64,000 nt of DNA. Source: Novosphingobium resinovorum (GTDB lineage: Bacteria; Pseudomonadota; Alphaproteobacteria; Sphingomonadales; Sphingomonadaceae). Each line of letters begins with the position of its first letter. Within the stretch, counting starts at the first letter, position 1. Made by a program: the position numbers and the translations under genes. Location: positions 186,001 to 250,000 of the forward strand of contig NZ_CP017076.1 of assembly GCF_001742225.1 (NCBI RefSeq), given 5' to 3'. Below, piece by piece: positions 1 through 64,000 of this stretch. Below the pieces are notes generated by a model that made no database searches, was not told the origin of the DNA, and saw only the letters and a list, made by a program, of their open reading frames with translations.

Positions 1-1874
1 TGTTCGTGGATGAGAGCTATCTGGGACGTACCGGCGGCGTGCTCGGCGCGCTGAAGGACATCGAACGGGTCGAGGTGCTGAAGGGGCCGCAGGGCACGCT
101 CTATGGTCGCAACACGATCGCGGGCGCCGTCAATGTCATCACCAAGGGGCCGACCGACGACTTCCAGGCCGAGGCCGAGGCAGGCGTCGGCAACTACGAC
201 AGCTACAACCTGTTCGGTGCCGTTTCCGGCCCGATCGCAGGCGATGTCATCAAGGGCCGCATCGCGGCGTGGCGCACCAAGCAGCAGGGCTACATCACCA
301 ACCTGACGACCGGCAATCACCCGCAGGGCGTCAACAACTGGGGCGGCCGCCTGCGTCTGGCGATCGAGCCGACCTCGACCATCAAGATCGACCTCATCGG
401 CGAGATCGCGCGCGATACCGGCCGCTCGTTCCAGGGCGAGAGCATCGGCAGCACCACCAATCCCTACGGCATCCTGCTGGGCCGCGCCGGGCTGGTGCCG
501 CAGCTTTCGGACGATCCCTACAAGCAGTACTACACCACCGATCCGCTCTATGATCGCAAGATCGATGCCTTCACCGGCAAGATCAACTGGGCGACGGACG
601 TTGGCGATTTCGTCTCGGTCACGTCCTATCGCAAGATGACCTACACCGACGACCGCGATTTCGATAACACCAGCCTCGACGTGATCCGCCAGATCAGCAA
701 CGAGGACTCCAAGCAGTTCTCGCAGGAACTGCGGTTCGTTTCTGCCAATGATGGCGCACTGTCGCTGGGCGGGCTGGTAGACTGGATCGTCGGCGTCTAC
801 TTCTACAAGGACAAGAGCTACCACGAGGACTTCTTCCGCTACGGCGCGGACAGCGTTGCGGGGGCCGGATCGGTCGACCAGACCTTCGGCCATTATGACA
901 CCAAGAGCATTGCCGGGTTCGGTCAGGCGACCTTCAACATCAGCAACGAACTCAAGTTTACCGCCGGTGCGCGCTATACCGAGGACCGCAAGAAGGCGAC
1001 GCTGGGCGGCCGCACCACGGACACGCTGCCGCTGGTTCGCGCCGATTTCGATCAGGTGAACCCAACCAAGAAGTTCACCTCGTTCGATCCCAAGTTCGTG
1101 CTGGCGTACCAGCCCAACCGCGACCTCAACTTCTACGCCAGCTTCAGCAAGGGCTTCAAGTCGGGCGGCTACCAGTACACTCCGCTGACGGCGGCACAGG
1201 CGGCCGAAGTCTTCGATCCCGAGAAGATCAAGGCGTACGAGATCGGCGTGAAGAGCACCTGGCTGAACGGCGCGCTGCAGACTAATGCGGCGGTCTTCCG
1301 CTACGACTATTCGAACCTGCAGGTCTCGCGGGTCACGCAGCTGCCGGACGGATCGACGCCGTCGCTCATCACCAACGCGGGCAAGAGCCGGATCAAGGGC
1401 GCCGAACTGGATGTGACGATCGAGCCGATCCGCGATTTCCGCGTGGCGGTGGCTTATGCTTATACCGACGCCAAGTACCTCGATTACTCGACCGGAGCGC
1501 TGGACTTCTCGGGCACGACGATGGTGCGTGCGCCCAAGCATTCGGTCAACGTCAGCTCGGACTACACCATCCACACCGGCGGCGACAGCGACCTGACGCT
1601 GCACGGCGACGTGGCGATGCTCAGCGACTTCTTCCACGAACCGGGACAGGGCGAACTTGCCTATGGCACGACGATCCCGTTCACCTCGGAAGACGGCTAT
1701 GTGCTGAGCAACGCGCGGGTGACCTTCCGCACCGGCCAGTGGCGCCTCAGCGCATGGGTGCAGAACGCCTTCGACGTGAACTATCGCCGCACGGTGCTGG
1801 CGCTGCCGGGGCAGGTCATCAGCATCTACGGCCAGCCGCGCACTTACGGCCTGACGCTGGGCTGGGCGATGTAG
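1..1874 (+). CDS. TonB-dependent receptor, 5'-truncated by window edge
   Basis: Outer-membrane TonB-dependent receptor; the start codon lies before the window. The visible part opens inside the plug domain (VDESYLGR, then DIERVEVLKGPQGTLYGRN, the conserved plug end that leads into the barrel) and continues through the 22-strand barrel to the stop at 1872-1874. The NxxD/YxxSFSKGFKSGGY segment about two thirds of the way along is typical of sphingomonad receptors. The protein ends in YGLTLGWAM rather than the usual terminal aromatic residue, a mild oddity. The substrate is unknown; the neighbouring GntR, CrtC-like, phosphotransferase and acyl-CoA dehydrogenase genes suggest a hydrophobic carbon source, but that is inference. 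Confidence 0.93.
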   Translation, partial: FVDESYLGRTGGVLGALKDIERVEVLKGPQGTLYGRNTIAGAVNVITKGPTDDFQAEAEAGVGNYDSYNLFGAVSGPIAGDVIKGRIAAWRTKQQGYITNLTTGNHPQGVNNWGGRLRLAIEPTSTIKIDLIGEIARDTGRSFQGESIGSTTNPYGILLGRAGLVPQLSDDPYKQYYTTDPLYDRKIDAFTGKINWATDVGDFVSVTSYRKMTYTDDRDFDNTSLDVIRQISNEDSKQFSQELRFVSANDGALSLGGLVDWIVGVYFYKDKSYHEDFFRYGADSVAGAGSVDQTFGHYDTKSIAGFGQATFNISNELKFTAGARYTEDRKKATLGGRTTDTLPLVRADFDQVNPTKKFTSFDPKFVLAYQPNRDLNFYASFSKGFKSGGYQYTPLTAAQAAEVFDPEKIKAYEIGVKSTWLNGALQTNAAVFRYDYSNLQVSRVTQLPDGSTPSLITNAGKSRIKGAELDVTIEPIRDFRVAVAYAYTDAKYLDYSTGALDFSGTTMVRAPKHSVNVSSDYTIHTGGDSDLTLHGDVAMLSDFFHEPGQGELAYGTTIPFTSEDGYVLSNARVTFRTGQWRLSAWVQNAFDVNYRRTVLALPGQVISIYGQPRTYGLTLGWAM

Positions 1875-2001
1875 CATGGGGGCGGCCCGGCAGGCATGGG
1901 GTGGAGACTGTGGCGCAGGGATCGAACCCTCGCGCCCGGTCCCGGCCTGCCGGGCGACCGTCCAACGAACGCGGCACCTGCGAAGCAAGGCGGGCAGTCC
2001 C

Positions 2002-2736
2002 ATGACGATGCATGCCGAAGGGAGCGCCGCGGGCGGGCGACGGATATTCGAACGGGTCCGCGACGCCATCCTGGACGAGATAGGCGCCCAGCGCCTCAAT
2101 CCGGGAGACCGGCTCCCCAGCGAACGCGCCCTGGCCGAAGCCTTCCATGTCGGCCGCCATGCGGTGCGCGAGGCGTTGCGGACGCTGGAAATGTCCGGCG
2201 TGCTGCGCTTCGCCAAAGGTGTCAACGGCGGTGCCTTCGTGCGCGAGCGCAGCGGCGAGGGCGTCGGCCAGTCGATCCGTGACATGATCGTGCTGGGCCG
2301 CATGCCGCTGGAAGACCTGATGGCGGTGCGCGTCAATCTGCTGATGCAGGCTGCCGAACTGGCCGCGCAGCGCGCCGATGACGAGGATTTTGCCGCGTTC
2401 GACGCCAATATCGCCGAAACCGTGCGCTGCCTGGAAATGGGCGATCCGCTGGCGACGATCGATCCGCTGGTGGAGTTCAACCGGGTGCTGGGCCGGGCCT
2501 CGCACAATCTCGTGCTGTCGATGCTGATCGATTCCGTCGCCGAGATCGTCGCCGACGTCCTGCGCGTCTACCGCCTGACCAGCGAGATCGAACTGGTCGC
2601 CCCGCGGCGCGCCGTCGTCGCCGCGCTGCGGGCGCGCGACGCGGCCGAGGCCGCGCGTATCCTCACGGCGCATTATGCGCAGACCACCCGCTATGTCCTT
2701 TCCCGCGTGAACAGCGCAGCGAAGCCGGACGCCTGA
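2002..2736 (+). CDS. FadR-type GntR transcriptional regulator (FCD domain)
   Basis: DNA-binding regulator of 244 residues. The N-terminal winged helix-turn-helix contains GDRLPSERALAEAF and VGRHAVREALRTLEMSGVL, the GntR hallmark; the rest is an all-helical FCD ligand-binding domain. ATG at 2002 is preferred because the reading frame upstream to 1876 has no GntR similarity. The gene lies between the receptor and the CrtC-like/phosphotransferase pair on the same strand, so it probably controls one or both. FCD domains usually bind small carboxylates or acyl-CoA-like ligands; the actual ligand cannot be read from the sequence. Confidence 0.88.
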   Translation: MTMHAEGSAAGGRRIFERVRDAILDEIGAQRLNPGDRLPSERALAEAFHVGRHAVREALRTLEMSGVLRFAKGVNGGAFVRERSGEGVGQSIRDMIVLGRMPLEDLMAVRVNLLMQAAELAAQRADDEDFAAFDANIAETVRCLEMGDPLATIDPLVEFNRVLGRASHNLVLSMLIDSVAEIVADVLRVYRLTSEIELVAPRRAVVAALRARDAAEAARILTAHYAQTTRYVLSRVNSAAKPDA

Positions 2737-2758
2737 GCGAGCCCACGAAGGAGATTTC

Positions 2759-3679
2759 ATGTCGCGCTTTTCCCCCCGCGATCATCTGCGCCACCCCGCC
2801 GACGACAGCGGCCGCATGCGGGATTCCCTGTTCTGGCAGACGATCCTGCCCGAGCAGAAGCTCGGTTTTCAGGCCTATCTCTACCTGACCAGCGCCGGGA
2901 AGGCGGGCTTCAACGTGGTGCTCTGGGGGGAGGAGAAGCGGCCGCTGCTGCTCGAACTCGTCAATGGCGAGATACCTGCGGGGATGGACCTCGACGCGCT
3001 GTCGTTCGAGGGGCTGGAACTGCGCAAGACCGGCTTCGGAGAGCCGGCCAGAGTCAGCTATCGCAGCGAGCGCGTGGAACTGGATTTCACCTTCACCGGC
3101 AGCCATCCGCCCTTCAGCTATCATGACAATCCCGATGGGCTGCCCGCATGGTTCGCGCTCAACCGCTACGAGCAGACCGGGCGGATCGAGGGCAGCATCC
3201 GCACGGGCGGGCGCATGATCGACCTTTCGGGCATGGCGCACCGCGATCACAGCTGGGGCAACCGAAACTGGGGCGTGCCGCAGCACTGGAAGTGGCTGTG
3301 CGCCTATACGCCCGATGGAAGCCGCATGATAAACGGCTGGATCTGGATCGCGCGCGGGGAACTGGGCTGCGGGGGCTATGTTGTGCGCGACGGCGCGCTG
3401 ACGCCGATCGCCACGATCCGCCAGCACGGCACATACCGCGACGACATGAGCCAGGACACCCTGCGTGCCGAGATCGTCGATACTGCGGGGGAAACCTGCC
3501 TGCTCGAACTGCAGCGCTTCGGCCTCGTCAAGCTGCCGACCAAGGACAAGTTCGGCACGCTCATCCAGGAAGCCGCCTGTATCGGGTCGATCGACGGCGC
3601 GGCGGCGGCGGGGCAGTACGAGACGCATTGGCAGCAGGCCTACCTCGACCATCTGGTGGAAAGCGGAGCAACCCGTTGA
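2759..3679 (+). CDS. CrtC-like lipocalin-fold protein (DUF7064/DUF7065 type)
   Basis: 306-residue cytoplasmic protein with no signal peptide. The sequence has the tandem beta-rich layout of CrtC (hydroxyneurosporene synthase)-related proteins, including the MAHRDHSWGNRNWG segment with its conserved His, Asp and Trp near residue 160. Such proteins recur in sphingomonads and actinobacteria next to APH-fold phosphotransferases and acyl-CoA dehydrogenases in steroid or terpenoid degradation clusters; their reaction is not established. A clear Shine-Dalgarno (GAAGGAG, 2747-2753) precedes the ATG. The stop codon overlaps the start of the next gene, so the pair is probably translated together. Confidence 0.72.
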   Translation: MSRFSPRDHLRHPADDSGRMRDSLFWQTILPEQKLGFQAYLYLTSAGKAGFNVVLWGEEKRPLLLELVNGEIPAGMDLDALSFEGLELRKTGFGEPARVSYRSERVELDFTFTGSHPPFSYHDNPDGLPAWFALNRYEQTGRIEGSIRTGGRMIDLSGMAHRDHSWGNRNWGVPQHWKWLCAYTPDGSRMINGWIWIARGELGCGGYVVRDGALTPIATIRQHGTYRDDMSQDTLRAEIVDTAGETCLLELQRFGLVKLPTKDKFGTLIQEAACIGSIDGAAAAGQYETHWQQAYLDHLVESGATR

Positions 3680-4683
3680 GCTGGAGTTTCGACGCGCCCA
3701 CGCGCGAGCGCCTGCATGCCTTCCTGCGCGAGCATGACCTTGCCGACGAAGAACCCCGCATCGCGCCGATCGGCGACGGGCACAGCAACCTGACGTTCCG
3801 CCTCGACACGGGCGGGCGGTGCATGGTGCTGCGCCGCCCGCCGCCGCCGCCGTTCCCACCGGGCAGCAACGACGTGCTGCGCGAGGCGGGCTTCCTGCGC
3901 ATCGTCGGCCCGCACGGCGTCCCCGTCCCGGGCGTGCTGGCAACGGCCGAGGCGGGCGCGGTCTTCGACGTGCCGTTCTACATCATGGACATGGTTGACG
4001 GCGTGGTCGTCACCGAGACGCTTCCGGCCGCCTTTACCGGCGAGAGTGTCGGCGAGGGCATGGCCGGGCAACTGGTCTCGGCGATGGCGCAGCTTCACGG
4101 CATCGACTGGAGCGCCACCCCGCTTGCCGGAAAGGCTAGGCCGGAAGCCTTCAACGCGCGCCACCTGCGGATATTCGCGCGCATGCTGGATGACGGGCGC
4201 GAGGAGCCGTCCCCGGCGTTCCGCGAAGTCGCGGCATGGCTGGAGGGCAGGGTGCCCGAGCCTTCCGGCGCGGCGATCATCCACAACGACATGCGCCTCG
4301 GCAATGTCATGTGGAGCGGCGAGGGGGTGCCCCGGCTCGTCGCCATCCTCGACTGGGAACTGGCGACCGTCGGCGATCCGCTGCTGGACCTTGCCTATCT
4401 CGCCTGCTCGCTCCCGCGCGAAGGGGCGTGCCATACGCCGGTGCAGGATTTGGCAGCCGCGCTGCTGGAAGCCGGTTGCCCCGAGCCGCAAACGGTGATC
4501 GCGCGCTACTTTGCGCAGACCGGGGGCGAGGCGATCGATATCCGCTGGTATCAGGCCATGGTGAACTTCAAGCTGGCGGCGCTCTATCGTTATTCGCGCC
4601 TCGCGGGGCACGATTCCTACTTCGCCGATCCCACGCACGAGGCGCGCTTCCTTGCCGAAGCGGCGCATTACTGCCGGGATTGA
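3676..4683 (+). CDS. APH-fold phosphotransferase family protein (ACAD10/11-like kinase domain)
   Basis: 335-residue protein with the aminoglycoside phosphotransferase/choline kinase fold. Motifs: GDGHSNLTF glycine-rich loop near residue 33, catalytic HNDMRLGN (Asp205, Asn210) and metal-binding ILDWE (Asp226). It is the bacterial relative of the kinase domain fused to acyl-CoA dehydrogenases in ACAD10/11, which phosphorylates hydroxyacyl groups. The TTG start at 3676 is chosen because it overlaps the upstream stop (TTGA), gives the family's usual length, and the frame further upstream is only the shadow of the preceding gene. The adjacent acyl-CoA dehydrogenase on the opposite strand supports a role in hydroxy-acid catabolism. 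Confidence 0.85.
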   Translation: MSWSFDAPTRERLHAFLREHDLADEEPRIAPIGDGHSNLTFRLDTGGRCMVLRRPPPPPFPPGSNDVLREAGFLRIVGPHGVPVPGVLATAEAGAVFDVPFYIMDMVDGVVVTETLPAAFTGESVGEGMAGQLVSAMAQLHGIDWSATPLAGKARPEAFNARHLRIFARMLDDGREEPSPAFREVAAWLEGRVPEPSGAAIIHNDMRLGNVMWSGEGVPRLVAILDWELATVGDPLLDLAYLACSLPREGACHTPVQDLAAALLEAGCPEPQTVIARYFAQTGGEAIDIRWYQAMVNFKLAALYRYSRLAGHDSYFADPTHEARFLAEAAHYCRD

Positions 4684-4690
4684 TGCGCGG

Positions 4691-4713
4691 CCGTCCGGCT
4701 CTACGCCGGACGG
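4691..4713. terminator. Hairpin between convergent genes
   Basis: Perfect inverted repeat CCGTCCGGC-TCTAC-GCCGGACGG between the convergent phosphotransferase and acyl-CoA dehydrogenase stops. There is no T-tract on either side, so it may be a weak bidirectional terminator or a transcript-stabilising stem. Confidence 0.6.
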
Positions 4714-4736
4714 CCTAGCCGCTTAGATGCGGCCGC

Positions 4737-5879
4737 TCACAGGGAGCGGCCGACCAATTCGCGCATGATCTCGCTCGACCCGCCGTAGATCCGGCGCACG
4801 CGCGCATCGCGCCAGATGCGGGCGATCGGGTACTCGTTCATGTACCCGGCGCCGCCATGCAGTTGCAGCGCCGCGTCGCAGGCCAGCCACTGCATCTCGG
4901 TGTGCCAGTACTTCGACGCCGCCGCTTCCTCCGCCGTCAGTTCGCCGCGCACATGGCGCTCGATCGCCCAGTCGAGGTGCGCCCAACCGACCTGCAGCTT
5001 GGCCTTGATGTCGGCGAGGGTGAAGCGGGTGTTCTGGAAATCGATGATCGCCTTGCCGAACGCCTTGCGCTCGCGGGTGAAGGCGACCGCCTCGTCATAG
5101 GCGCGCTGCGCGGCGGTCTGCGCGGTGATGGAGATCGACAGACGCTCCTGCGCCAGTTCGCTGACGAGGTAGATGAACCCCCGGTTCTCCTGCCCGATGA
5201 GATTGCCGGCGGGAACGCGCACGTCGTTGAAGAACAGTTCGGAGGTATCCGCCATCCACTGCCCGACCTTGTCGAGATTGCGCCCGCGCTCGAACCCGGC
5301 GCGGTCCGCTTCGACCAAGATCAGCGAGGTGCCCTTGGCGCCCAGTTCCGGCTCGGTCTTGCATACCGTGATGATGACGTCGGCGTTCTGCCCGTTGGTG
5401 ATGAAGGTCTTGGAGCCGTTGATGACGTATTCGTCGCCGTCACGCCGCGCCGTGGTGCGCACGCCCTGCAGGTCCGAGCCTGCGCCCGGTTCGGTCATCG
5501 CGATTGCGGACACTGTCTCGCCCGACAGCATGCCCGGCAGCCAGCGCGCGTTGAGTTCGTCCGATGCGTAGTGCAGCAGATAGGGCATCGTGATGTCGGA
5601 CTGCAGCGTCACGCTGTCCGACATCATCGCATAAGTCAGTTCCTCGTTGAGGATGGCATTGAAGCGGAAGTCGAGCCCAAGACCGCCGAACTCCTCGGGA
5701 ATTCCGGGGCACAGGAACCCGGCCTCGCCCATCTTCAGCCAGAAATCGCGGGCGACCTTTCCGGCGTCCTCAAACTCCTCCACCCGGGGCGAGAATTCGC
5801 GCTCGACGAAGCGGCGCACGGTCTGGCGAAACAGCCGGAGGTCTTCGTCGAAAAGGTGGCTGGCATCGCGTTCCAACAT
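4737..5879 (-). CDS. Acyl-CoA dehydrogenase, long-chain (LCAD) type
   Basis: FAD-dependent acyl-CoA dehydrogenase of 380 residues, the usual length. It catalyses alpha,beta-desaturation of an acyl-CoA and passes electrons to ETF. AMTEPGAGSDLQG (127-139) is the flavin/substrate signature and RKAFGK and LQLHGGAGYMNEYPIARIWRD are the C-terminal signatures. The end reads IYGGSSEIMREL, with Gly where medium-chain enzymes carry the catalytic Glu. The base is therefore expected in helix G, where YDEA (Glu263) aligns with the LCAD/isovaleryl-CoA dehydrogenase position. It is transcribed towards the phosphotransferase gene, and a candidate operator lies upstream at 5944-5964. Confidence 0.92.
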   Translation of the reverse strand: MLERDASHLFDEDLRLFRQTVRRFVEREFSPRVEEFEDAGKVARDFWLKMGEAGFLCPGIPEEFGGLGLDFRFNAILNEELTYAMMSDSVTLQSDITMPYLLHYASDELNARWLPGMLSGETVSAIAMTEPGAGSDLQGVRTTARRDGDEYVINGSKTFITNGQNADVIITVCKTEPELGAKGTSLILVEADRAGFERGRNLDKVGQWMADTSELFFNDVRVPAGNLIGQENRGFIYLVSELAQERLSISITAQTAAQRAYDEAVAFTRERKAFGKAIIDFQNTRFTLADIKAKLQVGWAHLDWAIERHVRGELTAEEAAASKYWHTEMQWLACDAALQLHGGAGYMNEYPIARIWRDARVRRIYGGSSEIMRELVGRSL

Positions 5880-5943
5880 GGCATCATCCCTTTTTGGCGG
5901 CGATCGTATGTCGCCCCGTCGCCCCTCGGGTTAGCCTATGAAA

Positions 5944-5964
5944 TCACATATTGTAAACCTGTGA
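5944..5964. promoter_or_regulatory. Candidate operator upstream of the acyl-CoA dehydrogenase
   Basis: Dyad TCACA-N11-TGTGA in an AT-rich stretch about 65 bases upstream of the acyl-CoA dehydrogenase start. The half-sites are only 5 bp, so chance occurrence is possible. The FadR-type regulator at 2002 is a natural candidate ligand-responsive binder, but this is inference. Confidence 0.35.
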
Positions 5965-6085
5965 ACTTTATGCGAGGTTGGAATCGTCGGACCTCACATC
6001 CACGGGAAGCGCATCGCCTCCGCAGGCGGTGCCTGTCTTCCGGTTCGACCGGATCGCTTCAGGCGGTCTCTCTCCTATGACTCGA

Positions 6086-6118
6086 AAGACCTGGTCCACT
6101 GAAAACGGACCAGGTCTT
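6086..6118. terminator. Strong intrinsic terminator hairpin downstream of the meta-cleavage operon
   Basis: Perfect 12-bp inverted repeat AAGACCTGGTCC / GGACCAGGTCTT with a 9-base loop, placed just after the aldolase stop on the minus strand. It is T-rich on both outer edges (CTTTTC on the plus side, CTTTC on the minus side), so it can act in either direction. Confidence 0.85.
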
Positions 6119-6122
6119 CTTT

Positions 6123-7151
6123 TCACTGCGCCGATGGTGCCCGCGCGAGGTCGAGCGCGATATCGACGATCATGTCCTCCTGCCCGCCGACCATCTTGCG
6201 ACGCCCGGCCTCGACAAGAATGGCGCGGGTGTCGACGCCGTGATCGGCGCTGGCTTTTTCCGCATGGCGCAGGAAGCTGGAGTAGACCCCGGCATAGCCG
6301 AGCGTCAGCGTCTCGCGATCGACGCGCACGGGGCGGTCCTGCAGAGGGCGAACCAGATCCTCTGCCGCGTCCATCAGCGCGTAGAGATCGCAGCCGTGGT
6401 CCCAGCCGTTGCGGTCCGCAGCGGCGATGAACACTTCGAGCGGGGCATTGCCTGCCCCCGCGCCCATCCCCGCCAGCGAGGCATCGACGCGCACCGCGCC
6501 GTTCTGCACAGCGACGATGGAGTTCGCCACTCCGAGCGAGAGGTTGTGGTGCGCATGCACGCCGCGCTGCGTTTCCGGCTTGAGCACCCGGTCGTAAGCC
6601 TGCAGCCGCGCCGCGTAGTCGTCCATGTTCATCGCGCCGCCGCTGTCGGTGACGTAGACGCAGTGGGCGCCGTATTGCTCCATCAGGAGCGCCTGCCGGG
6701 CCAGTACTTCCGGCTCTGCCATATGGCTCATCATCAGGAAGCCGGACACGTCCATGTCGAGGCCGCGCGCCGCCTCGATATGCTGGCGCGATACGTCCGC
6801 CTCGGTGCAGTGCGTCGCGATGCGGACCGAGCGGACGCCCAGGTCGTGCGCCTGTTTGAGGTCATGGACCGTGCTGATCCCCGGGAGCAGCAGCGTTGTC
6901 AGCACCGCGCTTTCCAGCACTTCTGCCACCGCTTCCAGCCATTCCCAGTCGGTATGCGCGCCGAACCCGTAGTTGAACGAGGACCCGCTGAGCCCGTCGC
7001 CGTGCGCCACTTCGATCGCATCCACCCCGGCACGGTCGAGCGCGCGCGCGATCGACCGGACGTGGTCGAGGCCGTACTGGTGACGGATCGCGTGCATCCC
7101 GTCGCGCAGGGTGACGTCCTGGATATAGAGCTTTGGCTTGGCGGGGGTCAC
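6123..7151 (-). CDS. dmpG: 4-hydroxy-2-oxovalerate aldolase
   Basis: 342-residue class II aldolase of the HMGL-like TIM-barrel family. It cleaves 4-hydroxy-2-oxovalerate (or a homologue) to pyruvate and an aldehyde, the last ring-derived step of meta-cleavage pathways. [14 protein letters not shown] (12-25) supplies the catalytic Arg, metal-binding Asp17 and catalytic His20; HAHHN (199-203) supplies the two metal-binding histidines. The C-terminal [20 protein letters not shown] region matches the DmpG communication domain that pairs with the acylating dehydrogenase. Its start overlaps the stop of the upstream dehydrogenase gene by 4 bp (ATGA), as expected for a channelling complex. Confidence 0.96.
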
Positions 7152-8092
7152 AGGGCGGCCTCCTTCATGGCGATCCGCTCGGCCGTGCGCAGGGCCGCCG
7201 AGGTCATGATATCGAGGTTGCCGGCATAAGCGGGCAGGTAATGCGCCGCGCCCTCCACCTCGAGGAAGACGGAAACCTTTAGGCCGGTGAATTCGGTCCG
7301 GCCGGTCGATGCCATTTCGGGAATGCGCAAGGGGCGGTTGGAGCCGATGCTTTCGAACTGGACCGCTTGCTTCAGGCGGTATCCGGGGACGTATTCCTGG
7401 ACCTGCGCGACCATGGCGGCGATGCTTTCGGCGATCGCTTCGCGGTCCGCGTCTTCACACAGGCACAGCACTGTGTCGCGCATGATGAGCGGCGGTTCCG
7501 CGGGGTTGAGCACGATGATCGCCTTGCCCCGCGTGGCGCCGCCGATCTCGACGATGGCGCGGCTGGTCGTCTCGGTGAATTCGTCGATGTTGGCGCGCGT
7601 GCCCGGACCTGCGCTTTTCGAGGCGATCGAGGCAACGATCTCGGCATAGTGCACAGGCGCTACGCGGTTGATGGCGTGGACGATCGGGATCGTCGCCTGT
7701 CCGCCGCAGGTCACCATATTGACGTTGGCGGCATCGAGATGCGCCGCGCCGTTGACCGGCGGCACCACGAAAGGCCCTATCGCGGCGGGGGTGAGATCGA
7801 CCACGCGCTTGCCATGCCCGCGCAGGACGGCATCGTGCCGCTCGTGCGCGCCTGCGGACGTGGCGTCGAAGACGATGCCGATCTCGTCGAAGCCGGGCAG
7901 GGCGAGCAGCCCGTCGATCCCCGCGCTGCTGGTGGCGATGCCCATGCGCTCGGCGCGTGCGAGGCCGTCCGAGGACGGATCGACGCCGATCATCGCGGCC
8001 ACCTCGAGCGTCTTCGAGAGCCGCATGATCTTCATCATCAGGTCGGTGCCGATGTTCCCCGAGCCGATGATCGCGACTTTGGTTCTGCTCAT
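7148..8092 (-). CDS. dmpF: Acetaldehyde dehydrogenase (acetylating)
   Basis: 314-residue enzyme that converts acetaldehyde (or propanal), NAD+ and CoA to acyl-CoA and NADH; partner of the adjacent aldolase. The Rossmann motif [14 protein letters not shown] lies at residues 6-20 and the catalytic cysteine is Cys129 in [11 protein letters not shown]. Length and motifs match DmpF/MhpF/BphJ. It sits 4 bases after the hydratase gene and overlaps the aldolase gene by 4 bp. The hydratase-dehydrogenase-aldolase order is the classical lower meta-cleavage arrangement. Confidence 0.96.
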
Positions 8093-8096
8093 GGCG

Positions 8097-8882
8097 TCAT
8101 TCTCCGCCGAAGCTGAAAGCGCATTCGCCGATGCCGCCGACCACGGCGCGCACCTGATCTCCCGGCGAGAGAGGCACCATCGGCCCCAGTGCGCCGGTAA
8201 GCAGTATGTCGCCTGCCTTGAGCGGATCGCCCCGTGCCGCCAGCGTGCGTGCCAGCCAGGCGGCCGCTTCGAGCGGATGGCCGAGGGCGGCAGCGCCAGC
8301 GCCGATCGATGCGATCGCGCCGTTCACCGTCATCACCATGCCGCAACTCCACAAGTCGCGCCCGGCGATCGGAACGCCTTCCTCTGCGATCACGAAGAAG
8401 GCGGACGATCCATTGTCCGCCACGGTATCGGCAAAGGTGATCTTCCAGTCGGCGATGCGGGAATCGACGATCTCGATCGCGGCGTGAACCGAGCCCGTCG
8501 CCGCGCCCACCTGCGCGGCGGTGGTCGTGTCGTCCGGCAGGTCGCGTGCCAGCACGAGCGCGATCTCGGCTTCGGCCTTCGGCTGGATCGTCCGGGAAGC
8601 CGCGAGGCGCCCGCCATCAGCGATGCGCATGTCATCGAACAGGACGCCGAAATCCGGTTGATCGACCCCGAGTTGTAGCTGGACCGTCTTTGCCGTCAGC
8701 CCCGCCTTCCTGCCGACGATGCGACGGCCCTGTGCCTGCCAGTGACGCGTGTTGATCTCCTGCACGGCATAGGCGCCCGCCGCATCCACCGGCTCAAGTC
8801 CATCTCGTAGCGGCGGTACGGCGCCCGCGACGTATGCGTCGCGCAGCCTTTTCGCCAGGCTCTCGTGCGGTGTTTCGGTCAT
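8097..8882 (-). CDS. dmpE: 2-oxopent-4-enoate hydratase (MhpD/DmpE family)
   Basis: 261-residue member of the fumarylacetoacetate-hydrolase-like hydratase/decarboxylase family. It adds water to 2-hydroxypenta-2,4-dienoate to give 4-hydroxy-2-oxovalerate. GRKAGLTAK, the metal-site EAEIA segment and EIVDSRI are typical of the MhpD branch rather than the decarboxylase branch. ATG at 8882 is chosen because the longer frame to 8966 would run across the regulatory palindrome and adds no conserved residues. First gene of the operon, divergent from the IclR regulator. No ring-cleavage dioxygenase or hydrolase is adjacent, so the upper pathway must lie elsewhere. Confidence 0.92.
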
Positions 8883-8959
8883 TACCGATGGTCTCCCTCT
8901 CGCTTGCCGTCGAGCATAGATGCGCGGCATGACTTGCGCCAGTTGGCTAGCAGGTTTAC

Positions 8960-8976
8960 TTCTCACAATATGAGAA
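8960..8976. promoter_or_regulatory. Palindromic operator between the hydratase operon and the IclR gene
   Basis: Perfect inverted repeat TTCTCA-CAATA-TGAGAA in an AT-rich stretch between the divergent starts. It abuts or overlaps the possible IclR starts (8970 and 8982), which fits autoregulation together with control of the catabolic operon. The role is inferred from position. Confidence 0.6.
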
Positions 8977-8981
8977 ATGGA

Positions 8982-9809
8982 ATGCCACGCCTTTCATCTT
9001 TCGAGCGGGCAATGGACTTGCTGGAAGCGGTCCTGGTCGATGGCGGGCGCAGCCGCGCCTCATCGCTTGCGGGCGGTCTCAATGTGCCCGTGGCAACCAT
9101 GCACCGGCATCTTGCCGCGTTGCGTGACGCAGGGTTGCTGACGCCGGTTGGAGGCGGGCGTCATGTTGCCGGCCCGCGAATGCTCGCCTTCGCGGGCCGG
9201 ATCAGCGTGCCGGAGGTGCTGTCCGGTATCGGCCGCCAATTGTTGCCCGACTTCGCGAGGCGACTGGACTGTGTGGTTCAACTGGGCACTCTCGACGGCG
9301 ATATGGTGACGTACCGCGTCAAGGCGGGCGGCGACTTGTTCACGAAAGTGGGGATGCAGCTGGAAGCCTATTGCTCCGCGATCGGCAAGGTCCTGCTGGC
9401 GCATCTGCCGGACGGGGAGCAGGCCCGCTATCTGGAGGCCGGTCCGTTCGTTCAGTTGACTGCGCATACGATCACCGAGCCACGCGCGCTTGCGAAAGAG
9501 TTTGCTGCGGTGCGCCGGTTGGGTTTCGCCTGTGACCGTGAAGAGATCAGCGAAGGGCTGGCATGCATCGCCGTGCCGCTGCGGGATGCGAACGGCATGG
9601 TCGTCGCGGCGATTTCCGCCTCACGGTCGATCGGACCAGGCCATTCGGTGGACTTGGAAGCAGCGCTGCCGTTGCTGGAAGAGGCGCGAGGCGTGTTGGA
9701 GCAACGGGCCTTTGGCCGGTCGTTCAATGGTCGATTTATCATTCTCAGGTATAGCCGTGGCGTCCAAGCTCTTGATGTGGTGCCGCCAGCTACGGCCTCT
9801 TCGAATTGA
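8982..9809 (+). CDS. IclR-family transcriptional regulator
   Basis: About 275 residues: N-terminal winged helix (SFERAMDLLEAVL ... SSLAGGLNVPVATMHRHLAALRDAGLL) and C-terminal IclR effector domain (AYCSAIGKVLLAHLP, EEISEGLACIAVPL). IclR proteins commonly control aromatic-acid operons. Divergent orientation from the hydratase-dehydrogenase-aldolase operon makes it the probable local regulator. An in-frame ATG at 8970 is an alternative start; 8982 is preferred because 8970 lies inside the operator palindrome. The 3' end overlaps the convergent AraC gene by 20 bp. Confidence 0.88.
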   Translation: MPRLSSFERAMDLLEAVLVDGGRSRASSLAGGLNVPVATMHRHLAALRDAGLLTPVGGGRHVAGPRMLAFAGRISVPEVLSGIGRQLLPDFARRLDCVVQLGTLDGDMVTYRVKAGGDLFTKVGMQLEAYCSAIGKVLLAHLPDGEQARYLEAGPFVQLTAHTITEPRALAKEFAAVRRLGFACDREEISEGLACIAVPLRDANGMVVAAISASRSIGPGHSVDLEAALPLLEEARGVLEQRAFGRSFNGRFIILRYSRGVQALDVVPPATASSN

Positions 9810-10695
9810 CCCTGCCCACAATCTGCAGCGTATCCTTCGATGGTGGCGTCCCGAAATAGCGGGCATACTCCCGGCTGAACTGGGTGGGGCTTTCGTAGCC
9901 TACGCCGAATGAAACCGAGGTCGCGTTTCCCTCTCCGGCGATCAGCAACGACCGGGCATGCAGCAACCGAATCCGCTTCTGATACTGAAGCGGACTAAGC
10001 GCCGTGACTGCCTTGAAGTGCCGGTGAAACGCGGAAACGCTGAGTGCCGCCATCGCGGCCAGGGCCTCGACTCTCAGCGGCCTGGTGAAATTCTCACGTA
10101 TCCATTGGATGGCGATGCTGACGCGCGAGAGCGCGGTGCCAGGCGCAGCAATGTCACGCAGCATCCAGCCATGCGGTCCCTGGAGGACGCGGTAGAGGAT
10201 TTCACGTTCATAGGCGGGAGCGAGAGCAGCGATATCGGCGGGGCGCTCCATCAGGCGCAGCATGCGCAGCCAGGCGTCGAGCAGTTCGTCCGTCACCGGC
10301 GCAATCGAAAAACCGGGGCTGTAGAGATCGCCTCCGGCAGGTTTGGGCAGGTCGACCAGCAGGTTCGCAACGATCGTCGGCTCCAGCGTGAGGCTCACTG
10401 CCAGATAGGGCTCGCCGGTCTCGGTCGGGTGAACCGAGCCCACCGCCGGAAGGTCGATCGACATCACGAAGTAGGTGGCCGGATCGTAGCGCAGAGTGCG
10501 GTCTCCGACCGTCATCGTCTTCGATCCGGTGAGAATGAGGTTGATCATCGGATCGTAGACCGCCGCCAGTTGATGTTCGGGAATTTCGCCCTGCACCATC
10601 GCGACCCGGGGTATGCTTGTGTCGGTGCGCCGGTTCTCGGCATGCGCGGCCAGGCGGCGCAGTTCGGTGAGGTTCGCGTTCATGCGCATGACCAT
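9790..10695 (-). CDS. AraC-family transcriptional regulator
   Basis: 301 residues with an N-terminal AraC_N-type cupin domain (PMINLILTGSKTMTVGD, YFVMSIDLPAVGSV) and two C-terminal AraC HTH motifs (RVEALAAMAALSVSAFHRHFKA; TSVSFGVGYESPTQFSREYARYFG). Alternative starts at 10689 and 10683 exist in the same frame and no strong Shine-Dalgarno decides between them. It is divergent from the SDR-VOC-dehydrogenase operon. AraC_N regulators frequently control adjacent SDR genes in response to aldehydes or alcohols, so that operon is the likely target. Confidence 0.9.
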   Translation of the reverse strand: MVMRMNANLTELRRLAAHAENRRTDTSIPRVAMVQGEIPEHQLAAVYDPMINLILTGSKTMTVGDRTLRYDPATYFVMSIDLPAVGSVHPTETGEPYLAVSLTLEPTIVANLLVDLPKPAGGDLYSPGFSIAPVTDELLDAWLRMLRLMERPADIAALAPAYEREILYRVLQGPHGWMLRDIAAPGTALSRVSIAIQWIRENFTRPLRVEALAAMAALSVSAFHRHFKAVTALSPLQYQKRIRLLHARSLLIAGEGNATSVSFGVGYESPTQFSREYARYFGTPPSKDTLQIVGRVNSKRP

Positions 10696-10819
10696 CTCAC
10701 GCGCAGTTCACCCGGCCAAGTCAAAAGCAGAAATAGGCATGGATCGAAGAGGATCCGGTGAGCGCCGTCCGGCTCGTCGGCGTAGTTCAAGGCTCGACAA
10801 CATCGCGAGGAACTACCCA

Positions 10820-11563
10820 ATGAAAATCGTCATCATCACCGGTGGAAGCCGGGGCATCGGTGCCAGCGCCGCCCGCCTTTGCGCCAGGGAAGGCATGGGG
10901 GTGATCCTCACCTACAACAGCAACCCCGCCTGTGCCGAGGCCGTCGTGGCCGGGATCGAGGCGGATGGCGGCAAGGCGGCCGCACTGAAGCTCGACGTCG
11001 CTGACACCTCCGTGTTTCTCGCCTTCCGCGATGCCGTCGGTGCCGCGCTGAAGACCCACTGGGGCCGCGAGGATTTCGACGGCCTCGTCAACAACGCGGG
11101 TTACGGCGTCTTCAATCCGATCGCGACGGTCACGGAAGCGGAGTTCGACGGCCTGTTCGCCGTGCACCTCAAGGGACCGTTCTTCCTGACGCAGACGCTG
11201 CCGCCGCTCATGGCCAATGGCGGGCATATCGTGAATGTCGCCAGCGCCACAACCCGCGTCGCGACCGCCGGTGTCGCCCCTTACGCCAGCTTCAAGGGCG
11301 GGCTCGAAGTGCTTACCCGCTACATGGCGAAGGAGTTCGGGCATCGCGGCATCCGTGCCAATTCCATCGCACCGGGCGCAATCCGCACCGATCTGGGCGG
11401 CGGTCTCGATGACGAGTTCGAGGCCATGCTGGCCGGGCAGACCGCGCTCGGCCGGGTCGGCGAACCGGACGACGTCGGCGGTGCCATCGCGGGGCTGTTT
11501 TCCGATCACAATCGTTGGGTCAATGCGCAGTCGATCGAAATCGCCGGCGGCTACATCATCTGA
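10820..11563 (+). CDS. SDR-family oxidoreductase
   Basis: Classical short-chain dehydrogenase/reductase of 247 residues. TGGSRGIG (7-14) binds NAD(P)H, NNAG is at 91-94, and the catalytic set is Ser142, Tyr155 and Lys159 (YASFK). It resembles 3-oxoacyl-ACP-reductase-like enzymes, but the substrate is unknown. ATG at 10820 gives the full fold with a start immediately before the nucleotide-binding strand. It leads an apparent operon with the VOC protein, saccharopine-dehydrogenase-like protein and tag, divergent from the AraC regulator. Confidence 0.92.
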   Translation: MKIVIITGGSRGIGASAARLCAREGMGVILTYNSNPACAEAVVAGIEADGGKAAALKLDVADTSVFLAFRDAVGAALKTHWGREDFDGLVNNAGYGVFNPIATVTEAEFDGLFAVHLKGPFFLTQTLPPLMANGGHIVNVASATTRVATAGVAPYASFKGGLEVLTRYMAKEFGHRGIRANSIAPGAIRTDLGGGLDDEFEAMLAGQTALGRVGEPDDVGGAIAGLFSDHNRWVNAQSIEIAGGYII

Positions 11564-11576
11564 ACGGGAGAGCCAC

Positions 11577-11972
11577 ATGCTCGATCACGTCTTCCTGTCG
11601 GTCAGCGATCTCGATCGCGCGGTCGCCTTCTACACCGCCGTACTGACACCGCTGGGGATCACGCAGCGGGTCGATTACGATGGAAAGGACGGCCCTCCCG
11701 GGCATCCGGACCTCAAGGGGTTCGGCAAGGACAACCGGATGGCTTTCTGGTTGCGGGAGGGCACCGTCGAGGGCAAGGCGGCGCATGTCGGCTTTATCGC
11801 CAGTTCGCAAGCGGAGGTGGATGCCGCCTATGCCGCCGCCATCGCCGCGGGCGCGACCGACAATGGACCGCCCGGCCCCCGGCTCTATTACGATCCACGC
11901 TATTACGCCGCGAACGTGCTCGATCCGGACGGATACAGCCTCGAATTCACCTACAAGAACTGGCAGCACTGA
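11577..11972 (+). CDS. VOC-family (glyoxalase/bleomycin-resistance fold) protein
   Basis: 131-residue single-module vicinal-oxygen-chelate protein: MLDHVFLSVSDLDRAVAFYTAVLTPLG at the start and NVLDPDGYSLEF at the end, which carry the metal-binding His and Glu positions of this fold. Small VOC proteins act as lyases, dioxygenases or isomerases; the reaction cannot be assigned here. GGAGAG precedes the ATG. It lies 13 bp after the SDR gene and 1 base before the next start, so co-transcription is very likely. Confidence 0.88.
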   Translation: MLDHVFLSVSDLDRAVAFYTAVLTPLGITQRVDYDGKDGPPGHPDLKGFGKDNRMAFWLREGTVEGKAAHVGFIASSQAEVDAAYAAAIAAGATDNGPPGPRLYYDPRYYAANVLDPDGYSLEFTYKNWQH

Positions 11973-11973
11973 C

Positions 11974-12963
11974 ATGACGAAACTGATCATCTACGGCGCG
12001 GCCGGGTACACCGGGCGCATGGTCTGCGCTAACGCGAAGGCGCACGGGCTGGACTTCGTGATCGCCGGACGAGTGAAGGACCAAGGCAGGCTCGAACTGC
12101 TCGCCGCGGAACTCGGCGCGGAGTACCGGCTGTTCACGGCCGACGATCGCGCCGCTGCGCACGCGGCGATGGACGGCATCGGCGTGCTGGTGAACTGCGC
12201 CGGGCCTTTCATGCACACGGCTGAGCCGCTGATGCGTGCATGCCTGGCAGCCGGAGTCCACTATCTCGACATTGCGGCCGAGATGGACAGCTACCGGCTT
12301 GCCGAAACGCTGGATGCTGAGGCCCGGGCGAAGGGTATCATGCTGTTGCCCGGATGCGGCGGCAGCGTGGCAATGCTCGGATCGCTGGCCGGACACGCGG
12401 CTAAGCGGGTTGCCGGTCCCATCAGGCTCAGCATCGCGCTGCATGTAACCGGCGGCTTCTCGCGCGGGTCGGCGGTCAGCGCCAGCGAGAACGTGACGGC
12501 GCAGACGCTTCACCGCATCGACGGCGCGCTGGTCGGCCGCAATGCGGATGAGGTCCGCGCCTTCGATTTCGGCAAGGGCCCGGCCATGGCCTTCCCGGTG
12601 ACGCTGCCCGATCTCATCACGATCTGGCACTCCACGGGCATCCCGAACATCGAGACGTTCGTATATGTCGCGGAAGGCGCCTTCCCCGAGGGCGATCTGG
12701 CGCAAATGCCGGATGGTCCCACGCTGGAACAGCGCGAAGCCAATCGCTACCATGCGGCAGTGGAAGTGACGGGTAGGGACGGAACCGTGGTTCGCTCGCT
12801 GCTCGATACCGTAAACGGTTATACCTTCACGACGATCGCCGCGGCGGAAGCGGCACGGCGGGTCATCGGCGGCGAGGCGCGGCCGGGCTTCCAGACCCCG
12901 GCCACGCTGTTCGGCAACGGCTTTGCAGAGACAATCGCCGATACGCGTATAGTCGATCAGTGA
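11974..12963 (+). CDS. Saccharopine dehydrogenase-like NAD(P)-binding protein
   Basis: 329 residues. N-terminal Rossmann motif YGAAGYTGRMVC (8-19) with downstream VNCAGPF and YLDIAAE signatures of the saccharopine dehydrogenase/trans-acting enoyl reductase-like family. Members are poorly characterised oxidoreductases or isomerases; true lysine metabolism is unlikely in this context. It starts one base after the VOC stop, and its own stop overlaps a GTG that opens the tag frame, so the four genes form a compact operon. Confidence 0.82.
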   Translation: MTKLIIYGAAGYTGRMVCANAKAHGLDFVIAGRVKDQGRLELLAAELGAEYRLFTADDRAAAHAAMDGIGVLVNCAGPFMHTAEPLMRACLAAGVHYLDIAAEMDSYRLAETLDAEARAKGIMLLPGCGGSVAMLGSLAGHAAKRVAGPIRLSIALHVTGGFSRGSAVSASENVTAQTLHRIDGALVGRNADEVRAFDFGKGPAMAFPVTLPDLITIWHSTGIPNIETFVYVAEGAFPEGDLAQMPDGPTLEQREANRYHAAVEVTGRDGTVVRSLLDTVNGYTFTTIAAAEAARRVIGGEARPGFQTPATLFGNGFAETIADTRIVDQ

Positions 12964-12983
12964 CGCGACAGGAGGAGCCGACT

Positions 12984-13553
12984 ATGGACGACAAGCAACG
13001 CTGCGGCTGGGCGGGATCGAACCCGCTTATGCAGCAGTACCACGATACCGAATGGGGCGTGCCCGAACGCGATTCCCGCATGCTGTGGGAGACGCTGATG
13101 CTGGAAGGTTTCCAGGCCGGACTTTCCTGGGAGATCATCCTGCGCAAGCGCGAGGCGTTCCGCGCAGCCTTCGCCGGGTTCGATCCTCAGAAGGTCGCCC
13201 TGTTCAACGGGCAGGATATCGAACGCCTCATGGGCGATCCCGGCATTGTCCGGGCACGAGCCAAGATCGAAGCGACGATCCGGGGCGCGCAAATCTACAA
13301 CGAGATGCAGGATCGCGGCGAGGATTTCGCCGCCTATTGCTGGTCCTTTACTTCGGGCACGCCGATCGAGGGCAAGGTCACCGATGCGCAGACCGCGCTG
13401 TCGGCGATCCTCTCGAAGGACCTGAAGGCCCGAGGCTTCAAGTTCGTCGGGCCGACGATCGTTTACGCCTGGATGCAGGCCGTCGGCATCACCAACGACC
13501 ACGTCCCCGCCTGCTTCCGCAAGGCGCAGATTTCAGGCCAGACCCGGCCCTGA
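12984..13553 (+). CDS. tag: DNA-3-methyladenine glycosylase I
   Basis: 189-residue base-excision repair glycosylase that removes 3-methyladenine. RCGWAG, YHDTEWG, LEGFQAGLSWEIILRKR and the terminal HVPACF are the family landmarks; Cys7, His20, His173 and Cys177 match the structural zinc ligands of TagI. ATG at 12984 has a strong AGGAGG Shine-Dalgarno at 12969-12975. An upstream GTG at 12960 in frame overlaps the previous stop but is less likely. A repair gene at the end of a redox operon is common and may only be a passenger. Confidence 0.95.
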   Translation: MDDKQRCGWAGSNPLMQQYHDTEWGVPERDSRMLWETLMLEGFQAGLSWEIILRKREAFRAAFAGFDPQKVALFNGQDIERLMGDPGIVRARAKIEATIRGAQIYNEMQDRGEDFAAYCWSFTSGTPIEGKVTDAQTALSAILSKDLKARGFKFVGPTIVYAWMQAVGITNDHVPACFRKAQISGQTRP

Positions 13554-13576
13554 TGCTTCAGACACCGCGCGCACCC

Positions 13577-13741
13577 TTGGAGAAAATAGGCGAGCACATT
13601 GACATTGAACTGCTTGTGGAAGGTGTCTTGGGTCAGGCTATCGGCCATCTCGAACCGCGCGACGCCGGCATTGTTGACAACAATATCCAGCTTGCAGTGC
13701 TGCGCAATGACGCCATCGAAAGACGGGTAGAATGCTTCGGA
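13577..13741 (-). pseudogene. Remnant of an SDR-family oxidoreductase
   Basis: The minus strand encodes the central block of a short-chain dehydrogenase: LDIVVNNAGVARFEMADSL followed by FHKQFNVNVLAYFLQG, i.e. the NNAG motif and the following helix-strand. The N-terminal TGxxxGxG region and the catalytic Tyr-x-x-x-Lys are absent. The fragment is bounded by the 3' end of tag on one side and unrelated sequence on the other. It is read as a truncated gene left by a deletion or rearrangement. Confidence 0.7.
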
Positions 13742-13872
13742 ACTGGCTGGCCCAGTGCAGTCATGCAGCAACCGATATTCGATCGCCAGGTTTGGGCAGG
13801 CCGTAATCCGCGCTGGCGATTGCCCCCCGGTGATGTCGGCATTACACGGAATAGCCGGGAGGAGGCAGCGCG

Positions 13873-15474
13873 ATGCAGCAATCGATCGCACGGAACGTGG
13901 TGGCTGGGCTATCCGTGGCCGGCCTCGTCCTGCCCGAAGGGATTGCCTATGCCGGGATAGCGGGCCTGCCCCCCGGTCGCGCGCTGGCAGCCGGAATCGC
14001 CGGTGGGCTCGCCTATCTGGTCGTCGGTCGCAGCCGCTATGCCATCGTCTCGCCGACATCCTCCTCGGCCGCGATCCTTGCCGCCGCGCTGATCGGCCTG
14101 AATGCAAATGCTGCAGACAGGGGAATGATGGCGACGGCGCTCACGCTGATTGCGGGCGTTATATTCCTGGGCCTTGCGGCCTTTCGGGTCGGCGGGCTGT
14201 CCGACTTCATCTCCCGCCCCGTCCTGCGCGGCTTCACCTTCGGACTGGCGATCACGATCATCATCAAGCAATTGCCCAACATCGCAGGTGTACGCGTTGA
14301 TGGGGGTTCCATCCTCTCGGTGCTCGATGGCCTTGGGGCACAGGTCGGGCGCTGGCACTGGCCGAGCATCCTGATCGGAGTGGGCGCGCTGTGTGCTTTG
14401 CTCTTGCTGCGCCGCGCGCCGCGTATTCCTGCTGCCTTGCTGGTGATCCTTGCCGGGATCGCACTGGGGCAAGCCATGGACCTGTCGGCATGGGGCGTGG
14501 CGGAGGCGGGACCGGTCGCGCTCGCCTTCTCGGATTTACGTCTGCCCGACGATTTTTCGACATGGGCGCGCCTGACCCAGTTGGCCGCTCCGATCGCGCT
14601 CATCCTTTTTGCCGAAAGCTGGGGCACCATCCGCGGCCTTGCATTGGCGCATGGCGACAGCGTGAACCCTAATCGGGAACTGGCCGGGCTCGGCCTTGCC
14701 AACAGCCTTTCTGCCCTGGCGCACGGCATGCCGGTGGGCGCGGGCTTTTCCGCCGGCAATGCCAATGCGAGTGCCGGCGCGACCGGCCGCATGGCTGCTT
14801 TGACGGCCAGCCTGGCGCTTCTGGCCCTCGCTCTGTTCGCGACGCCGCTCATCGCCCATATTCCGGAGCCGGTTCTCGCCGCCGTGGTGATCGGCGCGCT
14901 GACCCATGCTCTCTCGCCCGCGCCGCTGCTCTGGCTGTTCCACCTCCAGCGGGACCAGTGGGTGGCAGTGACGGCAACACTGGGCGTGCTGGCACTCGGC
15001 GTACTCAACGGCATGCTGGCGGCCATCGCGTTGTCGATCGTCGAACTGCTCTATCGTCTGTCGCATCCGTCCTTCAGCGAACTGGGGCGAGTGGGTGATG
15101 GCCATGACTTCGTCGATCGTCAGCGCCATCCCGACACATCGGCGCTGCCGGGTATCATAATCGTCCGGCCCAACGCTCCGCTGATCTTCGCCAATGCCGA
15201 GAGCGTGCTGCGGGCCATGGCCGACAGAGCGCGGCAGAGGAAGCCTGGCACATTGATCCTGAGCCTGGAGGAGAGCGACGATCTCGACAGCACGGCCGTA
15301 GAGGCGCTGGGCGAGTTTGCCACGGCCTTGCGTACGATAAACTGTCGCCTCATCCTGGCCCGCGCGCATGACCGGGTGCGCGGAATATTGCGTGCGAGCG
15401 GACAGGATGAACTGGCATCCACCGGCACCTATAGCGTTGCGGACGCCGCCGATTTGGCGTTGAAGGAGAACTGA
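13873..15474 (+). CDS. SulP-family anion transporter with STAS domain
   Basis: 533-residue inner-membrane transporter. The opening ARNVVAGLSVAGLVLPEGIAYAGIAGLPP carries the SulP signature; about 10-12 hydrophobic segments follow to residue ~400, and a STAS domain (PGIIIVRPNAPLIFAN ... LDSTAVEALGEF) closes the protein. SulP members move sulfate, bicarbonate or dicarboxylates; the substrate cannot be told from sequence alone. GGAGG precedes the ATG. The ParB-like gene begins 2 bases after the stop, so the two are almost certainly co-expressed. Confidence 0.93.
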   Translation: MQQSIARNVVAGLSVAGLVLPEGIAYAGIAGLPPGRALAAGIAGGLAYLVVGRSRYAIVSPTSSSAAILAAALIGLNANAADRGMMATALTLIAGVIFLGLAAFRVGGLSDFISRPVLRGFTFGLAITIIIKQLPNIAGVRVDGGSILSVLDGLGAQVGRWHWPSILIGVGALCALLLLRRAPRIPAALLVILAGIALGQAMDLSAWGVAEAGPVALAFSDLRLPDDFSTWARLTQLAAPIALILFAESWGTIRGLALAHGDSVNPNRELAGLGLANSLSALAHGMPVGAGFSAGNANASAGATGRMAALTASLALLALALFATPLIAHIPEPVLAAVVIGALTHALSPAPLLWLFHLQRDQWVAVTATLGVLALGVLNGMLAAIALSIVELLYRLSHPSFSELGRVGDGHDFVDRQRHPDTSALPGIIIVRPNAPLIFANAESVLRAMADRARQRKPGTLILSLEESDDLDSTAVEALGEFATALRTINCRLILARAHDRVRGILRASGQDELASTGTYSVADAADLALKEN

Positions 15475-15476
15475 CG

Positions 15477-16106
15477 ATGGCGATCGCGACCCTCATCCAG
15501 CCGATACTGGACCCGGTGAAGATCAGCGACCTGCGCCCTACCCAGATGACAGTCGGCATGCGCGAGGTGGAGCGCAAGGCGCGAGCTTGGCGTGAGCGGC
15601 CGCACGACGAAGCCGGGCGCTATCTGGGCGAGCGCATGATCCCGGCGGTGATTGGCCCCGAAAAGCGGCCGTGGATCGTCGATCATCATCATCTTGCGCT
15701 GGCGCTGCATCTGGAGGGCGTGGAAATGGTGCTGATCTCCATCCTCGCCCGGCTCGATCATCTGCCAAAGAAACGCTTTTTCGCTTTCATGGACGCGCAT
15801 AACTGGCTGCATCCTTATGATGAGGAAGGGCGCCCCTGCCCATGGAAGGATATTCCGCACCATGTCGGGGGGCTGATCGATGATCCCTATCGCTCCCTGG
15901 CCGGCGACGTGCGAGAGGCAGGCGGCTTCGCCAAGACGCAGACGCCCTATTCCGAATTTCTCTGGGCGGACTATTTTCGCGATCACATCCGCAGGAAGGC
16001 GCTGGACAGCGAATATCCAGAGGCGGTCGCACACGCGCTGATCCTCGCGCGTGAACGGGATGCCCAGCATCTGCCCGGGTGGGCCGGGCAAAGCCCGATC
16101 CGTTGA
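15477..16106 (+). CDS. ParB-like nuclease-fold protein (ParBc_2 type)
   Basis: 209 residues. VKISDLRPTQMTVGMREV near the N-terminus and WIVDHHHLALAL near residue 65 are characteristic of the putative ParB-like nuclease family (ParBc_2). There is no helix-turn-helix like that of chromosomal ParB, and no parA nearby, so a partition role is unlikely. The single preceding gene is the SulP transporter, 2 bp away. What such a protein does for an anion transporter is unknown. Confidence 0.78.
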   Translation: MAIATLIQPILDPVKISDLRPTQMTVGMREVERKARAWRERPHDEAGRYLGERMIPAVIGPEKRPWIVDHHHLALALHLEGVEMVLISILARLDHLPKKRFFAFMDAHNWLHPYDEEGRPCPWKDIPHHVGGLIDDPYRSLAGDVREAGGFAKTQTPYSEFLWADYFRDHIRRKALDSEYPEAVAHALILARERDAQHLPGWAGQSPIR

Positions 16107-16114
16107 ACTGCCAG

Positions 16115-16158
16115 TTAGAGCGGTTTTCGATCCGGTTACACGGGATCAATCGCTCTAA
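16115..16158. repeat. Short inverted-repeat element (TTAGAGCG...CGCTCTAA)
   Basis: 44-bp element with perfect 8-bp ends TTAGAGCG/CGCTCTAA and an internal GATCCgg...ggGATC near-repeat, immediately downstream of the ParB-like gene. Elements of this look are familiar as dispersed intergenic repeats in sphingomonads and could act as terminators or RNA stems. Only one copy was seen in this window, so the dispersed nature is from general knowledge rather than observation here. Confidence 0.55.
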
Positions 16159-16164
16159 GGCTGC

Positions 16165-16396
16165 GCACTGGTCGAGTCATCCGGGCGGGCCCAGAGCACG
16201 TTCTCGACGCACCTCGCCGTGATGGTGAAGGCAGGGCTGGTGTTCTCCGAGAAACGTGGCTGGCAGCAGATTCAGCGCGCCAACCTCGACGCGCCGCACG
16301 AACTGAATGGTGTGTCTGGCCAAGGATTGCTGCCAGGGGCGCGCCGAACTGTGCGAGCCGCTTCCGGCCGAATTACCTGCTGCTGAAGAGGCAACG
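16165..16396 (+). pseudogene. Decayed ArsR-family regulator
   Basis: Reading from about 16165 gives the end of an ArsR winged helix: STFSTHLAVMVKAGLV, then FSEKRG and IQRANLD. A one-base frameshift near 16300 moves the reading to KDCCQGRAELCEPLPAEL, which fits the Cys-rich C-terminus of arsenic-responsive ArsR proteins. The N-terminal helices are missing. The fragment starts just after the short inverted-repeat element at 16115, suggesting that end was lost in a rearrangement. Confidence 0.6.
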
Positions 16397-16519
16397 ATGA
16401 TCGATATCGTGATCTACCATAACCCGCTTGGCCGGACCTATCGTAGTGCTATGCCTGCGCTGCCAATCCCTTGCCCCTCTTCTTCAGAGGAGAGAAGTGT
16501 GTCCGCGATGAAGGCGTAA
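16397..16519 (+). pseudogene. Fragment of an arsenate reductase (ArsC-like)
   Basis: Directly after the ArsR remnant, ATG at 16397 opens MIDIVIYHNPLGRTYRS, which matches the first strand of ArsC (…YHNPxCGTSRN…) but lacks the catalytic cysteine; similarity ends after about 16 residues. The order arsR then arsC supports a decayed arsenic-resistance operon. The fragment is short, so the assignment rests mainly on the YHNP motif and context. Confidence 0.45.
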
Positions 16520-16603
16520 CCTGCCCGGCACGGTGAGTGCCCGGGCCCGACGATGTGGTATGCCGCACGGCTCGATGGCGGTCACTCGATGGTGACGTTC
16601 TTG

Positions 16604-16620
16604 CGTTTACGACTTAAACG
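16604..16620. promoter_or_regulatory. Candidate autoregulatory operator of the TetR gene
   Basis: Inverted repeat CGTTTA-CGACT-TAAACG just 8 bases upstream of the TetR ATG. TetR proteins usually bind short palindromes over their own promoter, so autoregulation is plausible. Confidence 0.45.
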
Positions 16621-16627
16621 TCGTGTG

Positions 16628-17299
16628 ATGGACGCAATATCGGATGGTCAGACAATCGGGCGCAGACTCACGCCGCGCCAGCGCGAGCGGCGCGAGCGGG
16701 TGCGGGCTGCGACCTTCGCACTGCTGGCCCGGCACGGCGGCGAGGCGCTTTCGATGCGGCTCATTGCCGAGGCCGCCGGGGTGGCCGAACGGACGCTGTT
16801 CAATATCTACGGCTCGAAGGACCGCCTGTTCGCCGCCACCGTGCGCGAGCGCAGCGAGGAGACGATCGCCCATGCCGCCTCCGTGCACGGCGGCGGGGAC
16901 GGCATGGCGTTCTTTCGCGAACTGCCCGCACGCCTCGCCGAAAAGACTTTCGAGGCGCCCGAACTTGCCCGCGCTCTCGCTCCCATCCTCATCGAGCACG
17001 CCGACCTTGTCGGCCTGCCCGACGTCTACGAGCGCTTCGCGGGCGGCGCGCTGCGGGCGATGGCCGAAGCGGGGGTGCTGGCGCTTGAGGACGTCGGCCT
17101 GGTTTCGCGCCTGGTTTGCATGCGCATGGTCGCGACGATCCTGCTGTGGGCCAAGAACGAGATCGCCGACGCCGCGCTGGAAGCGCACCTGCGTCTGGCG
17201 ATCTGCCAGATCGTCCTGCCTTACGCCGAGGGCAAGCTGGGCGCGCAACTGCGCGACGAAGCCCGTGCTCTCACCCGTGCCCTCGGCGGCGGTGCCTAG
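16628..17299 (+). CDS. TetR-family transcriptional regulator
   Basis: 223 residues. The N-terminal helix-turn-helix includes ALLARHGGEALSMRLIAEAAGVAERTLFNIYGSKDRLF, the TetR signature; the remaining helices form a ligand-binding domain without close motifs. ATG at 16628 is preferred because the frame upstream to 16553 adds a basic tail with no family similarity and overlaps the palindrome at 16604. It stands immediately before the receptor-SnoaL-SDR-membrane protein set on the same strand and is the probable regulator of it. Confidence 0.88.
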   Translation: MDAISDGQTIGRRLTPRQRERRERVRAATFALLARHGGEALSMRLIAEAAGVAERTLFNIYGSKDRLFAATVRERSEETIAHAASVHGGGDGMAFFRELPARLAEKTFEAPELARALAPILIEHADLVGLPDVYERFAGGALRAMAEAGVLALEDVGLVSRLVCMRMVATILLWAKNEIADAALEAHLRLAICQIVLPYAEGKLGAQLRDEARALTRALGGGA

Positions 17300-17306
17300 C
17301 ACTAAT

Positions 17307-17326
17307 TGCAGTCAGCTGCATTTTTT
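17307..17326 (+). terminator. Intrinsic terminator after the TetR gene
   Basis: Stem TGCAG-TCAG-CTGCA followed directly by six T residues. It lies between the TetR stop and the receptor gene and would separate the two transcripts. The stem is short (5 bp), so termination may be partial. Confidence 0.6.
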
Positions 17327-17425
17327 AACTGAGGTACTCTGCCGGCAGTCTCAGCATAGAGGCAACCGGGAGGGCGAACAGGTCATAACAGGCCCTTCTC
17401 CGGTCAAAGGGGAAAGGAGCTTTTC

Positions 17426-19921
17426 ATGTCTGGAACGGCAGGACCGTCTGCACGCGCCGCGCTTATGGCCGGGGTATTCGCATCGGCATTCACATTCGCA
17501 TCCGCATCCGCCGGTGCCCAAGAGGCAGCGACGACCACAGCCGGCGCGACGCCGCCTGCAGCCACTCCCGAAGCCGCTTCCGCAATCGGCCCGCAGCATG
17601 CCGAAGGCGGCCTGAACGACATCGTCGTGACTGCGCGCCGCCGTGCGGAAAGCCTGCAGGACGTGCCTGTCGCCGTCACCGCGCTCAGCGCCGAGACGCT
17701 CGAACGCTACGACATGACCAGCCTGGAGAAGATCTCCACGCAGACGCCGCAGTTCACGATCGGCCGCTCCTCGAACGGTTCGGGCGCGCAGCTTACCTTG
17801 CGCGGTATCGGTTCGTCTTCGACCTCGATCGGCATCGAGCAGTCGGTCGCGGTGGTGGTGGACGGCGTCTACTACGGCCAGGGCCGCGTCATCAATGAAG
17901 GCTTTCTCGATCTCGACGGCGTCGAGGTGCTCAAGGGCCCGCAGTCGCTGTTCTTCGGCAAGAACGCTACGGCGGGGGTGATCTCTCTGCGTACCGCCGA
18001 TCCGACTTCGACCCCCGAATTCAAGGCCAAGCTCGGCTACGAGTTCCGCGCCAAGGAACTGGTCGGCGAATTCGTCGGCTCCGGCCCGCTGACCGACACG
18101 TTGGGATTACGCGTCGCGGTGCGTGCCTCGAACATGTGGGGCGGCTATTTCAGGAATGCCGGGGTCGACAAGACCTACAACACCACCGACATCGCCACCG
18201 GCGTCACCACCTCGCACTTCGCGCCTGCCTATGACGGCGACAATCCCGGCAACAAGGAACTGCTGGGCCGCGTCACGCTGGTCTGGGACCCGGGCAACGA
18301 CTTCAAATTCACCGTCAAGGCCAACGGCTCGACCTCGAAGAACAACAACAACTCGTGGAACTACGTACCCTTCGGCTGCGTCGGCGGCACTTATGAAACC
18401 AATCCCTTGATCAAGTGCGAGAAGAAATTCCAGGTCTACCAGAACTACTTCCCCGAGGACCTCGCGGGCACCAACCCATGGTCGCGCGATGACGGCGCGC
18501 TCTACAACAAGTACAGCAGCTGGGCGGTCACCGGCACGGCGGAGTATGCGCTGAAGGACGTCGACATCACCTGGGTCAACAACTTCAACCGCAACACCAA
18601 CCAGTGGGCCTGCGATTGCACCTTCGTGTCGAGCAGCAGCGCCGCCGCCCCATCGACCGAGCGGTCGTTGTTCCACGCCTTCTCCAGCGAACTGCGCGCG
18701 CAGACCAAGTTCGACGGGCCGATCAACCTGCTTGCCGGTGCCTATTACCAGAAGACCCACCGCAACCACCGCCAGACCGGCTCGTTCGGCAACGTTTCGG
18801 ATTCGACCGCGCCGGCCGAGTATGAATACCTCGGCTATTTCAAGCATTCCGAGACTCACGGCGAGACGTTGTCGGCCTATGGTCAGGCGACCTGGAAGAT
18901 TCTGTCCAACCTCGAAGCCGCAGCGGGCGTGCGCTACATTCACGAGACCAAGGACAGCTACCTTGTCCAGCCGTACGTGAATGCCGCGCTGCAGTTCCTG
19001 TTCCCGGAAAACAAGACGATCGCGGCCGACCAGACCTTCAACAACTGGTCGCCCGAAGCCACCCTGACCTGGAAGCCGACCGACGACGTGACTGTCTACG
19101 GCGCGTACAAGACCGCTTACAAGTCGGGCGGGTTCTCCAACTCCGGCTTCGTCAGCGCCGGGACCGTGCCCAGCGACGTCGCCTTCAAACCGGAAAAGGC
19201 GCGCGGTTTCGAAGTCGGCATCAAGACCAAGCTGGTCGACAACCAGCTGCGCCTGAACTTCGACGTCTACAGCTACAAGTACACCGACCTGCAGGTGGAC
19301 TTCTTCAACCCCGCCACGTTCGCGTTCATCACCACCAACGCAGGCGCCGCGCGCACCAGGGGCGTGGAGCTGGAATTCGAGTTCGCGCCTTATGCGGTGC
19401 CGGGCCTGAACCTGCACGGCTCGATCAACTACAACAAGGCGCGTTACCTCGAATACATCGCCCCGTGCTATGGCGGGCAGACGGCGGCGCAGGGCTGTAA
19501 CACCGTGTTCCAGCCCAATCCGGACTCGCCCGCCGCCCCCGGTCAGGACCTGAGCGGCGCGCCCACCGCCGTCGCGCCGCGCTGGACCGGCTCGTTCGGC
19601 ATCGGCTACGAGACCGACATCGGCACCGGCACAAAGCTGGGCGCGACGATCGACACGCGCTATTCCAGTTCCTACCTCGCCTCCAGCTTCGCGCATCCGC
19701 TTTCGGGCCAGGCCAAGTACCTGACAGTGGACGGCACCATCCGCGTCAAGTTCGACGACGAGCGCTTCGAACTGGCCCTGATCGGCAAGAACTTGACGAA
19801 CCAGTTCATCGTCGGCGGCGCCATCGACGGTCCCAACACCGGCACCACGCGCATCGCCGACCAGATCGGCTTCGTGAACCTTCCGCGCACCGTGCAACTG
19901 CAGGCCAGCGTACGGTTCTGA
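17426..19921 (+). CDS. TonB-dependent receptor
   Basis: 831-residue outer-membrane receptor. The N-terminal signal peptide ends near ASAGAQ (residue 32); the TonB box region is NDIVVTARRRAES; the plug domain contains LRGIGSSSTSIG and LDLDGVEVLKGPQSLFFGKNATAG; the barrel ends with QLQASVRF, a terminal Phe suited to BAM recognition. The FeKT-like SKGG segment is present as YKTAYKSGGF. The adjacent SnoaL-like protein and SDR suggest uptake of an organic carbon compound rather than iron, but the substrate is not established. A 12-bp GC hairpin lies downstream, so expression of the following genes may be reduced relative to the receptor. Confidence 0.95.
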   Translation: MSGTAGPSARAALMAGVFASAFTFASASAGAQEAATTTAGATPPAATPEAASAIGPQHAEGGLNDIVVTARRRAESLQDVPVAVTALSAETLERYDMTSLEKISTQTPQFTIGRSSNGSGAQLTLRGIGSSSTSIGIEQSVAVVVDGVYYGQGRVINEGFLDLDGVEVLKGPQSLFFGKNATAGVISLRTADPTSTPEFKAKLGYEFRAKELVGEFVGSGPLTDTLGLRVAVRASNMWGGYFRNAGVDKTYNTTDIATGVTTSHFAPAYDGDNPGNKELLGRVTLVWDPGNDFKFTVKANGSTSKNNNNSWNYVPFGCVGGTYETNPLIKCEKKFQVYQNYFPEDLAGTNPWSRDDGALYNKYSSWAVTGTAEYALKDVDITWVNNFNRNTNQWACDCTFVSSSSAAAPSTERSLFHAFSSELRAQTKFDGPINLLAGAYYQKTHRNHRQTGSFGNVSDSTAPAEYEYLGYFKHSETHGETLSAYGQATWKILSNLEAAAGVRYIHETKDSYLVQPYVNAALQFLFPENKTIAADQTFNNWSPEATLTWKPTDDVTVYGAYKTAYKSGGFSNSGFVSAGTVPSDVAFKPEKARGFEVGIKTKLVDNQLRLNFDVYSYKYTDLQVDFFNPATFAFITTNAGAARTRGVELEFEFAPYAVPGLNLHGSINYNKARYLEYIAPCYGGQTAAQGCNTVFQPNPDSPAAPGQDLSGAPTAVAPRWTGSFGIGYETDIGTGTKLGATIDTRYSSSYLASSFAHPLSGQAKYLTVDGTIRVKFDDERFELALIGKNLTNQFIVGGAIDGPNTGTTRIADQIGFVNLPRTVQLQASVRF

Positions 19922-19943
19922 ACGGCAGGGCGTAATCGTGAAA

Positions 19944-19974
19944 CCCGGCGCCCGGCTCAGACCCGGGCGCCGGG
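19944..19974 (+). terminator. GC-rich hairpin between receptor and SnoaL-like gene
   Basis: Perfect 12-bp stem CCCGGCGCCCGG / CCGGGCGCCGGG with a 7-base loop and no T-tract. Likely an RNA-stabilising or partially terminating stem inside an operon rather than a full terminator. Confidence 0.6.
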
Positions 19975-19989
19975 GGAGAGGACAGCATC

Positions 19990-20538
19990 ATGACCGATAC
20001 CGACAGCAGGCTCGCCGCGCTCATCGCCAAGGACGACATACGCGACCTCGCCATGCGCTACATGCGCGGGCAGGACCGCCTCGACCACGCGCTGCAGCTG
20101 GGTACGTTCTGGCCGGATTCGACCACCGATTACGGCATCTTCGCAGGAAGCGGCCCGGACTTCGTGGACTTCGCGCAAGGCCTGCTGACAGAGCATCTCG
20201 CCAACCAGCACATCATCGGCCAGCACCATATTCAATTCGACGAGGCCGACCCGAACCGCGCCTTTGGCGAAGTCTACTACTATGCCTTCCACCGCATCCT
20301 TGATGATGGGGTGGCGACCGACCTCATCATCAGCGGTCGCTATCTCGACCGCTACGAACGGCGCGATACCCCCTCCGGCCCGGAATGGCGCTTCGCCCAT
20401 CGCAGCGAATTCGTCGACTGGGCACGCAAGGACATCGCCGCCGACGGCATCCTGTCCACCGATCTCGCCGCCTGCCTGCTCGGCCGCCACGATACTCAGG
20501 ACCGTTCCTACGATTGCGACTGGCTGAAAAACGCCTGA
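19990..20538 (+). CDS. SnoaL/NTF2-like protein
   Basis: 182 residues with the cone-shaped NTF2/SnoaL_4 fold: an N-terminal helix pair (AALIAKDDIRDLAMRYMRGQDRLD), strands with HIIGQHHIQF and GRYLDRYERR, and no signal peptide. Members include scytalone dehydratase-like, ketosteroid-isomerase-like and hydroxylase-associated proteins; the reaction is not defined by the visible residues. It lies between a TonB receptor and an SDR on the same strand, consistent with a catabolic role. Confidence 0.82.
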   Translation: MTDTDSRLAALIAKDDIRDLAMRYMRGQDRLDHALQLGTFWPDSTTDYGIFAGSGPDFVDFAQGLLTEHLANQHIIGQHHIQFDEADPNRAFGEVYYYAFHRILDDGVATDLIISGRYLDRYERRDTPSGPEWRFAHRSEFVDWARKDIAADGILSTDLAACLLGRHDTQDRSYDCDWLKNA

Positions 20539-20554
20539 CCCGGAGAAGACCTTC

Positions 20555-21307
20555 ATGACCAGCAAGACCATTATCGTCACCGGCGCAGCATCGGCCGGCG
20601 GCCTCGGCTTCGCCACCGCCCGCCTGCTCGCGCGGCAGGGCCATGCCGTCACCCTCACCGACCTCGACGGCGATGCCGCCGCCGCCCGCGCGGAAGAACT
20701 GCGCGCCGAGGGCCTGACTGCAACCGGCCTCGCGCAGGACGTCACCGACGAGGCGGGCTGGGCCGCGCTGATCGCGCAGGTCAGCGGCGAGACCGGCCGC
20801 ATCGACGGCCTCGTCAACAATGCCGGCATCGCCGTGCTCAAGTGGACCGCCGACCTCGACTCCGCCGCCTGGGATCGCCAGATCGACGTCAACCTCAAGA
20901 GCGTCTACCTCGGCTGCCGCGCGGTGCTGCCGGTGATGGAGGCACAAGGATCGGGCTCGATCGTCAACCTCTCGTCGATCGCGGGCCTCGTCGGCGTTGC
21001 CGGCGCCTCGGCCTATGCGGCCAGCAAAGGCGGCGTGCGGCTCTATTCCAAGGCGCTGGCGCTGGAAGTGGCGGCCAAGGGCATCCGTGTGAACTCGGTC
21101 CACCCCGGCGTGATCTGGACCGAGATGCAGAAGGTCGCGATCGAGGACAACCCCGACCAGTATGACGCCATCAACGCGGCGATCCCGATGAAGCGCATGG
21201 GCGAGCCCGACGACATCGGCGAGATGATCGCGTTTCTTATTTCGGACCGCGCCAAGTACGTGACCGGAGGCGAGTTCGTCGTCGACGGCGGGTTGACGGC
21301 GCAATGA
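20555..21307 (+). CDS. SDR-family oxidoreductase
   Basis: 250-residue classical short-chain dehydrogenase. TGAASAGGLG (9-18) binds the cofactor; LVNNAG is at 86-91; catalytic Ser140/141, Tyr154 and Lys158 (YAASK). The Asp after strand 2 (TLTDLDG) favours NAD(H). The C-terminal GGEFVVDGGLTAQ is typical of 3-oxoacyl/hydroxysteroid dehydrogenase-like members. It overlaps the next gene by ATGA, so the small membrane protein is translationally coupled. Confidence 0.93.
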   Translation: MTSKTIIVTGAASAGGLGFATARLLARQGHAVTLTDLDGDAAAARAEELRAEGLTATGLAQDVTDEAGWAALIAQVSGETGRIDGLVNNAGIAVLKWTADLDSAAWDRQIDVNLKSVYLGCRAVLPVMEAQGSGSIVNLSSIAGLVGVAGASAYAASKGGVRLYSKALALEVAAKGIRVNSVHPGVIWTEMQKVAIEDNPDQYDAINAAIPMKRMGEPDDIGEMIAFLISDRAKYVTGGEFVVDGGLTAQ

Positions 21308-21642
21308 TTGCGGCGGGCCTTACGGCGCGAGCGATCGCGCTGTTCGTGGTGGTCGTGGTCGGTCAGATCGGCGGGAGCGTGCTGCTGGCGCGCACCGCCG
21401 GGTTTACCTCGCCCGGCTGGTCGCTGCTTTGCGCGGCGGTCTACGTTGTCTCGCTCTACTGCCTGGCGCTGCTACTGCACGAGGGCGCCGCGCTCAGCCT
21501 GTTGATGCCGCTGATGGCGGCCGTGGTACCGATGGGTGCGATCCTGCTCGCGGTGGTGTGGCTGGGCGAAGGTGCCTCATGGGCGCGGCTCGGGCTGCTG
21601 ACGCTTTCCTGCGCGGTGGTGGCGTTGGCTAGCCGGGTCTGA
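21304..21642 (+). CDS. Small four-helix membrane protein (EamA/SMR-like)
   Basis: 112 residues, almost entirely hydrophobic, with about four membrane spans. The pattern (ALFVVVVVGQIGGSVLLART ... LLMPLMAAVVPMGAILLAVVWLGEGASW) resembles half of a DMT/EamA transporter or an SMR protein; the LGE segment in the third or fourth helix is typical of EamA modules. The ATG overlaps the SDR stop. It may export or import a product of the SDR, but no motif fixes the substrate. Confidence 0.7.
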   Translation: MIAAGLTARAIALFVVVVVGQIGGSVLLARTAGFTSPGWSLLCAAVYVVSLYCLALLLHEGAALSLLMPLMAAVVPMGAILLAVVWLGEGASWARLGLLTLSCAVVALASRV

Positions 21643-22177
21643 GGAACGAGGGCGACATCTCGACAGGCAGCCTCTCATTCGTCATCCGGCGTTCCTTGAT
21701 CCGGCGATCGACGGCAAATCGCGCGGTTGCGATGTCGTCGAGATGAGGGGCGGTGCTCCCATGCGTGGGGAAGGGGGCTCGATTCGAACTGATGGGAGAT
21801 GCCCTGATCGGTTTGCAAGCGGTCGCGGTAGCGGCGATGATCAGGAAGACCTGGAACCTGGCGGTAGGAGCGCGCCGGAATGATGGGCAGATACGGTGCC
21901 TTGCAGGTTCTCACCCAACCCGCCGGCATCATGGCGTTCGTCGGCCGGCAGGGCCGTAGAGGCTTGGGCTTCGGGATCGCCGTCAGATCGGCGCGAGAGC
22001 CTTAGTTGAAACCTTCGCTTCCGGTGGGGATGAAGCCGCGACGCACGCCTCGATTTGCCACGGCAGGCGTCGATTTTCTCGTGGGCCTATGCTGCGATCG
22101 TTCGAAAGACTGCCTGAAAATGTCTTTTGTCTCGGCAGTTGGCGCATGGCGCCGAAAAACCTTACCGAAGATATGAG
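21643..22177. other. Intergenic stretch with no recognisable gene
   Basis: About 535 bases between the small membrane protein and the IalB-family gene. Short open frames exist on both strands (for example 21675-21932 minus and 21753-21959 plus) but none shows family motifs or a clear ribosome site. An ACTGCC/GGCAGT imperfect stem lies near 22110-22140. Nothing else convincing is seen. Confidence 0.5.
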
Positions 22178-22735
22178 TTAGCGGCTTGTGCCGGCAAGTA
22201 CCCCCGCTCTGTCGAGCGCTTGACCAAGTCCTTTGAGGGAAACCGGCAGGTCGATCCTACGCCCATCTCCCGCGGTTACGAACGAGATGCGTAACAACGT
22301 CTCCTTGCGCAAGGAACGGACGGCTTCCTTGCCGAATTGCAGCGGGACCACACAGCCGGAGGGCAGGCAGGTCTTGAACGGCAATGGCGGGCCGGATGTG
22401 TTCAGTTTGAGAACGAGGCCGCTAGCCAAATCCACCCCGAAGGGCGTTAGCAGGGTGCCCACTGCCCCATCCGGCACGGCGACCAGTTCCATCGCGAGCA
22501 CGCGCTGCATTTCATGGCCGGAAGTCGCCGTGGTCGCCTGTCGTTGCACCGCCGAGCATTTGGTGGCCTTGCCCGCCACGGCGCAGACGACCTCCCAGTC
22601 TCCATGGCGCTCATGTGGCGGGGCAGCGGATGGTTCCGCGGCAACGGCCATGTCGCCGGTGAGAAACAGCGCTGCTACGATGGCCAGAACAGGCCACCGG
22701 CAAGCATGGCCACCGCGCTCAACCGTCACGGACAA
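22178..22735 (-). CDS. IalB-family (invasion-associated locus B) protein
   Basis: 185 residues with an N-terminal signal peptide (LAIVAALFLTGDMAVAAEP) and the IalB features HGDWEVVCA and paired cysteines near residues 50-60 and 120-128 (KTCLPSGC). IalB proteins are periplasmic or surface-associated and widespread in alphaproteobacteria; their general function is not settled despite the invasion-derived name. Its start is only 16 bases after the autotransporter stop on the same strand, so the two are probably one transcript. Confidence 0.83.
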   Translation of the reverse strand: MSVTVERGGHACRWPVLAIVAALFLTGDMAVAAEPSAAPPHERHGDWEVVCAVAGKATKCSAVQRQATTATSGHEMQRVLAMELVAVPDGAVGTLLTPFGVDLASGLVLKLNTSGPPLPFKTCLPSGCVVPLQFGKEAVRSLRKETLLRISFVTAGDGRRIDLPVSLKGLGQALDRAGVLAGTSR

Positions 22736-22751
22736 GGCCCTTCGTGCATCG

Positions 22752-25700
22752 TCAGAAGCGCCACGTCAGGTTACCTTTCACGCCGTGGTCCTGCACATTG
22801 CGCCCGATCTGGCCCGAATAGGATGCCCCGATGCTGACGCCAGCCCCCAGGCCCGCTTCGATCCCGGCCTGAAGGACGGCTGCATTCCGAGCGATCGGTG
22901 TGCCTGATATCCCGAAGACCTGCGAGCCCGCATCGAAGCGCAGATCGGTGAACGGTGTACGGTTGCCGAAGGCGTGCCTCCACCCGGTCGACCAGAACGC
23001 ATGCAGCGCGCCTTCTCTCGCCAGATCGAGGTCGCCGCGCAAGCCCAGGCTCGAAAAGGTCACTTCGGTATTTTTCGATTCCCCGATCAGCGCCGCATCG
23101 CCGCCATTTTCGGCGAACCCATCGGTATGAAGACGCACGTGACTGATCTGGGCAAATGGTTCGAAGTGCCCATGATTGACCTCTATTCGATAGCCCGCTT
23201 CTCCGAAGACTTGCGCGCTGTTGCCCTTGTATCGCGAGGAGAGTGCATCGGCGAAGCCGGTGAACCCGACCGCGCGATCGACATCGAGCTTGTGCCAGGT
23301 ATAAGCCGCGCCGACCTGCAGGTTGAGGGGGGCAAGGCCGGTCCCCGCATAGACGCCCAGGTGGTAATTGTCGCTATGGCCGGTATCGCGGTGCCCGGCA
23401 GTGTTGAATTTCGAGCGGCTGTAGCCGCCCACTACGCCCGCCCTTGCGACATCGCCGATAGGCAGATCGACACCGACCAGCAAGCCCCGGGCCGAACGGT
23501 GCAGGACCCCGGCATTGCCATTGCCCGCGAGGGAACCCCACGAGCCGTAGCCATGTCCCCACAGCGACACGCCGGGCCGCTCTGTCTCCCGGCCATCGGT
23601 GCCTGACCGCAGGTGCATCGACACCGCATCGCGCAGATACTGGCTGTCCTGGATCAGCGCGCTCTTGGCGGAAGAGTGGATTTCGCCTGACAGTTGCCCG
23701 AACGCGCCGCGCGCCTCTTCGAAGGTCTGGAGATAGCCCAGGGCGTTGCGCAGGCCCACGGCCGGGTCGAGTGCATCCAGCGCGCCGGCGACGCTGCGCT
23801 CGTTGGGGGTGATCGCGGCAGAGACGAAGCTGCTGGTCTGGGCCACATCGAGGTAGACGTTGCTGGCGTCGTACCCGACGGTAAGATCGTAAAAGGCCGA
23901 TACCGCCGTATCGCCGGTCAGCGTGTAAGTGCCCGTCACGCCTTGAGCCGCCGTCAGCACCGTGTAGCGCCGGCCAAGCACATAGGGCGTTGCGGTGTCG
24001 GTCTTGGTCACCTCCAGTGTCGCGCCGCTCCCGATTGCCGCAAAGCCCGTGGCGGTGATCCTGTCGGAAAGCGGTCCATCCACGGCGACCTGAACCGCAT
24101 AGATCGACCCGGATTGCTGCGTGACGTTGCCATCCACGGCCAATGTCCCGATCGCGCCATTGCCCGGGGCGATCGTCGAACCCGGTGCGGCGACGATGCC
24201 GCCCACGGTTCCGGTGCCCGATATGCGTGTGCCGCTGGCCAGGGAGACCGACGATGCCGCGAGCGAACCGGTGATCCGCAATTCGCCCTCAGCCAGAATG
24301 GTGGCGCCGGACAGGCCGCTCGTACCCGTCAGGGACAGCATGCCCGCACCCTGCTTTGTGAAGGTGCCGTTGCCGTTGATCGCGTTTGCGAAAGTGGCGT
24401 CAGTGCCCTGGGTCACGACCAGTGCGGCGTTGTCGAGGATCGCACCGCTGCCGAAGCCGGTCGCCGACCCGACGAGCGTGCCGTCCGAGATCGTCGTGCC
24501 GCCGGAATACGTGTTGACGCCGGAAAGCGTCGTCGTGCCCGCACCGGCCTGCACGACTGCGCCGGTGCCTGAAATCGTCCCGGAGAACGTCACGGCGTCA
24601 GCGCGGTCGAACGCCAGGGCTGCGTTGTTCAGGACGTTGCCGATGATGGCGCCGCTGGTCCCGCCATCGCCAAGCTGCAGCGTGCCGTCGGAAATGGTGG
24701 TGCCGGCGGAATATGTGTTGTTGCCCGTGAAAATCAGCGTGCCACCGCCAGTCTTGACGACGTCGCCCGGCTGTGTGCCGTCTGAAATCGTTCCTGCGAC
24801 GGTTGCCGTCACGCCGGTGGGTACGAAGATCGTCGGATCGCCGCTGACGGTGATATCGTTGCCGATGACCATGCCGCTCTGGACGAGGTTGATGGCGGTG
24901 AATTCGCTCATCGCCAGCGCGCCCGTGCCGAGCGCGTCGTTGTTCCCCAGCGAAAGTGTGCCGGTCAGCAGTGCCGTGCCGCCCGAATACGTGCTACTTC
25001 CATTCAGGGCGTAGCCCTGTCCGGCCGAGAGTATCAGTCCGCCCGTACCGCTGATCGATCCCGCATAATTGCCGCCGGCCTGTGTGAGCGTCAGGGTGTT
25101 GTCTCCCAGGGCGATGGCACCAGCGCCGGTTACCGTGTCGAGATCGCGATCGCCGTCCGCTGCGCTGATGTCGAACGTGCCCGTCGCGCCGATCGCAACC
25201 GACGAGACGATGTCACCGGCATCTGCCAGCACCAGCGCGCCGGCATCGATCGTGGTCCCGCCGGTGTAGGTATTCGCTGCGGTGATGGTGACGCCGCCGT
25301 TCCCGGTCTTTATCAGACCGGCCGTACCCGACAGCACGCCGTTGATCATGCCGGTCCGGGCATCGATAGTGCTGCTCACGTTGGCGGCCACGGTTCGCGT
25401 CAGCGTTCCGCCCGCAATGGTATAAGTATCGAGTACCAAGGTCCCGTTCAGGATCGTGGCCGCGCCCTGCATCAGCGATACTTGCGTCTGGCTCGTTCCG
25501 CCGAGGTCGAGCGTGCCGCCGTGGATGACCGTCGAACCGCTGGCCGAACCGAGGGTGCCCGCGCCGGCCAACACCAACGATCCGTCATCGATGACGGTAT
25601 CGCCGGTATAGCTGTTGGCACCCTTGAGGATCACGCCGCCGGAGCCGGTCTTTATCAACCCAGCCGTGCCGGACAGCGCGCCATCGACGCTCCCGGACCG

Positions 25701-27176
25701 GAGGTCTAGCATATCGTCGGCATCGATGGCCGCATTGCCTGCGAGGGTTCCGCCTGTCAGCGTATAGGTGCCGACCGAGAGCGTACCGTTCTGGACGGTA
25801 CCGCCGCCCTGCGTGAGCGTTGCCTGGCTCTGACTGCCCGCGCCCAGGTCCAGGGTGCCGCCATTGATCGTTGTCGTACCGTCGCCGGAGCCCAAAGTCC
25901 CGGCACCTGCCAGCGCCAGTGTACCGCCGTTGACGACGGTGCCGCCGGTGTAACTGTTCGCTCCACCGAGCGTGACAGTGCCGTTGCCGGATTTGGTCAA
26001 CGTGCCCGAGCCGCTCAGTGCGCCATCGATCGCCCCCGCCTGTGCATCGATTGCCGTGCCTGCATCCACGGAGGCATCGCTGGCGAGGATTCCGCCCGCA
26101 AGCGTGTAGGTATCGACCGATAGCGTACCGTTGCGGATCGTTCCGCCGCCCTGTGTGAGCGACGCCTGGATCTGCTGCGTATCGCCGAGGTCCAGGGTTC
26201 CGCCATTCACGATCGTCGATGCCGTATCCGCGCCGAGCGTGCCGTTGCCCGCCAGAGCCAAAGTGCCGGATTCGAGCGTCGTGGTGCCGGTGTACCCGCT
26301 TGCACCGGTGAGCGTCACCTGGCCGCCGGATCCCGAATCGATGTAAGTGATGACGCCCGGCGTGCCGGCCGTGCCATCCGAAAATCCACCGGACAGCACG
26401 GTCGTGTTGCCGTTCATATCGATGGTGTTGGTGTTCGTATCGTCCAGCGCGAAGCTGTTGGGATAGGTCTGCCCGTTCTGGTCGATCAGCAAGGTGCCGC
26501 CTGCGAAGGTCGGGTTTACCGAGGTTCCAAGGTTGCTCGAACCGTAGTTCGGACTTGCGGTGTCGATGTCGTTGGCTTGTCCCGGCACCGTCACGCCGCC
26601 GTCCGAGGTCACCGTAAAAGTCCCGGACGAGATCGCGTTCCCGGCCGGCGTCCACACCTGGGAAAGGCCGCTCGTGCTGGCGTAAGCGAACGTGTAGGTC
26701 CCCGCGGTGATGTCAGAGAAGGTCGCGGCCTGGAAATTGTAGACGCCGTTGTTCGCGCTGTCGGATGCTACCAGCGAATTCCCGTCCGGGCTGATGTAGA
26801 AGAAGTTCTGCCCTGCCGTCAGGCCTGCGGGCAACGTGCCGTTGGGGACGTTGCTCAGCAGGATCGAGAATGCCTGCGTGCCGACTGCGGAACTGTCCGC
26901 GCGATTGAGCTGTACGGCGCCCTCCGCCGAAACGGAGCCGCCGTGCCAGCTACCGTAGATGATCTGGACATCGAACAATCCCGCGGCCGAGCCGTCGGAC
27001 ACGAGATAGCCCAAGGCATCGGTATGCGCGCTGGCCATGCCCGCGCCCACGACAAGGCCCGCCGAGGCAATCGTGACCATTGCAGACCGTGTACCGACGA
27101 GAAACGTCAGCGATGCCGCGCTCTGAAGAAGACGCTCGCGTCCGATCTTGGCGAAGTGCCGTTTCCGGATTGCCAT
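22752..27176 (-). CDS. Autotransporter with beta-strand repeats and C-terminal barrel
   Basis: 1474-residue type V secretion protein. It has a long N-terminal secretion signal (core near residues 22-50, ending ASAHT), a passenger rich in autotransporter-associated beta-strand repeats (SYTGGT, NGGTLDLG, GSGTLTKSGNG), and a C-terminal beta-barrel from roughly residue 1190 (SLWGHGYGSWG) to the final KGNLTWRF, ending in Phe. Three consecutive repeats of exactly 114 residues stand out. No protease or lipase active site is seen in the passenger, so an adhesin or matrix role is the best guess. The downstream IalB-family gene is 16 bp away. Confidence 0.93.
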   Translation of the reverse strand: MAIRKRHFAKIGRERLLQSAASLTFLVGTRSAMVTIASAGLVVGAGMASAHTDALGYLVSDGSAAGLFDVQIIYGSWHGGSVSAEGAVQLNRADSSAVGTQAFSILLSNVPNGTLPAGLTAGQNFFYISPDGNSLVASDSANNGVYNFQAATFSDITAGTYTFAYASTSGLSQVWTPAGNAISSGTFTVTSDGGVTVPGQANDIDTASPNYGSSNLGTSVNPTFAGGTLLIDQNGQTYPNSFALDDTNTNTIDMNGNTTVLSGGFSDGTAGTPGVITYIDSGSGGQVTLTGASGYTGTTTLESGTLALAGNGTLGADTASTIVNGGTLDLGDTQQIQASLTQGGGTIRNGTLSVDTYTLAGGILASDASVDAGTAIDAQAGAIDGALSGSGTLTKSGNGTVTLGGANSYTGGTVVNGGTLALAGAGTLGSGDGTTTINGGTLDLGAGSQSQATLTQGGGTVQNGTLSVGTYTLTGGTLAGNAAIDADDMLDLRSGSVDGALSGTAGLIKTGSGGVILKGANSYTGDTVIDDGSLVLAGAGTLGSASGSTVIHGGTLDLGGTSQTQVSLMQGAATILNGTLVLDTYTIAGGTLTRTVAANVSSTIDARTGMINGVLSGTAGLIKTGNGGVTITAANTYTGGTTIDAGALVLADAGDIVSSVAIGATGTFDISAADGDRDLDTVTGAGAIALGDNTLTLTQAGGNYAGSISGTGGLILSAGQGYALNGSSTYSGGTALLTGTLSLGNNDALGTGALAMSEFTAINLVQSGMVIGNDITVSGDPTIFVPTGVTATVAGTISDGTQPGDVVKTGGGTLIFTGNNTYSAGTTISDGTLQLGDGGTSGAIIGNVLNNAALAFDRADAVTFSGTISGTGAVVQAGAGTTTLSGVNTYSGGTTISDGTLVGSATGFGSGAILDNAALVVTQGTDATFANAINGNGTFTKQGAGMLSLTGTSGLSGATILAEGELRITGSLAASSVSLASGTRISGTGTVGGIVAAPGSTIAPGNGAIGTLAVDGNVTQQSGSIYAVQVAVDGPLSDRITATGFAAIGSGATLEVTKTDTATPYVLGRRYTVLTAAQGVTGTYTLTGDTAVSAFYDLTVGYDASNVYLDVAQTSSFVSAAITPNERSVAGALDALDPAVGLRNALGYLQTFEEARGAFGQLSGEIHSSAKSALIQDSQYLRDAVSMHLRSGTDGRETERPGVSLWGHGYGSWGSLAGNGNAGVLHRSARGLLVGVDLPIGDVARAGVVGGYSRSKFNTAGHRDTGHSDNYHLGVYAGTGLAPLNLQVGAAYTWHKLDVDRAVGFTGFADALSSRYKGNSAQVFGEAGYRIEVNHGHFEPFAQISHVRLHTDGFAENGGDAALIGESKNTEVTFSSLGLRGDLDLAREGALHAFWSTGWRHAFGNRTPFTDLRFDAGSQVFGISGTPIARNAAVLQAGIEAGLGAGVSIGASYSGQIGRNVQDHGVKGNLTWRF
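25293..26318 (-). repeat. Three tandem 342-bp repeats inside the autotransporter passenger
   Basis: Three in-register copies of 114 codons each (25977-26318, 25635-25976, 25293-25634), starting VTLTGASGYTG, VTLGGANSYTG and VILKGANSYTG. Shared landmarks in each copy are a TLDLG strand at position ~41 and NGTLxVxTYT at ~64-72. The protein copies are diverged, so the duplication is not recent. A fourth partial copy begins at 25292 (VTITAANTYTG). Confidence 0.85.
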
Positions 27177-27416
27177 CCGATGTGCCCCTTTTTTCTGTGA
27201 TTAGCTTGATCGAACTTGCGGCTAGGGGAGATGGGAAAGTCCGTCGCACGCACAAGCGGCTTTAGATGCTCACAGAAATTTCGAGCAATAACAGTTTGAT
27301 CCGTTATGGAGAGTTAAGTTAACGTCGAGTTTTGTATTTCACTGCGACGGCTTCAAAAGCCGCAATGGCTATGCGCTTGTGGCGGCTTTGCGTTTCCGAT
27401 CTTGCAAGACGGTAAA
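27177..27416. other. Upstream region of the autotransporter
   Basis: About 240 bases between the autotransporter start and the terminator of the next minus-strand gene. It is more AT-rich than the coding flanks and should hold the autotransporter promoter. A stem CGGCTT-CAA-AAGCCG lies at 27348-27362. No firm promoter assignment could be made. Confidence 0.45.
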
Positions 27417-27444
27417 CGCGGCGACGGATGACTCCGTCGCCGCG
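27417..27444 (-). terminator. Intrinsic terminator downstream of the first YncE-linked receptor
   Basis: Perfect 11-bp stem CGCGGCGACGG / CCGTCGCCGCG with a 6-base loop. On the minus strand it is followed by TTTACC, downstream of the receptor stop at 27496. Confidence 0.75.
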
Positions 27445-27495
27445 TACGCGTTGCGGTCGTTCCTTGGGGGCGACGGTCGGAACGGCCCGCTGGCG

Positions 27496-30132
27496 TCAGA
27501 ACTTGAAGTTGACCCCGCCCATTACTGCCGAGCCGGAAAGCTGCAGTTGCGTGATGCGGGTCGCAGCGCCTTCGCTCTTTATCTTCGCGGTGTTGAGCAG
27601 ATTGCGGCCCGATGCGTAGATCGACACATTGTCCGTCATGGCATAACTGGCGCCGATATCCAGCGAGAGGCGGTCCTCCAGATACTGGTCCTTGGCCCGG
27701 GTCGCGCCGACGGAAAGCAGGCTGCGGCCGTTATAGGACAGGGCGGCGCGCAAGTTGAGCTTGCCGTCGTCCCAGTAGACCGCGGCGTTGTACACGTGCT
27801 TCGACGTACCCGGAAGGCTGCCCTTCTCGCCCGGTCGGATGTCCGCCGACGATTTGATCAAGGCATAGTTCGCCGAGACGCCGAGGTTCGACAGCGGGCC
27901 GGGCAGGAACGAGAGGTGCTGGTCGTAGTTCAGCTCGATGCCGCGCACCCAGGCGTGGGATATGTTGGCATAGGTGATGACCTGTGTGGGCGTCGCCTGA
28001 TTGCCGAGCACAGCGAGGGTGACCGGGTCGGTGATGCCGCCGAATTGGGTCCGGCTGAAAATGTAATTCGACAGCTCCTTGTCGAACGCGCCGGCCGAGA
28101 TGATGCCGCCTAACGGCAGGTAGTGCTCGATCGAGAGGTCGAAACTGTTGGCGGTGATCGGCTTGAGGTTCGGATTGCCGGTGGTGACGACGTTGTTGGC
28201 GGCGTCGATGGTTGCCGACGGATTGATCTGGTTGAAGCCCGGACGCGCGATCGTCGAGGAGTAGGAAGCGCGCGCGATCAGGCTGGGCGACAGTTCGTAG
28301 CGTGCCTGGATCGACGGGAAGAAGTTGGTGTAGCTCGACGAGGACGAGACCGGCACCAAGATCGAGCCCTTGCCGTTGGTGATCGTACCGCCTGCGGCCG
28401 CCGAGGACGTGATCGGGACGCTGGTAACGCCCTGGTAGCGCGCGTCGGTGTGTTCGACGCGCAGACCCGCCAGCAGGTGCAGCGCACCGAAGTCGGTCTC
28501 GCCCTGGACGTAGCCGGCAAAGACGTTCTCGCGGTTGTCCTGCTGTGCCTGCCCGCTGGCGTAGGCGTCGGCCTGAGCGTTGTTGCTGAAGCCGGGACCG
28601 GTGCCGTTCGCCCAGACGCTGCGCATGTAGTCGATGTCGATATTCGGGCCGTTTGCATAGTGGCTCTGGTCGAACAGGATGTTCCGCCCCGGGGCGGCGC
28701 TTGCCATGTCCAGCACCGGCACGCTCGTCGAGGTGTAGGAATTGAACACGTGCGTGTTGGTGCGCAGACGGACGTTGACGCCGAACTTGATGTTCTCGTT
28801 CTCACCGCCCAGCAGCGAAGTCGCGAGCGTGCCGTCGATCCCGCCCGACCACTCGCGGGTACGATAGATCTGGCTGTTGTTGGTCACGCTGGACAGCTTG
28901 TAGCCTGCGGTGCCGAAGGGATCGGTGCCGGTGAAAGTCGTGGTCGGGAACTCCCCGCCCGCATCCGCATAGGTGACGCTCGAGCCCGAGGCGGCCTTGT
29001 TGCTGAAGGTGGAAAGCGTGTCGTAGGGGCGGTAGTCCTGACCTTGCGCGTAGGATGCGCGCGCCGCGAGGTCCAGATTGCCAAACTGGTGATGGCCGCC
29101 GACTTCGGTGAGGTGCAGGCTGACGCGCTGCAGCATGTCGCGGACCGACTTGTCGTACTGGGTCGCGGGCGTCGTCAGCGAGCCGTTTGCGTTGGTCACC
29201 GTCGGGCTGCCCAGCTTGAACGCAAGCTGGTTGCGGGCGATGTCTTCCTGGTAGCCGCTGTTGACGTAGCGGATGTAGAGGCGGGTGTTCACGTCGGGCT
29301 CGTAGCCGAGTTCGATCGTGGCGCCCTTGGTCTTGCGGTGGAACTGGTAGTACGCCTGGGTCACGCCTGACCAGGCCAGATCCGGGGTGCCGCTCTTGTT
29401 GGCGAAGGAGACGCGGCGGTCGTCGGTGCCGAGCGCGTCCTGATAATAGGCGAGTGAGCCGACCAGGGTGAACGGACCGTCGCCGATACCATGGCCGCCG
29501 AAACGGATGCCTGCGCTGAGCGCCATGTCGGCGATCGCGGTGCTGCGGGAAAGTTGCTCGCCCGAACCCAGGCGGCCTTCCACGAAGTAGCCTTGGTTCG
29601 GCGCCAGCTTCTTCGGGGTGATTTCGATGGTGCCGCCCAATGCTTCGGCATCCATGTCGGGGCGGTTGGTCTTGGTGACCGTCACCGAGCCGATGAGGCC
29701 GGTCGGGAAAGCGTCGAACGCGAAAGCGCGGCCGCCGCCCTGGGGCGTGACGGGGCTTGGCGGCGGCAGGTGCGTGCCGGCAAGCGTGGTGCTGGTAAGG
29801 TCGGCATCGAGGCCGCGGATGTTGATCCAGTGGCCGACGCCGCTGTCCGCCGCGATCGTCACGCCGGGCAGGCGCGAGATGACCTCGCCGGCGTTGAGGT
29901 CGGGCAGGCGGCGCGCTTCTTCGACCGAGACGGTCTGGATGATGTTGGGCGCGGCTTCCTGCTTGGCACGGCTGTCGGTGGCGGCATGGCCGGTGACGAC
30001 GATGTCGCCCTTCGGCTCGTTTGCTTCGTCTTCATCGGCCGCTGCGAACGCGGGCGAGGCCGCCGAACACAGGAGCATGGCGACGAGTACCGCGCGCTGG
30101 GCGCGAGGCAGGGCAGAACTTCTATTCGACAC
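27496..30132 (-). CDS. TonB-dependent receptor (TonB-Xanth-Caul type), paralogue 1
   Basis: Outer-membrane receptor of about 878 residues. The GTG start at 30132 is preferred over the longer frame to 30216 because it is followed by a clean signal peptide (QRAVLVAMLLCSAASPAFAA) and preceded by GGAGG at 8 bases. The plug domain carries GDIVVTG, LPDLNAGEVISRLPGVTI, INIRGLD and TNRPDMDAEALGGTIEI, hallmarks of the large Xanthomonas/Caulobacter-type receptors. The protein ends GGVNFKF. It is closely similar to the receptor at 31486-34107, especially over the C-terminal third, which indicates duplication. An AT-rich promoter region lies upstream. Confidence 0.94.
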   Translation of the reverse strand: MSNRSSALPRAQRAVLVAMLLCSAASPAFAAADEDEANEPKGDIVVTGHAATDSRAKQEAAPNIIQTVSVEEARRLPDLNAGEVISRLPGVTIAADSGVGHWINIRGLDADLTSTTLAGTHLPPPSPVTPQGGGRAFAFDAFPTGLIGSVTVTKTNRPDMDAEALGGTIEITPKKLAPNQGYFVEGRLGSGEQLSRSTAIADMALSAGIRFGGHGIGDGPFTLVGSLAYYQDALGTDDRRVSFANKSGTPDLAWSGVTQAYYQFHRKTKGATIELGYEPDVNTRLYIRYVNSGYQEDIARNQLAFKLGSPTVTNANGSLTTPATQYDKSVRDMLQRVSLHLTEVGGHHQFGNLDLAARASYAQGQDYRPYDTLSTFSNKAASGSSVTYADAGGEFPTTTFTGTDPFGTAGYKLSSVTNNSQIYRTREWSGGIDGTLATSLLGGENENIKFGVNVRLRTNTHVFNSYTSTSVPVLDMASAAPGRNILFDQSHYANGPNIDIDYMRSVWANGTGPGFSNNAQADAYASGQAQQDNRENVFAGYVQGETDFGALHLLAGLRVEHTDARYQGVTSVPITSSAAAGGTITNGKGSILVPVSSSSSYTNFFPSIQARYELSPSLIARASYSSTIARPGFNQINPSATIDAANNVVTTGNPNLKPITANSFDLSIEHYLPLGGIISAGAFDKELSNYIFSRTQFGGITDPVTLAVLGNQATPTQVITYANISHAWVRGIELNYDQHLSFLPGPLSNLGVSANYALIKSSADIRPGEKGSLPGTSKHVYNAAVYWDDGKLNLRAALSYNGRSLLSVGATRAKDQYLEDRLSLDIGASYAMTDNVSIYASGRNLLNTAKIKSEGAATRITQLQLSGSAVMGGVNFKF

Positions 30133-30219
30133 GATGACAGCCTCCGAGATGTCGTGATTGTCCAGCGGCGGTGGATCTGCCGCTGCTGCAACCCCTTGCT
30201 TGTCGAACAGCGCCATTAG

Positions 30220-30392
30220 AGAGGGAAAATTATCGCTGAATTATCTTGAATTATAATTTAAGGAAAATTATTGAATAAATTTTCAATACTTTCATAAAAA
30301 TGAAATAAATTACATTTTCTAGAAATGGAAATTACTCTGTTATCAAATATCTCTCTCGATATGAGGGGAGTTGTTCTAATTTTCATTCAGGT
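30220..30392. promoter_or_regulatory. AT-rich regulatory region with nested palindromes
   Basis: About 170 bases of very low GC content in an otherwise GC-rich window, upstream of receptor paralogue 1. It contains three inverted repeats in a row: TATTGAA-N6-TTCAATA (30269-30288), TTTCAT-AAAA-ATGAAA (30290-30305) and TTTCTAGAAA (30316-30325). No coding potential is seen. It most likely carries the receptor promoter and regulator sites; the spacing suggests more than one bound dimer. Confidence 0.65.
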
Positions 30393-30405
30393 GTATGTGC
30401 CTTAA

Positions 30406-30431
30406 CCCCGCCACTCTTGCGAATGGCGGGG
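30406..30431 (-). terminator. Hairpin downstream of the YncE-like gene
   Basis: Stem CCCCGCCA / TGGCGGGG with a 10-base loop, about 35 bases past the stop of the YncE-like gene on the minus strand and followed by TTAAGG. It probably ends the receptor-2/propeller transcript before the AT-rich region. Confidence 0.65.
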
Positions 30432-30464
30432 TGTGATACTTCACCGGTTGTCGAATACGGGCTG

Positions 30465-31472
30465 TCAGTCGTGGATGGCGTAGACCTGCAGCGCGGCGAC
30501 GGTTTCCCCCTTGCGTGGGCGCATCACGTAGAGGCGATGGTTCTCGCCCACGTAGAGCGAGGACTTGCCGACCAGCGAGGCGTCGGTTTCCAGCAGGGTG
30601 GCGTTGCCGTTGGCGGCGATGCGGTAACGGCTCATGCCGGTATCGCCCGACACGTACAGGATGCGGCCCTTCTCGTCGAAGGACATGCTGTCAGCCGTCT
30701 CGGTGCCCGGCAGCGACTGGAGTTCCTTGCCGCTGCGCGCATCCAGCACGACGAGGCGGCCGGGTTCGCGCGAACCGGCAAACAGGCGCTGGCTGCGCTT
30801 GTCGTAGGCCAGCGGCACGTTCTTGTTGAGGTTGGGCGAAGTCCAGGTCCGCAGCGTGCCGGTCCTGATGTCGATAACGCCGACCGCGTTCTTGTCACGC
30901 ATGCTGACGAAAAGACGTCCGCCCGTCCGGTCGAGGACGAGGCCCTTGAGCGTCATCGCCGGAACCGGGAAGCGGCGCACGACCTTGAGCGTGTCGAGCG
31001 AGATCGCGCTGATCTGCGATCCGGTATCGCCGTCGCGGCCGCTGACGTAGAAGACGCGGCCGACGAGATCGATGGCGCCGGTGTCGGACTTCGCGCCGAC
31101 CGGGATCGAGGCGACGGTCTTGAAGTCGGTGGTCAGTACCTTGACCGTGCCATCCTTGCCTTCGGCCACCAGGAGATGGCCGGTCTTGGGGTCGAAGGCG
31201 ACCTTGTGCGGCGAAACGACGTCACCGCCCGAAGCGATGAGCGCCCCGGTCTCCAGATTGAACGCGGCCATGAGCGCGCCGTCCTCGCCGGAAACATAGA
31301 TGCGGTTGTGTGCCACGTCCGTCACCAGCTGGTCCCAGTCGCCTTCGGGCATGTCGGGGACCGGGGTGACGGCAAGCTGCTCGTAGACCGGCTTTTCGGC
31401 CGGGGCGGCGATGGCTGCACCGCTGATGCAGGCCGTGGCCGCCGCGAGCAGGAGGGAGGGGATCATGCGCAT
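30465..31472 (-). CDS. Periplasmic YncE-like beta-propeller protein
   Basis: 335 residues with a Sec signal peptide (MRMIPSLLLAAATACISGAAIAA). The mature part is a string of blade repeats with NRIYVSGEDG, GHLLVAEGKDG, GRVFYVSGRDG and GRLFVSMRDKN, i.e. a seven-bladed YncE/YVTN propeller. E. coli YncE is periplasmic and co-regulated with a TonB receptor (YncD), so linkage to a receptor has precedent. Here it starts 13 bases after the stop of receptor paralogue 2, and is probably in one operon with it. Ligand or partner unknown; a scaffold or substrate-handling role is inferred. Confidence 0.85.
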   Translation of the reverse strand: MRMIPSLLLAAATACISGAAIAAPAEKPVYEQLAVTPVPDMPEGDWDQLVTDVAHNRIYVSGEDGALMAAFNLETGALIASGGDVVSPHKVAFDPKTGHLLVAEGKDGTVKVLTTDFKTVASIPVGAKSDTGAIDLVGRVFYVSGRDGDTGSQISAISLDTLKVVRRFPVPAMTLKGLVLDRTGGRLFVSMRDKNAVGVIDIRTGTLRTWTSPNLNKNVPLAYDKRSQRLFAGSREPGRLVVLDARSGKELQSLPGTETADSMSFDEKGRILYVSGDTGMSRYRIAANGNATLLETDASLVGKSSLYVGENHRLYVMRPRKGETVAALQVYAIHD

Positions 31473-31485
31473 ATCGTATTCTCCT

Positions 31486-34107
31486 TCAGAACTGAACGTT
31501 TACGCCGCCGAACACCGCTGATCCGGAAAGCTGGTGCTGGACGGTGTGGTCCCGCGTGCCTTCCGAACGGATCTTGGGGGTGTTGAGCAGATTGCGGCCC
31601 GATGTGTAGATCGAGACATTGTCGGTCACGGCGTAGCTGGCGCCGATGTCGAGCATGAACCGGGCCTCGGCATACTGGTCGAGTGCGCGGGTTGTGCCGA
31701 CCGACCAGAGGCTGCGCCCCGCATAGGAGATCGCCGTGCGCACGTTGAGCTTGCCGTCGTCCCAGTAGACCGCGGCATTGTAGATATGCTTCGAGCTGGC
31801 GGGCAGCGGTCCCTTCTCGCCGGGACGAATATCGGCCGAAGAGTCGATGAGGGTGTAGTTGCCCGAAACGCCGAGGTTCGACAGCGGGCCGGGCAGGAAC
31901 GAGAGGTGCTGGTCGTAGTTCAGCTCGATGCCGCGCACCCAGGCGTGGGAGATATTGGCATATGTGACGACCTGGGTAGGCGTCGCCTGATTGCCAAGCA
32001 CGGCAAGGGTGACCGGGTCGGTGATGCCTCCGGACTGGGTGCGGTTGAAGATGTAGTTCGACAGTTCCTTGTCGAATACGCCCGCCGAGACGATGCCGCC
32101 GAACGGCAGGTAGTGCTCAACCGAAAGATCGAAGCTGTTGGCGGTGATCGGCTTCAGGTTCGGATTGCCGGTAGTGACGATGTTGTTGGCGGCGTCGATG
32201 GTTGCCGACGGATTGACCTGGTTGAAGCCCGGACGCGCGATCGTCGAGGAGTAGACCGCGCGGGCAATCAGGCTCGGCGAGAACTCGTAACGGGCCTGCA
32301 GCGAAGGAAAGAGGTTCGTGTAGCGCGACGTGGACGAGGTCGGCACCAGGATCGAACCCTTGCCGTTGGTGATCGTGCCGCCTGCTGCTGCCGAGGATGT
32401 GATCGGGACGCCGGTGTTGCCCTGGTAGCGGGCGTCGGTGAACTCGGCGCGCAGACCGGCGAGCAGATGCAGTGCACTGAAGTCGGCCTCGCCCTGCACG
32501 TAACCCGCGAACACGTTCTCGCGGTTGTCCTGCCGGGAAAGGCCGCCCGCATAGGCATCCGCCTGAACATTGTTGCCGAAGCCGGTGCCGGTTCCGCCGG
32601 ACCACAGGCCGCGCATGGCGTCGATATCGATGTCCGGGCCGTTCGAATAATGGCTCTGGTCGACGATCGCATTGGCACCCGGCGCAACCACCGCGGGCCC
32701 GGTCGAGGGGAAGGTGGTGGCCGTGTAGGGGTTGATGACGTGGGTGTTGGTGCGCAGTCGCACGGCGACACCGAACTTGATGCTCTCATTGGCGCCGCCG
32801 GTCAGTGCGGTCGGCAAGGCGGCGTTGACCGCGCCGGACCACTCGCGGGTACGATAGAGGTTGTCGTTGTTGGTCAGGCTGGAGAGCTTGTAGGCGCCGG
32901 TCCCGAAAGGATCGGTCCCGGTGACGGTATATGACGGATAGTACCCGCCTGCATCACCATAGGTGATGTTTGCCGAACCCGGCTTCGAGGTGAAAGTCGA
33001 AATCGTGTCGTAAGGACGGTACTCGCGCCCCTGCGCGAAGGACACATGGTAGTCGAGTGCCAGATCGCCCAGCTTGTTGCGGCCACCGATTTCGGCAAGC
33101 TGCAGGTTCACCTTCAGCAGGGTGTCGCGCAGGCTCTTGTCGAGCTGCTTGACCGGCGACGTGTAAGTGCCGTCGGCGTTGGCCGTCGCCGTGCCAGAGG
33201 TCTTGATCGCAAGCTGCTGGCGCCAGTTGTCTTCCTGGTAGCCGGTGTTCAGGTAGCGGGCATAGAAACGGGTATCGGCATCGGGTTCGTAGGCGAACTC
33301 GATGCTGCCGCCCTTCGTCACATGGCGGAACGTGTTGTAGGACTGCGACATGCTCGACCAGGCCAGGTCCGGGGCGGAGGCCTTGTTGACGTAGCTGGTG
33401 CGCCGGTCGTCCATGCCCAGCGCGTCACGGTAGTAGGCCAGCGAGCCGACGATCGAGAACGGCCCGCCGCCGTTCTTGTCGCCGAAACGGATGCCGCCGC
33501 TGGCGGACAGGTCGACGACGCCGGTGTGGCGCGACAACTGCTCGCCCGAACCCAGGCGGGCGGTGAGGAAATGGTCGCGGCCGGTCGGAATTGCCTTGGG
33601 CGAGATTTCGATGGTGCCGCCAAGCGCCTCGGCGTCCATGTCGGGACGGTTGGTCTTGGTCAGCGTGAGCGAGCCGAACACGCCGGTCGGCATCACGTCG
33701 AACGAGAAGGCGCGGCCGCCGCCTTGCGGGGTCACGGGGTCCGGCGGCGGCAGGTGCGTGCCGCCGAAGGTCGTGCTGGTGAGGTCGGCGTCGAGCCCGC
33801 GGATGTTGACGAAGTGGCCGACACCCTTGTCCGCACCGATGGTGACGCCCGGCAGGCGGGCGATCGCCTCGCCCGCATTCAGGTCGAGCAGGCGAAACGC
33901 CTCTTCCTGCGAGATCGACTGAACGATGTTGGGCGCGTCCCTCTGCCGCGCACGGCTCTCGGCGCTGCCGTCCGCCGTGACGACGATGTCGGCGTGCTCG
34001 CCCGTATCGAGGTCATCGGCGAGTGCCGGTACGGCGGTGCCGCAAAGAAGGGCGGATACGATGACGGCGCGTGCCGTTTGGCCTGCGCAAGATGTGTTTC
34101 CGGACAT
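31486..34107 (-). CDS. TonB-dependent receptor (TonB-Xanth-Caul type), paralogue 2
   Basis: 873-residue outer-membrane receptor with signal peptide (VIVSALLCGTAVPALAD), TonB-box region HADIVVTA, and plug motifs LLDLNAGEAIARLPGVTI, VNIRGLD and TNRPDMDAEALGGTIEI. The final residues are GGVNVQF. The sequence runs in parallel with the receptor at 27496-30132 through its whole length, with long identical stretches such as NPNLKPITANSFDLS and GNQATPTQV. It is the first gene of the operon that also encodes the YncE-like propeller. It is divergent from a two-component system whose promoter shares the 34108-34343 gap. Confidence 0.95.
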   Translation of the reverse strand: MSGNTSCAGQTARAVIVSALLCGTAVPALADDLDTGEHADIVVTADGSAESRARQRDAPNIVQSISQEEAFRLLDLNAGEAIARLPGVTIGADKGVGHFVNIRGLDADLTSTTFGGTHLPPPDPVTPQGGGRAFSFDVMPTGVFGSLTLTKTNRPDMDAEALGGTIEISPKAIPTGRDHFLTARLGSGEQLSRHTGVVDLSASGGIRFGDKNGGGPFSIVGSLAYYRDALGMDDRRTSYVNKASAPDLAWSSMSQSYNTFRHVTKGGSIEFAYEPDADTRFYARYLNTGYQEDNWRQQLAIKTSGTATANADGTYTSPVKQLDKSLRDTLLKVNLQLAEIGGRNKLGDLALDYHVSFAQGREYRPYDTISTFTSKPGSANITYGDAGGYYPSYTVTGTDPFGTGAYKLSSLTNNDNLYRTREWSGAVNAALPTALTGGANESIKFGVAVRLRTNTHVINPYTATTFPSTGPAVVAPGANAIVDQSHYSNGPDIDIDAMRGLWSGGTGTGFGNNVQADAYAGGLSRQDNRENVFAGYVQGEADFSALHLLAGLRAEFTDARYQGNTGVPITSSAAAGGTITNGKGSILVPTSSTSRYTNLFPSLQARYEFSPSLIARAVYSSTIARPGFNQVNPSATIDAANNIVTTGNPNLKPITANSFDLSVEHYLPFGGIVSAGVFDKELSNYIFNRTQSGGITDPVTLAVLGNQATPTQVVTYANISHAWVRGIELNYDQHLSFLPGPLSNLGVSGNYTLIDSSADIRPGEKGPLPASSKHIYNAAVYWDDGKLNVRTAISYAGRSLWSVGTTRALDQYAEARFMLDIGASYAVTDNVSIYTSGRNLLNTPKIRSEGTRDHTVQHQLSGSAVFGGVNVQF

Positions 34108-34232
34108 TGAACTGACCCCCGAGTTGCGTCGGACGGGGCGGGGCGAATCACATCGCGAAGCCGTCGTCCGGTGGTTCGGGGGCGCCGGTTAGGCGCGCCG
34201 GATTATGCGAAAATTAGCGATCGGGAGGTGCA

Positions 34233-34244
34233 AGCAATATTGCT
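34233..34244. promoter_or_regulatory. Perfect 12-bp palindrome in the divergent promoter region
   Basis: AGCAATATTGCT lies in an AT-rich part of the 236-bp gap between receptor paralogue 2 (minus) and the response regulator (plus). Its central position is what is expected for a site shared by both promoters. OmpR-type regulators more often bind direct repeats, so the binder may be another protein. Confidence 0.4.
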
Positions 34245-34343
34245 GCAATGTACAGAATTCTGCCAAAAACGTCATATTTATGTAATGGCCGGCGGATTAA
34301 TCAGCATCGCAATTTGCCTCTGTGCGACTGGTGATTGTCTGCC

Positions 34344-35012
34344 ATGCGTCTCTGTCTTGTCGAAGATGATCAGACCATCGGCGAAGCTGTCCGCAGCGGT
34401 TTCCGGTCTTATGGCTTCATGGTCGATTGGGTCGAGGACGGCGACGCGGCCGAGCATGCGCTGGGAACCAACGATTACTGGGCGGTACTGCTCGACCTCG
34501 GCCTGCCGGGCAAGTCCGGGCTCGAAGTGCTGTCCTGGATGCGCGGGCGGGGCAACGACACGCCGGTCATCATCCTCTCGGCGCGCGATGCCGTTCAGGA
34601 CCGCATCGCCGGTCTGGACTGCGGGGCTGACGACTATCTTCCCAAGCCCTTCGACCTCGACGAGCTTGCCGCACGCCTTCGCGCCGTCCGGCGGCGCCGC
34701 GAAGGCCGGGCGAGCGTGCTGCGCCGCTACGGGCAGGTCGTGTTCGACCCCGCGCGGCAGGTGGTGACCTATCGCGGCAAACCGGTGAACCTGCGGGGGC
34801 GCGAACTCGCATTCCTGGCGGCGCTTCTGGAGGAGCCCGGCAAAGTGCTTTCGCGTGACCAGCTGATCGACCGCGTATACGGCTGGGACGTCGAGATCGA
34901 GAGCAATGCCGTGGAATTCCATGTACATGCCCTGCGCCGCAAGCTGTCGCCGGACGCCATCCGCAATATTCGCGGCGTCGGCTATTTTCTGGCCGACGAG
35001 CCGGCCGACTGA
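34344..35012 (+). CDS. OmpR/PhoB-family response regulator
   Basis: 222 residues: receiver domain with acidic pair EDD (7-9), phospho-acceptor Asp51 (LLDLGLPG) and Lys in PKPFD, then a winged-helix output domain ending RNIRGVGYFLA. It resembles the QseB/TctD/PmrA group. ATG at 34344 is chosen over an in-frame TTG at 34335. It is followed by its kinase 8 bases later and is divergent from the receptor-propeller operon, which it probably controls. Confidence 0.93.
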   Translation: MRLCLVEDDQTIGEAVRSGFRSYGFMVDWVEDGDAAEHALGTNDYWAVLLDLGLPGKSGLEVLSWMRGRGNDTPVIILSARDAVQDRIAGLDCGADDYLPKPFDLDELAARLRAVRRRREGRASVLRRYGQVVFDPARQVVTYRGKPVNLRGRELAFLAALLEEPGKVLSRDQLIDRVYGWDVEIESNAVEFHVHALRRKLSPDAIRNIRGVGYFLADEPAD

Positions 35013-35020
35013 CCGTTCGG

Positions 35021-36376
35021 GTGTCGATCAAGCAAAGACTTCTGCTGTGGCTGCTTGTCCCCCTGCTGGGGCTGAGCGTCGTCTTCATCGGCGGCACTTA
35101 CGCGGTCGAGCGGGCAGCCATCGAACATTACCAGGACCTTCGCCTGCGCCAGATCGCCACAGGCATTCCGCCAAGGCTCAAGACCGCGGATTTCAGGGCG
35201 ATCAACGTCAAGCTGTTCCACGGCAGGGACGATTTCCTGCTGCAGGTATGGACCGGCGACCGGGAAATCTACCGCTCGACGATTGATCGCGGCCTGCCCC
35301 GCTTCACGCAACCCGGCTTCGGCATCCGCTCGATCGGCGGGGAGCGGTGGAAGGTGTACCTCCGGCATGCGGGGCCTTACACGATCCAGGTGGGACAATC
35401 GCTGGAAGAGCGCAGCGCACTGGCGCGGGAGCGTGCCTTGCATCTGGTCGCACCGCTGATCCTGCTGTTCGTGGTCATTGCGCTTTTCACGCCTCTGGCG
35501 GTCACGGCGGGGCTGCGGACCTTGCACAGGATCTCGCGCGAACTGGATGCCCGGCACATCGACCGGCTCAATCCGCTCGACCCCACTGGCGAGCCAGCGG
35601 AAATCCAGCCGCTGGTGCAGGCGATCAACACCCTGTTGAACCGGTTGGGGAGGGCGGCCGGGGCGCAGCAGCGGTTCCTGGCCGACGCCTCGCACGAACT
35701 GCGCACGCCGCTGGCCGGACTGCAACTGCAGGTCCAGATGGTAGAGCAGGCAGGATCCGATGCGGAGCGCCGGAACGGGCTGGAAGCGCTCAAGGCCAGC
35801 GTGAAGCGGACCGGGCGGCTGGTCGAACAGTTGCTTGCGACCTCGCGCCTCGATGCGGAGGGTTCGGTGGCCAGCCGCGGGCCGATCACGATCAACACGA
35901 TCGTGCGCGAAGCGCTCGTCCGGCTCGATCCGCTGGCCCAGGCCAAGCGGATCGACATTGGCCTCGTGCACGATGACGAGGCTGTCGTGCCGGGCGACGG
36001 GGACGAGCTTATGCTGCTCGTACTCAATCTGATCGACAACGCGATCCGCTATACGCCGGTCGGAGGGCAGGTCGATGTGGCACTGTGGCGGGGCAATGGC
36101 ACATTCGACCTGACGGTCGAGGACAGCGGGCCAGGCATTCCGCAGGCCGAGCGTACACGCGCGTTCGACCGATTCTTCCGGGGTGCCGGACATACCGTGG
36201 CGGGAAGCGGCCTCGGCCTGGCGATCGCCAAGCGCATTGCCGATCGGCATGCGGCGGCGATCACGCTGGAAGATGCGGCCTCGCTGGGCGGTCTATGCGT
36301 GCGCGTCCGGTTTCCGCAGGATAGGCCGTCAACGCGGCCCCAGTTCGCGGACCCCGAACAGAACCGTCTCGCGTAG
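35021..36376 (+). CDS. Sensor histidine kinase
   Basis: 451 residues, starting at GTG. Two membrane helices (about 5-28 and 142-163) flank a periplasmic sensor of some 110 residues; a HAMP linker leads to DASHELRTPL (His225), NLIDNAIRYTP, DSGPGIP and GSGLGLAIAKRI. It is the partner of the preceding regulator (8-bp gap) and of the TctE/QseC type. The signal is unknown. The last 48 bp overlap the convergent LysR gene, so both 3' ends are antisense to each other. Confidence 0.93.
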   Translation: MSIKQRLLLWLLVPLLGLSVVFIGGTYAVERAAIEHYQDLRLRQIATGIPPRLKTADFRAINVKLFHGRDDFLLQVWTGDREIYRSTIDRGLPRFTQPGFGIRSIGGERWKVYLRHAGPYTIQVGQSLEERSALARERALHLVAPLILLFVVIALFTPLAVTAGLRTLHRISRELDARHIDRLNPLDPTGEPAEIQPLVQAINTLLNRLGRAAGAQQRFLADASHELRTPLAGLQLQVQMVEQAGSDAERRNGLEALKASVKRTGRLVEQLLATSRLDAEGSVASRGPITINTIVREALVRLDPLAQAKRIDIGLVHDDEAVVPGDGDELMLLVLNLIDNAIRYTPVGGQVDVALWRGNGTFDLTVEDSGPGIPQAERTRAFDRFFRGAGHTVAGSGLGLAIAKRIADRHAAAITLEDAASLGGLCVRVRFPQDRPSTRPQFADPEQNRLA

Positions 36377-37249
36377 CCAGCGATGCGCGGGGTGGTCGTC
36401 GAACCGCCGATGCCAGACCATGTGGCTGCGCAAGGGCTCCGGCTGGACCGGCAGTTCGACCAGTTGCACCGCATAGGCGCGGCGGAATTCCTCGCCGATA
36501 TGCCGCGCCGTGACGGCGATCATGTCCGACTGCATGAGGATGGCGCCGATCGACAGGTAAGGCGCCTCCACGCGGACGGCGCGTTCGAGGCCCATTTCCG
36601 CGAGACCTGCATCCATGGCGCTCAGATCGTCGCCGCTCGACGAGATTGCAAGGTGGGGTAGCGCCGCGAAGGCGGCGGCGTCCATCCGCGATCCGAGGAC
36701 CGGATGGCCCCGGCGCACCAGTCCCACGAACTGATTGTCGATGAGTTCGCGTGCGTGGAAACGGGCCTGGGCCGGAGGCCGCGCGACCAGTGCAAGATCC
36801 AGTTCCGCGCGGTCGAGCAGGTCGGCGACGTCCAGAGTGCCACTCGGCACGAAGCGCAGGCGGATATGCGGCGCCATCGCCGCCACCTTCTGCAGGATCG
36901 GCCCGACCAGCGCGATTGCGGCATGGTTGTTGACCGCGACGACGAAGCGGTGATGCGTCTCCTCGGGCGCGAAGTGCTCGGTTTCCAGGGCGGTGCGCAG
37001 TTCGAGCAGGGCATGGCGAACGGGTTCCGCCAAACGCTCCCCGCGCGGCGTCGGCAGCATCCCCTGCGGCGTGCGGACGAAGACCTGATCGCCGAGCAGA
37101 TGGCGCAGGCGGTTGAGCGCGTGGCTCATCGCCGGCTGGCTCAGACCAAGGCGGGCGGCGGCGCGGGTGACGCTGCGTTCGCGCAATATCGCCTCGAACA
37201 CCAGCAGCAGGTTCAGGTCGAGCCGGGCGCCGGTCCGCTCTTCATTCAT
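36329..37249 (-). CDS. LysR-family transcriptional regulator
   Basis: 306 residues, the standard length. The helix-turn-helix reads LDLNLLLVFEAILRERSVTRAAARLGLSQPAMSHALNRLR, followed by a type 2 periplasmic-binding-fold effector domain. Starts at 37249 (MNEERTG) and 37258 (MHDMNEE) are both possible. It is divergent from the hydrolase-like gene and RND pump with about 66 bases between starts, so it is the probable activator of that operon. Its 3' end overlaps the histidine kinase gene. Confidence 0.92.
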   Translation of the reverse strand: MNEERTGARLDLNLLLVFEAILRERSVTRAAARLGLSQPAMSHALNRLRHLLGDQVFVRTPQGMLPTPRGERLAEPVRHALLELRTALETEHFAPEETHHRFVVAVNNHAAIALVGPILQKVAAMAPHIRLRFVPSGTLDVADLLDRAELDLALVARPPAQARFHARELIDNQFVGLVRRGHPVLGSRMDAAAFAALPHLAISSSGDDLSAMDAGLAEMGLERAVRVEAPYLSIGAILMQSDMIAVTARHIGEEFRRAYAVQLVELPVQPEPLRSHMVWHRRFDDHPAHRWLRETVLFGVRELGPR

Positions 37250-37315
37250 ATCGTGCATGTACGAATTTATATAATGAGTTGGAGTAATGCTGCAAGTGCG
37301 GGCATTCAGCTGCCC

Positions 37316-37936
37316 ATGGATATCCCGGATAGCCCCCAGCCGGTATGGCAGATGCTTCACCTGCCCTGCGTGGCGCCGGAAGCGCTGGTCGTCGTCCTGC
37401 AGGGCACCGACCGGTCCGACATGACCGCATTCGTGCCGGGTTGGCACGAAGCGGTGCCCCGCGCCGCTTTCGCGGCGATCCTGACGGAACGGAAATCCAC
37501 CGCCGACGCCGCGCTGATCCGGGCGCGGATTGACGAAATGGGGCTGACCTTCGGACAAGTCGTGCTGGTCGGCGCGGGAAGCGCCGGGCACGTCGCGCTC
37601 GATCTGGTGCTGCAGGGCCGGGCGCCGGGTGCGGGCGCGATCGTCGTCGATCTGCCCCGTCCCGCCCTGCCGCGGGTGATGCGCGCGGCGCCCGCCTCGC
37701 TGCGCTTCGTCCAGCACCGCGACGAGGACGATCCCGAGGGGCGCGCCTTTCACGAGATGATCCGCGTGCTGCGCGACCTCTCCTTCGACATCCGCACTTT
37801 CGCGCTGTGGGACGGGCCTGACCCCACGAACGGCGCGCTGAACACTTTCCTGGTCGAGCTCGTCGCCCAAGCGAGCCGCTATCCTTCCGCAGCCCGGCAC
37901 CCCACCCGGCAGGACGACTCCACGGACGCTGCATGA
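37316..37936 (+). CDS. Small alpha/beta-hydrolase-like protein preceding an RND pump
   Basis: About 206 residues (ATG 37316; ATG 37274 is an alternative). HLPCVAPEALVVVLQGTDRS resembles the oxyanion region of phospholipase/carboxylesterase-type hydrolases, and VVLVGAGSAGHVALDL resembles the nucleophile elbow, though it reads AGSAG instead of GFSQG. A candidate Asp/His pair is not obvious. There is no signal peptide. The TGA overlaps the ATG of the RND permease (ATGA), so the two are translationally coupled, which is unusual for a hydrolase. Function not assigned. Confidence 0.55.
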   Translation: MDIPDSPQPVWQMLHLPCVAPEALVVVLQGTDRSDMTAFVPGWHEAVPRAAFAAILTERKSTADAALIRARIDEMGLTFGQVVLVGAGSAGHVALDLVLQGRAPGAGAIVVDLPRPALPRVMRAAPASLRFVQHRDEDDPEGRAFHEMIRVLRDLSFDIRTFALWDGPDPTNGALNTFLVELVAQASRYPSAARHPTRQDDSTDAA

Positions 37937-40900
37937 AAAACATCATCAAGCTCGCGCTGCACCGGCCCTATACGGTCGTCGTTCTCGCGATCCTCATCCT
38001 GATCTACGGTCTTTCGGCGGTGGTGCGCACCCCGGTCGACATCTTTCCCTCGGTCAACGTGCCGGTGGTCAGCGCGGTCTTCAGCTACAACGGCCTCTCG
38101 CCCGACCAGATGTCCGGGCGCATCGTCACGTTCTACGAGCGCGCGCTGACCGGCAGCGTCAACAATATCGAGCATGTCGAATCGCAGTCGCTGCCCGGCT
38201 ACGGCATCGTGAAAATCTACTTCCAGCCCTCGGTCGACATCAACGCCGCGCTGGCGCAGGTCACCGCGACCTCGCAGACGGTGCTCAAGCAGATGCCCGC
38301 CGGCATCACCCCCCCGACCATCCTGAGCTTCGACGCATCGAGCGTGCCGGTGCTGCAGCTGGCGCTGTCGTCCAAGACGCTGCCGGACACGACGCTGTTC
38401 GACCAGGCCTCCGCGTTCATCCGCCCGCAGCTCGCCTCGGTCGCGGGGGCGTCGGTGCCGCTGCCCTACGGCGGCAAGGTGCGCCAGGTGCAGGCCGACC
38501 TCAATCCGCAGGCGCTGCAGCAGTACGGCCTTTCGGCCAACGACGTCACCGCCGCGCTGGCCAGCCAGAACCTGATCATTCCGGCGGGCACGCAGAAGAT
38601 CGGCAATCTGGAATACACCATCAACCTGAACGCCTCGCCCGATGCGATGGCCAAGTTCAACGACCTGCCGATCAAGACCGTCAACGGCGCCACCGTCTAC
38701 ATGCGCGACGTCGCCTTCGTGCATGACGGCAACCCGCCGCAGACCAACGTGGTCCACGTCGACGGCGGCAACGCGGTGCTGCTCAGCATCATCAAGTCCG
38801 GCGCGACCTCCACGCTCGACGTGATCAACGGCGTCACCGGCCTGCTCCCCGCCATCCGCGATACCCTGCCTGCCGGACTGAACCTGCTGGCCACCGGCGA
38901 CCAGTCGGTGTTCGTCACCAGCGCGGTGTCGGGCGTGGTGCGCGAAGGCGTGATCGCCGCCGCGCTGACCGGGCTGATGATCCTGATCTTCCTGGGCAAC
39001 TGGCGCTCGACGCTGATCATCCTCGTCTCGATCCCGCTGTCGATCCTGGCCTCGCTGGGCACGCTGGCGGTGCTGGGGCAGACGATCAACGTGATGACCC
39101 TGGGCGGCCTGGCGCTGGCGGTGGGCATCCTCGTCGACGACGCCACGGTGACGATCGAAAACATCAACGCCCATCTCGAAGGCGGCGAGGACGTGCGCGA
39201 TGCGGTGCTGCACGGCTCAGAACAGATCGTCCAGCCCGCCACCGTCTCGCTGCTGTGCATCTGCATTGCCTTCGTGCCGATGTTTTGGCTGAACGGCGTG
39301 TCCGGCAGCCTGTTCCGTCCGCTGGCGGAAGCGGTGGTGTTCGCGCTGATCGCCTCCTACCTGCTGTCGCGCACGCTGGTCCCGGCGATGGCCGACCGCC
39401 TGCTCAAGCCGATCCGTCACGGCGAGGCGCCGACCGGCGGCCGGATCTCGCAGACCCTTCAGCGCGCCCAGCGCCGGTTCGAGGCCGGGTTCGAGACGCT
39501 GCGCGCCTATTACCTGGGCCTGCTCGAACTCGCGCTCGGTCGCCGCCGTCCGGTGGTAATCGGCTTCATTGGCCTGTCGCTGCTGTCGCTGTGCCTGTAC
39601 CCGCTGCTGGGACAGGACTTCTTCCCGCAAGTCGACGGCGGCCAGATTCGCATCCACATGCGCGCCCAGACCGGCACCCGGATCGAGGCGACCACGCGCA
39701 CCGCCGACCAGGTCAGCACCGCCATCCGCGATATCCTGCCGCATGGCGAGGTCGCGGGCGTCGTCAGCAACATCGGCCTCAGCGTCAGCGGCATCAACAT
39801 GGCCTACGACAACGCCGGCACCATCGGCACCGAGGACGCCAGCATCCAGGTCAGCTTGGCGCCGGAGCACGGCGAGACGGCGGACTACGTGAAGACCCTG
39901 CGCGAGGAACTGCCGCGCCGCTTCCCCGGCGTCGATTTCGCCTTCCTGCCCGCCGACATGGTCAGCCAGATCCTGAACTTCGGCACACCTGCGCCGATCG
40001 ACCTCCAGATCGTCGGCAGCGACCTTGCCGCCAACCGCGCTTATGCCACCGCGCTGCTCGCCCGCATCCGCAAGATACCCGGCGTCGCCGACGCCCGTAT
40101 CCAGCAGGCCTTCCAGCAGCCCGCGCTCAGCGTGTCGCTCGACCGCTCGATGGCAGGCGCGGTGGGGATCAACGCCCGCGACACGGCCAATGCGATGCTG
40201 ACGACGTTCTCGGGCAGCGGGCAGGTCGCGCCGACTTACTGGCTCGATCCCAAGACCAGCGTGTCCTACCCGGTCGCCGTGCAGATGCCCCAGCGTGACA
40301 TCACCTCGCTCGACGGGCTGAAGAACATCCCGCTGACGCCCAGCACTGCCGCCGCCGGGCAGACGCCCGAACTGCTGCGCAACCTTGCCGACATCAGCCG
40401 CGCACCCAACAACGCGCTGATCTCGCACTACAACGTGCGCCCGGTGATCGACATCTACGCCACCCCGCAGGGGCGCGATCTGGGTGCCGTCGCGGCGGAC
40501 GTGAACAAGATCGTCGCCGATGCCGCCAAGACCCTGCCCAAGGGATCGAGCGTGGCGCTGCGCGGTCAGGTCGCGACGATGACCAGCGCCTATACGCAGC
40601 TGTTCGTCGGCCTCGCCTTCGCGATCCTGCTGATCTACCTGCTGATCGTCGTCAACTTCCAGTCCTGGCTCGATCCGCTGGTGATCGTGCTGGGCCTGCC
40701 GACGGCGCTGGCGGGCATCGTGTGGATGCTGTTCGCGACCGGCACGACGATGTCGGTGCCCGCGCTCACCGGAGCCATCCTGTGCATGGGCGTCGCGACC
40801 GCCAACTCGATCCTGCTGATCGCCTTCGCCCGTGAACGTCTGGACGGCGGTTCCGCGCCGCTGACGGCGGCCATGGAAGCGGGCGCCGCGCGCTTCCGCC

Positions 40901-41121
40901 CGGTGCTGATGACTGCCAGCGCGATGATCCTGGGCATGATCCCGATGGCGATCGAGCCGGGCCAGAACATGCCGCTCGGCCGCGCGGTGATCGGCGGGCT
41001 GCTGTTCGCCACTTGCGCCACGCTCGTCCTCGTTCCCACGCTCTTCGCCATCGTCCACGGCGCAGGCAAGGTCATCAAGCGCGATACTTCGGGCATCGCT
41101 CCCGAACCCGCCACCATCTGA
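37933..41121 (+). CDS. RND efflux transporter permease
   Basis: 1062-residue inner-membrane proton-driven pump of the AcrB/hydrophobe-amphiphile type. The start MKNIIKLALHRPYTVVVLAILILIYG is the first membrane helix; TPVDIFPSVNVPVV follows as usual; the proton-relay helix carries GILVDDATVTIENI (Asp402/Asp403). Twelve membrane segments and two large periplasmic loops are implied by the length. It forms an operon with the adaptor (8-bp gap) and NodT channel (ATGA overlap). Substrates may be toxic aromatics or antimicrobials, but nothing in the sequence fixes them. Confidence 0.96.
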   Translation: MKNIIKLALHRPYTVVVLAILILIYGLSAVVRTPVDIFPSVNVPVVSAVFSYNGLSPDQMSGRIVTFYERALTGSVNNIEHVESQSLPGYGIVKIYFQPSVDINAALAQVTATSQTVLKQMPAGITPPTILSFDASSVPVLQLALSSKTLPDTTLFDQASAFIRPQLASVAGASVPLPYGGKVRQVQADLNPQALQQYGLSANDVTAALASQNLIIPAGTQKIGNLEYTINLNASPDAMAKFNDLPIKTVNGATVYMRDVAFVHDGNPPQTNVVHVDGGNAVLLSIIKSGATSTLDVINGVTGLLPAIRDTLPAGLNLLATGDQSVFVTSAVSGVVREGVIAAALTGLMILIFLGNWRSTLIILVSIPLSILASLGTLAVLGQTINVMTLGGLALAVGILVDDATVTIENINAHLEGGEDVRDAVLHGSEQIVQPATVSLLCICIAFVPMFWLNGVSGSLFRPLAEAVVFALIASYLLSRTLVPAMADRLLKPIRHGEAPTGGRISQTLQRAQRRFEAGFETLRAYYLGLLELALGRRRPVVIGFIGLSLLSLCLYPLLGQDFFPQVDGGQIRIHMRAQTGTRIEATTRTADQVSTAIRDILPHGEVAGVVSNIGLSVSGINMAYDNAGTIGTEDASIQVSLAPEHGETADYVKTLREELPRRFPGVDFAFLPADMVSQILNFGTPAPIDLQIVGSDLAANRAYATALLARIRKIPGVADARIQQAFQQPALSVSLDRSMAGAVGINARDTANAMLTTFSGSGQVAPTYWLDPKTSVSYPVAVQMPQRDITSLDGLKNIPLTPSTAAAGQTPELLRNLADISRAPNNALISHYNVRPVIDIYATPQGRDLGAVAADVNKIVADAAKTLPKGSSVALRGQVATMTSAYTQLFVGLAFAILLIYLLIVVNFQSWLDPLVIVLGLPTALAGIVWMLFATGTTMSVPALTGAILCMGVATANSILLIAFARERLDGGSAPLTAAMEAGAARFRPVLMTASAMILGMIPMAIEPGQNMPLGRAVIGGLLFATCATLVLVPTLFAIVHGAGKVIKRDTSGIAPEPATI

Positions 41122-41129
41122 GAGCCATC

Positions 41130-42305
41130 ATGTCCACTCCATCCATCACCCCAAAGACGCCCAGCCGCCGCTTCCTCCTAATCGCGGGAGCGACAGGAAC
41201 TGCGTTGGCGATCGTGATCGCCGCCTCCGGCCTGATCACCCGCGCCGTTTCGGCAAGCGCCAACGCGCAGTGGTCGGGCAGCAACGCGGTGCCCACCGTG
41301 AACCTCGCGAAGCCGCAGGTCGGACAAGCCAGCGCGATCAGCCTGCCGGGGACGATCCAGCCCTTCCAGAAGGCGCAGCTCTATGCGCGGGTGGACGGCT
41401 ACCTGAAATCGTGGAGCGTCGATATCGGCGCGCCGGTCCACGCCGGGCAGACGCTGGCCGTCGTCGATGCGCCCGACCTCGACCAGCAACTGGCCGCCGC
41501 GCGCGGCGATCTGGCGATGGCCCAGGCGAACTACCGCCTGGCCACGCTGACCGCCACGCGCTGGTCCGACCTGAGCCAGACCGGCGCCGTCGCGCAGCAG
41601 GTGGTGGACGAGAAGGCGGGCGACCGCGAGGCCAAGCGCGCGGTCGTCTCCGCCCTTCAGGCCAAAGTGCGCGGGATTGAGGCCCTGTCCGCCTACAAGC
41701 GCATCGCCGCGCCGTTCGACGGCATCGTGACCGCGCGCAAGACCGATATCGGCGCGCTCATCACCGCCGGATCGAACGGGCAGGAACTGTTCGAGGTCGC
41801 CGACTTGCGCAAGCTGCGCATCTACGTGCAGGTGCCGCAGACGCTGGCGGCCAAGCTCAAGGTCGGGCAGCAGGCGACGTTCACGCTGCCCGAACAACCC
41901 GGACAGACGCTGAAAGCCAGCGTGGCGGCGATTTCCCACGCCCTGGACCCGGCGGCGCGCACCATGCTGGTGCAGCTGCAGGCGGCCAATCCCGGCAACG
42001 TGGGCGCCGGCGCCTATTGCCAGGTGACCTTCGATGAACCGGCGGCGGCAAGCAACGCCATCCGCATTCCCGCGACCGCGCTGATCGTGCGCAACGCCGG
42101 CAGCGCCGTCGCCATCGTCGGCCCCGGCAACAAGGCGGTGATCCGCGACGTCAAGCTGGGCCGCGACTACGGCGATGCCGTCGATGTCGTCGCCGGGCTG
42201 TCGCCCTCCGACCGCATCGTCGACACCCCGCCCGAAACGCTGCGCACCGGCGACGCGGTGCGGATCGCCGCTCCCGCCCCCGCCAAGACGAAGGCCGGCG
42301 CATGA
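41130..42305 (+). CDS. RND periplasmic adaptor (membrane fusion protein)
   Basis: 391 residues. N-terminal signal anchor (FLLIAGATGTALAIVIAASGL), lipoyl-like half motifs (QLYARVDGYLKSWSVDIGAPVHAGQTLAVVD and YKRIAAPFDGIVTARKTDIGALI), a coiled-coil hairpin between them, and beta-barrel plus membrane-proximal domains at the end. No lipobox Cys is seen. ATG at 41130 is the natural start 8 bases after the permease stop. It bridges the permease and the NodT channel. Confidence 0.95.
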   Translation: MSTPSITPKTPSRRFLLIAGATGTALAIVIAASGLITRAVSASANAQWSGSNAVPTVNLAKPQVGQASAISLPGTIQPFQKAQLYARVDGYLKSWSVDIGAPVHAGQTLAVVDAPDLDQQLAAARGDLAMAQANYRLATLTATRWSDLSQTGAVAQQVVDEKAGDREAKRAVVSALQAKVRGIEALSAYKRIAAPFDGIVTARKTDIGALITAGSNGQELFEVADLRKLRIYVQVPQTLAAKLKVGQQATFTLPEQPGQTLKASVAAISHALDPAARTMLVQLQAANPGNVGAGAYCQVTFDEPAAASNAIRIPATALIVRNAGSAVAIVGPGNKAVIRDVKLGRDYGDAVDVVAGLSPSDRIVDTPPETLRTGDAVRIAAPAPAKTKAGA

Positions 42306-43711
42306 CCGGCCTTGCCCGCAGGCTGCGCTTCGGCCTTACCCTCCTCGCCGCGTCATCGCTGGCGGGCTGCAACCTGGCACCGGCATATCACCCCCCCACC
42401 ATGCCGGTGCCGGACCATTTCGCCCCGCTGCCTGGATGGAGCGAGGCGGCGCCCGCCGATGCCGCGCCGCGCGGGGCATGGTGGGAGGCATTCGGCGATC
42501 CTGCGCTCAATGCCTTCGAGGCCCGCCTGACCGCCGACAATCCCGACCTGCAGGCCGCCGTCGCCCGCTACGACCAGGCCAGCGCCTATGCCCGGCAGGC
42601 ACGCGGCGCGCTCCTCCCTTCGGCAAGCCTGCAGGGCAGCGCCACCCGCAACCGGCAGTCGGCGGACAAGCCCCTGCGCGGCTCGGGACAGCCCGACGTC
42701 TACAGCGCCGACCAGGCCAACGGCGTGGTGGGCTACGAACTGGACTTGTGGGGCAAGCTGCGCAACCAGCTCACCAGCCGCAAGGCGATGGCGCAGGCCA
42801 GCGACGCGGATCGCGCGGCGGCGCAGCTGAGCCTGCAGGCCCAGCTTGCCGACAGCTATTTCCAGCTGCGCGGTCTCGATGCCCAGACCCGGCTGCTCGA
42901 CGATACGGTAGCGCTCTATCGCAAGAGCCGCGACCTGACCGCCATTCTCTATCGCGGCAAGCTGGCGGCGCAGATGGACGTGTCGCGGGCGGAAGCGCAG
43001 CTGGGCACCGCGCAGGCCGCGCTGACCGAGGTGCACAGTCGCCGCGCGCTGCTGGTGAATGCGATCGCCGTCCTTGTCGGCACCATGCCGAGCGATTTCG
43101 CAGTTACCCCGGCCGATCTTCCGCCGGCACTGCCCGCCGTTCCGGAAGGGGTGCCCTCGGAACTGCTGCAACGCCGCCCCGACATCGCCTCGGCCGAACG
43201 AGCGATGGCCTCGGCCAATGCCGGGATCGGCGTCGCGCGCGCGGCGTTCTACCCCTCTATCAGCTTCAACGCGCTGGGCGGGTTCCAGAGCGCAGGCAGC
43301 GATCCCTTCAAGGCCAGCGACATCCTCTGGTCGCTGGGGCCGTCCATCAACCTGCCCATCTTCCAGGGCGGCCGCCTGAAGGCTGACCTGGATGCGGCGC
43401 ATGCGCGCTTTCGCGAAATGTCCGCGCAGTATCGCGGAACGGTGCTCCGCGCCTTTCGCGAGGTAGAGGACAATCGCGTGCTGCTGTCCGATCTTGCGAA
43501 GGAGCGCGGGTTCAACGACACGACCGTTGCCGCCGCGACGCAGACGTCGAATGCGGCGAGCGATCTCTATCGTGCAGGAACCACGAGTTATCTGGACGTG
43601 GTCACCGCCCAGACTTCCCTGTTTCAGGCGCAGCAGGCCGCCCTCGACGTGCGGACACGCCATTTCGTCGCCGCGGTGGACCTTGTCCGCGCATTAGGCG
43701 GTGGATGGTAG
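42302..43711 (+). CDS. RND outer-membrane lipoprotein channel (NodT family)
   Basis: 469 residues with a lipoprotein signal (TLLAASSLAGC; Cys at residue 23) and the two-fold repeated outer-membrane factor architecture: ELDLWGKLRNQL in repeat 1 and LQRRPDIASAERAMASANAGIG and PIFQGGRLKADLDAA in repeat 2. It is the TolC-like exit duct of the pump. The ATG overlaps the adaptor stop (ATGA), completing a tripartite operon. It converges on moeA with no strong terminator between. Confidence 0.96.
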   Translation: MTGLARRLRFGLTLLAASSLAGCNLAPAYHPPTMPVPDHFAPLPGWSEAAPADAAPRGAWWEAFGDPALNAFEARLTADNPDLQAAVARYDQASAYARQARGALLPSASLQGSATRNRQSADKPLRGSGQPDVYSADQANGVVGYELDLWGKLRNQLTSRKAMAQASDADRAAAQLSLQAQLADSYFQLRGLDAQTRLLDDTVALYRKSRDLTAILYRGKLAAQMDVSRAEAQLGTAQAALTEVHSRRALLVNAIAVLVGTMPSDFAVTPADLPPALPAVPEGVPSELLQRRPDIASAERAMASANAGIGVARAAFYPSISFNALGGFQSAGSDPFKASDILWSLGPSINLPIFQGGRLKADLDAAHARFREMSAQYRGTVLRAFREVEDNRVLLSDLAKERGFNDTTVAAATQTSNAASDLYRAGTTSYLDVVTAQTSLFQAQQAALDVRTRHFVAAVDLVRALGGGW

Positions 43712-43783
43712 TACGCCGCCGCCTTGTCCGAACCGGAGCGGACGAATCTTATCCCGCCCGTGATCGCGCCGGGCACGGCAGCG

Positions 43784-45007
43784 TCAGAAGCGGAGGCATC
43801 GCACCCGGGAGCCCGCAACCGCGGGCACCGCATGCGCGCGCCGTTCCACCAGCAGGTCGGCGCGGGCGAGCAGCATCTGGGCCGATGCTTCCTGCCGCTC
43901 GATGATGGCGACGCCGTCTCCCGCATTGTCTCCTGCCGCGCAAAGGAACTGATCGCGATCGCTTCTGCCCGGCGCATCGTGGAGCAGCCGGTGCTCGCTC
44001 CACTGCAAAGCCTGATCGAAGCCCGCGCCGGAAAGCGCGCAGATCATGGGCGCCAGAAAGAGGCGGGCAGTGGTCAGCGCGGCGGTCGGATTGCCTGGCA
44101 GGCCAAGCACATGAGTCCGGCCGATCCTGCCGTACCATAGCGGCTTGCCCGGCTTCATCGCCACACCGGCAAAGGCCATCCGCAGGCCCAGCGGCATCAG
44201 CGCCCTCCGTGCCAGATCCCGGTGGCCGTGCGAGGCGCCGCCCGCGACGACGATAAGGTCCGTCCCGTCCATCGCCGCCATCGCAGCCGCACGCAGGTCC
44301 TCGACCCGGTCCATCGATCGCAAGGTGCCGAGCGGTTTCGCACCCCATTGACGCGCCATCAGCAGCAGGGCTTCGCTCAGGCTGTCGGGGATGGTATCGA
44401 CGTCGGGTGCGGCATTGCCGGGAACGACAAGCTCGTCTCCATTGACCATCACCCGAAGCCGGGGTTGGCGCCACACGGGCAGCTTCGCAATATCGGCAGC
44501 GGCGGCGACCACCATGGCGCGGGGACCGATCCGGCTGCCTGCCGGGAGCAGCGCCGTACCTTTCGCAAAATCGGATGCGCGCGGCCTGACATGGGGCTTG
44601 CCCGAAGTACGCGGCAGGATCACCTCTTTGCCGTCGAGGCGGGCGTGTTCGCGCATCACCACCCGGTCTGCTCCCAAGGGTATCGGTGCGCCGGTCGAGA
44701 TGCGCATCGCGGCTCCGGGTCGCAATGGCAACGGCTGGCTTCCCCCGGCCACGCTCTCTCCCTGCAGCACGAAGCGGGTGAAATCCCCGGCAAAGTCCTC
44801 GGACCGGACGGCGAAACCGTCCATTGCCGCGCTGTCCCGCCTTGGTGAATCGATCTGCGCGATGGCATCACCGGCCAGCGTCCGGCGACCGGCCTTCGCC
44901 AGCGGGACCCATTCGACCCCCAGCGGCGCGCAGCTTTGCCGGACTATCGCCTGCGCGTCATCGAAGGTTGCGGCAGCGTGGCAGGGCAGTTCGGGAGCGG
45001 TGGCCAT
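43784..45007 (-). CDS. moeA: Molybdopterin molybdenumtransferase
   Basis: 407-residue MoeA, which inserts molybdate into adenylylated molybdopterin. SPRRDSAAMDGFAVRS, GAPIPLGADRVVMRE and VLGLPGNPTAAL are typical. The usual GGVSVGxxD loop reads GGASHGHRD, keeping the Gly pair and the Asp but altering the middle. It closes the nirB-nirD-nasA-cobA-moeA operon, where it makes sense as the supplier of molybdenum cofactor for nitrate reductase. No moaA-E or mogA is in the window, so the core pathway lies elsewhere. Confidence 0.93.
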   Translation of the reverse strand: MATAPELPCHAAATFDDAQAIVRQSCAPLGVEWVPLAKAGRRTLAGDAIAQIDSPRRDSAAMDGFAVRSEDFAGDFTRFVLQGESVAGGSQPLPLRPGAAMRISTGAPIPLGADRVVMREHARLDGKEVILPRTSGKPHVRPRASDFAKGTALLPAGSRIGPRAMVVAAAADIAKLPVWRQPRLRVMVNGDELVVPGNAAPDVDTIPDSLSEALLLMARQWGAKPLGTLRSMDRVEDLRAAAMAAMDGTDLIVVAGGASHGHRDLARRALMPLGLRMAFAGVAMKPGKPLWYGRIGRTHVLGLPGNPTAALTTARLFLAPMICALSGAGFDQALQWSEHRLLHDAPGRSDRDQFLCAAGDNAGDGVAIIERQEASAQMLLARADLLVERRAHAVPAVAGSRVRCLRF

Positions 45008-45011
45008 TCGC

Positions 45012-45812
45012 CTACTCCCCTACCGCGATGCGCAGGGGCATTGCCACCGCCGAACCGACGGGCACCGTGCCGTCGGCCTGCGCGACGGCCTCTCCGATCA
45101 GGATCAGAGTGGGGCGGTCCTCGGCAAAGGCCTGGGCCACCAGCGGCAGCAGGTCCAGCCGGGTGCGCAATTGCTGCTCCTGCGGCAGCGACGCGTCGCA
45201 GGTGATCAGGGCAGGCGTGGAGCCCGGCAGACCGGCGGCGATGAGCGCCATGCTCAGTTCCGGTGCCGCTTCCCGGCCCATGTAGACGGCCAGCGTGCAG
45301 GCGGGATCGGCGAGCGCCGGCCAGTCCAGATCGAGTGCCTGCCCGTTGCGGCTATGGGCCGTGACGAACTGCACCCGACGGGCGATGCCGCGTAGGGACA
45401 GCGACAGCCCGGCCGATGCCGCAACGGCGCTGGCGGCGGTGATGCCCGGACAGATGCGCACCCGCACGCCGACCTTGCGCAAGGCTGTCATCTCTTCGGT
45501 CGCACGGGCGAACATGGCCGGGTCGCCGCCCTTGAGCCGCACCACGCGCTTACCGGCAAGCGCGGCTGCGACGAGCATCTCATCGATGCTCTGCTGATCG
45601 CGGGAGTGGCGGCCCGAGCGCTTGCCCACGCTGACGCGGTCCGTGCGGGCAGGGATGAGATCGAGCACGCCGGGGCCGACGAGCGCGTCGTGGAAAACGA
45701 CGTCGGCCGCCGCGATCAGCTTTTCCGCCTTGCGGGTCAATAGATCCGGGTCGCCCGGCCCGGCGCCGACCAGCCAGACTTCACCGGGGGCGATCAGTTC
45801 ATTCGGCTGCAT
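45012..45812 (-). CDS. cobA: Uroporphyrinogen-III C-methyltransferase (SUMT)
   Basis: 266 residues. VWLVGAGPGDPDLLTRKA, HDALV, VSVGKRSGRHS, VVRLKGGDPAMFARATEE and CPGITAASA are the SUMT signatures. The enzyme makes precorrin-2, the first step to siroheme, the cofactor that NirB needs. The start at 45812 overlaps the nasA 3' end by 14 bp; an upstream Met at 45854 is less likely. There is no fused dehydrogenase/ferrochelatase (CysG) domain, so that step must be encoded elsewhere. Confidence 0.94.
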   Translation of the reverse strand: MQPNELIAPGEVWLVGAGPGDPDLLTRKAEKLIAAADVVFHDALVGPGVLDLIPARTDRVSVGKRSGRHSRDQQSIDEMLVAAALAGKRVVRLKGGDPAMFARATEEMTALRKVGVRVRICPGITAASAVAASAGLSLSLRGIARRVQFVTAHSRNGQALDLDWPALADPACTLAVYMGREAAPELSMALIAAGLPGSTPALITCDASLPQEQQLRTRLDLLPLVAQAFAEDRPTLILIGEAVAQADGTVPVGSAVAMPLRIAVGE

Positions 45813-48423
45813 CGAGAACCTCCTCGTTGGCCTGTGCCGTATTGGTCTGTGCAAGAATTTTGGCGAGGGCAGGGCGGCACGACCCGCAGTTGGTGCCCGC
45901 GCCCAGCGCCCTGCCGATGGCGGGAACGTCCACCAGCGCCTGCTCGCGGATGGCGGCGACGATCTGGTTGAGGCCGATGTCGAAGCAGACGCAGACGGTC
46001 GCGCCCTTGTCCGGCTGGCTGCCGGGGCCGCGCGCGGCGAGCACGGTGGCGCCCACGTCGCCCGCCGCGAGTTGCCCGATCAGCCAGTCGCGCGAAGGCA
46101 GCAGGCCGGTGCGGGTGACGAACAGCACGCCCGCCAGACGCCCCTCGACGATCACCGCGATGCGGCGCGAGCCTCGGGTATGGTCGATGGCCTCGATGCG
46201 CTCGCCTTTGGGCAGGCAGGCTTCGATGCGCGCGGCATCGCCATTGCCCGCGATCTCGTAGAGCGCGCCGCCGGGCACCGCCACGCGCGTCGCCCACAGG
46301 CAGGGCACGCGGGCGGGTTCATCGCCGCGCAGGATGAGGAAGCCCTTCCATTCGGTCTCGACTTTGGCGAGCGCGGCGGGGGTGGACTTGAAGCCGGGCT
46401 GGCCGGAGTGCGGATCGACCAGCGGGCGCGGCAGCAGGCCGGTGCGGCCGCCGGTGGAGATCTGGTCGGTCCAGTGGATCGGCGTGAAGATCTCGCCCGG
46501 GCGTTGCCCGTCGCTGAGCTGCACGCGGAAGGTGCTGTTGCCCTGCGGGGTCGAGACGCGGGCGAGATCGCCGTCCGTGAGGTCCAGCGCGAGGGCGTCG
46601 GCGGGATGGACCTCGACCAGCGGCTCCTCGCGGTGGCGCGCCAGCTTGGGGGCGAGGCCGGTGCGCGTCATCGTGTGCCACTGGTCGCGGTAGCGCCCGG
46701 TGTTGAGCGTCAACGGCCAGTCGGCGAGCGGTGCCTGAAGGTCCATCTGTCCGACCTTGACCATCCGCGCGCGTCCGCTCGGCGTCGGGAAGCGACCGTC
46801 GGCGAACGGTGTACCACCCCAGCGGAACGGCTCCATCGCGTCATAGGCAAGGTTGCCGATCGCGGCGTGGGCGGCGAGGTTCAGGACGCGCGCGCCATCA
46901 TTCTGATAGCCCGTGAGGCGCGCATGTTCGCGCCAGATGTCGGCGGGAGTATCATAGGCGAAGGCGCTCCCCCAGCCCATCCGGCGGCCCACTTCCTTGA
47001 CGATCCACCAGTCCGGCTTCGCCTCCCCGGGCAGCGCCATGAACGGACGCTGGCGGCTGATGGTGCGCTCCGAATTGGTGACGGTGCCGTCCTTCTCCCC
47101 CCATGCGGCGGCGGGGAGGCGCACATGGGCATAGGCGGTGGTGTCCGTGTTCGCGATGACGTCGGAGACGACGACGAAGGGGCATTTCTCCAGCGCCGCA
47201 CGCACGTTGCCCGCGTCGGGCAGCGAGACGGCGGGGTTGGTCGCCATGACCCACAGCGCCTTGATCCGCCCCTCGCCGATCGCGCGGAACAGGTCCACTG
47301 CTTTGAGACCCGGCTTCGTCGCCATCGTCGGCGCGGCCCAGAAGCGGCCGACGCGCGCGACGTTCTCGGCCGCGAAGTCCATGTGCGCAGCCAGCGTCGA
47401 GGCGAGCCCGCCGACCTCGCGCCCGCCCATCGCATTGGGCTGCCCGGTGATCGAGAACGGCGCCGCGCCCGGCTGGCCGATCCGCCCCGTCGCAAGATGC
47501 AGGTTGATGATCGCGTTGACCTGGTCGGTGCCGCGGATCGACTGGTTGATCCCCTGGCTGAACATCGTGACCGTGCGCGGGTTCGCGGCAAACATCTCGT
47601 AGAACTGCAGCAGCAGCGCGGGATCGAGGTCACAGGTCTGCGCCGTGGTCCACACGTCATGGCCGGTCGCAAGGTGCTCCCAGAAACCCTCGGGCGCATC
47701 GACGTGGGCAGCCATGAACGCCTTGTCGACCATGCCCTGCTCGGCGAGCCATGCCAGCAGCCCGTTCATCAGCGCCACGTCGCTGCCGGGGCGCAGCGGC
47801 AGGTGCAGGTCGGCGCCTTCGCAGGTTTCTGTGCGGCGCGGGTCGATGACGATCAGCTTCGTGCCCCGCTCTGCACGCGCCGCCTGGATGCGCTGGTAGA
47901 CGATCGGATGGCACCATGCCGTGTTCGAACCGACCAGCACGACGAGGTCGGCCTTGTCCAGATCCTCGTAGCCGGCGGGCACCACGTCCTCGCCGAAGGC
48001 GCGGGTGTGGCCGGCGACCGCGCTCGACATGCACAGGCGCGAATTGGTGTCGATGTTGGCCGAACCGATGAAGCCCTTCATCAGCTTGTTGGCGACGTAA
48101 TAGTCCTCGGTCAGCAGCTGGCCGGAAACATAGAACGCCACGCTGTCCGGGCCATGGCGGGCGATGGTGTCGCGAAAGCGCTTGGCGACGAGGTCCAGCG
48201 CCTTGTCCCAGCGTACGCGCTTGTCGCCGATCATCGGGTGGAGAAGGCGGCCGCTCAGCCCGACCGTCTCGCCCAGATGCGTACCCTTGGAGCAGAGGCG
48301 CCCCGCATTCGCCGGGTGTGCCTCGTCCCCCCGGATCGTCACCTCGCGCGCACCCGTGGGGGTGGCCGAGATGCCGCAGCCGACGCCGCAATAGGCGCAG
48401 GTCGTGCGGACCGCCTCGCGCAT
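45799..48423 (-). CDS. nasA: Assimilatory nitrate reductase catalytic subunit
   Basis: 874-residue cytoplasmic molybdoenzyme that reduces nitrate to nitrite. The N-terminal 4Fe-4S ligands are Cys9, Cys12, Cys16 and Cys44 (TTCAYCGVGC ... GRLCSKG). The molybdopterin domains follow, with SRLCMSSAVAGHTRAFG containing the Mo-ligand cysteine region. The C-terminal extension has a 2Fe-2S BFD-like domain (CVCFDIGLNQI ... GTNCGSCRPAL), as in NasA/NasC proteins. No Tat signal, in line with a cytoplasmic location. The ATG overlaps the nirD stop. Confidence 0.97.
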   Translation of the reverse strand: MREAVRTTCAYCGVGCGISATPTGAREVTIRGDEAHPANAGRLCSKGTHLGETVGLSGRLLHPMIGDKRVRWDKALDLVAKRFRDTIARHGPDSVAFYVSGQLLTEDYYVANKLMKGFIGSANIDTNSRLCMSSAVAGHTRAFGEDVVPAGYEDLDKADLVVLVGSNTAWCHPIVYQRIQAARAERGTKLIVIDPRRTETCEGADLHLPLRPGSDVALMNGLLAWLAEQGMVDKAFMAAHVDAPEGFWEHLATGHDVWTTAQTCDLDPALLLQFYEMFAANPRTVTMFSQGINQSIRGTDQVNAIINLHLATGRIGQPGAAPFSITGQPNAMGGREVGGLASTLAAHMDFAAENVARVGRFWAAPTMATKPGLKAVDLFRAIGEGRIKALWVMATNPAVSLPDAGNVRAALEKCPFVVVSDVIANTDTTAYAHVRLPAAAWGEKDGTVTNSERTISRQRPFMALPGEAKPDWWIVKEVGRRMGWGSAFAYDTPADIWREHARLTGYQNDGARVLNLAAHAAIGNLAYDAMEPFRWGGTPFADGRFPTPSGRARMVKVGQMDLQAPLADWPLTLNTGRYRDQWHTMTRTGLAPKLARHREEPLVEVHPADALALDLTDGDLARVSTPQGNSTFRVQLSDGQRPGEIFTPIHWTDQISTGGRTGLLPRPLVDPHSGQPGFKSTPAALAKVETEWKGFLILRGDEPARVPCLWATRVAVPGGALYEIAGNGDAARIEACLPKGERIEAIDHTRGSRRIAVIVEGRLAGVLFVTRTGLLPSRDWLIGQLAAGDVGATVLAARGPGSQPDKGATVCVCFDIGLNQIVAAIREQALVDVPAIGRALGAGTNCGSCRPALAKILAQTNTAQANEEVLDAAE

Positions 48424-48758
48424 CAGGCCGCGTCCCTCATCACTTCGGGACGCGCCAGCAGGATGCGACCGTTCTCCTCACGCACGGCAATGGTCGGGGT
48501 GCAGCCGCTGTCCGCCCCTTGCGCCTCGCCGCTCGCCAGCGCGATGTTCCAGTTGTGCAGCGGACAGGCGACCGCGTGGCCATGGACGATGCCCTGGCTG
48601 AGCGGCCCCTTCTTGTGCGGGCATTCGTTGACGAGCGCGAAGACCTTGTCGTCGCCGGTGCGGAAGACGGCGATCTCCGGCTCCCCCTCGAACCGCACGG
48701 TGCGCGCGCCGCGCTGGGGGATGTCGCTCAGGGTTCCGATATCGATCCAGTCGGTCAT
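48423..48758 (-). CDS. nirD: Nitrite reductase small subunit, Rieske type
   Basis: 111 residues with a Rieske fold: ECPHKKG and CPLHNW supply Cys46, His48, Cys65 and His68, so a 2Fe-2S cluster can be bound (many enterobacterial NirD proteins have lost these residues). It pairs with NirB to reduce nitrite to ammonium. The start at 48758 is the first ATG after the nirB stop; an in-frame GTG at 48767 is a weaker option. The stop overlaps the nasA ATG by 4 bases. Confidence 0.95.
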   Translation of the reverse strand: MTDWIDIGTLSDIPQRGARTVRFEGEPEIAVFRTGDDKVFALVNECPHKKGPLSQGIVHGHAVACPLHNWNIALASGEAQGADSGCTPTIAVREENGRILLARPEVMRDAA

Positions 48759-48763
48759 GGCGT

Positions 48764-51289
48764 TCACTCCGCTGCTTCGAGAGCAAGAGGTTGGAGGTGC
48801 TGGTGCAGGTCGGCGCGATCGCCCGAGGCGCGTTCGGCCCACGGATCGTCCTGGCTGAAGCTCTGCGAATAGAGGAACCGCGCGGCGAGCGCCTTGCGGC
48901 CCGCCTCGTCCTCGACCACGCGGGACTTCACGTAGTCGACGCCGACGCGCTCGATCCACGGTGCGGTGCGTTCCAGATAGCGCGCTTCCTCGCGGTAGAC
49001 CTGGATGAAGGCGGCGCAATATTCGAGCGCTTCCTCCTCGGTCGCGACCTTGCACAGGAAGTCGGTGGCGCGCACCTTGATGCCGCCGTTGCCGCCCACG
49101 CTCAGTTCGTAGCCGGAATCCACGCAAACGATTCCAAAGTCCTTGATCGTCGCCTCGGCGCAGTTGCGCGGGCAGCCGGAAACCGCGATCTTGAACTTGT
49201 GCGGCATCCAGCTGCCCCAGGTCATCCGCTCGGTCTTGACGCCGAGGCCGGTCGAATCCTGCGTGCCGAAGCGGCACCATTCCGAACCCACGCAGGTCTT
49301 CACCGTGCGCAGGGACTTGCCGTAGGCATGGCCCGAGACCATCCCGGCGGCGTTGAGATCGGCCCAGACGGCGGGCAAATCCTCCTTCTTGATGCCGAAG
49401 ATGTCGAGGCGCTGGCCACCGGTCACCTTCACCATCGGCGCATCGTACTTCTCGACCACGTCGGCGATCGCGCGCAACTCGCGCGGGTTGGTGAGGCCGC
49501 CCCACATGCGCGGGACCACCGAATAGGTGCCGTCCTTCTGGATGTTGGCGTGCATACGCTCGTTGACGAAGCGGCTCTGCTGGTCGTCCACGTATTCGCC
49601 GGGCAGCGCGCAGAGCAGGTAGTAGTTGAGCGCCGGGCGGCAGGACGAACAGCCATCCGGCGTCGCCCAGTGCAGCTTCTGCATCACTTCGGGGATCGAG
49701 CGCATGTCCTGCGCCACGATCTCGCGGCGCACGTCGTCGTGCGTGAAGCTGGTGCACTTGCACAAGGTCTTCGGCCCTGCCTCGACCTCTTCGCCCAGCG
49801 TCAGCGCCAGCAGGCTCTCGACAAGGCCGGTGCACTGCCCGCAGCTGGCCGAAGCCTTGCAGGTGGCGCGCACGGCGTCGAGGCTGCAGGCACCCGCCTC
49901 GATGCAACCGACGACCTGGCCCTTGGAGACGCCGTTGCAGCCGCAGATCTCGGCATCGTCCGAGAGCGCCGCAACGGCCGCCTTAGGGTCCAGCGCGCCT
50001 CCTCCCGAGGCGAAGGCCTGGCCGAAGATCAGCAGGTCGCGGACTTCGGAAACGTCCTCGCCCTTCTTCAGCAGGTCGAAGTACCAACCGCCGTCCGCCG
50101 TATCGCCGTAGAGTACGGCGCCGACGACCTTGTCGTCCTTCACCACGACGCGCTTGTAGACCCCGCGCGCGGCATCGCGCAGCACGATGTCCTCGCATCC
50201 CTCGCCGCCCGAGAAGTCGCCGGCGGAGAACACGTCGAGCCCGGCGACCTTCAGCTTGGTCGAGGTGACCGAGCCGCGATAGCCGGTGTGCCGGTCGGTC
50301 AGCCCGTCGGCGAGGCTGCGGCACATGTCCCACAGCGGCGCGACGAGGCCGTAGACGTTGCCGTCATGCTCCACGCATTCGCCGACCGCGAGCACCGAGG
50401 GGTCGCTGGTGACCATGTGGTCGTCGACCTTGATGCCGCGCCCGACGTCCAGCCCCGCCTCGCGCGCCAGCGCGGTGGCGGGACGGATGCCCACGGCCAT
50501 GACGACAAGGCTGGCCGGAATCTCGCGCCCGTCCTTGAGGCGCACGCCCTCGACCTTGCCCTCGCCGTAGATCTCGGCGGTGTCGGCGCCCGTCAGGATG
50601 GACTGGCCGCGACCTTCCAGCGCGGACTTGAGCAGCCAGCCCGCGGCCTCGTCCAGCTGGCGCTCCATCAGCGTGGACATGAGGTGGATGACGGTGACCT
50701 TCATGCCGCGCAGGGTCAGACCATGCGCCGCCTCCAGCCCCAGCAGGCCGCCGCCGATGACCACGGCCGAGCCGCCACCTTGCGCTTTTCCGGCCTCGGC
50801 AGCCGCCAGCATCGTATCGACGTCGTTCATGTCGCGGAACGAGATCACGCCGGGCAGATCCTTGCCGGGCACCGGAATGATGAACGGATCGGAGCCGGTC
50901 GCGATCAGCAGGCGGTCGTAATGCACCGTGCGGCCCGAGCGCGAAGTCACGGTTTTCGCCGCGCGGTCGATCGCGGTGACGGGATCGGCGGTGATGAGGT
51001 CGATGCCGTTCTCGTCGTACCACTCGCGGGTGTTGATGACGATCTGGTCGAAGGTCTTCTCACCCGCCAGCACCGGCGAAAGCATGATGCGGTTGTAGTT
51101 CACATGCGGTTCGGCGCCGAAGATGGTCACGCGGTAGCGGTCCGCATCGCGCGCCAGCAGTTCCTCGACCGCGCGGCAGCCCGCCATGCCGTTGCCGACG
51201 ACGACCAGATGCTCGCGCACATCGTCGCTCGGCACGATCGGCGCGTCGTCATAGTCGGAATTGGGTTCGATCCCGTCCTGAAAGTCCAT
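48764..51289 (-). CDS. nirB: Nitrite reductase large subunit
   Basis: 841-residue NAD(P)H-dependent siroheme nitrite reductase. In order: FAD/NAD-binding domains (LVVVGNGMAGCRAVEEL; VVIGGGLLGLEAAHGL), a BFD-like 2Fe-2S domain (CGCNGVSKG ... CGQCTGLV), a second Cys-rich segment (CKCTSFTHDDVR), and the siroheme/4Fe-4S domain with TCVGSEWCRFG and SGCPRNCAEA. It heads the nirB-nirD-nasA-cobA-moeA operon and is preceded by the ANTAR-type leader at 51325-51427. CGGAG lies about 10 bases before the ATG. Confidence 0.97.
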   Translation of the reverse strand: MDFQDGIEPNSDYDDAPIVPSDDVREHLVVVGNGMAGCRAVEELLARDADRYRVTIFGAEPHVNYNRIMLSPVLAGEKTFDQIVINTREWYDENGIDLITADPVTAIDRAAKTVTSRSGRTVHYDRLLIATGSDPFIIPVPGKDLPGVISFRDMNDVDTMLAAAEAGKAQGGGSAVVIGGGLLGLEAAHGLTLRGMKVTVIHLMSTLMERQLDEAAGWLLKSALEGRGQSILTGADTAEIYGEGKVEGVRLKDGREIPASLVVMAVGIRPATALAREAGLDVGRGIKVDDHMVTSDPSVLAVGECVEHDGNVYGLVAPLWDMCRSLADGLTDRHTGYRGSVTSTKLKVAGLDVFSAGDFSGGEGCEDIVLRDAARGVYKRVVVKDDKVVGAVLYGDTADGGWYFDLLKKGEDVSEVRDLLIFGQAFASGGGALDPKAAVAALSDDAEICGCNGVSKGQVVGCIEAGACSLDAVRATCKASASCGQCTGLVESLLALTLGEEVEAGPKTLCKCTSFTHDDVRREIVAQDMRSIPEVMQKLHWATPDGCSSCRPALNYYLLCALPGEYVDDQQSRFVNERMHANIQKDGTYSVVPRMWGGLTNPRELRAIADVVEKYDAPMVKVTGGQRLDIFGIKKEDLPAVWADLNAAGMVSGHAYGKSLRTVKTCVGSEWCRFGTQDSTGLGVKTERMTWGSWMPHKFKIAVSGCPRNCAEATIKDFGIVCVDSGYELSVGGNGGIKVRATDFLCKVATEEEALEYCAAFIQVYREEARYLERTAPWIERVGVDYVKSRVVEDEAGRKALAARFLYSQSFSQDDPWAERASGDRADLHQHLQPLALEAAE

Positions 51290-51324
51290 GTTCGAAACTC
51301 CGGCAATGTCATGGGAAAGGGAGT

Positions 51325-51389
51325 TGAAAACGAGAAAAGGCCGCCATCCAGACCCCCGGTTCGAAACCGGAAGTCAGGATGGCGGCCTT
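51325..51389 (-). terminator. Leader terminator of the nirB operon
   Basis: On the minus strand, AAGGCCGCCATCC pairs with GGATGGCGGCCTT (13 bp), with a nested CCGGTT-TCG-AACCGG stem in between, followed by TTTTCTCGTTTT. This is a strong intrinsic terminator about 40 bases upstream of the nirB start, so transcription must read through it for nitrite and nitrate reductase to be made. Its 5' arm (51377-51389) is shared with the second hexaloop hairpin. Confidence 0.92.
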
Positions 51390-51427
51390 GCCATCATTCG
51401 GTGCCTAAGTGCCCCGTCAGTGGGACA
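51378..51427 (-). promoter_or_regulatory. Tandem ANTAR-target hairpins in the nirB leader
   Basis: Reading the minus strand: hairpin 1 is TGTCCC-ACTGAC-GGGGCA (51410-51427) and hairpin 2 is GATGGC-AAGGCC-GCCATC (51378-51395), joined by a 14-base linker. Both loops have six bases with A at position 1 and G at position 4, the published hallmark of RNAs bound by ANTAR proteins such as NasT. Hairpin 2 uses the terminator's 5' arm, so the two structures exclude each other. NasT bound to the hairpins is therefore expected to permit read-through. Confidence 0.9.
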
Positions 51428-51477
51428 TTTCGGCGATGTAGGAAGGACAACGCTGCCCTTTGCACTGCAACATAAAT

Positions 51478-51505
51478 GGAATCGCCCGAAGGCTCAAGCG
51501 ATTCC
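51478..51505 (-). terminator. Hairpin downstream of the porin gene
   Basis: Perfect 8-bp stem GGAATCGC / GCGATTCC with a 12-base loop, 13 bases past the porin stop on the minus strand. It probably ends the porin transcript before the nirB promoter region (51428-51477), though the T-run is weak. Confidence 0.6.
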
Positions 51506-51517
51506 GTAACGAACCTG

Positions 51518-52738
51518 TCAAATCGCCCAGTCGAACTGGACCCAGACCTTGTCGGTGTCGGTCGCGAGGGTCTTCGCGTCATAGTGGGCATAGCGCAGCG
51601 CGATCGTCGTCTTGCGCAGCTTTGCCGAGGCCAGGAGATTGATTTCGTTGCCGTAGTGCTGGTCCAGCCGGTCGCTGTCGAAGCGATGCCAGGTCGCCTG
51701 CAGGGTGACGGCGGAAAACGCGCCGATCTGCTTCGTGCCATACCCGCCGCCGACATAGAGATCGCGCACGCCGTTCGCGGGGGTGGTCAGGAACTTGTCC
51801 GCCCAGCCCTGGAACTTGAAGTTGGTGCCCAGCGGCGTCTGGAAGCTGGTCAGCGTCGCGCCCTTGTCGGAGCCAAGCACTTCGTAACCGGCATTGGCCT
51901 TCCAACCCTTCACGTCGAGCGTCGCGTCGGCCAGCCAGTATTCGGCGCTGTAGTCGCTGGGATTGCGGTGCCAGTCCGACTGGCGCGCGTAACTCGCCTG
52001 ATACGCCAGTTTCACCGCCTTGCCGAACGCATGAGTCCCCGCGAAACGGGCACCATATGTCTGGCTGGAGAGGCGAAACGCCTGCACCGCCGCCTCATCC
52101 TGATCGACGAGGTAGGCGAACCCGGTCAGCACCCCAAGCGGTGTCTCCCACGAGAGGTTGGCGAGCAGATTGTCCCCGCCCACCGCCTGCTGGCGCGCGG
52201 CGTTGCCGTCGATGCCCCAGATCGTGCGCACGCTCCAGGCGTAGGAAACGTCCAGTTTCAGGCCCTTGACCGGGGTGACCTCGGCCCTCACCGCGTCGAA
52301 GGTCTGCGCATTGTCGCGGAAGGCGACGTTGCCGACGAAGCGCTCGTCGTCCAGAGCGATCTTCTGGCGCCCGGCGGTCAGCGTCACGCCTTTCGCCTTG
52401 TACTGCAACTGCGCGATGTAGAGCGCGATGTTCTGCGGATCGGCCACAAGGGGCCGCGTGGCCGCGCCGTTCACGCCATCGTAGTAGTGATCGACCACGG
52501 CGAGGTTGCCCTGCGCGACCACGGTGGCACTCAGCGCCCCGCTGGTGGCCTGCGCGCCGCCGCGCACCCGCACGGTCAGCGCATCGGCCTTGGCGGCGAT
52601 GCCGTCCTGATCGACATGCTCGTAGCGCACCCGCGCCTCGGCGACCGGCTTGACCGTGATGTCCTGGGCCTGCGCCGATCCCGCGCAAGCGACCCCGCCG
52701 ACGACCAGCACGGCCGCCGCTTTTGTTATGTTTTTCAT
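51518..52738 (-). CDS. Outer-membrane porin (alginate-export/nitrate-locus type)
   Basis: 406 residues with a signal peptide (MKNITKAAAVLVVGGVACAGSAQAQ) and an alternating beta-strand barrel (RVRYEHVDQDG, QLQYKAKGVTLTAGRQKIALDDERFVGNVAFRDN) ending WVQFDWAI. The pattern resembles alginate-export/OprB-like barrels often placed in sphingomonad nitrate loci. ATG at 52738 is chosen for the signal peptide. It lies between narK and the nirB leader and may let nitrate or nitrite across the outer membrane; this is inferred from context. Confidence 0.82.
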   Translation of the reverse strand: MKNITKAAAVLVVGGVACAGSAQAQDITVKPVAEARVRYEHVDQDGIAAKADALTVRVRGGAQATSGALSATVVAQGNLAVVDHYYDGVNGAATRPLVADPQNIALYIAQLQYKAKGVTLTAGRQKIALDDERFVGNVAFRDNAQTFDAVRAEVTPVKGLKLDVSYAWSVRTIWGIDGNAARQQAVGGDNLLANLSWETPLGVLTGFAYLVDQDEAAVQAFRLSSQTYGARFAGTHAFGKAVKLAYQASYARQSDWHRNPSDYSAEYWLADATLDVKGWKANAGYEVLGSDKGATLTSFQTPLGTNFKFQGWADKFLTTPANGVRDLYVGGGYGTKQIGAFSAVTLQATWHRFDSDRLDQHYGNEINLLASAKLRKTTIALRYAHYDAKTLATDTDKVWVQFDWAI

Positions 52739-52771
52739 GGTGAAAGCGTCCCCCTCAGGACGAAAGAAAGT

Positions 52772-52801
52772 GGGGCGGCGGCGCTGGGGTGCCGCCGCCC
52801 C
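52772..52801 (-). terminator. GC-rich hairpin between narK and the porin gene
   Basis: Perfect 11-bp stem GGGGCGGCGGC / GCCGCCGCCCC with an 8-base loop, followed on the minus strand by ACTTTCTTTCG. It can reduce, but probably not abolish, read-through from narK into the porin gene. Confidence 0.65.
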
Positions 52802-52811
52802 GGTTGTCGGC

Positions 52812-54068
52812 TCAGATGCGCGCGCCGGTTTTCCAGGTCGCGCGCCAGCGGCCCTTGACGCTCGCCACCGAGGCGAGAGCCACGACCGCAAGGCCGGCAA
52901 AGATCAGGAAGCCCGGCGCGAAGCTGCCAGTGAACTGCTTGGCCAGGCCGAGCGAGCTGGCGAGGTAGAACCCGCCGACACCGCCCGCCATGCCGACGAG
53001 GCCGGTCATCACGCCGATCTCGGCCTGGAAGCGCTGCGGGACCAGCTGGAACACCGAACCGTTGCCGGTGCCGAGCGCCAGCATCGCCACCACGAACAGC
53101 CCGAGCGCCGCGATCAGGCTAGGCGCCTGAGACACGCCGACAAGCGCGATCGCAGCCACCGCGTAGACCATCATCAGCGCCTTCACACCGCCGATCTTGT
53201 CGGCCAGCGCGCCGCCCATCGGACGGACCAGCGATCCGGCGAAGACGCAGCCCGCCGTGCAATATCCGGCGACGACGGTGCTGAGGCCGAACTGGTCGGT
53301 GAAGTAGATCGGCAGCGACGCGGCAAGCCCCACGAAACCGCCGAAAGTCACCGCGTAGAAGGCCATCAGCCACCATGCGTCCGCCTGCTTGAGCAGCGCC
53401 GCATAGTCCACCAGCTTGCGCGGCGCGGGCTGGTTCGGTGCGTCCTTCGCCAGCGCGAGATAGATGCATAGCACCACGGTCAGCGGGATGCAGGCAAGGC
53501 CCAGCACCGCGTTCCAGCCGAACATCTTGGCCAGCGTCGGCGCGAAGAGCGCGGCGAAGACGGTGCCCGAATTGCCCATGCCCGCAAGGCCCATCGCCTT
53601 GCCTTGATGCTCGGCCGGATACCAGCGGCTGGCGAGCGGCAGCGCGATCGCGAAGCTCGCCCCCGCAAAGCCCAGGATCACGCCCAGCGCCAGCGTCCCG
53701 CCAAAGCTGGTGACGCCCATCGACCAGGCGAAGAACAGCCCGGTGATGACGATGACCTGATTGATCGCGCCCGAGCGCTTCGGCCCGATGCGATCGACCA
53801 GCAGCCCGTTGACGACGCGCAGGAGAGCGCCCGCCAGCGTGGGAAGCGCCACCATCAGGCCCTTCTGCGCGGGCGTGAGCCCGAGAGTCTTCGAAATCTC
53901 CGGCGCCAGCGGGCCGAGCAGGACCCAGACCATGAAGGCGAGGTCGAAATAGAGGAAAGCTGCGATCAGAGTCGGCGTGTGGCCGGCCTTCCAGAAGCCG
54001 ACGGCGGGCTTCTGCGCGGGCGCAAGCACGTCATTGTCTTCGTCAGGTCGGAAGAATGCGGTTGCCAT
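52812..54068 (-). CDS. narK: Nitrate/nitrite MFS transporter (NarK/NasA-permease type)
   Basis: 418 residues with 12 predicted membrane spans. FMVWVLLGPLAPEISKTLGLTPAQKGLMVALPTLAGALLR is the NNP-family opening, GFAGASFAIALPLASRWYP is the first nitrate signature and GMAGGVGGFYLASSLG the second. The start at 54068 is preferred because the longer frame to 54101 would begin inside the leader terminator; GGGGGA lies 7 bases upstream. It imports nitrate for NasA. Its leader carries the same ANTAR-type control as nirB. Confidence 0.93.
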   Translation of the reverse strand: MATAFFRPDEDNDVLAPAQKPAVGFWKAGHTPTLIAAFLYFDLAFMVWVLLGPLAPEISKTLGLTPAQKGLMVALPTLAGALLRVVNGLLVDRIGPKRSGAINQVIVITGLFFAWSMGVTSFGGTLALGVILGFAGASFAIALPLASRWYPAEHQGKAMGLAGMGNSGTVFAALFAPTLAKMFGWNAVLGLACIPLTVVLCIYLALAKDAPNQPAPRKLVDYAALLKQADAWWLMAFYAVTFGGFVGLAASLPIYFTDQFGLSTVVAGYCTAGCVFAGSLVRPMGGALADKIGGVKALMMVYAVAAIALVGVSQAPSLIAALGLFVVAMLALGTGNGSVFQLVPQRFQAEIGVMTGLVGMAGGVGGFYLASSLGLAKQFTGSFAPGFLIFAGLAVVALASVASVKGRWRATWKTGARI

Positions 54069-54102
54069 GGTACGTCCCCCATAAATCATGAAAGCGGACA
54101 CG

Positions 54103-54155
54103 AAAAAAGCCGCAGGCCGGACGTCACCCTTGCGGTGAGCCCGGTCAGCGGCTTT
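54103..54155 (-). terminator. Leader terminator of narK
   Basis: On the minus strand, AAAGCCGC pairs with GCGGCTTT, with inner CCGG/CCGG and CACC-GCAA-GGTG stems, and the 3' arm runs straight into six T residues. It lies 35 bases before the narK ATG. Its 5' arm (54148-54155) lies inside the second hexaloop hairpin. Confidence 0.9.
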
Positions 54156-54195
54156 GCTGCGAATTTCGGTGAGGATGGCGTCCCGTCTTTGGGAC
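54146..54195 (-). promoter_or_regulatory. Tandem ANTAR-target hairpins in the narK leader
   Basis: Minus strand: hairpin 1 is GTCCC-AAAGAC-GGGAC (54180-54195) and hairpin 2 is CAGC-AAAGCC-GCTG (54146-54159), with a 20-base linker. Both six-base loops have A1 and G4. The loop and 3' side of hairpin 2 form the terminator's 5' arm. The design is the same as that of the nirB leader, but the stems and linkers differ, so both were kept by selection rather than by recent copying. Confidence 0.88.
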
Positions 54196-54322
54196 AGCCT
54201 ATCCGGTGTGGTCGCGCTTCATCGCGAGACGCCTATATAGTCACGCGATTTCGCAGATCTGGCAAGACGTAAAATTGCACGCGTTTTCAGCGTCATCGCA
54301 TTTTCAATGCTGCCCAAAAATC

Positions 54323-55531
54323 CTAACGGGCAAAACCGGCGAGGTAGTCCTCGATCCGTTCAGGATCGAACACGCGGCCGTCGAAGAACCGGTCAGGCCC
54401 CAGCAGCAGGTCGCCCTTGCGCGAACCCACGCCGAGCGGCGCATCGACCGCCCCTTCCAGCTTCATGCTCGCCCCCGGCATCGGCAGGTCGCTGCCCGCA
54501 AGCGCACGGCGGTAGATGTCGGGACGGAACACCGCCGCCGCCTGCGCCTCGGTTTCGGCGGAAGGCTCCACCATGTTCCAGCGCACCAGTTGCGAATAGA
54601 TCCACAGCGCCTGGCTGCGCCACGGAAACGGCGTCGCCTCGCGGGAGAACAGCACGAAGTCGGGGCAGGACACCGCCGCATCGCCCGCCCTGGGGACGAT
54701 CGTGCCGCTCAACGTGCGCAGGATCAGGTCGGAGGGCTGCCCGACATAGCGCGGGTCGGCGAGAATATCGGCCAGTATCTCGCGGTTGTCCGGCTCGTCG
54801 CACCAGACGGCGGCGCGGGCGAGCGCGCGCAGCAGGCGGTCGGTGATCTCGGGGTTCTCCTCGAGCCATGGTTCGCGGAAGGCCAGCACTTTCTCCACCC
54901 CGCGCTGCCAGATGCGCTGACCGATCGCCACCGCCTCCGCGCGTCCGGACTCGATCGCGGCGCTGCCCCAGGGCTCGCCCGCGATGAAACCGTCGATCTC
55001 GCCGGCATGGATCGCCTCGACCGTCAGCGAGGGAGGCAGCACGCGCAGCACCACGTCGCGGTCGGGATCGATGCCCGCGCTGGCCAGCCAGTAGCGGAGC
55101 ATCAGCGCATGACTGGAAAAGCGGTGGACGACGCCGATGATCGGCTTGCGCCGCCACAGCCCGATTGCAGCGGCGAAGTCGTGCGCGGTGCCCAGCGGGT
55201 CGGCCAGCCGCGCGGCGGGATCGGGTGCGAGGGCGGCGGCGAAGTCCTTCGCCATGACCAGCATGTTGCCGTTGACGCCCAGCTTGAACGGCGCGGCCAG
55301 TGCGGCGGGCTGCTGGCTCAGGCCCAGCGTCACCGCCACCGCCAGCGGCGCCAGCATGTGCGCGGCCTGCACCTGTCCGTAGACCAGCCGGTCGCGCAAG
55401 GTCGCCCAGCTCGTCGTGCGCACGAGGTCGAGCGCAAGGCCCTCCTCCTCGGCAAAGCCGCGTTCGCGGGCGGCGGCGAGCACCGCGACGTCGTTGAGCG
55501 GCAGGAAGGCGATGCGAAGATTCGTCGTCAT
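54323..55531 (-). CDS. nasS: Cytoplasmic nitrate/nitrite sensor NasS (NrtA-like)
   Basis: 402 residues related to the nitrate-binding protein NrtA, but without any signal peptide (starts MTTNLRIAFLPLNDVAVLAAA), which marks the cytoplasmic sensor NasS. NasS binds nitrate or nitrite and holds NasT inactive in their absence (established for Paracoccus and Azotobacter). The KxxIGVVHRFSSHALMLRYWL and IDGFIAGEPWG segments line the ligand cleft in the family. The ATG and the nasT stop share one base, so the two proteins are made together. Confidence 0.93.
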   Translation of the reverse strand: MTTNLRIAFLPLNDVAVLAAARERGFAEEEGLALDLVRTTSWATLRDRLVYGQVQAAHMLAPLAVAVTLGLSQQPAALAAPFKLGVNGNMLVMAKDFAAALAPDPAARLADPLGTAHDFAAAIGLWRRKPIIGVVHRFSSHALMLRYWLASAGIDPDRDVVLRVLPPSLTVEAIHAGEIDGFIAGEPWGSAAIESGRAEAVAIGQRIWQRGVEKVLAFREPWLEENPEITDRLLRALARAAVWCDEPDNREILADILADPRYVGQPSDLILRTLSGTIVPRAGDAAVSCPDFVLFSREATPFPWRSQALWIYSQLVRWNMVEPSAETEAQAAAVFRPDIYRRALAGSDLPMPGASMKLEGAVDAPLGVGSRKGDLLLGPDRFFDGRVFDPERIEDYLAGFAR

Positions 55532-56109
55532 TATACCCCTCCCAGCAGGTCGCTGGCGGTAATCAGCGCCTGCGCGACCTCGGCGATCTTCTTGCCCTGG
55601 TTCATCGCGGTGGAGCGCAGGAGCGCATAGGCGTCCTGTTCGGACAAGGCGCGCTGGTTCATCAGGATCGACTTGGCGCGGTCGATCACCTTGCGGTCGG
55701 CAAGCGCGGTGCGCGCCTCCTCAAGCTCGGTCTGCATGCGCGAGAAGGCGTTGAAACGGCGCACCGCCAGTTCCAGCACCGGCTTCACCCGCTCCTTGCG
55801 CAAGCCATCGACGACATAGGCGGAGACGCCCGCGTCGATGGCGGCACCGATCATCGCCTCGTCCGACTGGTCGACGAACATCGCGATCGGCCGGGCCAGC
55901 GCCCGGCTTACGGTGAGCATTTCCTCCAGCGTATCGCGGCTGGGGCTGCCGAGGTCCATGAGCACGACGTCGGGCGCCATGCGCTCCAGCCGCGCCACGA
56001 AAGCGCCGCGCGGGGGAACGATATGGATGTCGTCATATCCCGCGTCGCGCAGCCCCTCCTCGAGCACGGTCGCGCGCAGCCCGCTGTCGTCGATGATGAC
56101 AATGCGCAT
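55531..56109 (-). CDS. nasT: ANTAR-domain antiterminator NasT
   Basis: 192 residues: pseudo-receiver domain with IDDSG (6-10) and Asp52 (LMDLGSPS), then a helical ANTAR domain (RTALADRKVIDRAKSILMNQRALSEQDAYALLRSTAMNQGKKIAEVA), the RNA-binding module that recognises tandem hexaloop hairpins. The start at 56109 is chosen because the upstream frame to 56271 has no family similarity. It is followed by nasS. Its expected RNA targets lie upstream of nirB and narK, within 5 kb. Confidence 0.95.
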   Translation of the reverse strand: MRIVIIDDSGLRATVLEEGLRDAGYDDIHIVPPRGAFVARLERMAPDVVLMDLGSPSRDTLEEMLTVSRALARPIAMFVDQSDEAMIGAAIDAGVSAYVVDGLRKERVKPVLELAVRRFNAFSRMQTELEEARTALADRKVIDRAKSILMNQRALSEQDAYALLRSTAMNQGKKIAEVAQALITASDLLGGV

Positions 56110-56346
56110 AAGTGCCCCTTCGCTCGCTATCTGCAGCAGATTTTCATGGGACGTCAACGGCAGGCCGAGAAATATGAGGCGCTTTGAAGGCCATCGGCAG
56201 CATGACCGGAGCGTCTGAGTGACAGGCCTCATCTTCCCGTTCCGCTTCGGGCAGCCAACGACGCCCTGCACGAGAACCGCTTACAGGCGGAGATCGTCAT
56301 TTTCCTGTCATGTTTTCCGAGGAACAGGCGCAAGGAGAAAAGCGCC

Positions 56347-57027
56347 GTGCATGTTCTAGTCGTAGAAGACGACCCCCTCATCGCAGATCATATCGTTTCC
56401 GGGCTGAAGCTGGGCGGCCACACCGCCAGGCTGGCCGTAACCGGCGCGGATGCGGCCAGGGCGATCGCCGATGGCGTCTATGACGCGGTGGTGCTCGATC
56501 GCATGCTGCCCGATATAAACGGCCTTTCGGTGATCGATCAGGTCCGCGCGAAGGGAGGTGCGATGCCGATCCTCATGCTGAGTGCGTTGGGGTCGGTCAA
56601 GAATCGCATCGAGGGGCTGCAGGCCGGGGCGGACGACTACCTTGCCAAGCCGTTCAGCATGGACGAACTGGATGCCCGCCTTCAGGCGATCGTCCGCCGC
56701 GGCACCCCGCAAGCGGGGAAGGCGATCCTGCAGATCGGGGCACTGAAGCTGGACGTCGCCAGCCACAGCGTATCCTACGGTGCAAGTTCGATGATCCTGA
56801 ACCGCAAGCAATATTCCCTGCTGGCCCATCTCATGCACAACGCGGATCGCATCGTCACGCGCACCATGCTGCTGGAGGCAGTGTGGTCCTATTCGTTTTC
56901 GACCACGACCAACATCGTGGAAAGCAACATGAGCCGGTTGCGCACGGCCCTGCAGGAAATCGGCTGCGATCCCATCGATACGCAGCGCGGTGCAGGCTAT
57001 GTGCTGCGCACTGAGCGCTGCACGTGA
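56347..57027 (+). CDS. OmpR/PhoB-family response regulator
   Basis: 226 residues starting at GTG. Receiver domain with EDD (7-9), phospho-acceptor Asp51 (VLDRMLPD) and AKPFS; winged-helix output domain ending DTQRGAGYVL. The TGA overlaps the GTG of the kinase gene. About 240 bases separate it from nasT on the opposite strand. It is followed by its kinase and then by a receptor-phosphatase pair, so control of phosphate-ester or nutrient uptake is plausible. Confidence 0.93.
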   Translation: MHVLVVEDDPLIADHIVSGLKLGGHTARLAVTGADAARAIADGVYDAVVLDRMLPDINGLSVIDQVRAKGGAMPILMLSALGSVKNRIEGLQAGADDYLAKPFSMDELDARLQAIVRRGTPQAGKAILQIGALKLDVASHSVSYGASSMILNRKQYSLLAHLMHNADRIVTRTMLLEAVWSYSFSTTTNIVESNMSRLRTALQEIGCDPIDTQRGAGYVLRTERCT

Positions 57028-58394
57028 ACTCGATCATGCGTGGACCGGCGACGCTGGGTCGACTGGCGATCCAGGTCGGTCTCGCCTTTGCGCTGGCGAT
57101 GATCGTCACCGGCATCGTCGGGTTCAGTCTTGCCGACAATTCAGTATCGAACCGGATCGACGAATCGCTGCGATACCATACCCGCAAGTACGTCTCGAAC
57201 CTCAGGGGCAATCCCGCGCAGGAAGCGATTCTGAAGGCCAAGATCCTCGAATGGAGCCAGCGCAAGGTCTTCAGCGAACGCACGTATGTCCTGTTCGACC
57301 GCAACGGGCGCCGTCTGGCGGGAAGGCTGGACATCGTGCCGCCGCCATCGGGCTTCTCCGAGGTGCAATATACGGCGGGCGGGCATCACAAGGAGGCGGG
57401 CAGGGCACTGGCGACGCGGCTCGATGCCGGGGGCCTGTTCGTGGTCGTCCAGCATCTGGAGGCGGTCAGGGGGCTGCATGCGATCCTGCCCATGGTGGTC
57501 GTCGCGATTTCGCTGGTGGCGCTGGTGCTCGGCGTCTCGGCGACATTGCTGGTCGCAAAGTTGACGGCCCGGCGGCTTTCGGAAACGCAGGATACCGCCG
57601 CCGCCATCGCCGCAGGCGACTTGTCCCGCCGTATTCCGATGGAGCGGCTTGACGGCATGTTCGCGGTGCAGGCGCAAAGTCTCAACCAGATGCTGGATCA
57701 CATGGCGGAGCTGGTCCGCGCGCAGCAGTTGTTTTCCAGCAATCTGGCGCATGACCTGCGCACACCCCTGATGCGCCTGCGCAGCCTCCTCGAAAAGGCA
57801 TCGCGCGACGACCAATCGGCCTTCCCCTCATTGCTGGACAGGGCGGAACGTGAGTGCGGCTCCATCATCAATATCTTCGACGCGCTGCTGCGCCTGGCCG
57901 AGATCGAGACCGGGCAGCATCCCACGGTCATGGGACGAATCGCGCTGCGCCCGCTGATCAGGGACATTGCGGATACGATGGAGCCGGTGATCACCGATCG
58001 CGGCGGATCGCTTCGGGTGGAGAGCCTGGAGGAGGTCGCCATCGACGGCGATCCGGACCTTCTGAATCAGTTGCTGGTGAACCTGCTTGAGAATGCGGTC
58101 ACGCACACTCCCACGGGAACCAACGTCACGATCTCGCTCGAAAGCGTCGGGGACGGCGCGACGATCACGGTGCGCGACGACGGCCCCGGCTTGCCGGAAG
58201 ACGAATTCGCGCGCGTTACGCAGCCGTTCGAGCGCGGCCTCGCGGTTTCCCCGTCCAAGGGCAGCGGACTGGGTCTGGCGATCGCGAGCGCCATCGCCCG
58301 CTTTCACAAAGGCAGCCTCGACCTGGCGGACGCGATGCCGGGCCTGGAAGTGCGGGTGAGAATTCCCGGCGAGGCCTTGCCGCAAGCGATCTGA
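57024..58394 (+). CDS. Sensor histidine kinase
   Basis: 456 residues, GTG start overlapping the regulator stop (GTGA). Membrane helices at about 14-36 and 154-178 enclose a periplasmic sensor of some 115 residues; HAMP domain; LAHDLRTPLMRL (His243, Asp instead of the usual Glu next to it); NLLENAVTHTP; DDGPGLP; GSGLGLAIASAI. It is the partner of the preceding regulator. The signal is unknown. Confidence 0.93.
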   Translation: MNSIMRGPATLGRLAIQVGLAFALAMIVTGIVGFSLADNSVSNRIDESLRYHTRKYVSNLRGNPAQEAILKAKILEWSQRKVFSERTYVLFDRNGRRLAGRLDIVPPPSGFSEVQYTAGGHHKEAGRALATRLDAGGLFVVVQHLEAVRGLHAILPMVVVAISLVALVLGVSATLLVAKLTARRLSETQDTAAAIAAGDLSRRIPMERLDGMFAVQAQSLNQMLDHMAELVRAQQLFSSNLAHDLRTPLMRLRSLLEKASRDDQSAFPSLLDRAERECGSIINIFDALLRLAEIETGQHPTVMGRIALRPLIRDIADTMEPVITDRGGSLRVESLEEVAIDGDPDLLNQLLVNLLENAVTHTPTGTNVTISLESVGDGATITVRDDGPGLPEDEFARVTQPFERGLAVSPSKGSGLGLAIASAIARFHKGSLDLADAMPGLEVRVRIPGEALPQAI

Positions 58395-58535
58395 CTCGGC
58401 CTCCGGCAAGCCGCGAAAAATTATAATTATGCAACATTGCATCGGTGCAAGGTTGGCGGCGGTCACTACCCTGAACTGTCACGCGTGGCCTCTAGCGGCA
58501 CGGCCACAAGATCACACCACTCAGGGAATGCACTC

Positions 58536-60833
58536 ATGAAAGCCCGGAATTTGTGCCTGCGCGCTAGCCGCCTTACATCCATTGCCGCTCTCGCCATCGC
58601 CCTTTCCACCCAGGCTGCCTGGGCCGACGAGGCGCCTGCGGCAGATGGCGGCGACGGCATCGCCGAGGGTTCCGCCATTCTGGTGACCGCGACCAAGGCA
58701 AACGAGATCGCGCCTGTCACCGCGTCGCTCAAGCAGACGCAACCGGCCTCGATCGTGTCGCGCTCGTTCATCGAGGATTCGCTTCCCGCCAGCGTCGATT
58801 TCAACCAGATCGCGCTGATCTCGCCTTCGGTGAGCAACAGCGGCGGCACCAACGGCGTCGGCCTCAACGAGTCCAAGTCGCGCATGCGCGGCTTCAAGGA
58901 CGGTGAATTCAACATCACCTACGATGGCGTGCCGTTCGGCGATACCAACGATCCCAGCCATCACTCCAACACGTTCTTCCCGTCCAACACCGTCGAGACC
59001 CTGGTGGTCGATCGCGGTCCGGGTAACGCCAGCCAGCTTGGCATCGCCACGTTCGGCGGCAACATGAACATGTTCTCGCGCGAGACGCGTGCCGATCCCG
59101 GCGTGGAAATGAAGGGCAGTTACGGCACCTTCAACACCTACCTCCTGCGCGGGCTTATCCAGACCGGCGCGATCGAAAAGCTCGGCGGCACCGAAGCGGT
59201 GTTCTCGGGCCAGTACACCAAGACCGACGGCGCGCTGACCTATAGCGGCTACAACCAGAAGAACCTCTTCGGCAAAGTCGTGATCCCGGTCGGCCCTGAC
59301 GTGAAGCTGACGCTGCTCTCGACCTACAACAAGAACCACTTCAACCAGCCGGACAGCGATGGCTCGACGCTGGATCAGGTGCGCCTGTACGGACGCAATC
59401 ACAGCCTGAACAACGATCCGAACAGCCAGAGCTACTGGAAGTACAACTCGACCTCGAAGACGACCGACTTCGAAATCGTCAAGCTCGACGCGAATTTCGC
59501 GCCGAACTCCACGTTCACGAATACGGCCTATACCTATTCCTACGATAACGAGACGCTGTCGGGCAACACCGCGACGAACCTCGTCGGCGTGCCGAACAGC
59601 CAGTTGAACGTCGCCAACCAGGTCGTCCTGACGCCGGGCGGCGCCAAGGTCGCCGGCATTCCCGGCTACACCAAGACCAACAAGTACCGCGTCTGGGGCG
59701 ATATCGCCAAGATCAGGTACGACTTCGGCTTCGGTGCGCTGACCGCAGGCCTGTGGCTGGAGCATAACGATACGTACCGCCAGCAGACTGACGTGGATCT
59801 CGTCACCGGCGGCTACAACTATATCGAGAAGTCGGTCACCAACCCGGTCACTGGCGCAAAGACACCGCAGTACGTCAAGTTCGACCAGAACTCCTCCGGC
59901 GATCAGGCTGAGGAATTCGCGGAACTGGAACTGCGCCCGCTGCCCGGCCTGACGATCACCCCCGGGTTCAAGCATGTCGATTTCACGCGCAAGATCGACG
60001 CGCTCTACAACCAGAAGACCCGCTATGCGCAGCGCCTGAGTCAGACCAACAGCAAGAACCTGACGTACGCGACGATCAATTATTCGGTGCTGTCGAACCT
60101 GTCGGTCTATGGCCAGTATGCTCAGGGCTTCCTCGCCCCCGGCCTGAGCACGCTCTACATCGCGCGCCCCGACCTTTCGAACCTGCAGCCGCAGACTTCG
60201 ACCAATTACCAGGCCGGCTTCGTCTATCACGGTTCGCGCCTGAGCCTCGATTTCGATGGTTACTACATCGACTTCAACAACAAGATCGGCAGCCGCACCG
60301 TATCCGACGGCACCGGCGGAACGACCTCGGCGTTCTACAATCAGGGCGGCGTGATCTACAAGGGCCTCGAAGGGCAGGCGACGCTGGTGATCGGCCACGG
60401 ACTTGCCGTGTTCGCAAACGGCTCGCTCAATTCCGCGCAAGAGAAGACCACGCACATCCAGGTTGCCAATGCGCCCAAGGGAACGGCGGCAGCCGGCGCC
60501 ATCTTCAAGTCCGGCCCGATCCGCTTCTCGATCATCGACAAGTGGACCGGCGTTCAGTACGCGATCGATGAATCGAGCATCGGCGGCGGGCTCAACAAGG
60601 TGAACCGGCAGGTTCGCATCGCGCCGTACAACACCACCATTCTTTCCGCGAGCTACGACTGGCGCAACCTGCGCTTCGGCGTGACGGTGACCGACCTGTT
60701 CGACTCCACCAAGTACACCGACATCGGCCTCTCGGGGACCGGCCCTACGTCCACGAGCCTGAACACCTCGCAGGATCAGGTCTACTTCCAGCCCGGCCGC
60801 CAGATCATGGGCGACATCACGGTGCGCTTCTGA
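58536..60833 (+). CDS. TonB-dependent receptor coupled to a phosphatase gene
   Basis: 765-residue outer-membrane receptor. Signal peptide (LTSIAALAIALSTQAAWAD), TonB-box-like AILVTATK, plug domain (MRGFKDGEFNITYDGVPFGDTND; VETLVVDRGPGNASQLGIATFGGNMN) and a barrel ending MGDITVRF. The ATG at 58536 follows AGGGAA. Its stop and the start of the acid phosphatase share one base (TGATG). The pairing suggests uptake of a phosphorylated nutrient or of the alcohol left after dephosphorylation; this is inferred from gene order alone. Confidence 0.93.
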   Translation: MKARNLCLRASRLTSIAALAIALSTQAAWADEAPAADGGDGIAEGSAILVTATKANEIAPVTASLKQTQPASIVSRSFIEDSLPASVDFNQIALISPSVSNSGGTNGVGLNESKSRMRGFKDGEFNITYDGVPFGDTNDPSHHSNTFFPSNTVETLVVDRGPGNASQLGIATFGGNMNMFSRETRADPGVEMKGSYGTFNTYLLRGLIQTGAIEKLGGTEAVFSGQYTKTDGALTYSGYNQKNLFGKVVIPVGPDVKLTLLSTYNKNHFNQPDSDGSTLDQVRLYGRNHSLNNDPNSQSYWKYNSTSKTTDFEIVKLDANFAPNSTFTNTAYTYSYDNETLSGNTATNLVGVPNSQLNVANQVVLTPGGAKVAGIPGYTKTNKYRVWGDIAKIRYDFGFGALTAGLWLEHNDTYRQQTDVDLVTGGYNYIEKSVTNPVTGAKTPQYVKFDQNSSGDQAEEFAELELRPLPGLTITPGFKHVDFTRKIDALYNQKTRYAQRLSQTNSKNLTYATINYSVLSNLSVYGQYAQGFLAPGLSTLYIARPDLSNLQPQTSTNYQAGFVYHGSRLSLDFDGYYIDFNNKIGSRTVSDGTGGTTSAFYNQGGVIYKGLEGQATLVIGHGLAVFANGSLNSAQEKTTHIQVANAPKGTAAAGAIFKSGPIRFSIIDKWTGVQYAIDESSIGGGLNKVNRQVRIAPYNTTILSASYDWRNLRFGVTVTDLFDSTKYTDIGLSGTGPTSTSLNTSQDQVYFQPGRQIMGDITVRF

Positions 60834-61525
60834 TGCGCAAGGCAATGCTTCTCACCCTGGCTGCGATCGCTCTGGTCGCGGCCAAGGAAGGGCCGCAGCA
60901 GCCCTTGCTGCTGACGCCCGGGGACGTCGATCCTTCGCTGCTGCTGCCCCCGCCTCCGGCAATGGACAGCACGCAAGGTCGGTCCGAATTGGAGCAACTC
61001 CACCGCTTCGAACGAACGCGGAGCACCGCCGAGGCCGAGAATGCTGCGGCAGAGGGCAAGATCAAGGACGTCAGCGTCTTCGCAGCGGCGATGGGGCCGG
61101 GCTTCTCCCTGGACCGGCTTCCCGCGACCCGCGCGTTGTTCGCGACAGTGCGTGCGGAAGAGCAGGCAGCGGTCGAGCGGGGCAAGGCGCATTTCCATCG
61201 GGATCGTCCGTGGGTCTCCGATGCCACCTTGCATCCTTGCGGAAATCTCGAGAACCCGGACTTTGGCTATCCCAGCGGCCATGCCACGATGGTGTTCTCG
61301 ATGGCTTCGATCCTTGCGCGCCTGTCCCCTGCCAAGGCTCCCGCGATCATGGCCCGCGCTGCCGGTTACGCAAATGGCCGCGTGGTTTGCGGGCGTCATT
61401 TCCGATCCGATGTCGTCGCCGGCCAGACCTACGGCATGATCATCGGCGAGCGCCTGATGGAAAAGCCCACGTTTCAGGCGCGCTTCTACGAGGCGGCGAA
61501 AGAGCTTAAGGCCGCAGGATTCTGA
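60833..61525 (+). CDS. Class A-like (PAP2 fold) acid phosphatase
   Basis: 230 residues with a short N-terminal signal (MRKAMLLTLAAIALVAA), so likely periplasmic. It has the vanadium-haloperoxidase/PAP2 triad motifs: KAHFHRDRP (Lys118, Arg125, Pro126), YPSGH (Ser148-His150) and GRVVCGRHFRSD (Arg183, His189, Asp193). The order and spacing fit bacterial non-specific acid phosphatases of the PhoN type. Translation is coupled to the receptor stop. A 10-bp stem follows at 61554-61590. Confidence 0.92.
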   Translation: MRKAMLLTLAAIALVAAKEGPQQPLLLTPGDVDPSLLLPPPPAMDSTQGRSELEQLHRFERTRSTAEAENAAAEGKIKDVSVFAAAMGPGFSLDRLPATRALFATVRAEEQAAVERGKAHFHRDRPWVSDATLHPCGNLENPDFGYPSGHATMVFSMASILARLSPAKAPAIMARAAGYANGRVVCGRHFRSDVVAGQTYGMIIGERLMEKPTFQARFYEAAKELKAAGF

Positions 61526-61553
61526 ATCCCCACACGATAGGCCCGGATGAAGA

Positions 61554-61590
61554 CCGGAAGCCGTGGCGCAAGTGCAAGCCCGGCTTCCGG
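61554..61590 (+). terminator. Hairpin downstream of the phosphatase gene
   Basis: Perfect 10-bp stem CCGGAAGCCG / CGGCTTCCGG with a 17-base loop, about 30 bases after the phosphatase stop; it lacks a T-run. Likely separates the receptor-phosphatase transcript from the thioesterase gene. Confidence 0.6.
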
Positions 61591-61620
61591 GATCGCTCGC
61601 AAGGTGCTATTGACGTATAC

Positions 61621-62031
61621 GTGAACCAGGCAATTCCCCATCGCTTTCCGATCGGCATCGATCCGGACGACATCGACTTCATGGGTCATGTCAACAATGC
61701 CAGCTACCTGAAATGGGTGCAGGCGGCGGTGACCGATCACTGGCGCGCTCTGGCCCCCGCAGACGCGATCGCCGGCCACCTGTGGGTCGCGATCAAGCAT
61801 GAGATCACCTATCGCAAGCCCGCCTTCCTCGAAGACGACGTCATCGCGACGGTGCTTCTGGAAAAAGTGCAGGGCGCCCGCGCATTCTACGAGACCGTGA
61901 TCCGTCGCGGCGAGGAAGTGCTGGCGGAAGTCCGCTCGAGCTGGTGCTGCCTCGATGCCTCCACGATGCGCCCGGCGCGTCTGGCCCGCGACGTCATCCA
62001 GCGCTTCTTCTCCGTCGACGACACCGAATAG
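61621..62031 (+). CDS. Acyl-CoA thioesterase, 4HBT hot-dog fold
   Basis: 136 residues with DDIDFMGHVNNASYLKWVQ, the 4-hydroxybenzoyl-CoA thioesterase/YbgC signature including the catalytic Asp and HVNN. It hydrolyses an acyl- or aroyl-CoA to the free acid. A GTG start at 61621 is accepted because the conserved domain begins within 15 residues. A 10-bp palindrome ACGTATACGT (61613-61622) overlaps it, which could be a regulator site. The adjacent genes suggest aromatic-acid metabolism. Confidence 0.85.
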   Translation: MNQAIPHRFPIGIDPDDIDFMGHVNNASYLKWVQAAVTDHWRALAPADAIAGHLWVAIKHEITYRKPAFLEDDVIATVLLEKVQGARAFYETVIRRGEEVLAEVRSSWCCLDASTMRPARLARDVIQRFFSVDDTE

Positions 62032-62066
62032 ACCAAGGCTTCCCGTCTGTTTCGGGGCGTGTGCTC

Positions 62067-62531
62067 TCAATCCAGATTGTCGTAGAGCCGCCCCAGCAGA
62101 TCCAGCATCTTCGAAAAGTCCGTGGCAGAGAACCCCCGGATGATCTGCTCGTAGAGCGGCGCGGTCACCTCGCGCGCTTCGCCCAGTTTCACGCGCCCCT
62201 CGGCCGTCATGCGGATCTCGGTCACGCGGCCGTCCGATTCGCTGGGCGCCGTCTCGATCAGCCCCGCCTTGGTCATGCGCTCCACGATGCGCATCATGGT
62301 GGAGAGGTTGATGACCGCCGACTTCGCCACCTGCCCGATCGCCAGCGGCTCGTGCTCGCCGAGAATCATCAGCACGCGCCACGTCGGAATGTCGATCCCG
62401 ATCCCGCGCAGGCCCGACTCGATGACCACGTTGTACCGGCTCGCGGCCCGGTTCAGCAGATAGAACGGGTAGGCGTCGAGGCGGAAATCCTCCGATCCAG
62501 GGTTACCGAAAGGGCGCAAATCCTCGCTCAT
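62067..62531 (-). CDS. MarR-family transcriptional regulator
   Basis: 154 residues. The winged helix contains TWRVLMILGEHEPLAIGQVAKSAVINLSTMMRIVERMTKAGLIE and the beta-wing SESDGRVTEIRMT, typical of MarR. The start at 62531 is chosen because the frame beyond it crosses the palindrome and the divergent gene's leader. It is divergent from the cyclase-ferredoxin oxidoreductase genes with a perfect palindrome between the starts, and so is probably their repressor. Confidence 0.92.
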   Translation of the reverse strand: MSEDLRPFGNPGSEDFRLDAYPFYLLNRAASRYNVVIESGLRGIGIDIPTWRVLMILGEHEPLAIGQVAKSAVINLSTMMRIVERMTKAGLIETAPSESDGRVTEIRMTAEGRVKLGEAREVTAPLYEQIIRGFSATDFSKMLDLLGRLYDNLD

Positions 62532-62571
62532 CCTAGGCTCCAAGGGCGATAAGCGCCCGGCATGACATTTT

Positions 62572-62587
62572 AGTTGCATATGCAACT
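62572..62587. promoter_or_regulatory. 16-bp palindromic MarR operator
   Basis: AGTTGCATATGCAACT is a perfect 16-bp palindrome, 41 bases from the MarR start and 48 bases from the cyclase start. Size and symmetry are typical of MarR sites and allow control of both directions. Confidence 0.75.
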
Positions 62588-62634
62588 TAATCCGATACTC
62601 TTCGCCGTAATGGTCCAACAGGAGGCCCAAGTCC

Positions 62635-63408
62635 ATGACAGACGTTCTCGCTTCTCTCGCCCATGCGCTGACGGCCGGTGACATCACCGTCGTCGATCTG
62701 ACCCAGACCCTCTCCGAAGACACCCCGCTGCTGGTGCTGCCCGAACCGTTCGGCCAGACCGCTGCCTTCTCGCGCGAGGAAATCTCGCGCTACGACGAGC
62801 GCGGCGTCGCATGGCACTGGAACAACTTCACGGTGGGCGAGCACACCGGCACGCACTTCGACGCGCCGGTCCACTGGGTCTCGGGCAAGGACCTGCCGGA
62901 CAACACCATCGACAAGGTGCCGCCGCAGAAGCTGGTCGCGCCCGCCGTGGTACTCGATTTCTCGGCCGAATGCGCCGCGAACCCGGACTTCCTCCTGACG
63001 GCCGAGCACATCAAGGTCTGGGAAGCCGAGCACGGCGCCATTCCCGCCGGCGCCTGGGTGCTGTTCCGCACCGACTGGTCGAAGCTGGACGTCGACGCCT
63101 ACACCAACCGCAAGGAAGACGGCGCCCACACCCCGGGGCCAGACGCCTCCGCGATCCAGTACATCCTCGACCGTGACGCGCTGGGCTTCGGCGTCGAGAC
63201 GATCGGCACCGATGCAGGCCAGGCGCATCTGCTTGAGCCGATGTACCCGGCGCACACGCTGCTCCACGGCGCGGGCAAGTACGGCCTGCAGTGCCTTGAA
63301 AACCTCGACAGGCTGCCCGCCACCGGCGCGATCGTGATCGCCTCGCCGCTCAAGATCCTGGGCGGTTCGGGCAGCCCGCTGCGCGTCCTCGCGCTCGTTT
63401 CGGAGTAA
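62635..63408 (+). CDS. Cyclase family protein (kynurenine-formamidase-like)
   Basis: 257 residues of the metal-dependent cyclase/KynB family. The zinc-site motif HTGTHFDAPVHW (70-81) supplies His70, His74, Asp76 and His80; GADWSK-type and GVETIGTDAG regions follow as in the family. Members hydrolyse N-formyl-kynurenine, isatin or related amides and lactones; the actual substrate is not determined. It is followed 6 bases later by an indolepyruvate ferredoxin oxidoreductase gene, which makes an indole-, isatin- or aryl-acid-related role attractive but unproven. Confidence 0.87.
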   Translation: MTDVLASLAHALTAGDITVVDLTQTLSEDTPLLVLPEPFGQTAAFSREEISRYDERGVAWHWNNFTVGEHTGTHFDAPVHWVSGKDLPDNTIDKVPPQKLVAPAVVLDFSAECAANPDFLLTAEHIKVWEAEHGAIPAGAWVLFRTDWSKLDVDAYTNRKEDGAHTPGPDASAIQYILDRDALGFGVETIGTDAGQAHLLEPMYPAHTLLHGAGKYGLQCLENLDRLPATGAIVIASPLKILGGSGSPLRVLALVSE

Positions 63409-63414
63409 GGGCAA

Positions 63415-64000
63415 GTGGCGGAGCGTTCATTCAAGAAGGAAGTCCTCAAGCTCACCGCGGGTGAGGGCGAGGTCTTCACCGGCGAGGGCATCCTGGCGGT
63501 CACCAAGGGGCTGCTGCAGTCGGGCGTGGCCTATGTCGGAGGCTATCAGGGCTCGCCGATCAGCCACCTGATGGACGTCTTCGCCGATGCCAACGACTTG
63601 CTCGAAAGCCTCGGCGTCCATTTCGAGGCGAGCGCCTCGGAAGCCACCGCGGCGGCGATGCTGGCGGCCTCGGTCAACTACCCCTTACGCGGCGCGGTCG
63701 CGTGGAAATCGGTGGTGGGGACCAACGTGGCGTCGGACGCGCTGTCCAACGTCTCGTCGGGCGGCGTTACCGGCGGCGCGCTGGTGATCGTGGGCGAGGA
63801 CTACGGCGAAGGCTCCTCGATCATGCAGGAGCGCACGCATGCCTTCGCGATGAAGTCGCAGATGTGGCTGATCGATCCGCGCCCCAACCTGCCCAGCATC
63901 GTCGACTCGGTGGAGCAGGGCTTCCGCCTCTCCGAAGCCTCGAACACGCCGGTCATGCTGCAGCTGCGCGTGCGGTCCTGCCACATGACCGGTTCGTTCG
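63415..64000 (+). CDS. Indolepyruvate ferredoxin oxidoreductase family protein, 3'-truncated
   Basis: 195 residues visible, running off the window. The GTG start at 63415 lies 6 bases after the cyclase stop. LTAGEGEVFTGEGILAVTKGLLQSGVAYVGGYQGSPISHL and GVHFEASASEATAAAMLAASV match the N-terminal pyrimidine-type domain of TPP-dependent 2-oxoacid:ferredoxin oxidoreductases of the IorA/IOR kind, as does GEDYGEGSSIMQERTHAFAMKSQ. Whether IorB-type gamma domains are fused cannot be seen. It would oxidatively decarboxylate an aryl-pyruvate to an aryl-acetyl-CoA. Confidence 0.9.
   Translation, partial: MAERSFKKEVLKLTAGEGEVFTGEGILAVTKGLLQSGVAYVGGYQGSPISHLMDVFADANDLLESLGVHFEASASEATAAAMLAASVNYPLRGAVAWKSVVGTNVASDALSNVSSGGVTGGALVIVGEDYGEGSSIMQERTHAFAMKSQMWLIDPRPNLPSIVDSVEQGFRLSEASNTPVMLQLRVRSCHMTGSF

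Follow-up and report, generated by a model that had tools for sequence, protein, structure and literature searches.

Genomic context of the nirB leader

The window analysed here is a 64,000-nt stretch of the Novosphingobium resinovorum genome (NZ_CP017076.1, positions 186,001 to 250,000) and carries a cluster whose genes all lie on the minus strand (Table 1). The gene of a NasT-like ANTAR protein is directly followed by that of a NasS-like (NMT1_2) protein; a NarK-family transporter gene, a gene for a porin-like protein (Alginate_exp match below the cut-off) and nirB-nirD-nasA-cobA-moeA come next. The NasT-like protein, whose start codon was chosen by hand, is the sole ANTAR-domain match in the genome (PF03861, E 3.4e-19). 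The original prediction had placed NasT and NasS 5 kb from the nirB leader; the actual distance is about 3 to 4.7 kb.

The putative RNA-binding surface of NasT was compared with that of EutV (6wsh/6ww6), using a residue numbering (chain number minus 2) mapped by hand. As far as the available account of EutV names them, 8 of the 11 RNA-recognition residues are identical in NasT (Arg142, Lys143, Lys149, Glu160, Tyr164, Arg168, Met172 and Asn173), including the Tyr that stacks on the loop base G4. Two of the three differences are conservative (K147R and R177K), and the third, R175G, is a change; these differences count against the switch reading proposed below.

Table 1. Positions in the window of the cluster genes and of the elements of the two leaders
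Feature	Position	Strand	Description
moeA-like molybdopterin molybdotransferase	43784..45007	-	MoeA_N over cut-off; NCBIfam matches below
cobA, uroporphyrinogen-III C-methyltransferase (siroheme)	45012..45812	-	TIGR01469, over cut-off
nasA-type assimilatory nitrate reductase	45799..48423	-	Pfam over cut-off; NCBIfam nitrate reductase/formate dehydrogenase below; named from family and context
nirD, nitrite reductase small subunit	48423..48764	-	TIGR02378, over cut-off
nirB, nitrite reductase large subunit	48764..51289	-	TIGR02374, over cut-off
Intrinsic terminator, nirB leader	51327..51389	-	arms 51389-51378 and 51348-51337, apical hairpin 51375-51351, U-rich tract 51338-51327
P2, second ANTAR hexaloop hairpin (putative antiterminator)	51378..51395	-	GATGGC-AAGGCC-GCCATC, loop AAGGCC, A1/G4
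P1, first ANTAR hexaloop hairpin	51410..51427	-	TGTCCC-ACTGAC-GGGGCA, loop ACTGAC, A1/G4
P0, third (5′-most) hairpin	51443..51460	-	AAGGGC-AGCGTT-GTCCTT; A1/G4 if read as a hexaloop; tetraloop in the free fold
Predicted promoter, nirB leader	51469..51497	-	TTGAGC (51497-51492), 17 nt spacer, TATGTT (51474-51469)
NarK-family nitrate/nitrite MFS transporter	52812..54068	-	TIGR00886, E 1.3e-83, below curated cut-off
Second switch, before the NarK-family gene	54101..54227	-	P0 54227-54212, P1 54195-54180 (AAAGAC), P2 54159-54146 (AAAGCC)
NasS-like nitrate sensor	54323..55531	-	NMT1_2 domain
NasT-like ANTAR antiterminator	55531..56109	-	PF00072 (receiver-like) and PF03861

Architecture and folding of the nirB leader

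The region of the nirB leader, between the porin gene (end 51518) and nirB (start 51289), contains from 5′ to 3′ a promoter-like element, the hairpins P0, P1 and P2 and an intrinsic terminator, after which nirB follows. The two A1/G4 hexaloop hairpins of the original prediction, P1 and P2, have exactly the sequence described for them. The switch had been called complete at 51325..51427, but it goes beyond these limits, with a third, conserved hairpin (51460-51443) and a predicted promoter (51497-51469) lying upstream. A promoter-like pattern, CTTGNN-N16-19-YATNNT, is present in 56 of 60 nirB leaders; a generic sigma-70 scan found no promoter at 51469..51497. Within the 6.9 Mb genome, the exact core of P1, GTCCCANNGACGGG, is present twice, in this leader and in a second switch described below. 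This rarity, together with the 79.6-bit match of a covariance model whose training set excludes the window (see below), indicates that the hairpins are more than a product of chance.

The promoter region has repeats of its own. Positions 51505-51478 were flagged as a terminator, a reading that we discarded, as the tail ATTTATGTTG does not form a U run and the inverted repeat coincides in part with the conserved promoter-like element. This inverted repeat (GGAATCGC..GCGATTCC) extends across the -35 and the spacer. A palindrome, TTGCAGTGCAA, lies directly past the -10 (51470-51460), and most leaders of the extended group (see below) have instead a TGCANTGCA-type palindrome upstream of the -35.

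Folded alone, the terminator of the nirB leader reaches -45.6 kcal/mol (z -7.5), P1 -8.3 and P2 -8.4 kcal/mol, while the free fold of P0 (-6.8 kcal/mol) has 7 bp and a 4-base loop. The terminator is therefore strong, as had been proposed, and its 5′ arm (51389-51378) is made of the loop and 3′ side of P2; its 3′ arm (51348-51337) leads into TTTTCTCGTTTT. Since the P2 loop and 3′ arm are common to both folds, P2 and the terminator cannot coexist, and the mutual exclusivity read from the sequence at the outset holds. In the 140 nt leader, a structure with P0, P1 and P2 forced has -52.2 kcal/mol versus -75.0 kcal/mol for the free fold; as this amounts to a cost of about 23 kcal/mol, the default end state should be termination. 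Minimum free energy folds of growing transcripts show P0, P1 and P2 before the terminator, with P2 appearing at 90 nt and being replaced by the terminator at 130 nt, which leaves an interval for P2 to be held by a bound protein. Once P2 is held in this way, the terminator retains its apical fold, now severed from the U tract.

Conservation and covariation among related leaders

We compared 68 NasS loci, mostly from sphingomonads, the closest being from Novosphingobium resinovorum (NasS 99%). The arrangement nasT-nasS-narK-(porin)-nirB-nirD-nasA-cobA is widespread among them. Out of 67 nirB regions, window included, 60 were analysed, five being too short (L050, L051, L061, L063, L069) and two lacking a P2 anchor (L067, L068); among 62 transporter regions, 60 have a P2 anchor (not L051, L053) and 59 a P0 (not L050). 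The leaders were grouped in alignments of 43 compact nirB leaders including the window (A1), 17 extended nirB leaders (A2) and 57 of the 60 transporter leaders (A3, without L009, L024 and L050); a fourth alignment, A4, holds 27 of the 43 rows of A1. A terminator overlapping P2 is found in 60/60 nirB leaders analysed and in 58/60 transporter leaders.

Without any given structure, RNAalifold returned the three hairpins P0, P1 and P2 for every one of the alignments A1, A2 and A3, P0 thus emerging unprompted in all of them; its P0 loop has 4 bases in A1 and 6 bases in A2 and A3, and further helices were added in A2 and A3. In A1, 97.1% of the cells are paired and 9 of 18 pairs have changed on both sides, with far lower values in slid controls. 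Shuffles as high as the observed alignment were 0/500 on four measures and 1/500 on further pair types for A1, and 0/500 on all five measures for A2. The stems of P0 and P1 covary. P2 shows hardly any variation, which fits a sequence serving both folds, and is silent on covariation. As for the loops, G4 of P1 is kept in 60/60 nirB leaders (counts for P0 and P1 are taken from alignment columns, without a tie rule). The original expectation that relatives keep A1/G4 therefore stands for this base, and for A1 of P1 in only 50/60 (9 G, 1 C); both bases are kept in P2, where the anchor pattern itself required A1 and G4. In the nirB leaders of Sphingomonas and Brevundimonas (A2, L043-L066), an extra hairpin lies between P1 and P2, and the P1-P2 distance is about tripled.

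Three covariance models were used. Only R2, whose 27 training leaders include neither the window nor a named Novosphingobium locus, was held out, since the nirB leader belongs to the training set of R1 and the transporter leader to that of R3. R2 scores the nirB leader of the window with 79.6 bits (E 1.2e-15 over 862,894 bases) and finds 16/16 left-out compact leaders (61.3-92.0 bits); it also overlaps 17/17 extended leaders at E up to 0.52, the match ending before the true P2 in 13 of them. The transporter leader of the window is scored weakly by R1 (14.6 bits) and R2 (15.4 bits). A search of the genome itself with the three models, 150 candidates being scored with each, gave no strong match beyond one leader each, the next-best E values being 2.35 (R1), 4.43 (R2) and 0.057 (R3). 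The last of these (L158) was considered as a further target and taken as chance, because it falls within a long, apparently protein-coding open frame. R1 has matches at E up to 0.1 in 14/61 relatives, 6 of them strong (84-91 bits, own genome included) and 8 weak (21-25 bits). Rfam 15, which may or may not contain an ANTAR family, yielded nothing at gathering scores, and this stands on the side against the reading; allowing E up to 10 brought only chance matches to microRNAs, far below their own gathering scores.

Overall, the sequence-level predictions of the ANTAR antitermination reading that were tested, namely a single ANTAR protein, its RNA-recognition residues, G4 of P1 and covariation, bear it out.

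Some related loci have further features. Novosphingobium sp. PhB165 has an additional two-hexaloop leader with a terminator (L005:5030-5150; loops AACGAT and AACGGC), which precedes a second nasA homologue (39% identity). In Sphingomonas sp. NIC1 (L155, NZ_CP015523.1), the nasT-nasS-narK-porin-nirB-nirD-nasA-cobA cluster resides on a plasmid typed as mobilizable by PLSDB, and three hairpins are visible by eye in both leaders; a NasS match of equal score is on a plasmid of Sphingomonas sp. FARSPH.

A probable second switch before the NarK-family transporter gene

Between nasS and the transporter gene, a stretch of 255 nt contains a leader of the same design as that of nirB, with terminator arms at 54155-54148 and 54113-54106, followed by a T tract. 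The base at position 4 of the P1 loop is G in 57/57 aligned transporter leaders. Forcing P1 and P2 yields -62.2 kcal/mol versus -66.7 kcal/mol for the free fold, a cost of only 4.5 kcal/mol. Two features count against this leader: its P2 is weak (-3.7 kcal/mol alone), and the best-paired register of its P0, ATGAAG in the window, is without G4. P1 is also enclosed by an outer helix (54204-54173, GGATAGGC with GCCATCC), for which RNAalifold gives 4 pairs on A3, 3 with both-sided changes in some rows and one broken in 14/57. Both this putative second switch and P0 had been overlooked in the original prediction, which on the sequence evidence appears incomplete rather than wrong.

The third hairpin P0

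The fourth column of the P0 loop is G in 43/43 compact (A1) and 17/17 extended (A2) nirB leaders and in 55/57 transporter leaders, while the third column varies in all three sets and the fifth in the nirB sets. Under a strict best-hairpin rule, G4 is found in 57/60 nirB and 41/59 transporter leaders, and with a wider first search interval, in which the promoter repeat was often taken for P0, in 45/60. The first column is A in 47/60 and G in 13/60 nirB leaders, and G in 54/57 transporter leaders. These G1 loops are no strong objection to a hexaloop, because EutV, in the available text of its structural study, contacts G4 and makes no specific contact with A1 (PMC8934654). Conservation also reaches beyond G4, a point against the landing-site reading discussed below: position 6 is T in 43/43 compact leaders, and position 2 is A in 17/17 extended and 55/57 transporter leaders.

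The position of P0 is regular as well. The -10 box is followed at 7-10 nt by the first base pair of P0 in 55/56 leaders with a recognisable promoter, and P0 should therefore be the RNA 5′ end. The distance between P0 and P1 is 13-18 nt in 49/55 nirB leaders in which P1 was found, and it holds where the P1-P2 gap is 35-48 nt instead of 11-16 nt; for the transporter leaders it is 12-19 nt in 41/57, the automatic P1 pick having taken another hairpin in some of the others. Local shuffles would give 0.16/60 leaders with an equally strong R1/G4 hexaloop and 1.22 with any loop, these being shuffles of short local segments picked after P0 was known; the spacing, shuffle and -10-distance analyses all prefer G4 among near ties. 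In 5/60 nirB leaders (L006, L010, L037, L048, L066), the rules applied give P1 no stem of at least 4 bp closing a hexaloop, which speaks against the proposed switch; P0 has 5-8 bp in all five.

Could P0 be a landing site for NasT? We regard this as possible, at somewhat less than even odds, and we would place on a par with it the alternative that P1, P2 and the terminator form the NasT switch whereas P0 has nothing to do with NasT, being a 5′ mRNA hairpin that slows decay or shapes the transcription start. The location of P0 at the expected RNA 5′ end fits such a hairpin well, and so does the potential pairing within the loop: in all 43 compact leaders, base 6 is T and base 1 is A or G, so that the two can pair (A-U or G-U), and the P0 of the window indeed folds with a 4-base loop. 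This pairing, which yields a tetraloop, is a real caveat and an objection that counts against the landing site, and the EutV study, in the part available, suggests that tetraloops are kept out (PMC8934654). Yet a merely protective stem needs no fixed loop base, and G4 is nonetheless invariant in the 60 nirB leaders next to variable positions 3 and 5. Moreover, the extended leaders, in which bases 1 and 6 are mostly unpairable (C6 in 13/17), have A1 in addition to G4 in 17/17, and the spacing to P1 is held even in leaders whose P1 and P2 are roughly three times as far apart.

A crude scan of 65 remote loci gave a candidate in 24 and none in 35, the remaining 6 being duplicates. By eye, three hexaloops are visible in the remote leaders L065, L068, L093, L095 and L118, and two hexaloops with a P1-P2 gap of 2 nt and no evident P0 in L067 (Hyphomicrobium) and the relatives L080, L082, L128 and L136. 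A sigma-54-like promoter, TGGCA[CT]-N4-6-TTGC, precedes L080, L082, L128, L136 and also L083. By eye, the latter has a P0-like hairpin with one mismatch, and L101 shows a similar promoter-like stretch together with a P0-like hairpin. Given these counter-examples, promoter type does not appear to sort cleanly the leaders with and without P0.

Proposed mechanism

We propose that the nirB leader is a nitrate-responsive transcription antitermination switch controlled by NasT, and that a second copy gates the NarK-family transporter; from the sequence evidence we estimate the probability of this reading at about 0.9. As the sequence shows, RNA polymerase makes P0, P1 and P2 in turn before it arrives at the strong terminator, composed of the P2 loop and 3′ arm and of the downstream arm leading into the U-rich tract. 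By analogy with characterised NasST systems, NasS would hold NasT when nitrate is absent, the terminator would displace P2 and transcription would stop before nirB. In the presence of nitrate or nitrite, NasS would release NasT, which would bind the G4-bearing hexaloops and keep P2 folded, so that the polymerase could read into nirB-nirD-nasA-cobA-moeA. The second copy would act in the same manner on the transporter gene.

One step goes beyond the known model and is less certain: located at the expected RNA 5′ end and about 15 nt before P1, P0 might serve as an initial landing site, catching NasT while P1 and P2 have yet to form. The resulting model, a three-hexaloop ANTAR leader in sphingomonads (and, by eye, in some other alphaproteobacteria), is put forward tentatively, and we would not bet on it at even odds. 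In it, NasT docks on P0, alone or on P0-P1, and is then handed to the emerging P1-P2, which places the regulator on the RNA before the terminator decision. The leaders without evident P0 have only 2 nt between P1 and P2, as though a dense arrangement and an early landing site solved one timing problem in two ways.

Two further explanations concern the switch as a whole. The leader could be an ANTAR target whose signal is not mainly nitrate, for instance nitrite, or the overall nitrogen state by way of NasT abundance. Indeed, in the available parts of the Paracoccus reports, both anions act on NasST, and nasT is expressed in an NtrC-dependent manner (PMC3795266, PMC5424462); we nevertheless hold this explanation improbable, considering that a NasS-like sensor is encoded beside NasT and that the controlled genes serve nitrate and nitrite use. 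That we deal with a plain terminator, e.g., one that ends the porin gene upstream, and with hexaloops arisen by chance is very improbable: the terminator does come after this gene and is strong by itself, but it is kept with P2 in all 60 nirB leaders, even at loci that have no porin match in front (L015, L017, L022 and others), P1 covaries, and a conserved promoter-like element separates the porin gene from the hairpins.

If correct, the NasT-controlled switch points to a single regulator that, in sphingomonads, governs the entry of nitrate and its reduction through two separate switches.

Comparison with known systems

Romeo et al. reportedly described in 2012 a NasT-type antitermination within nirBD-PA1779-cobA of Pseudomonas aeruginosa, an operon of nearly the same content as the one studied here, where moeA is an extra gene. 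Because NasT-type antitermination before nirBD-...-cobA has already been published, the nirB switch with P1 and P2 is of a known kind. The layout with three hairpins seems to be new: among the literature matches listed, as far as their text was accessible, there was neither a three-hexaloop ANTAR antiterminator leader nor a sphingomonad NasT leader.

There is no agreement on the way in which an ANTAR dimer engages two hexaloops, the available texts favouring either simultaneous binding (PMC3369936, PMC7496416) or sequential binding (PMC8934654). The natural leader with three hexaloop-like hairpins, known in 60 sequenced variants with differing P1-P2 spacings and a degraded P1 in some, would offer a ready test of this point.

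In Paracoccus denitrificans, nasT and nasS are likewise found together (PMC3795266, PMC5424462). In the portions of these reports available, nitrate causes the release of NasT, NasT binds the leader in the presence of nitrate (PMC3795266) and the upstream hairpin HI is required (PMC5424462); a series of hairpins is mentioned with data not shown (PMC3795266). One leader, located between nasS and nasA, is described there, as opposed to two leaders with three hairpins each in our case. NasT targets are known also from Bradyrhizobium, according to the accessible part of the corresponding study (PMC6759348). Two-hexaloop ANTAR leaders in which P2 overlaps the terminator are established, on the available text, in the eut leaders of Enterococcus faecalis (PMC3369931, PMC3369936, PMC8934654), which share with the present ones the A1/G4 hexaloops, the P2-terminator overlap and the presence of several leaders per regulator. 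They differ in having two hairpins instead of three, and a sensor histidine kinase in place of a NasS-like protein. Finally, the EutX sRNA carries, in the published description at hand, an additional single G4 hexaloop beside the dual motif (PMC8934654) and in this respect resembles the leaders with P0; EutX, however, is a sequestering sRNA and not an antiterminator leader.
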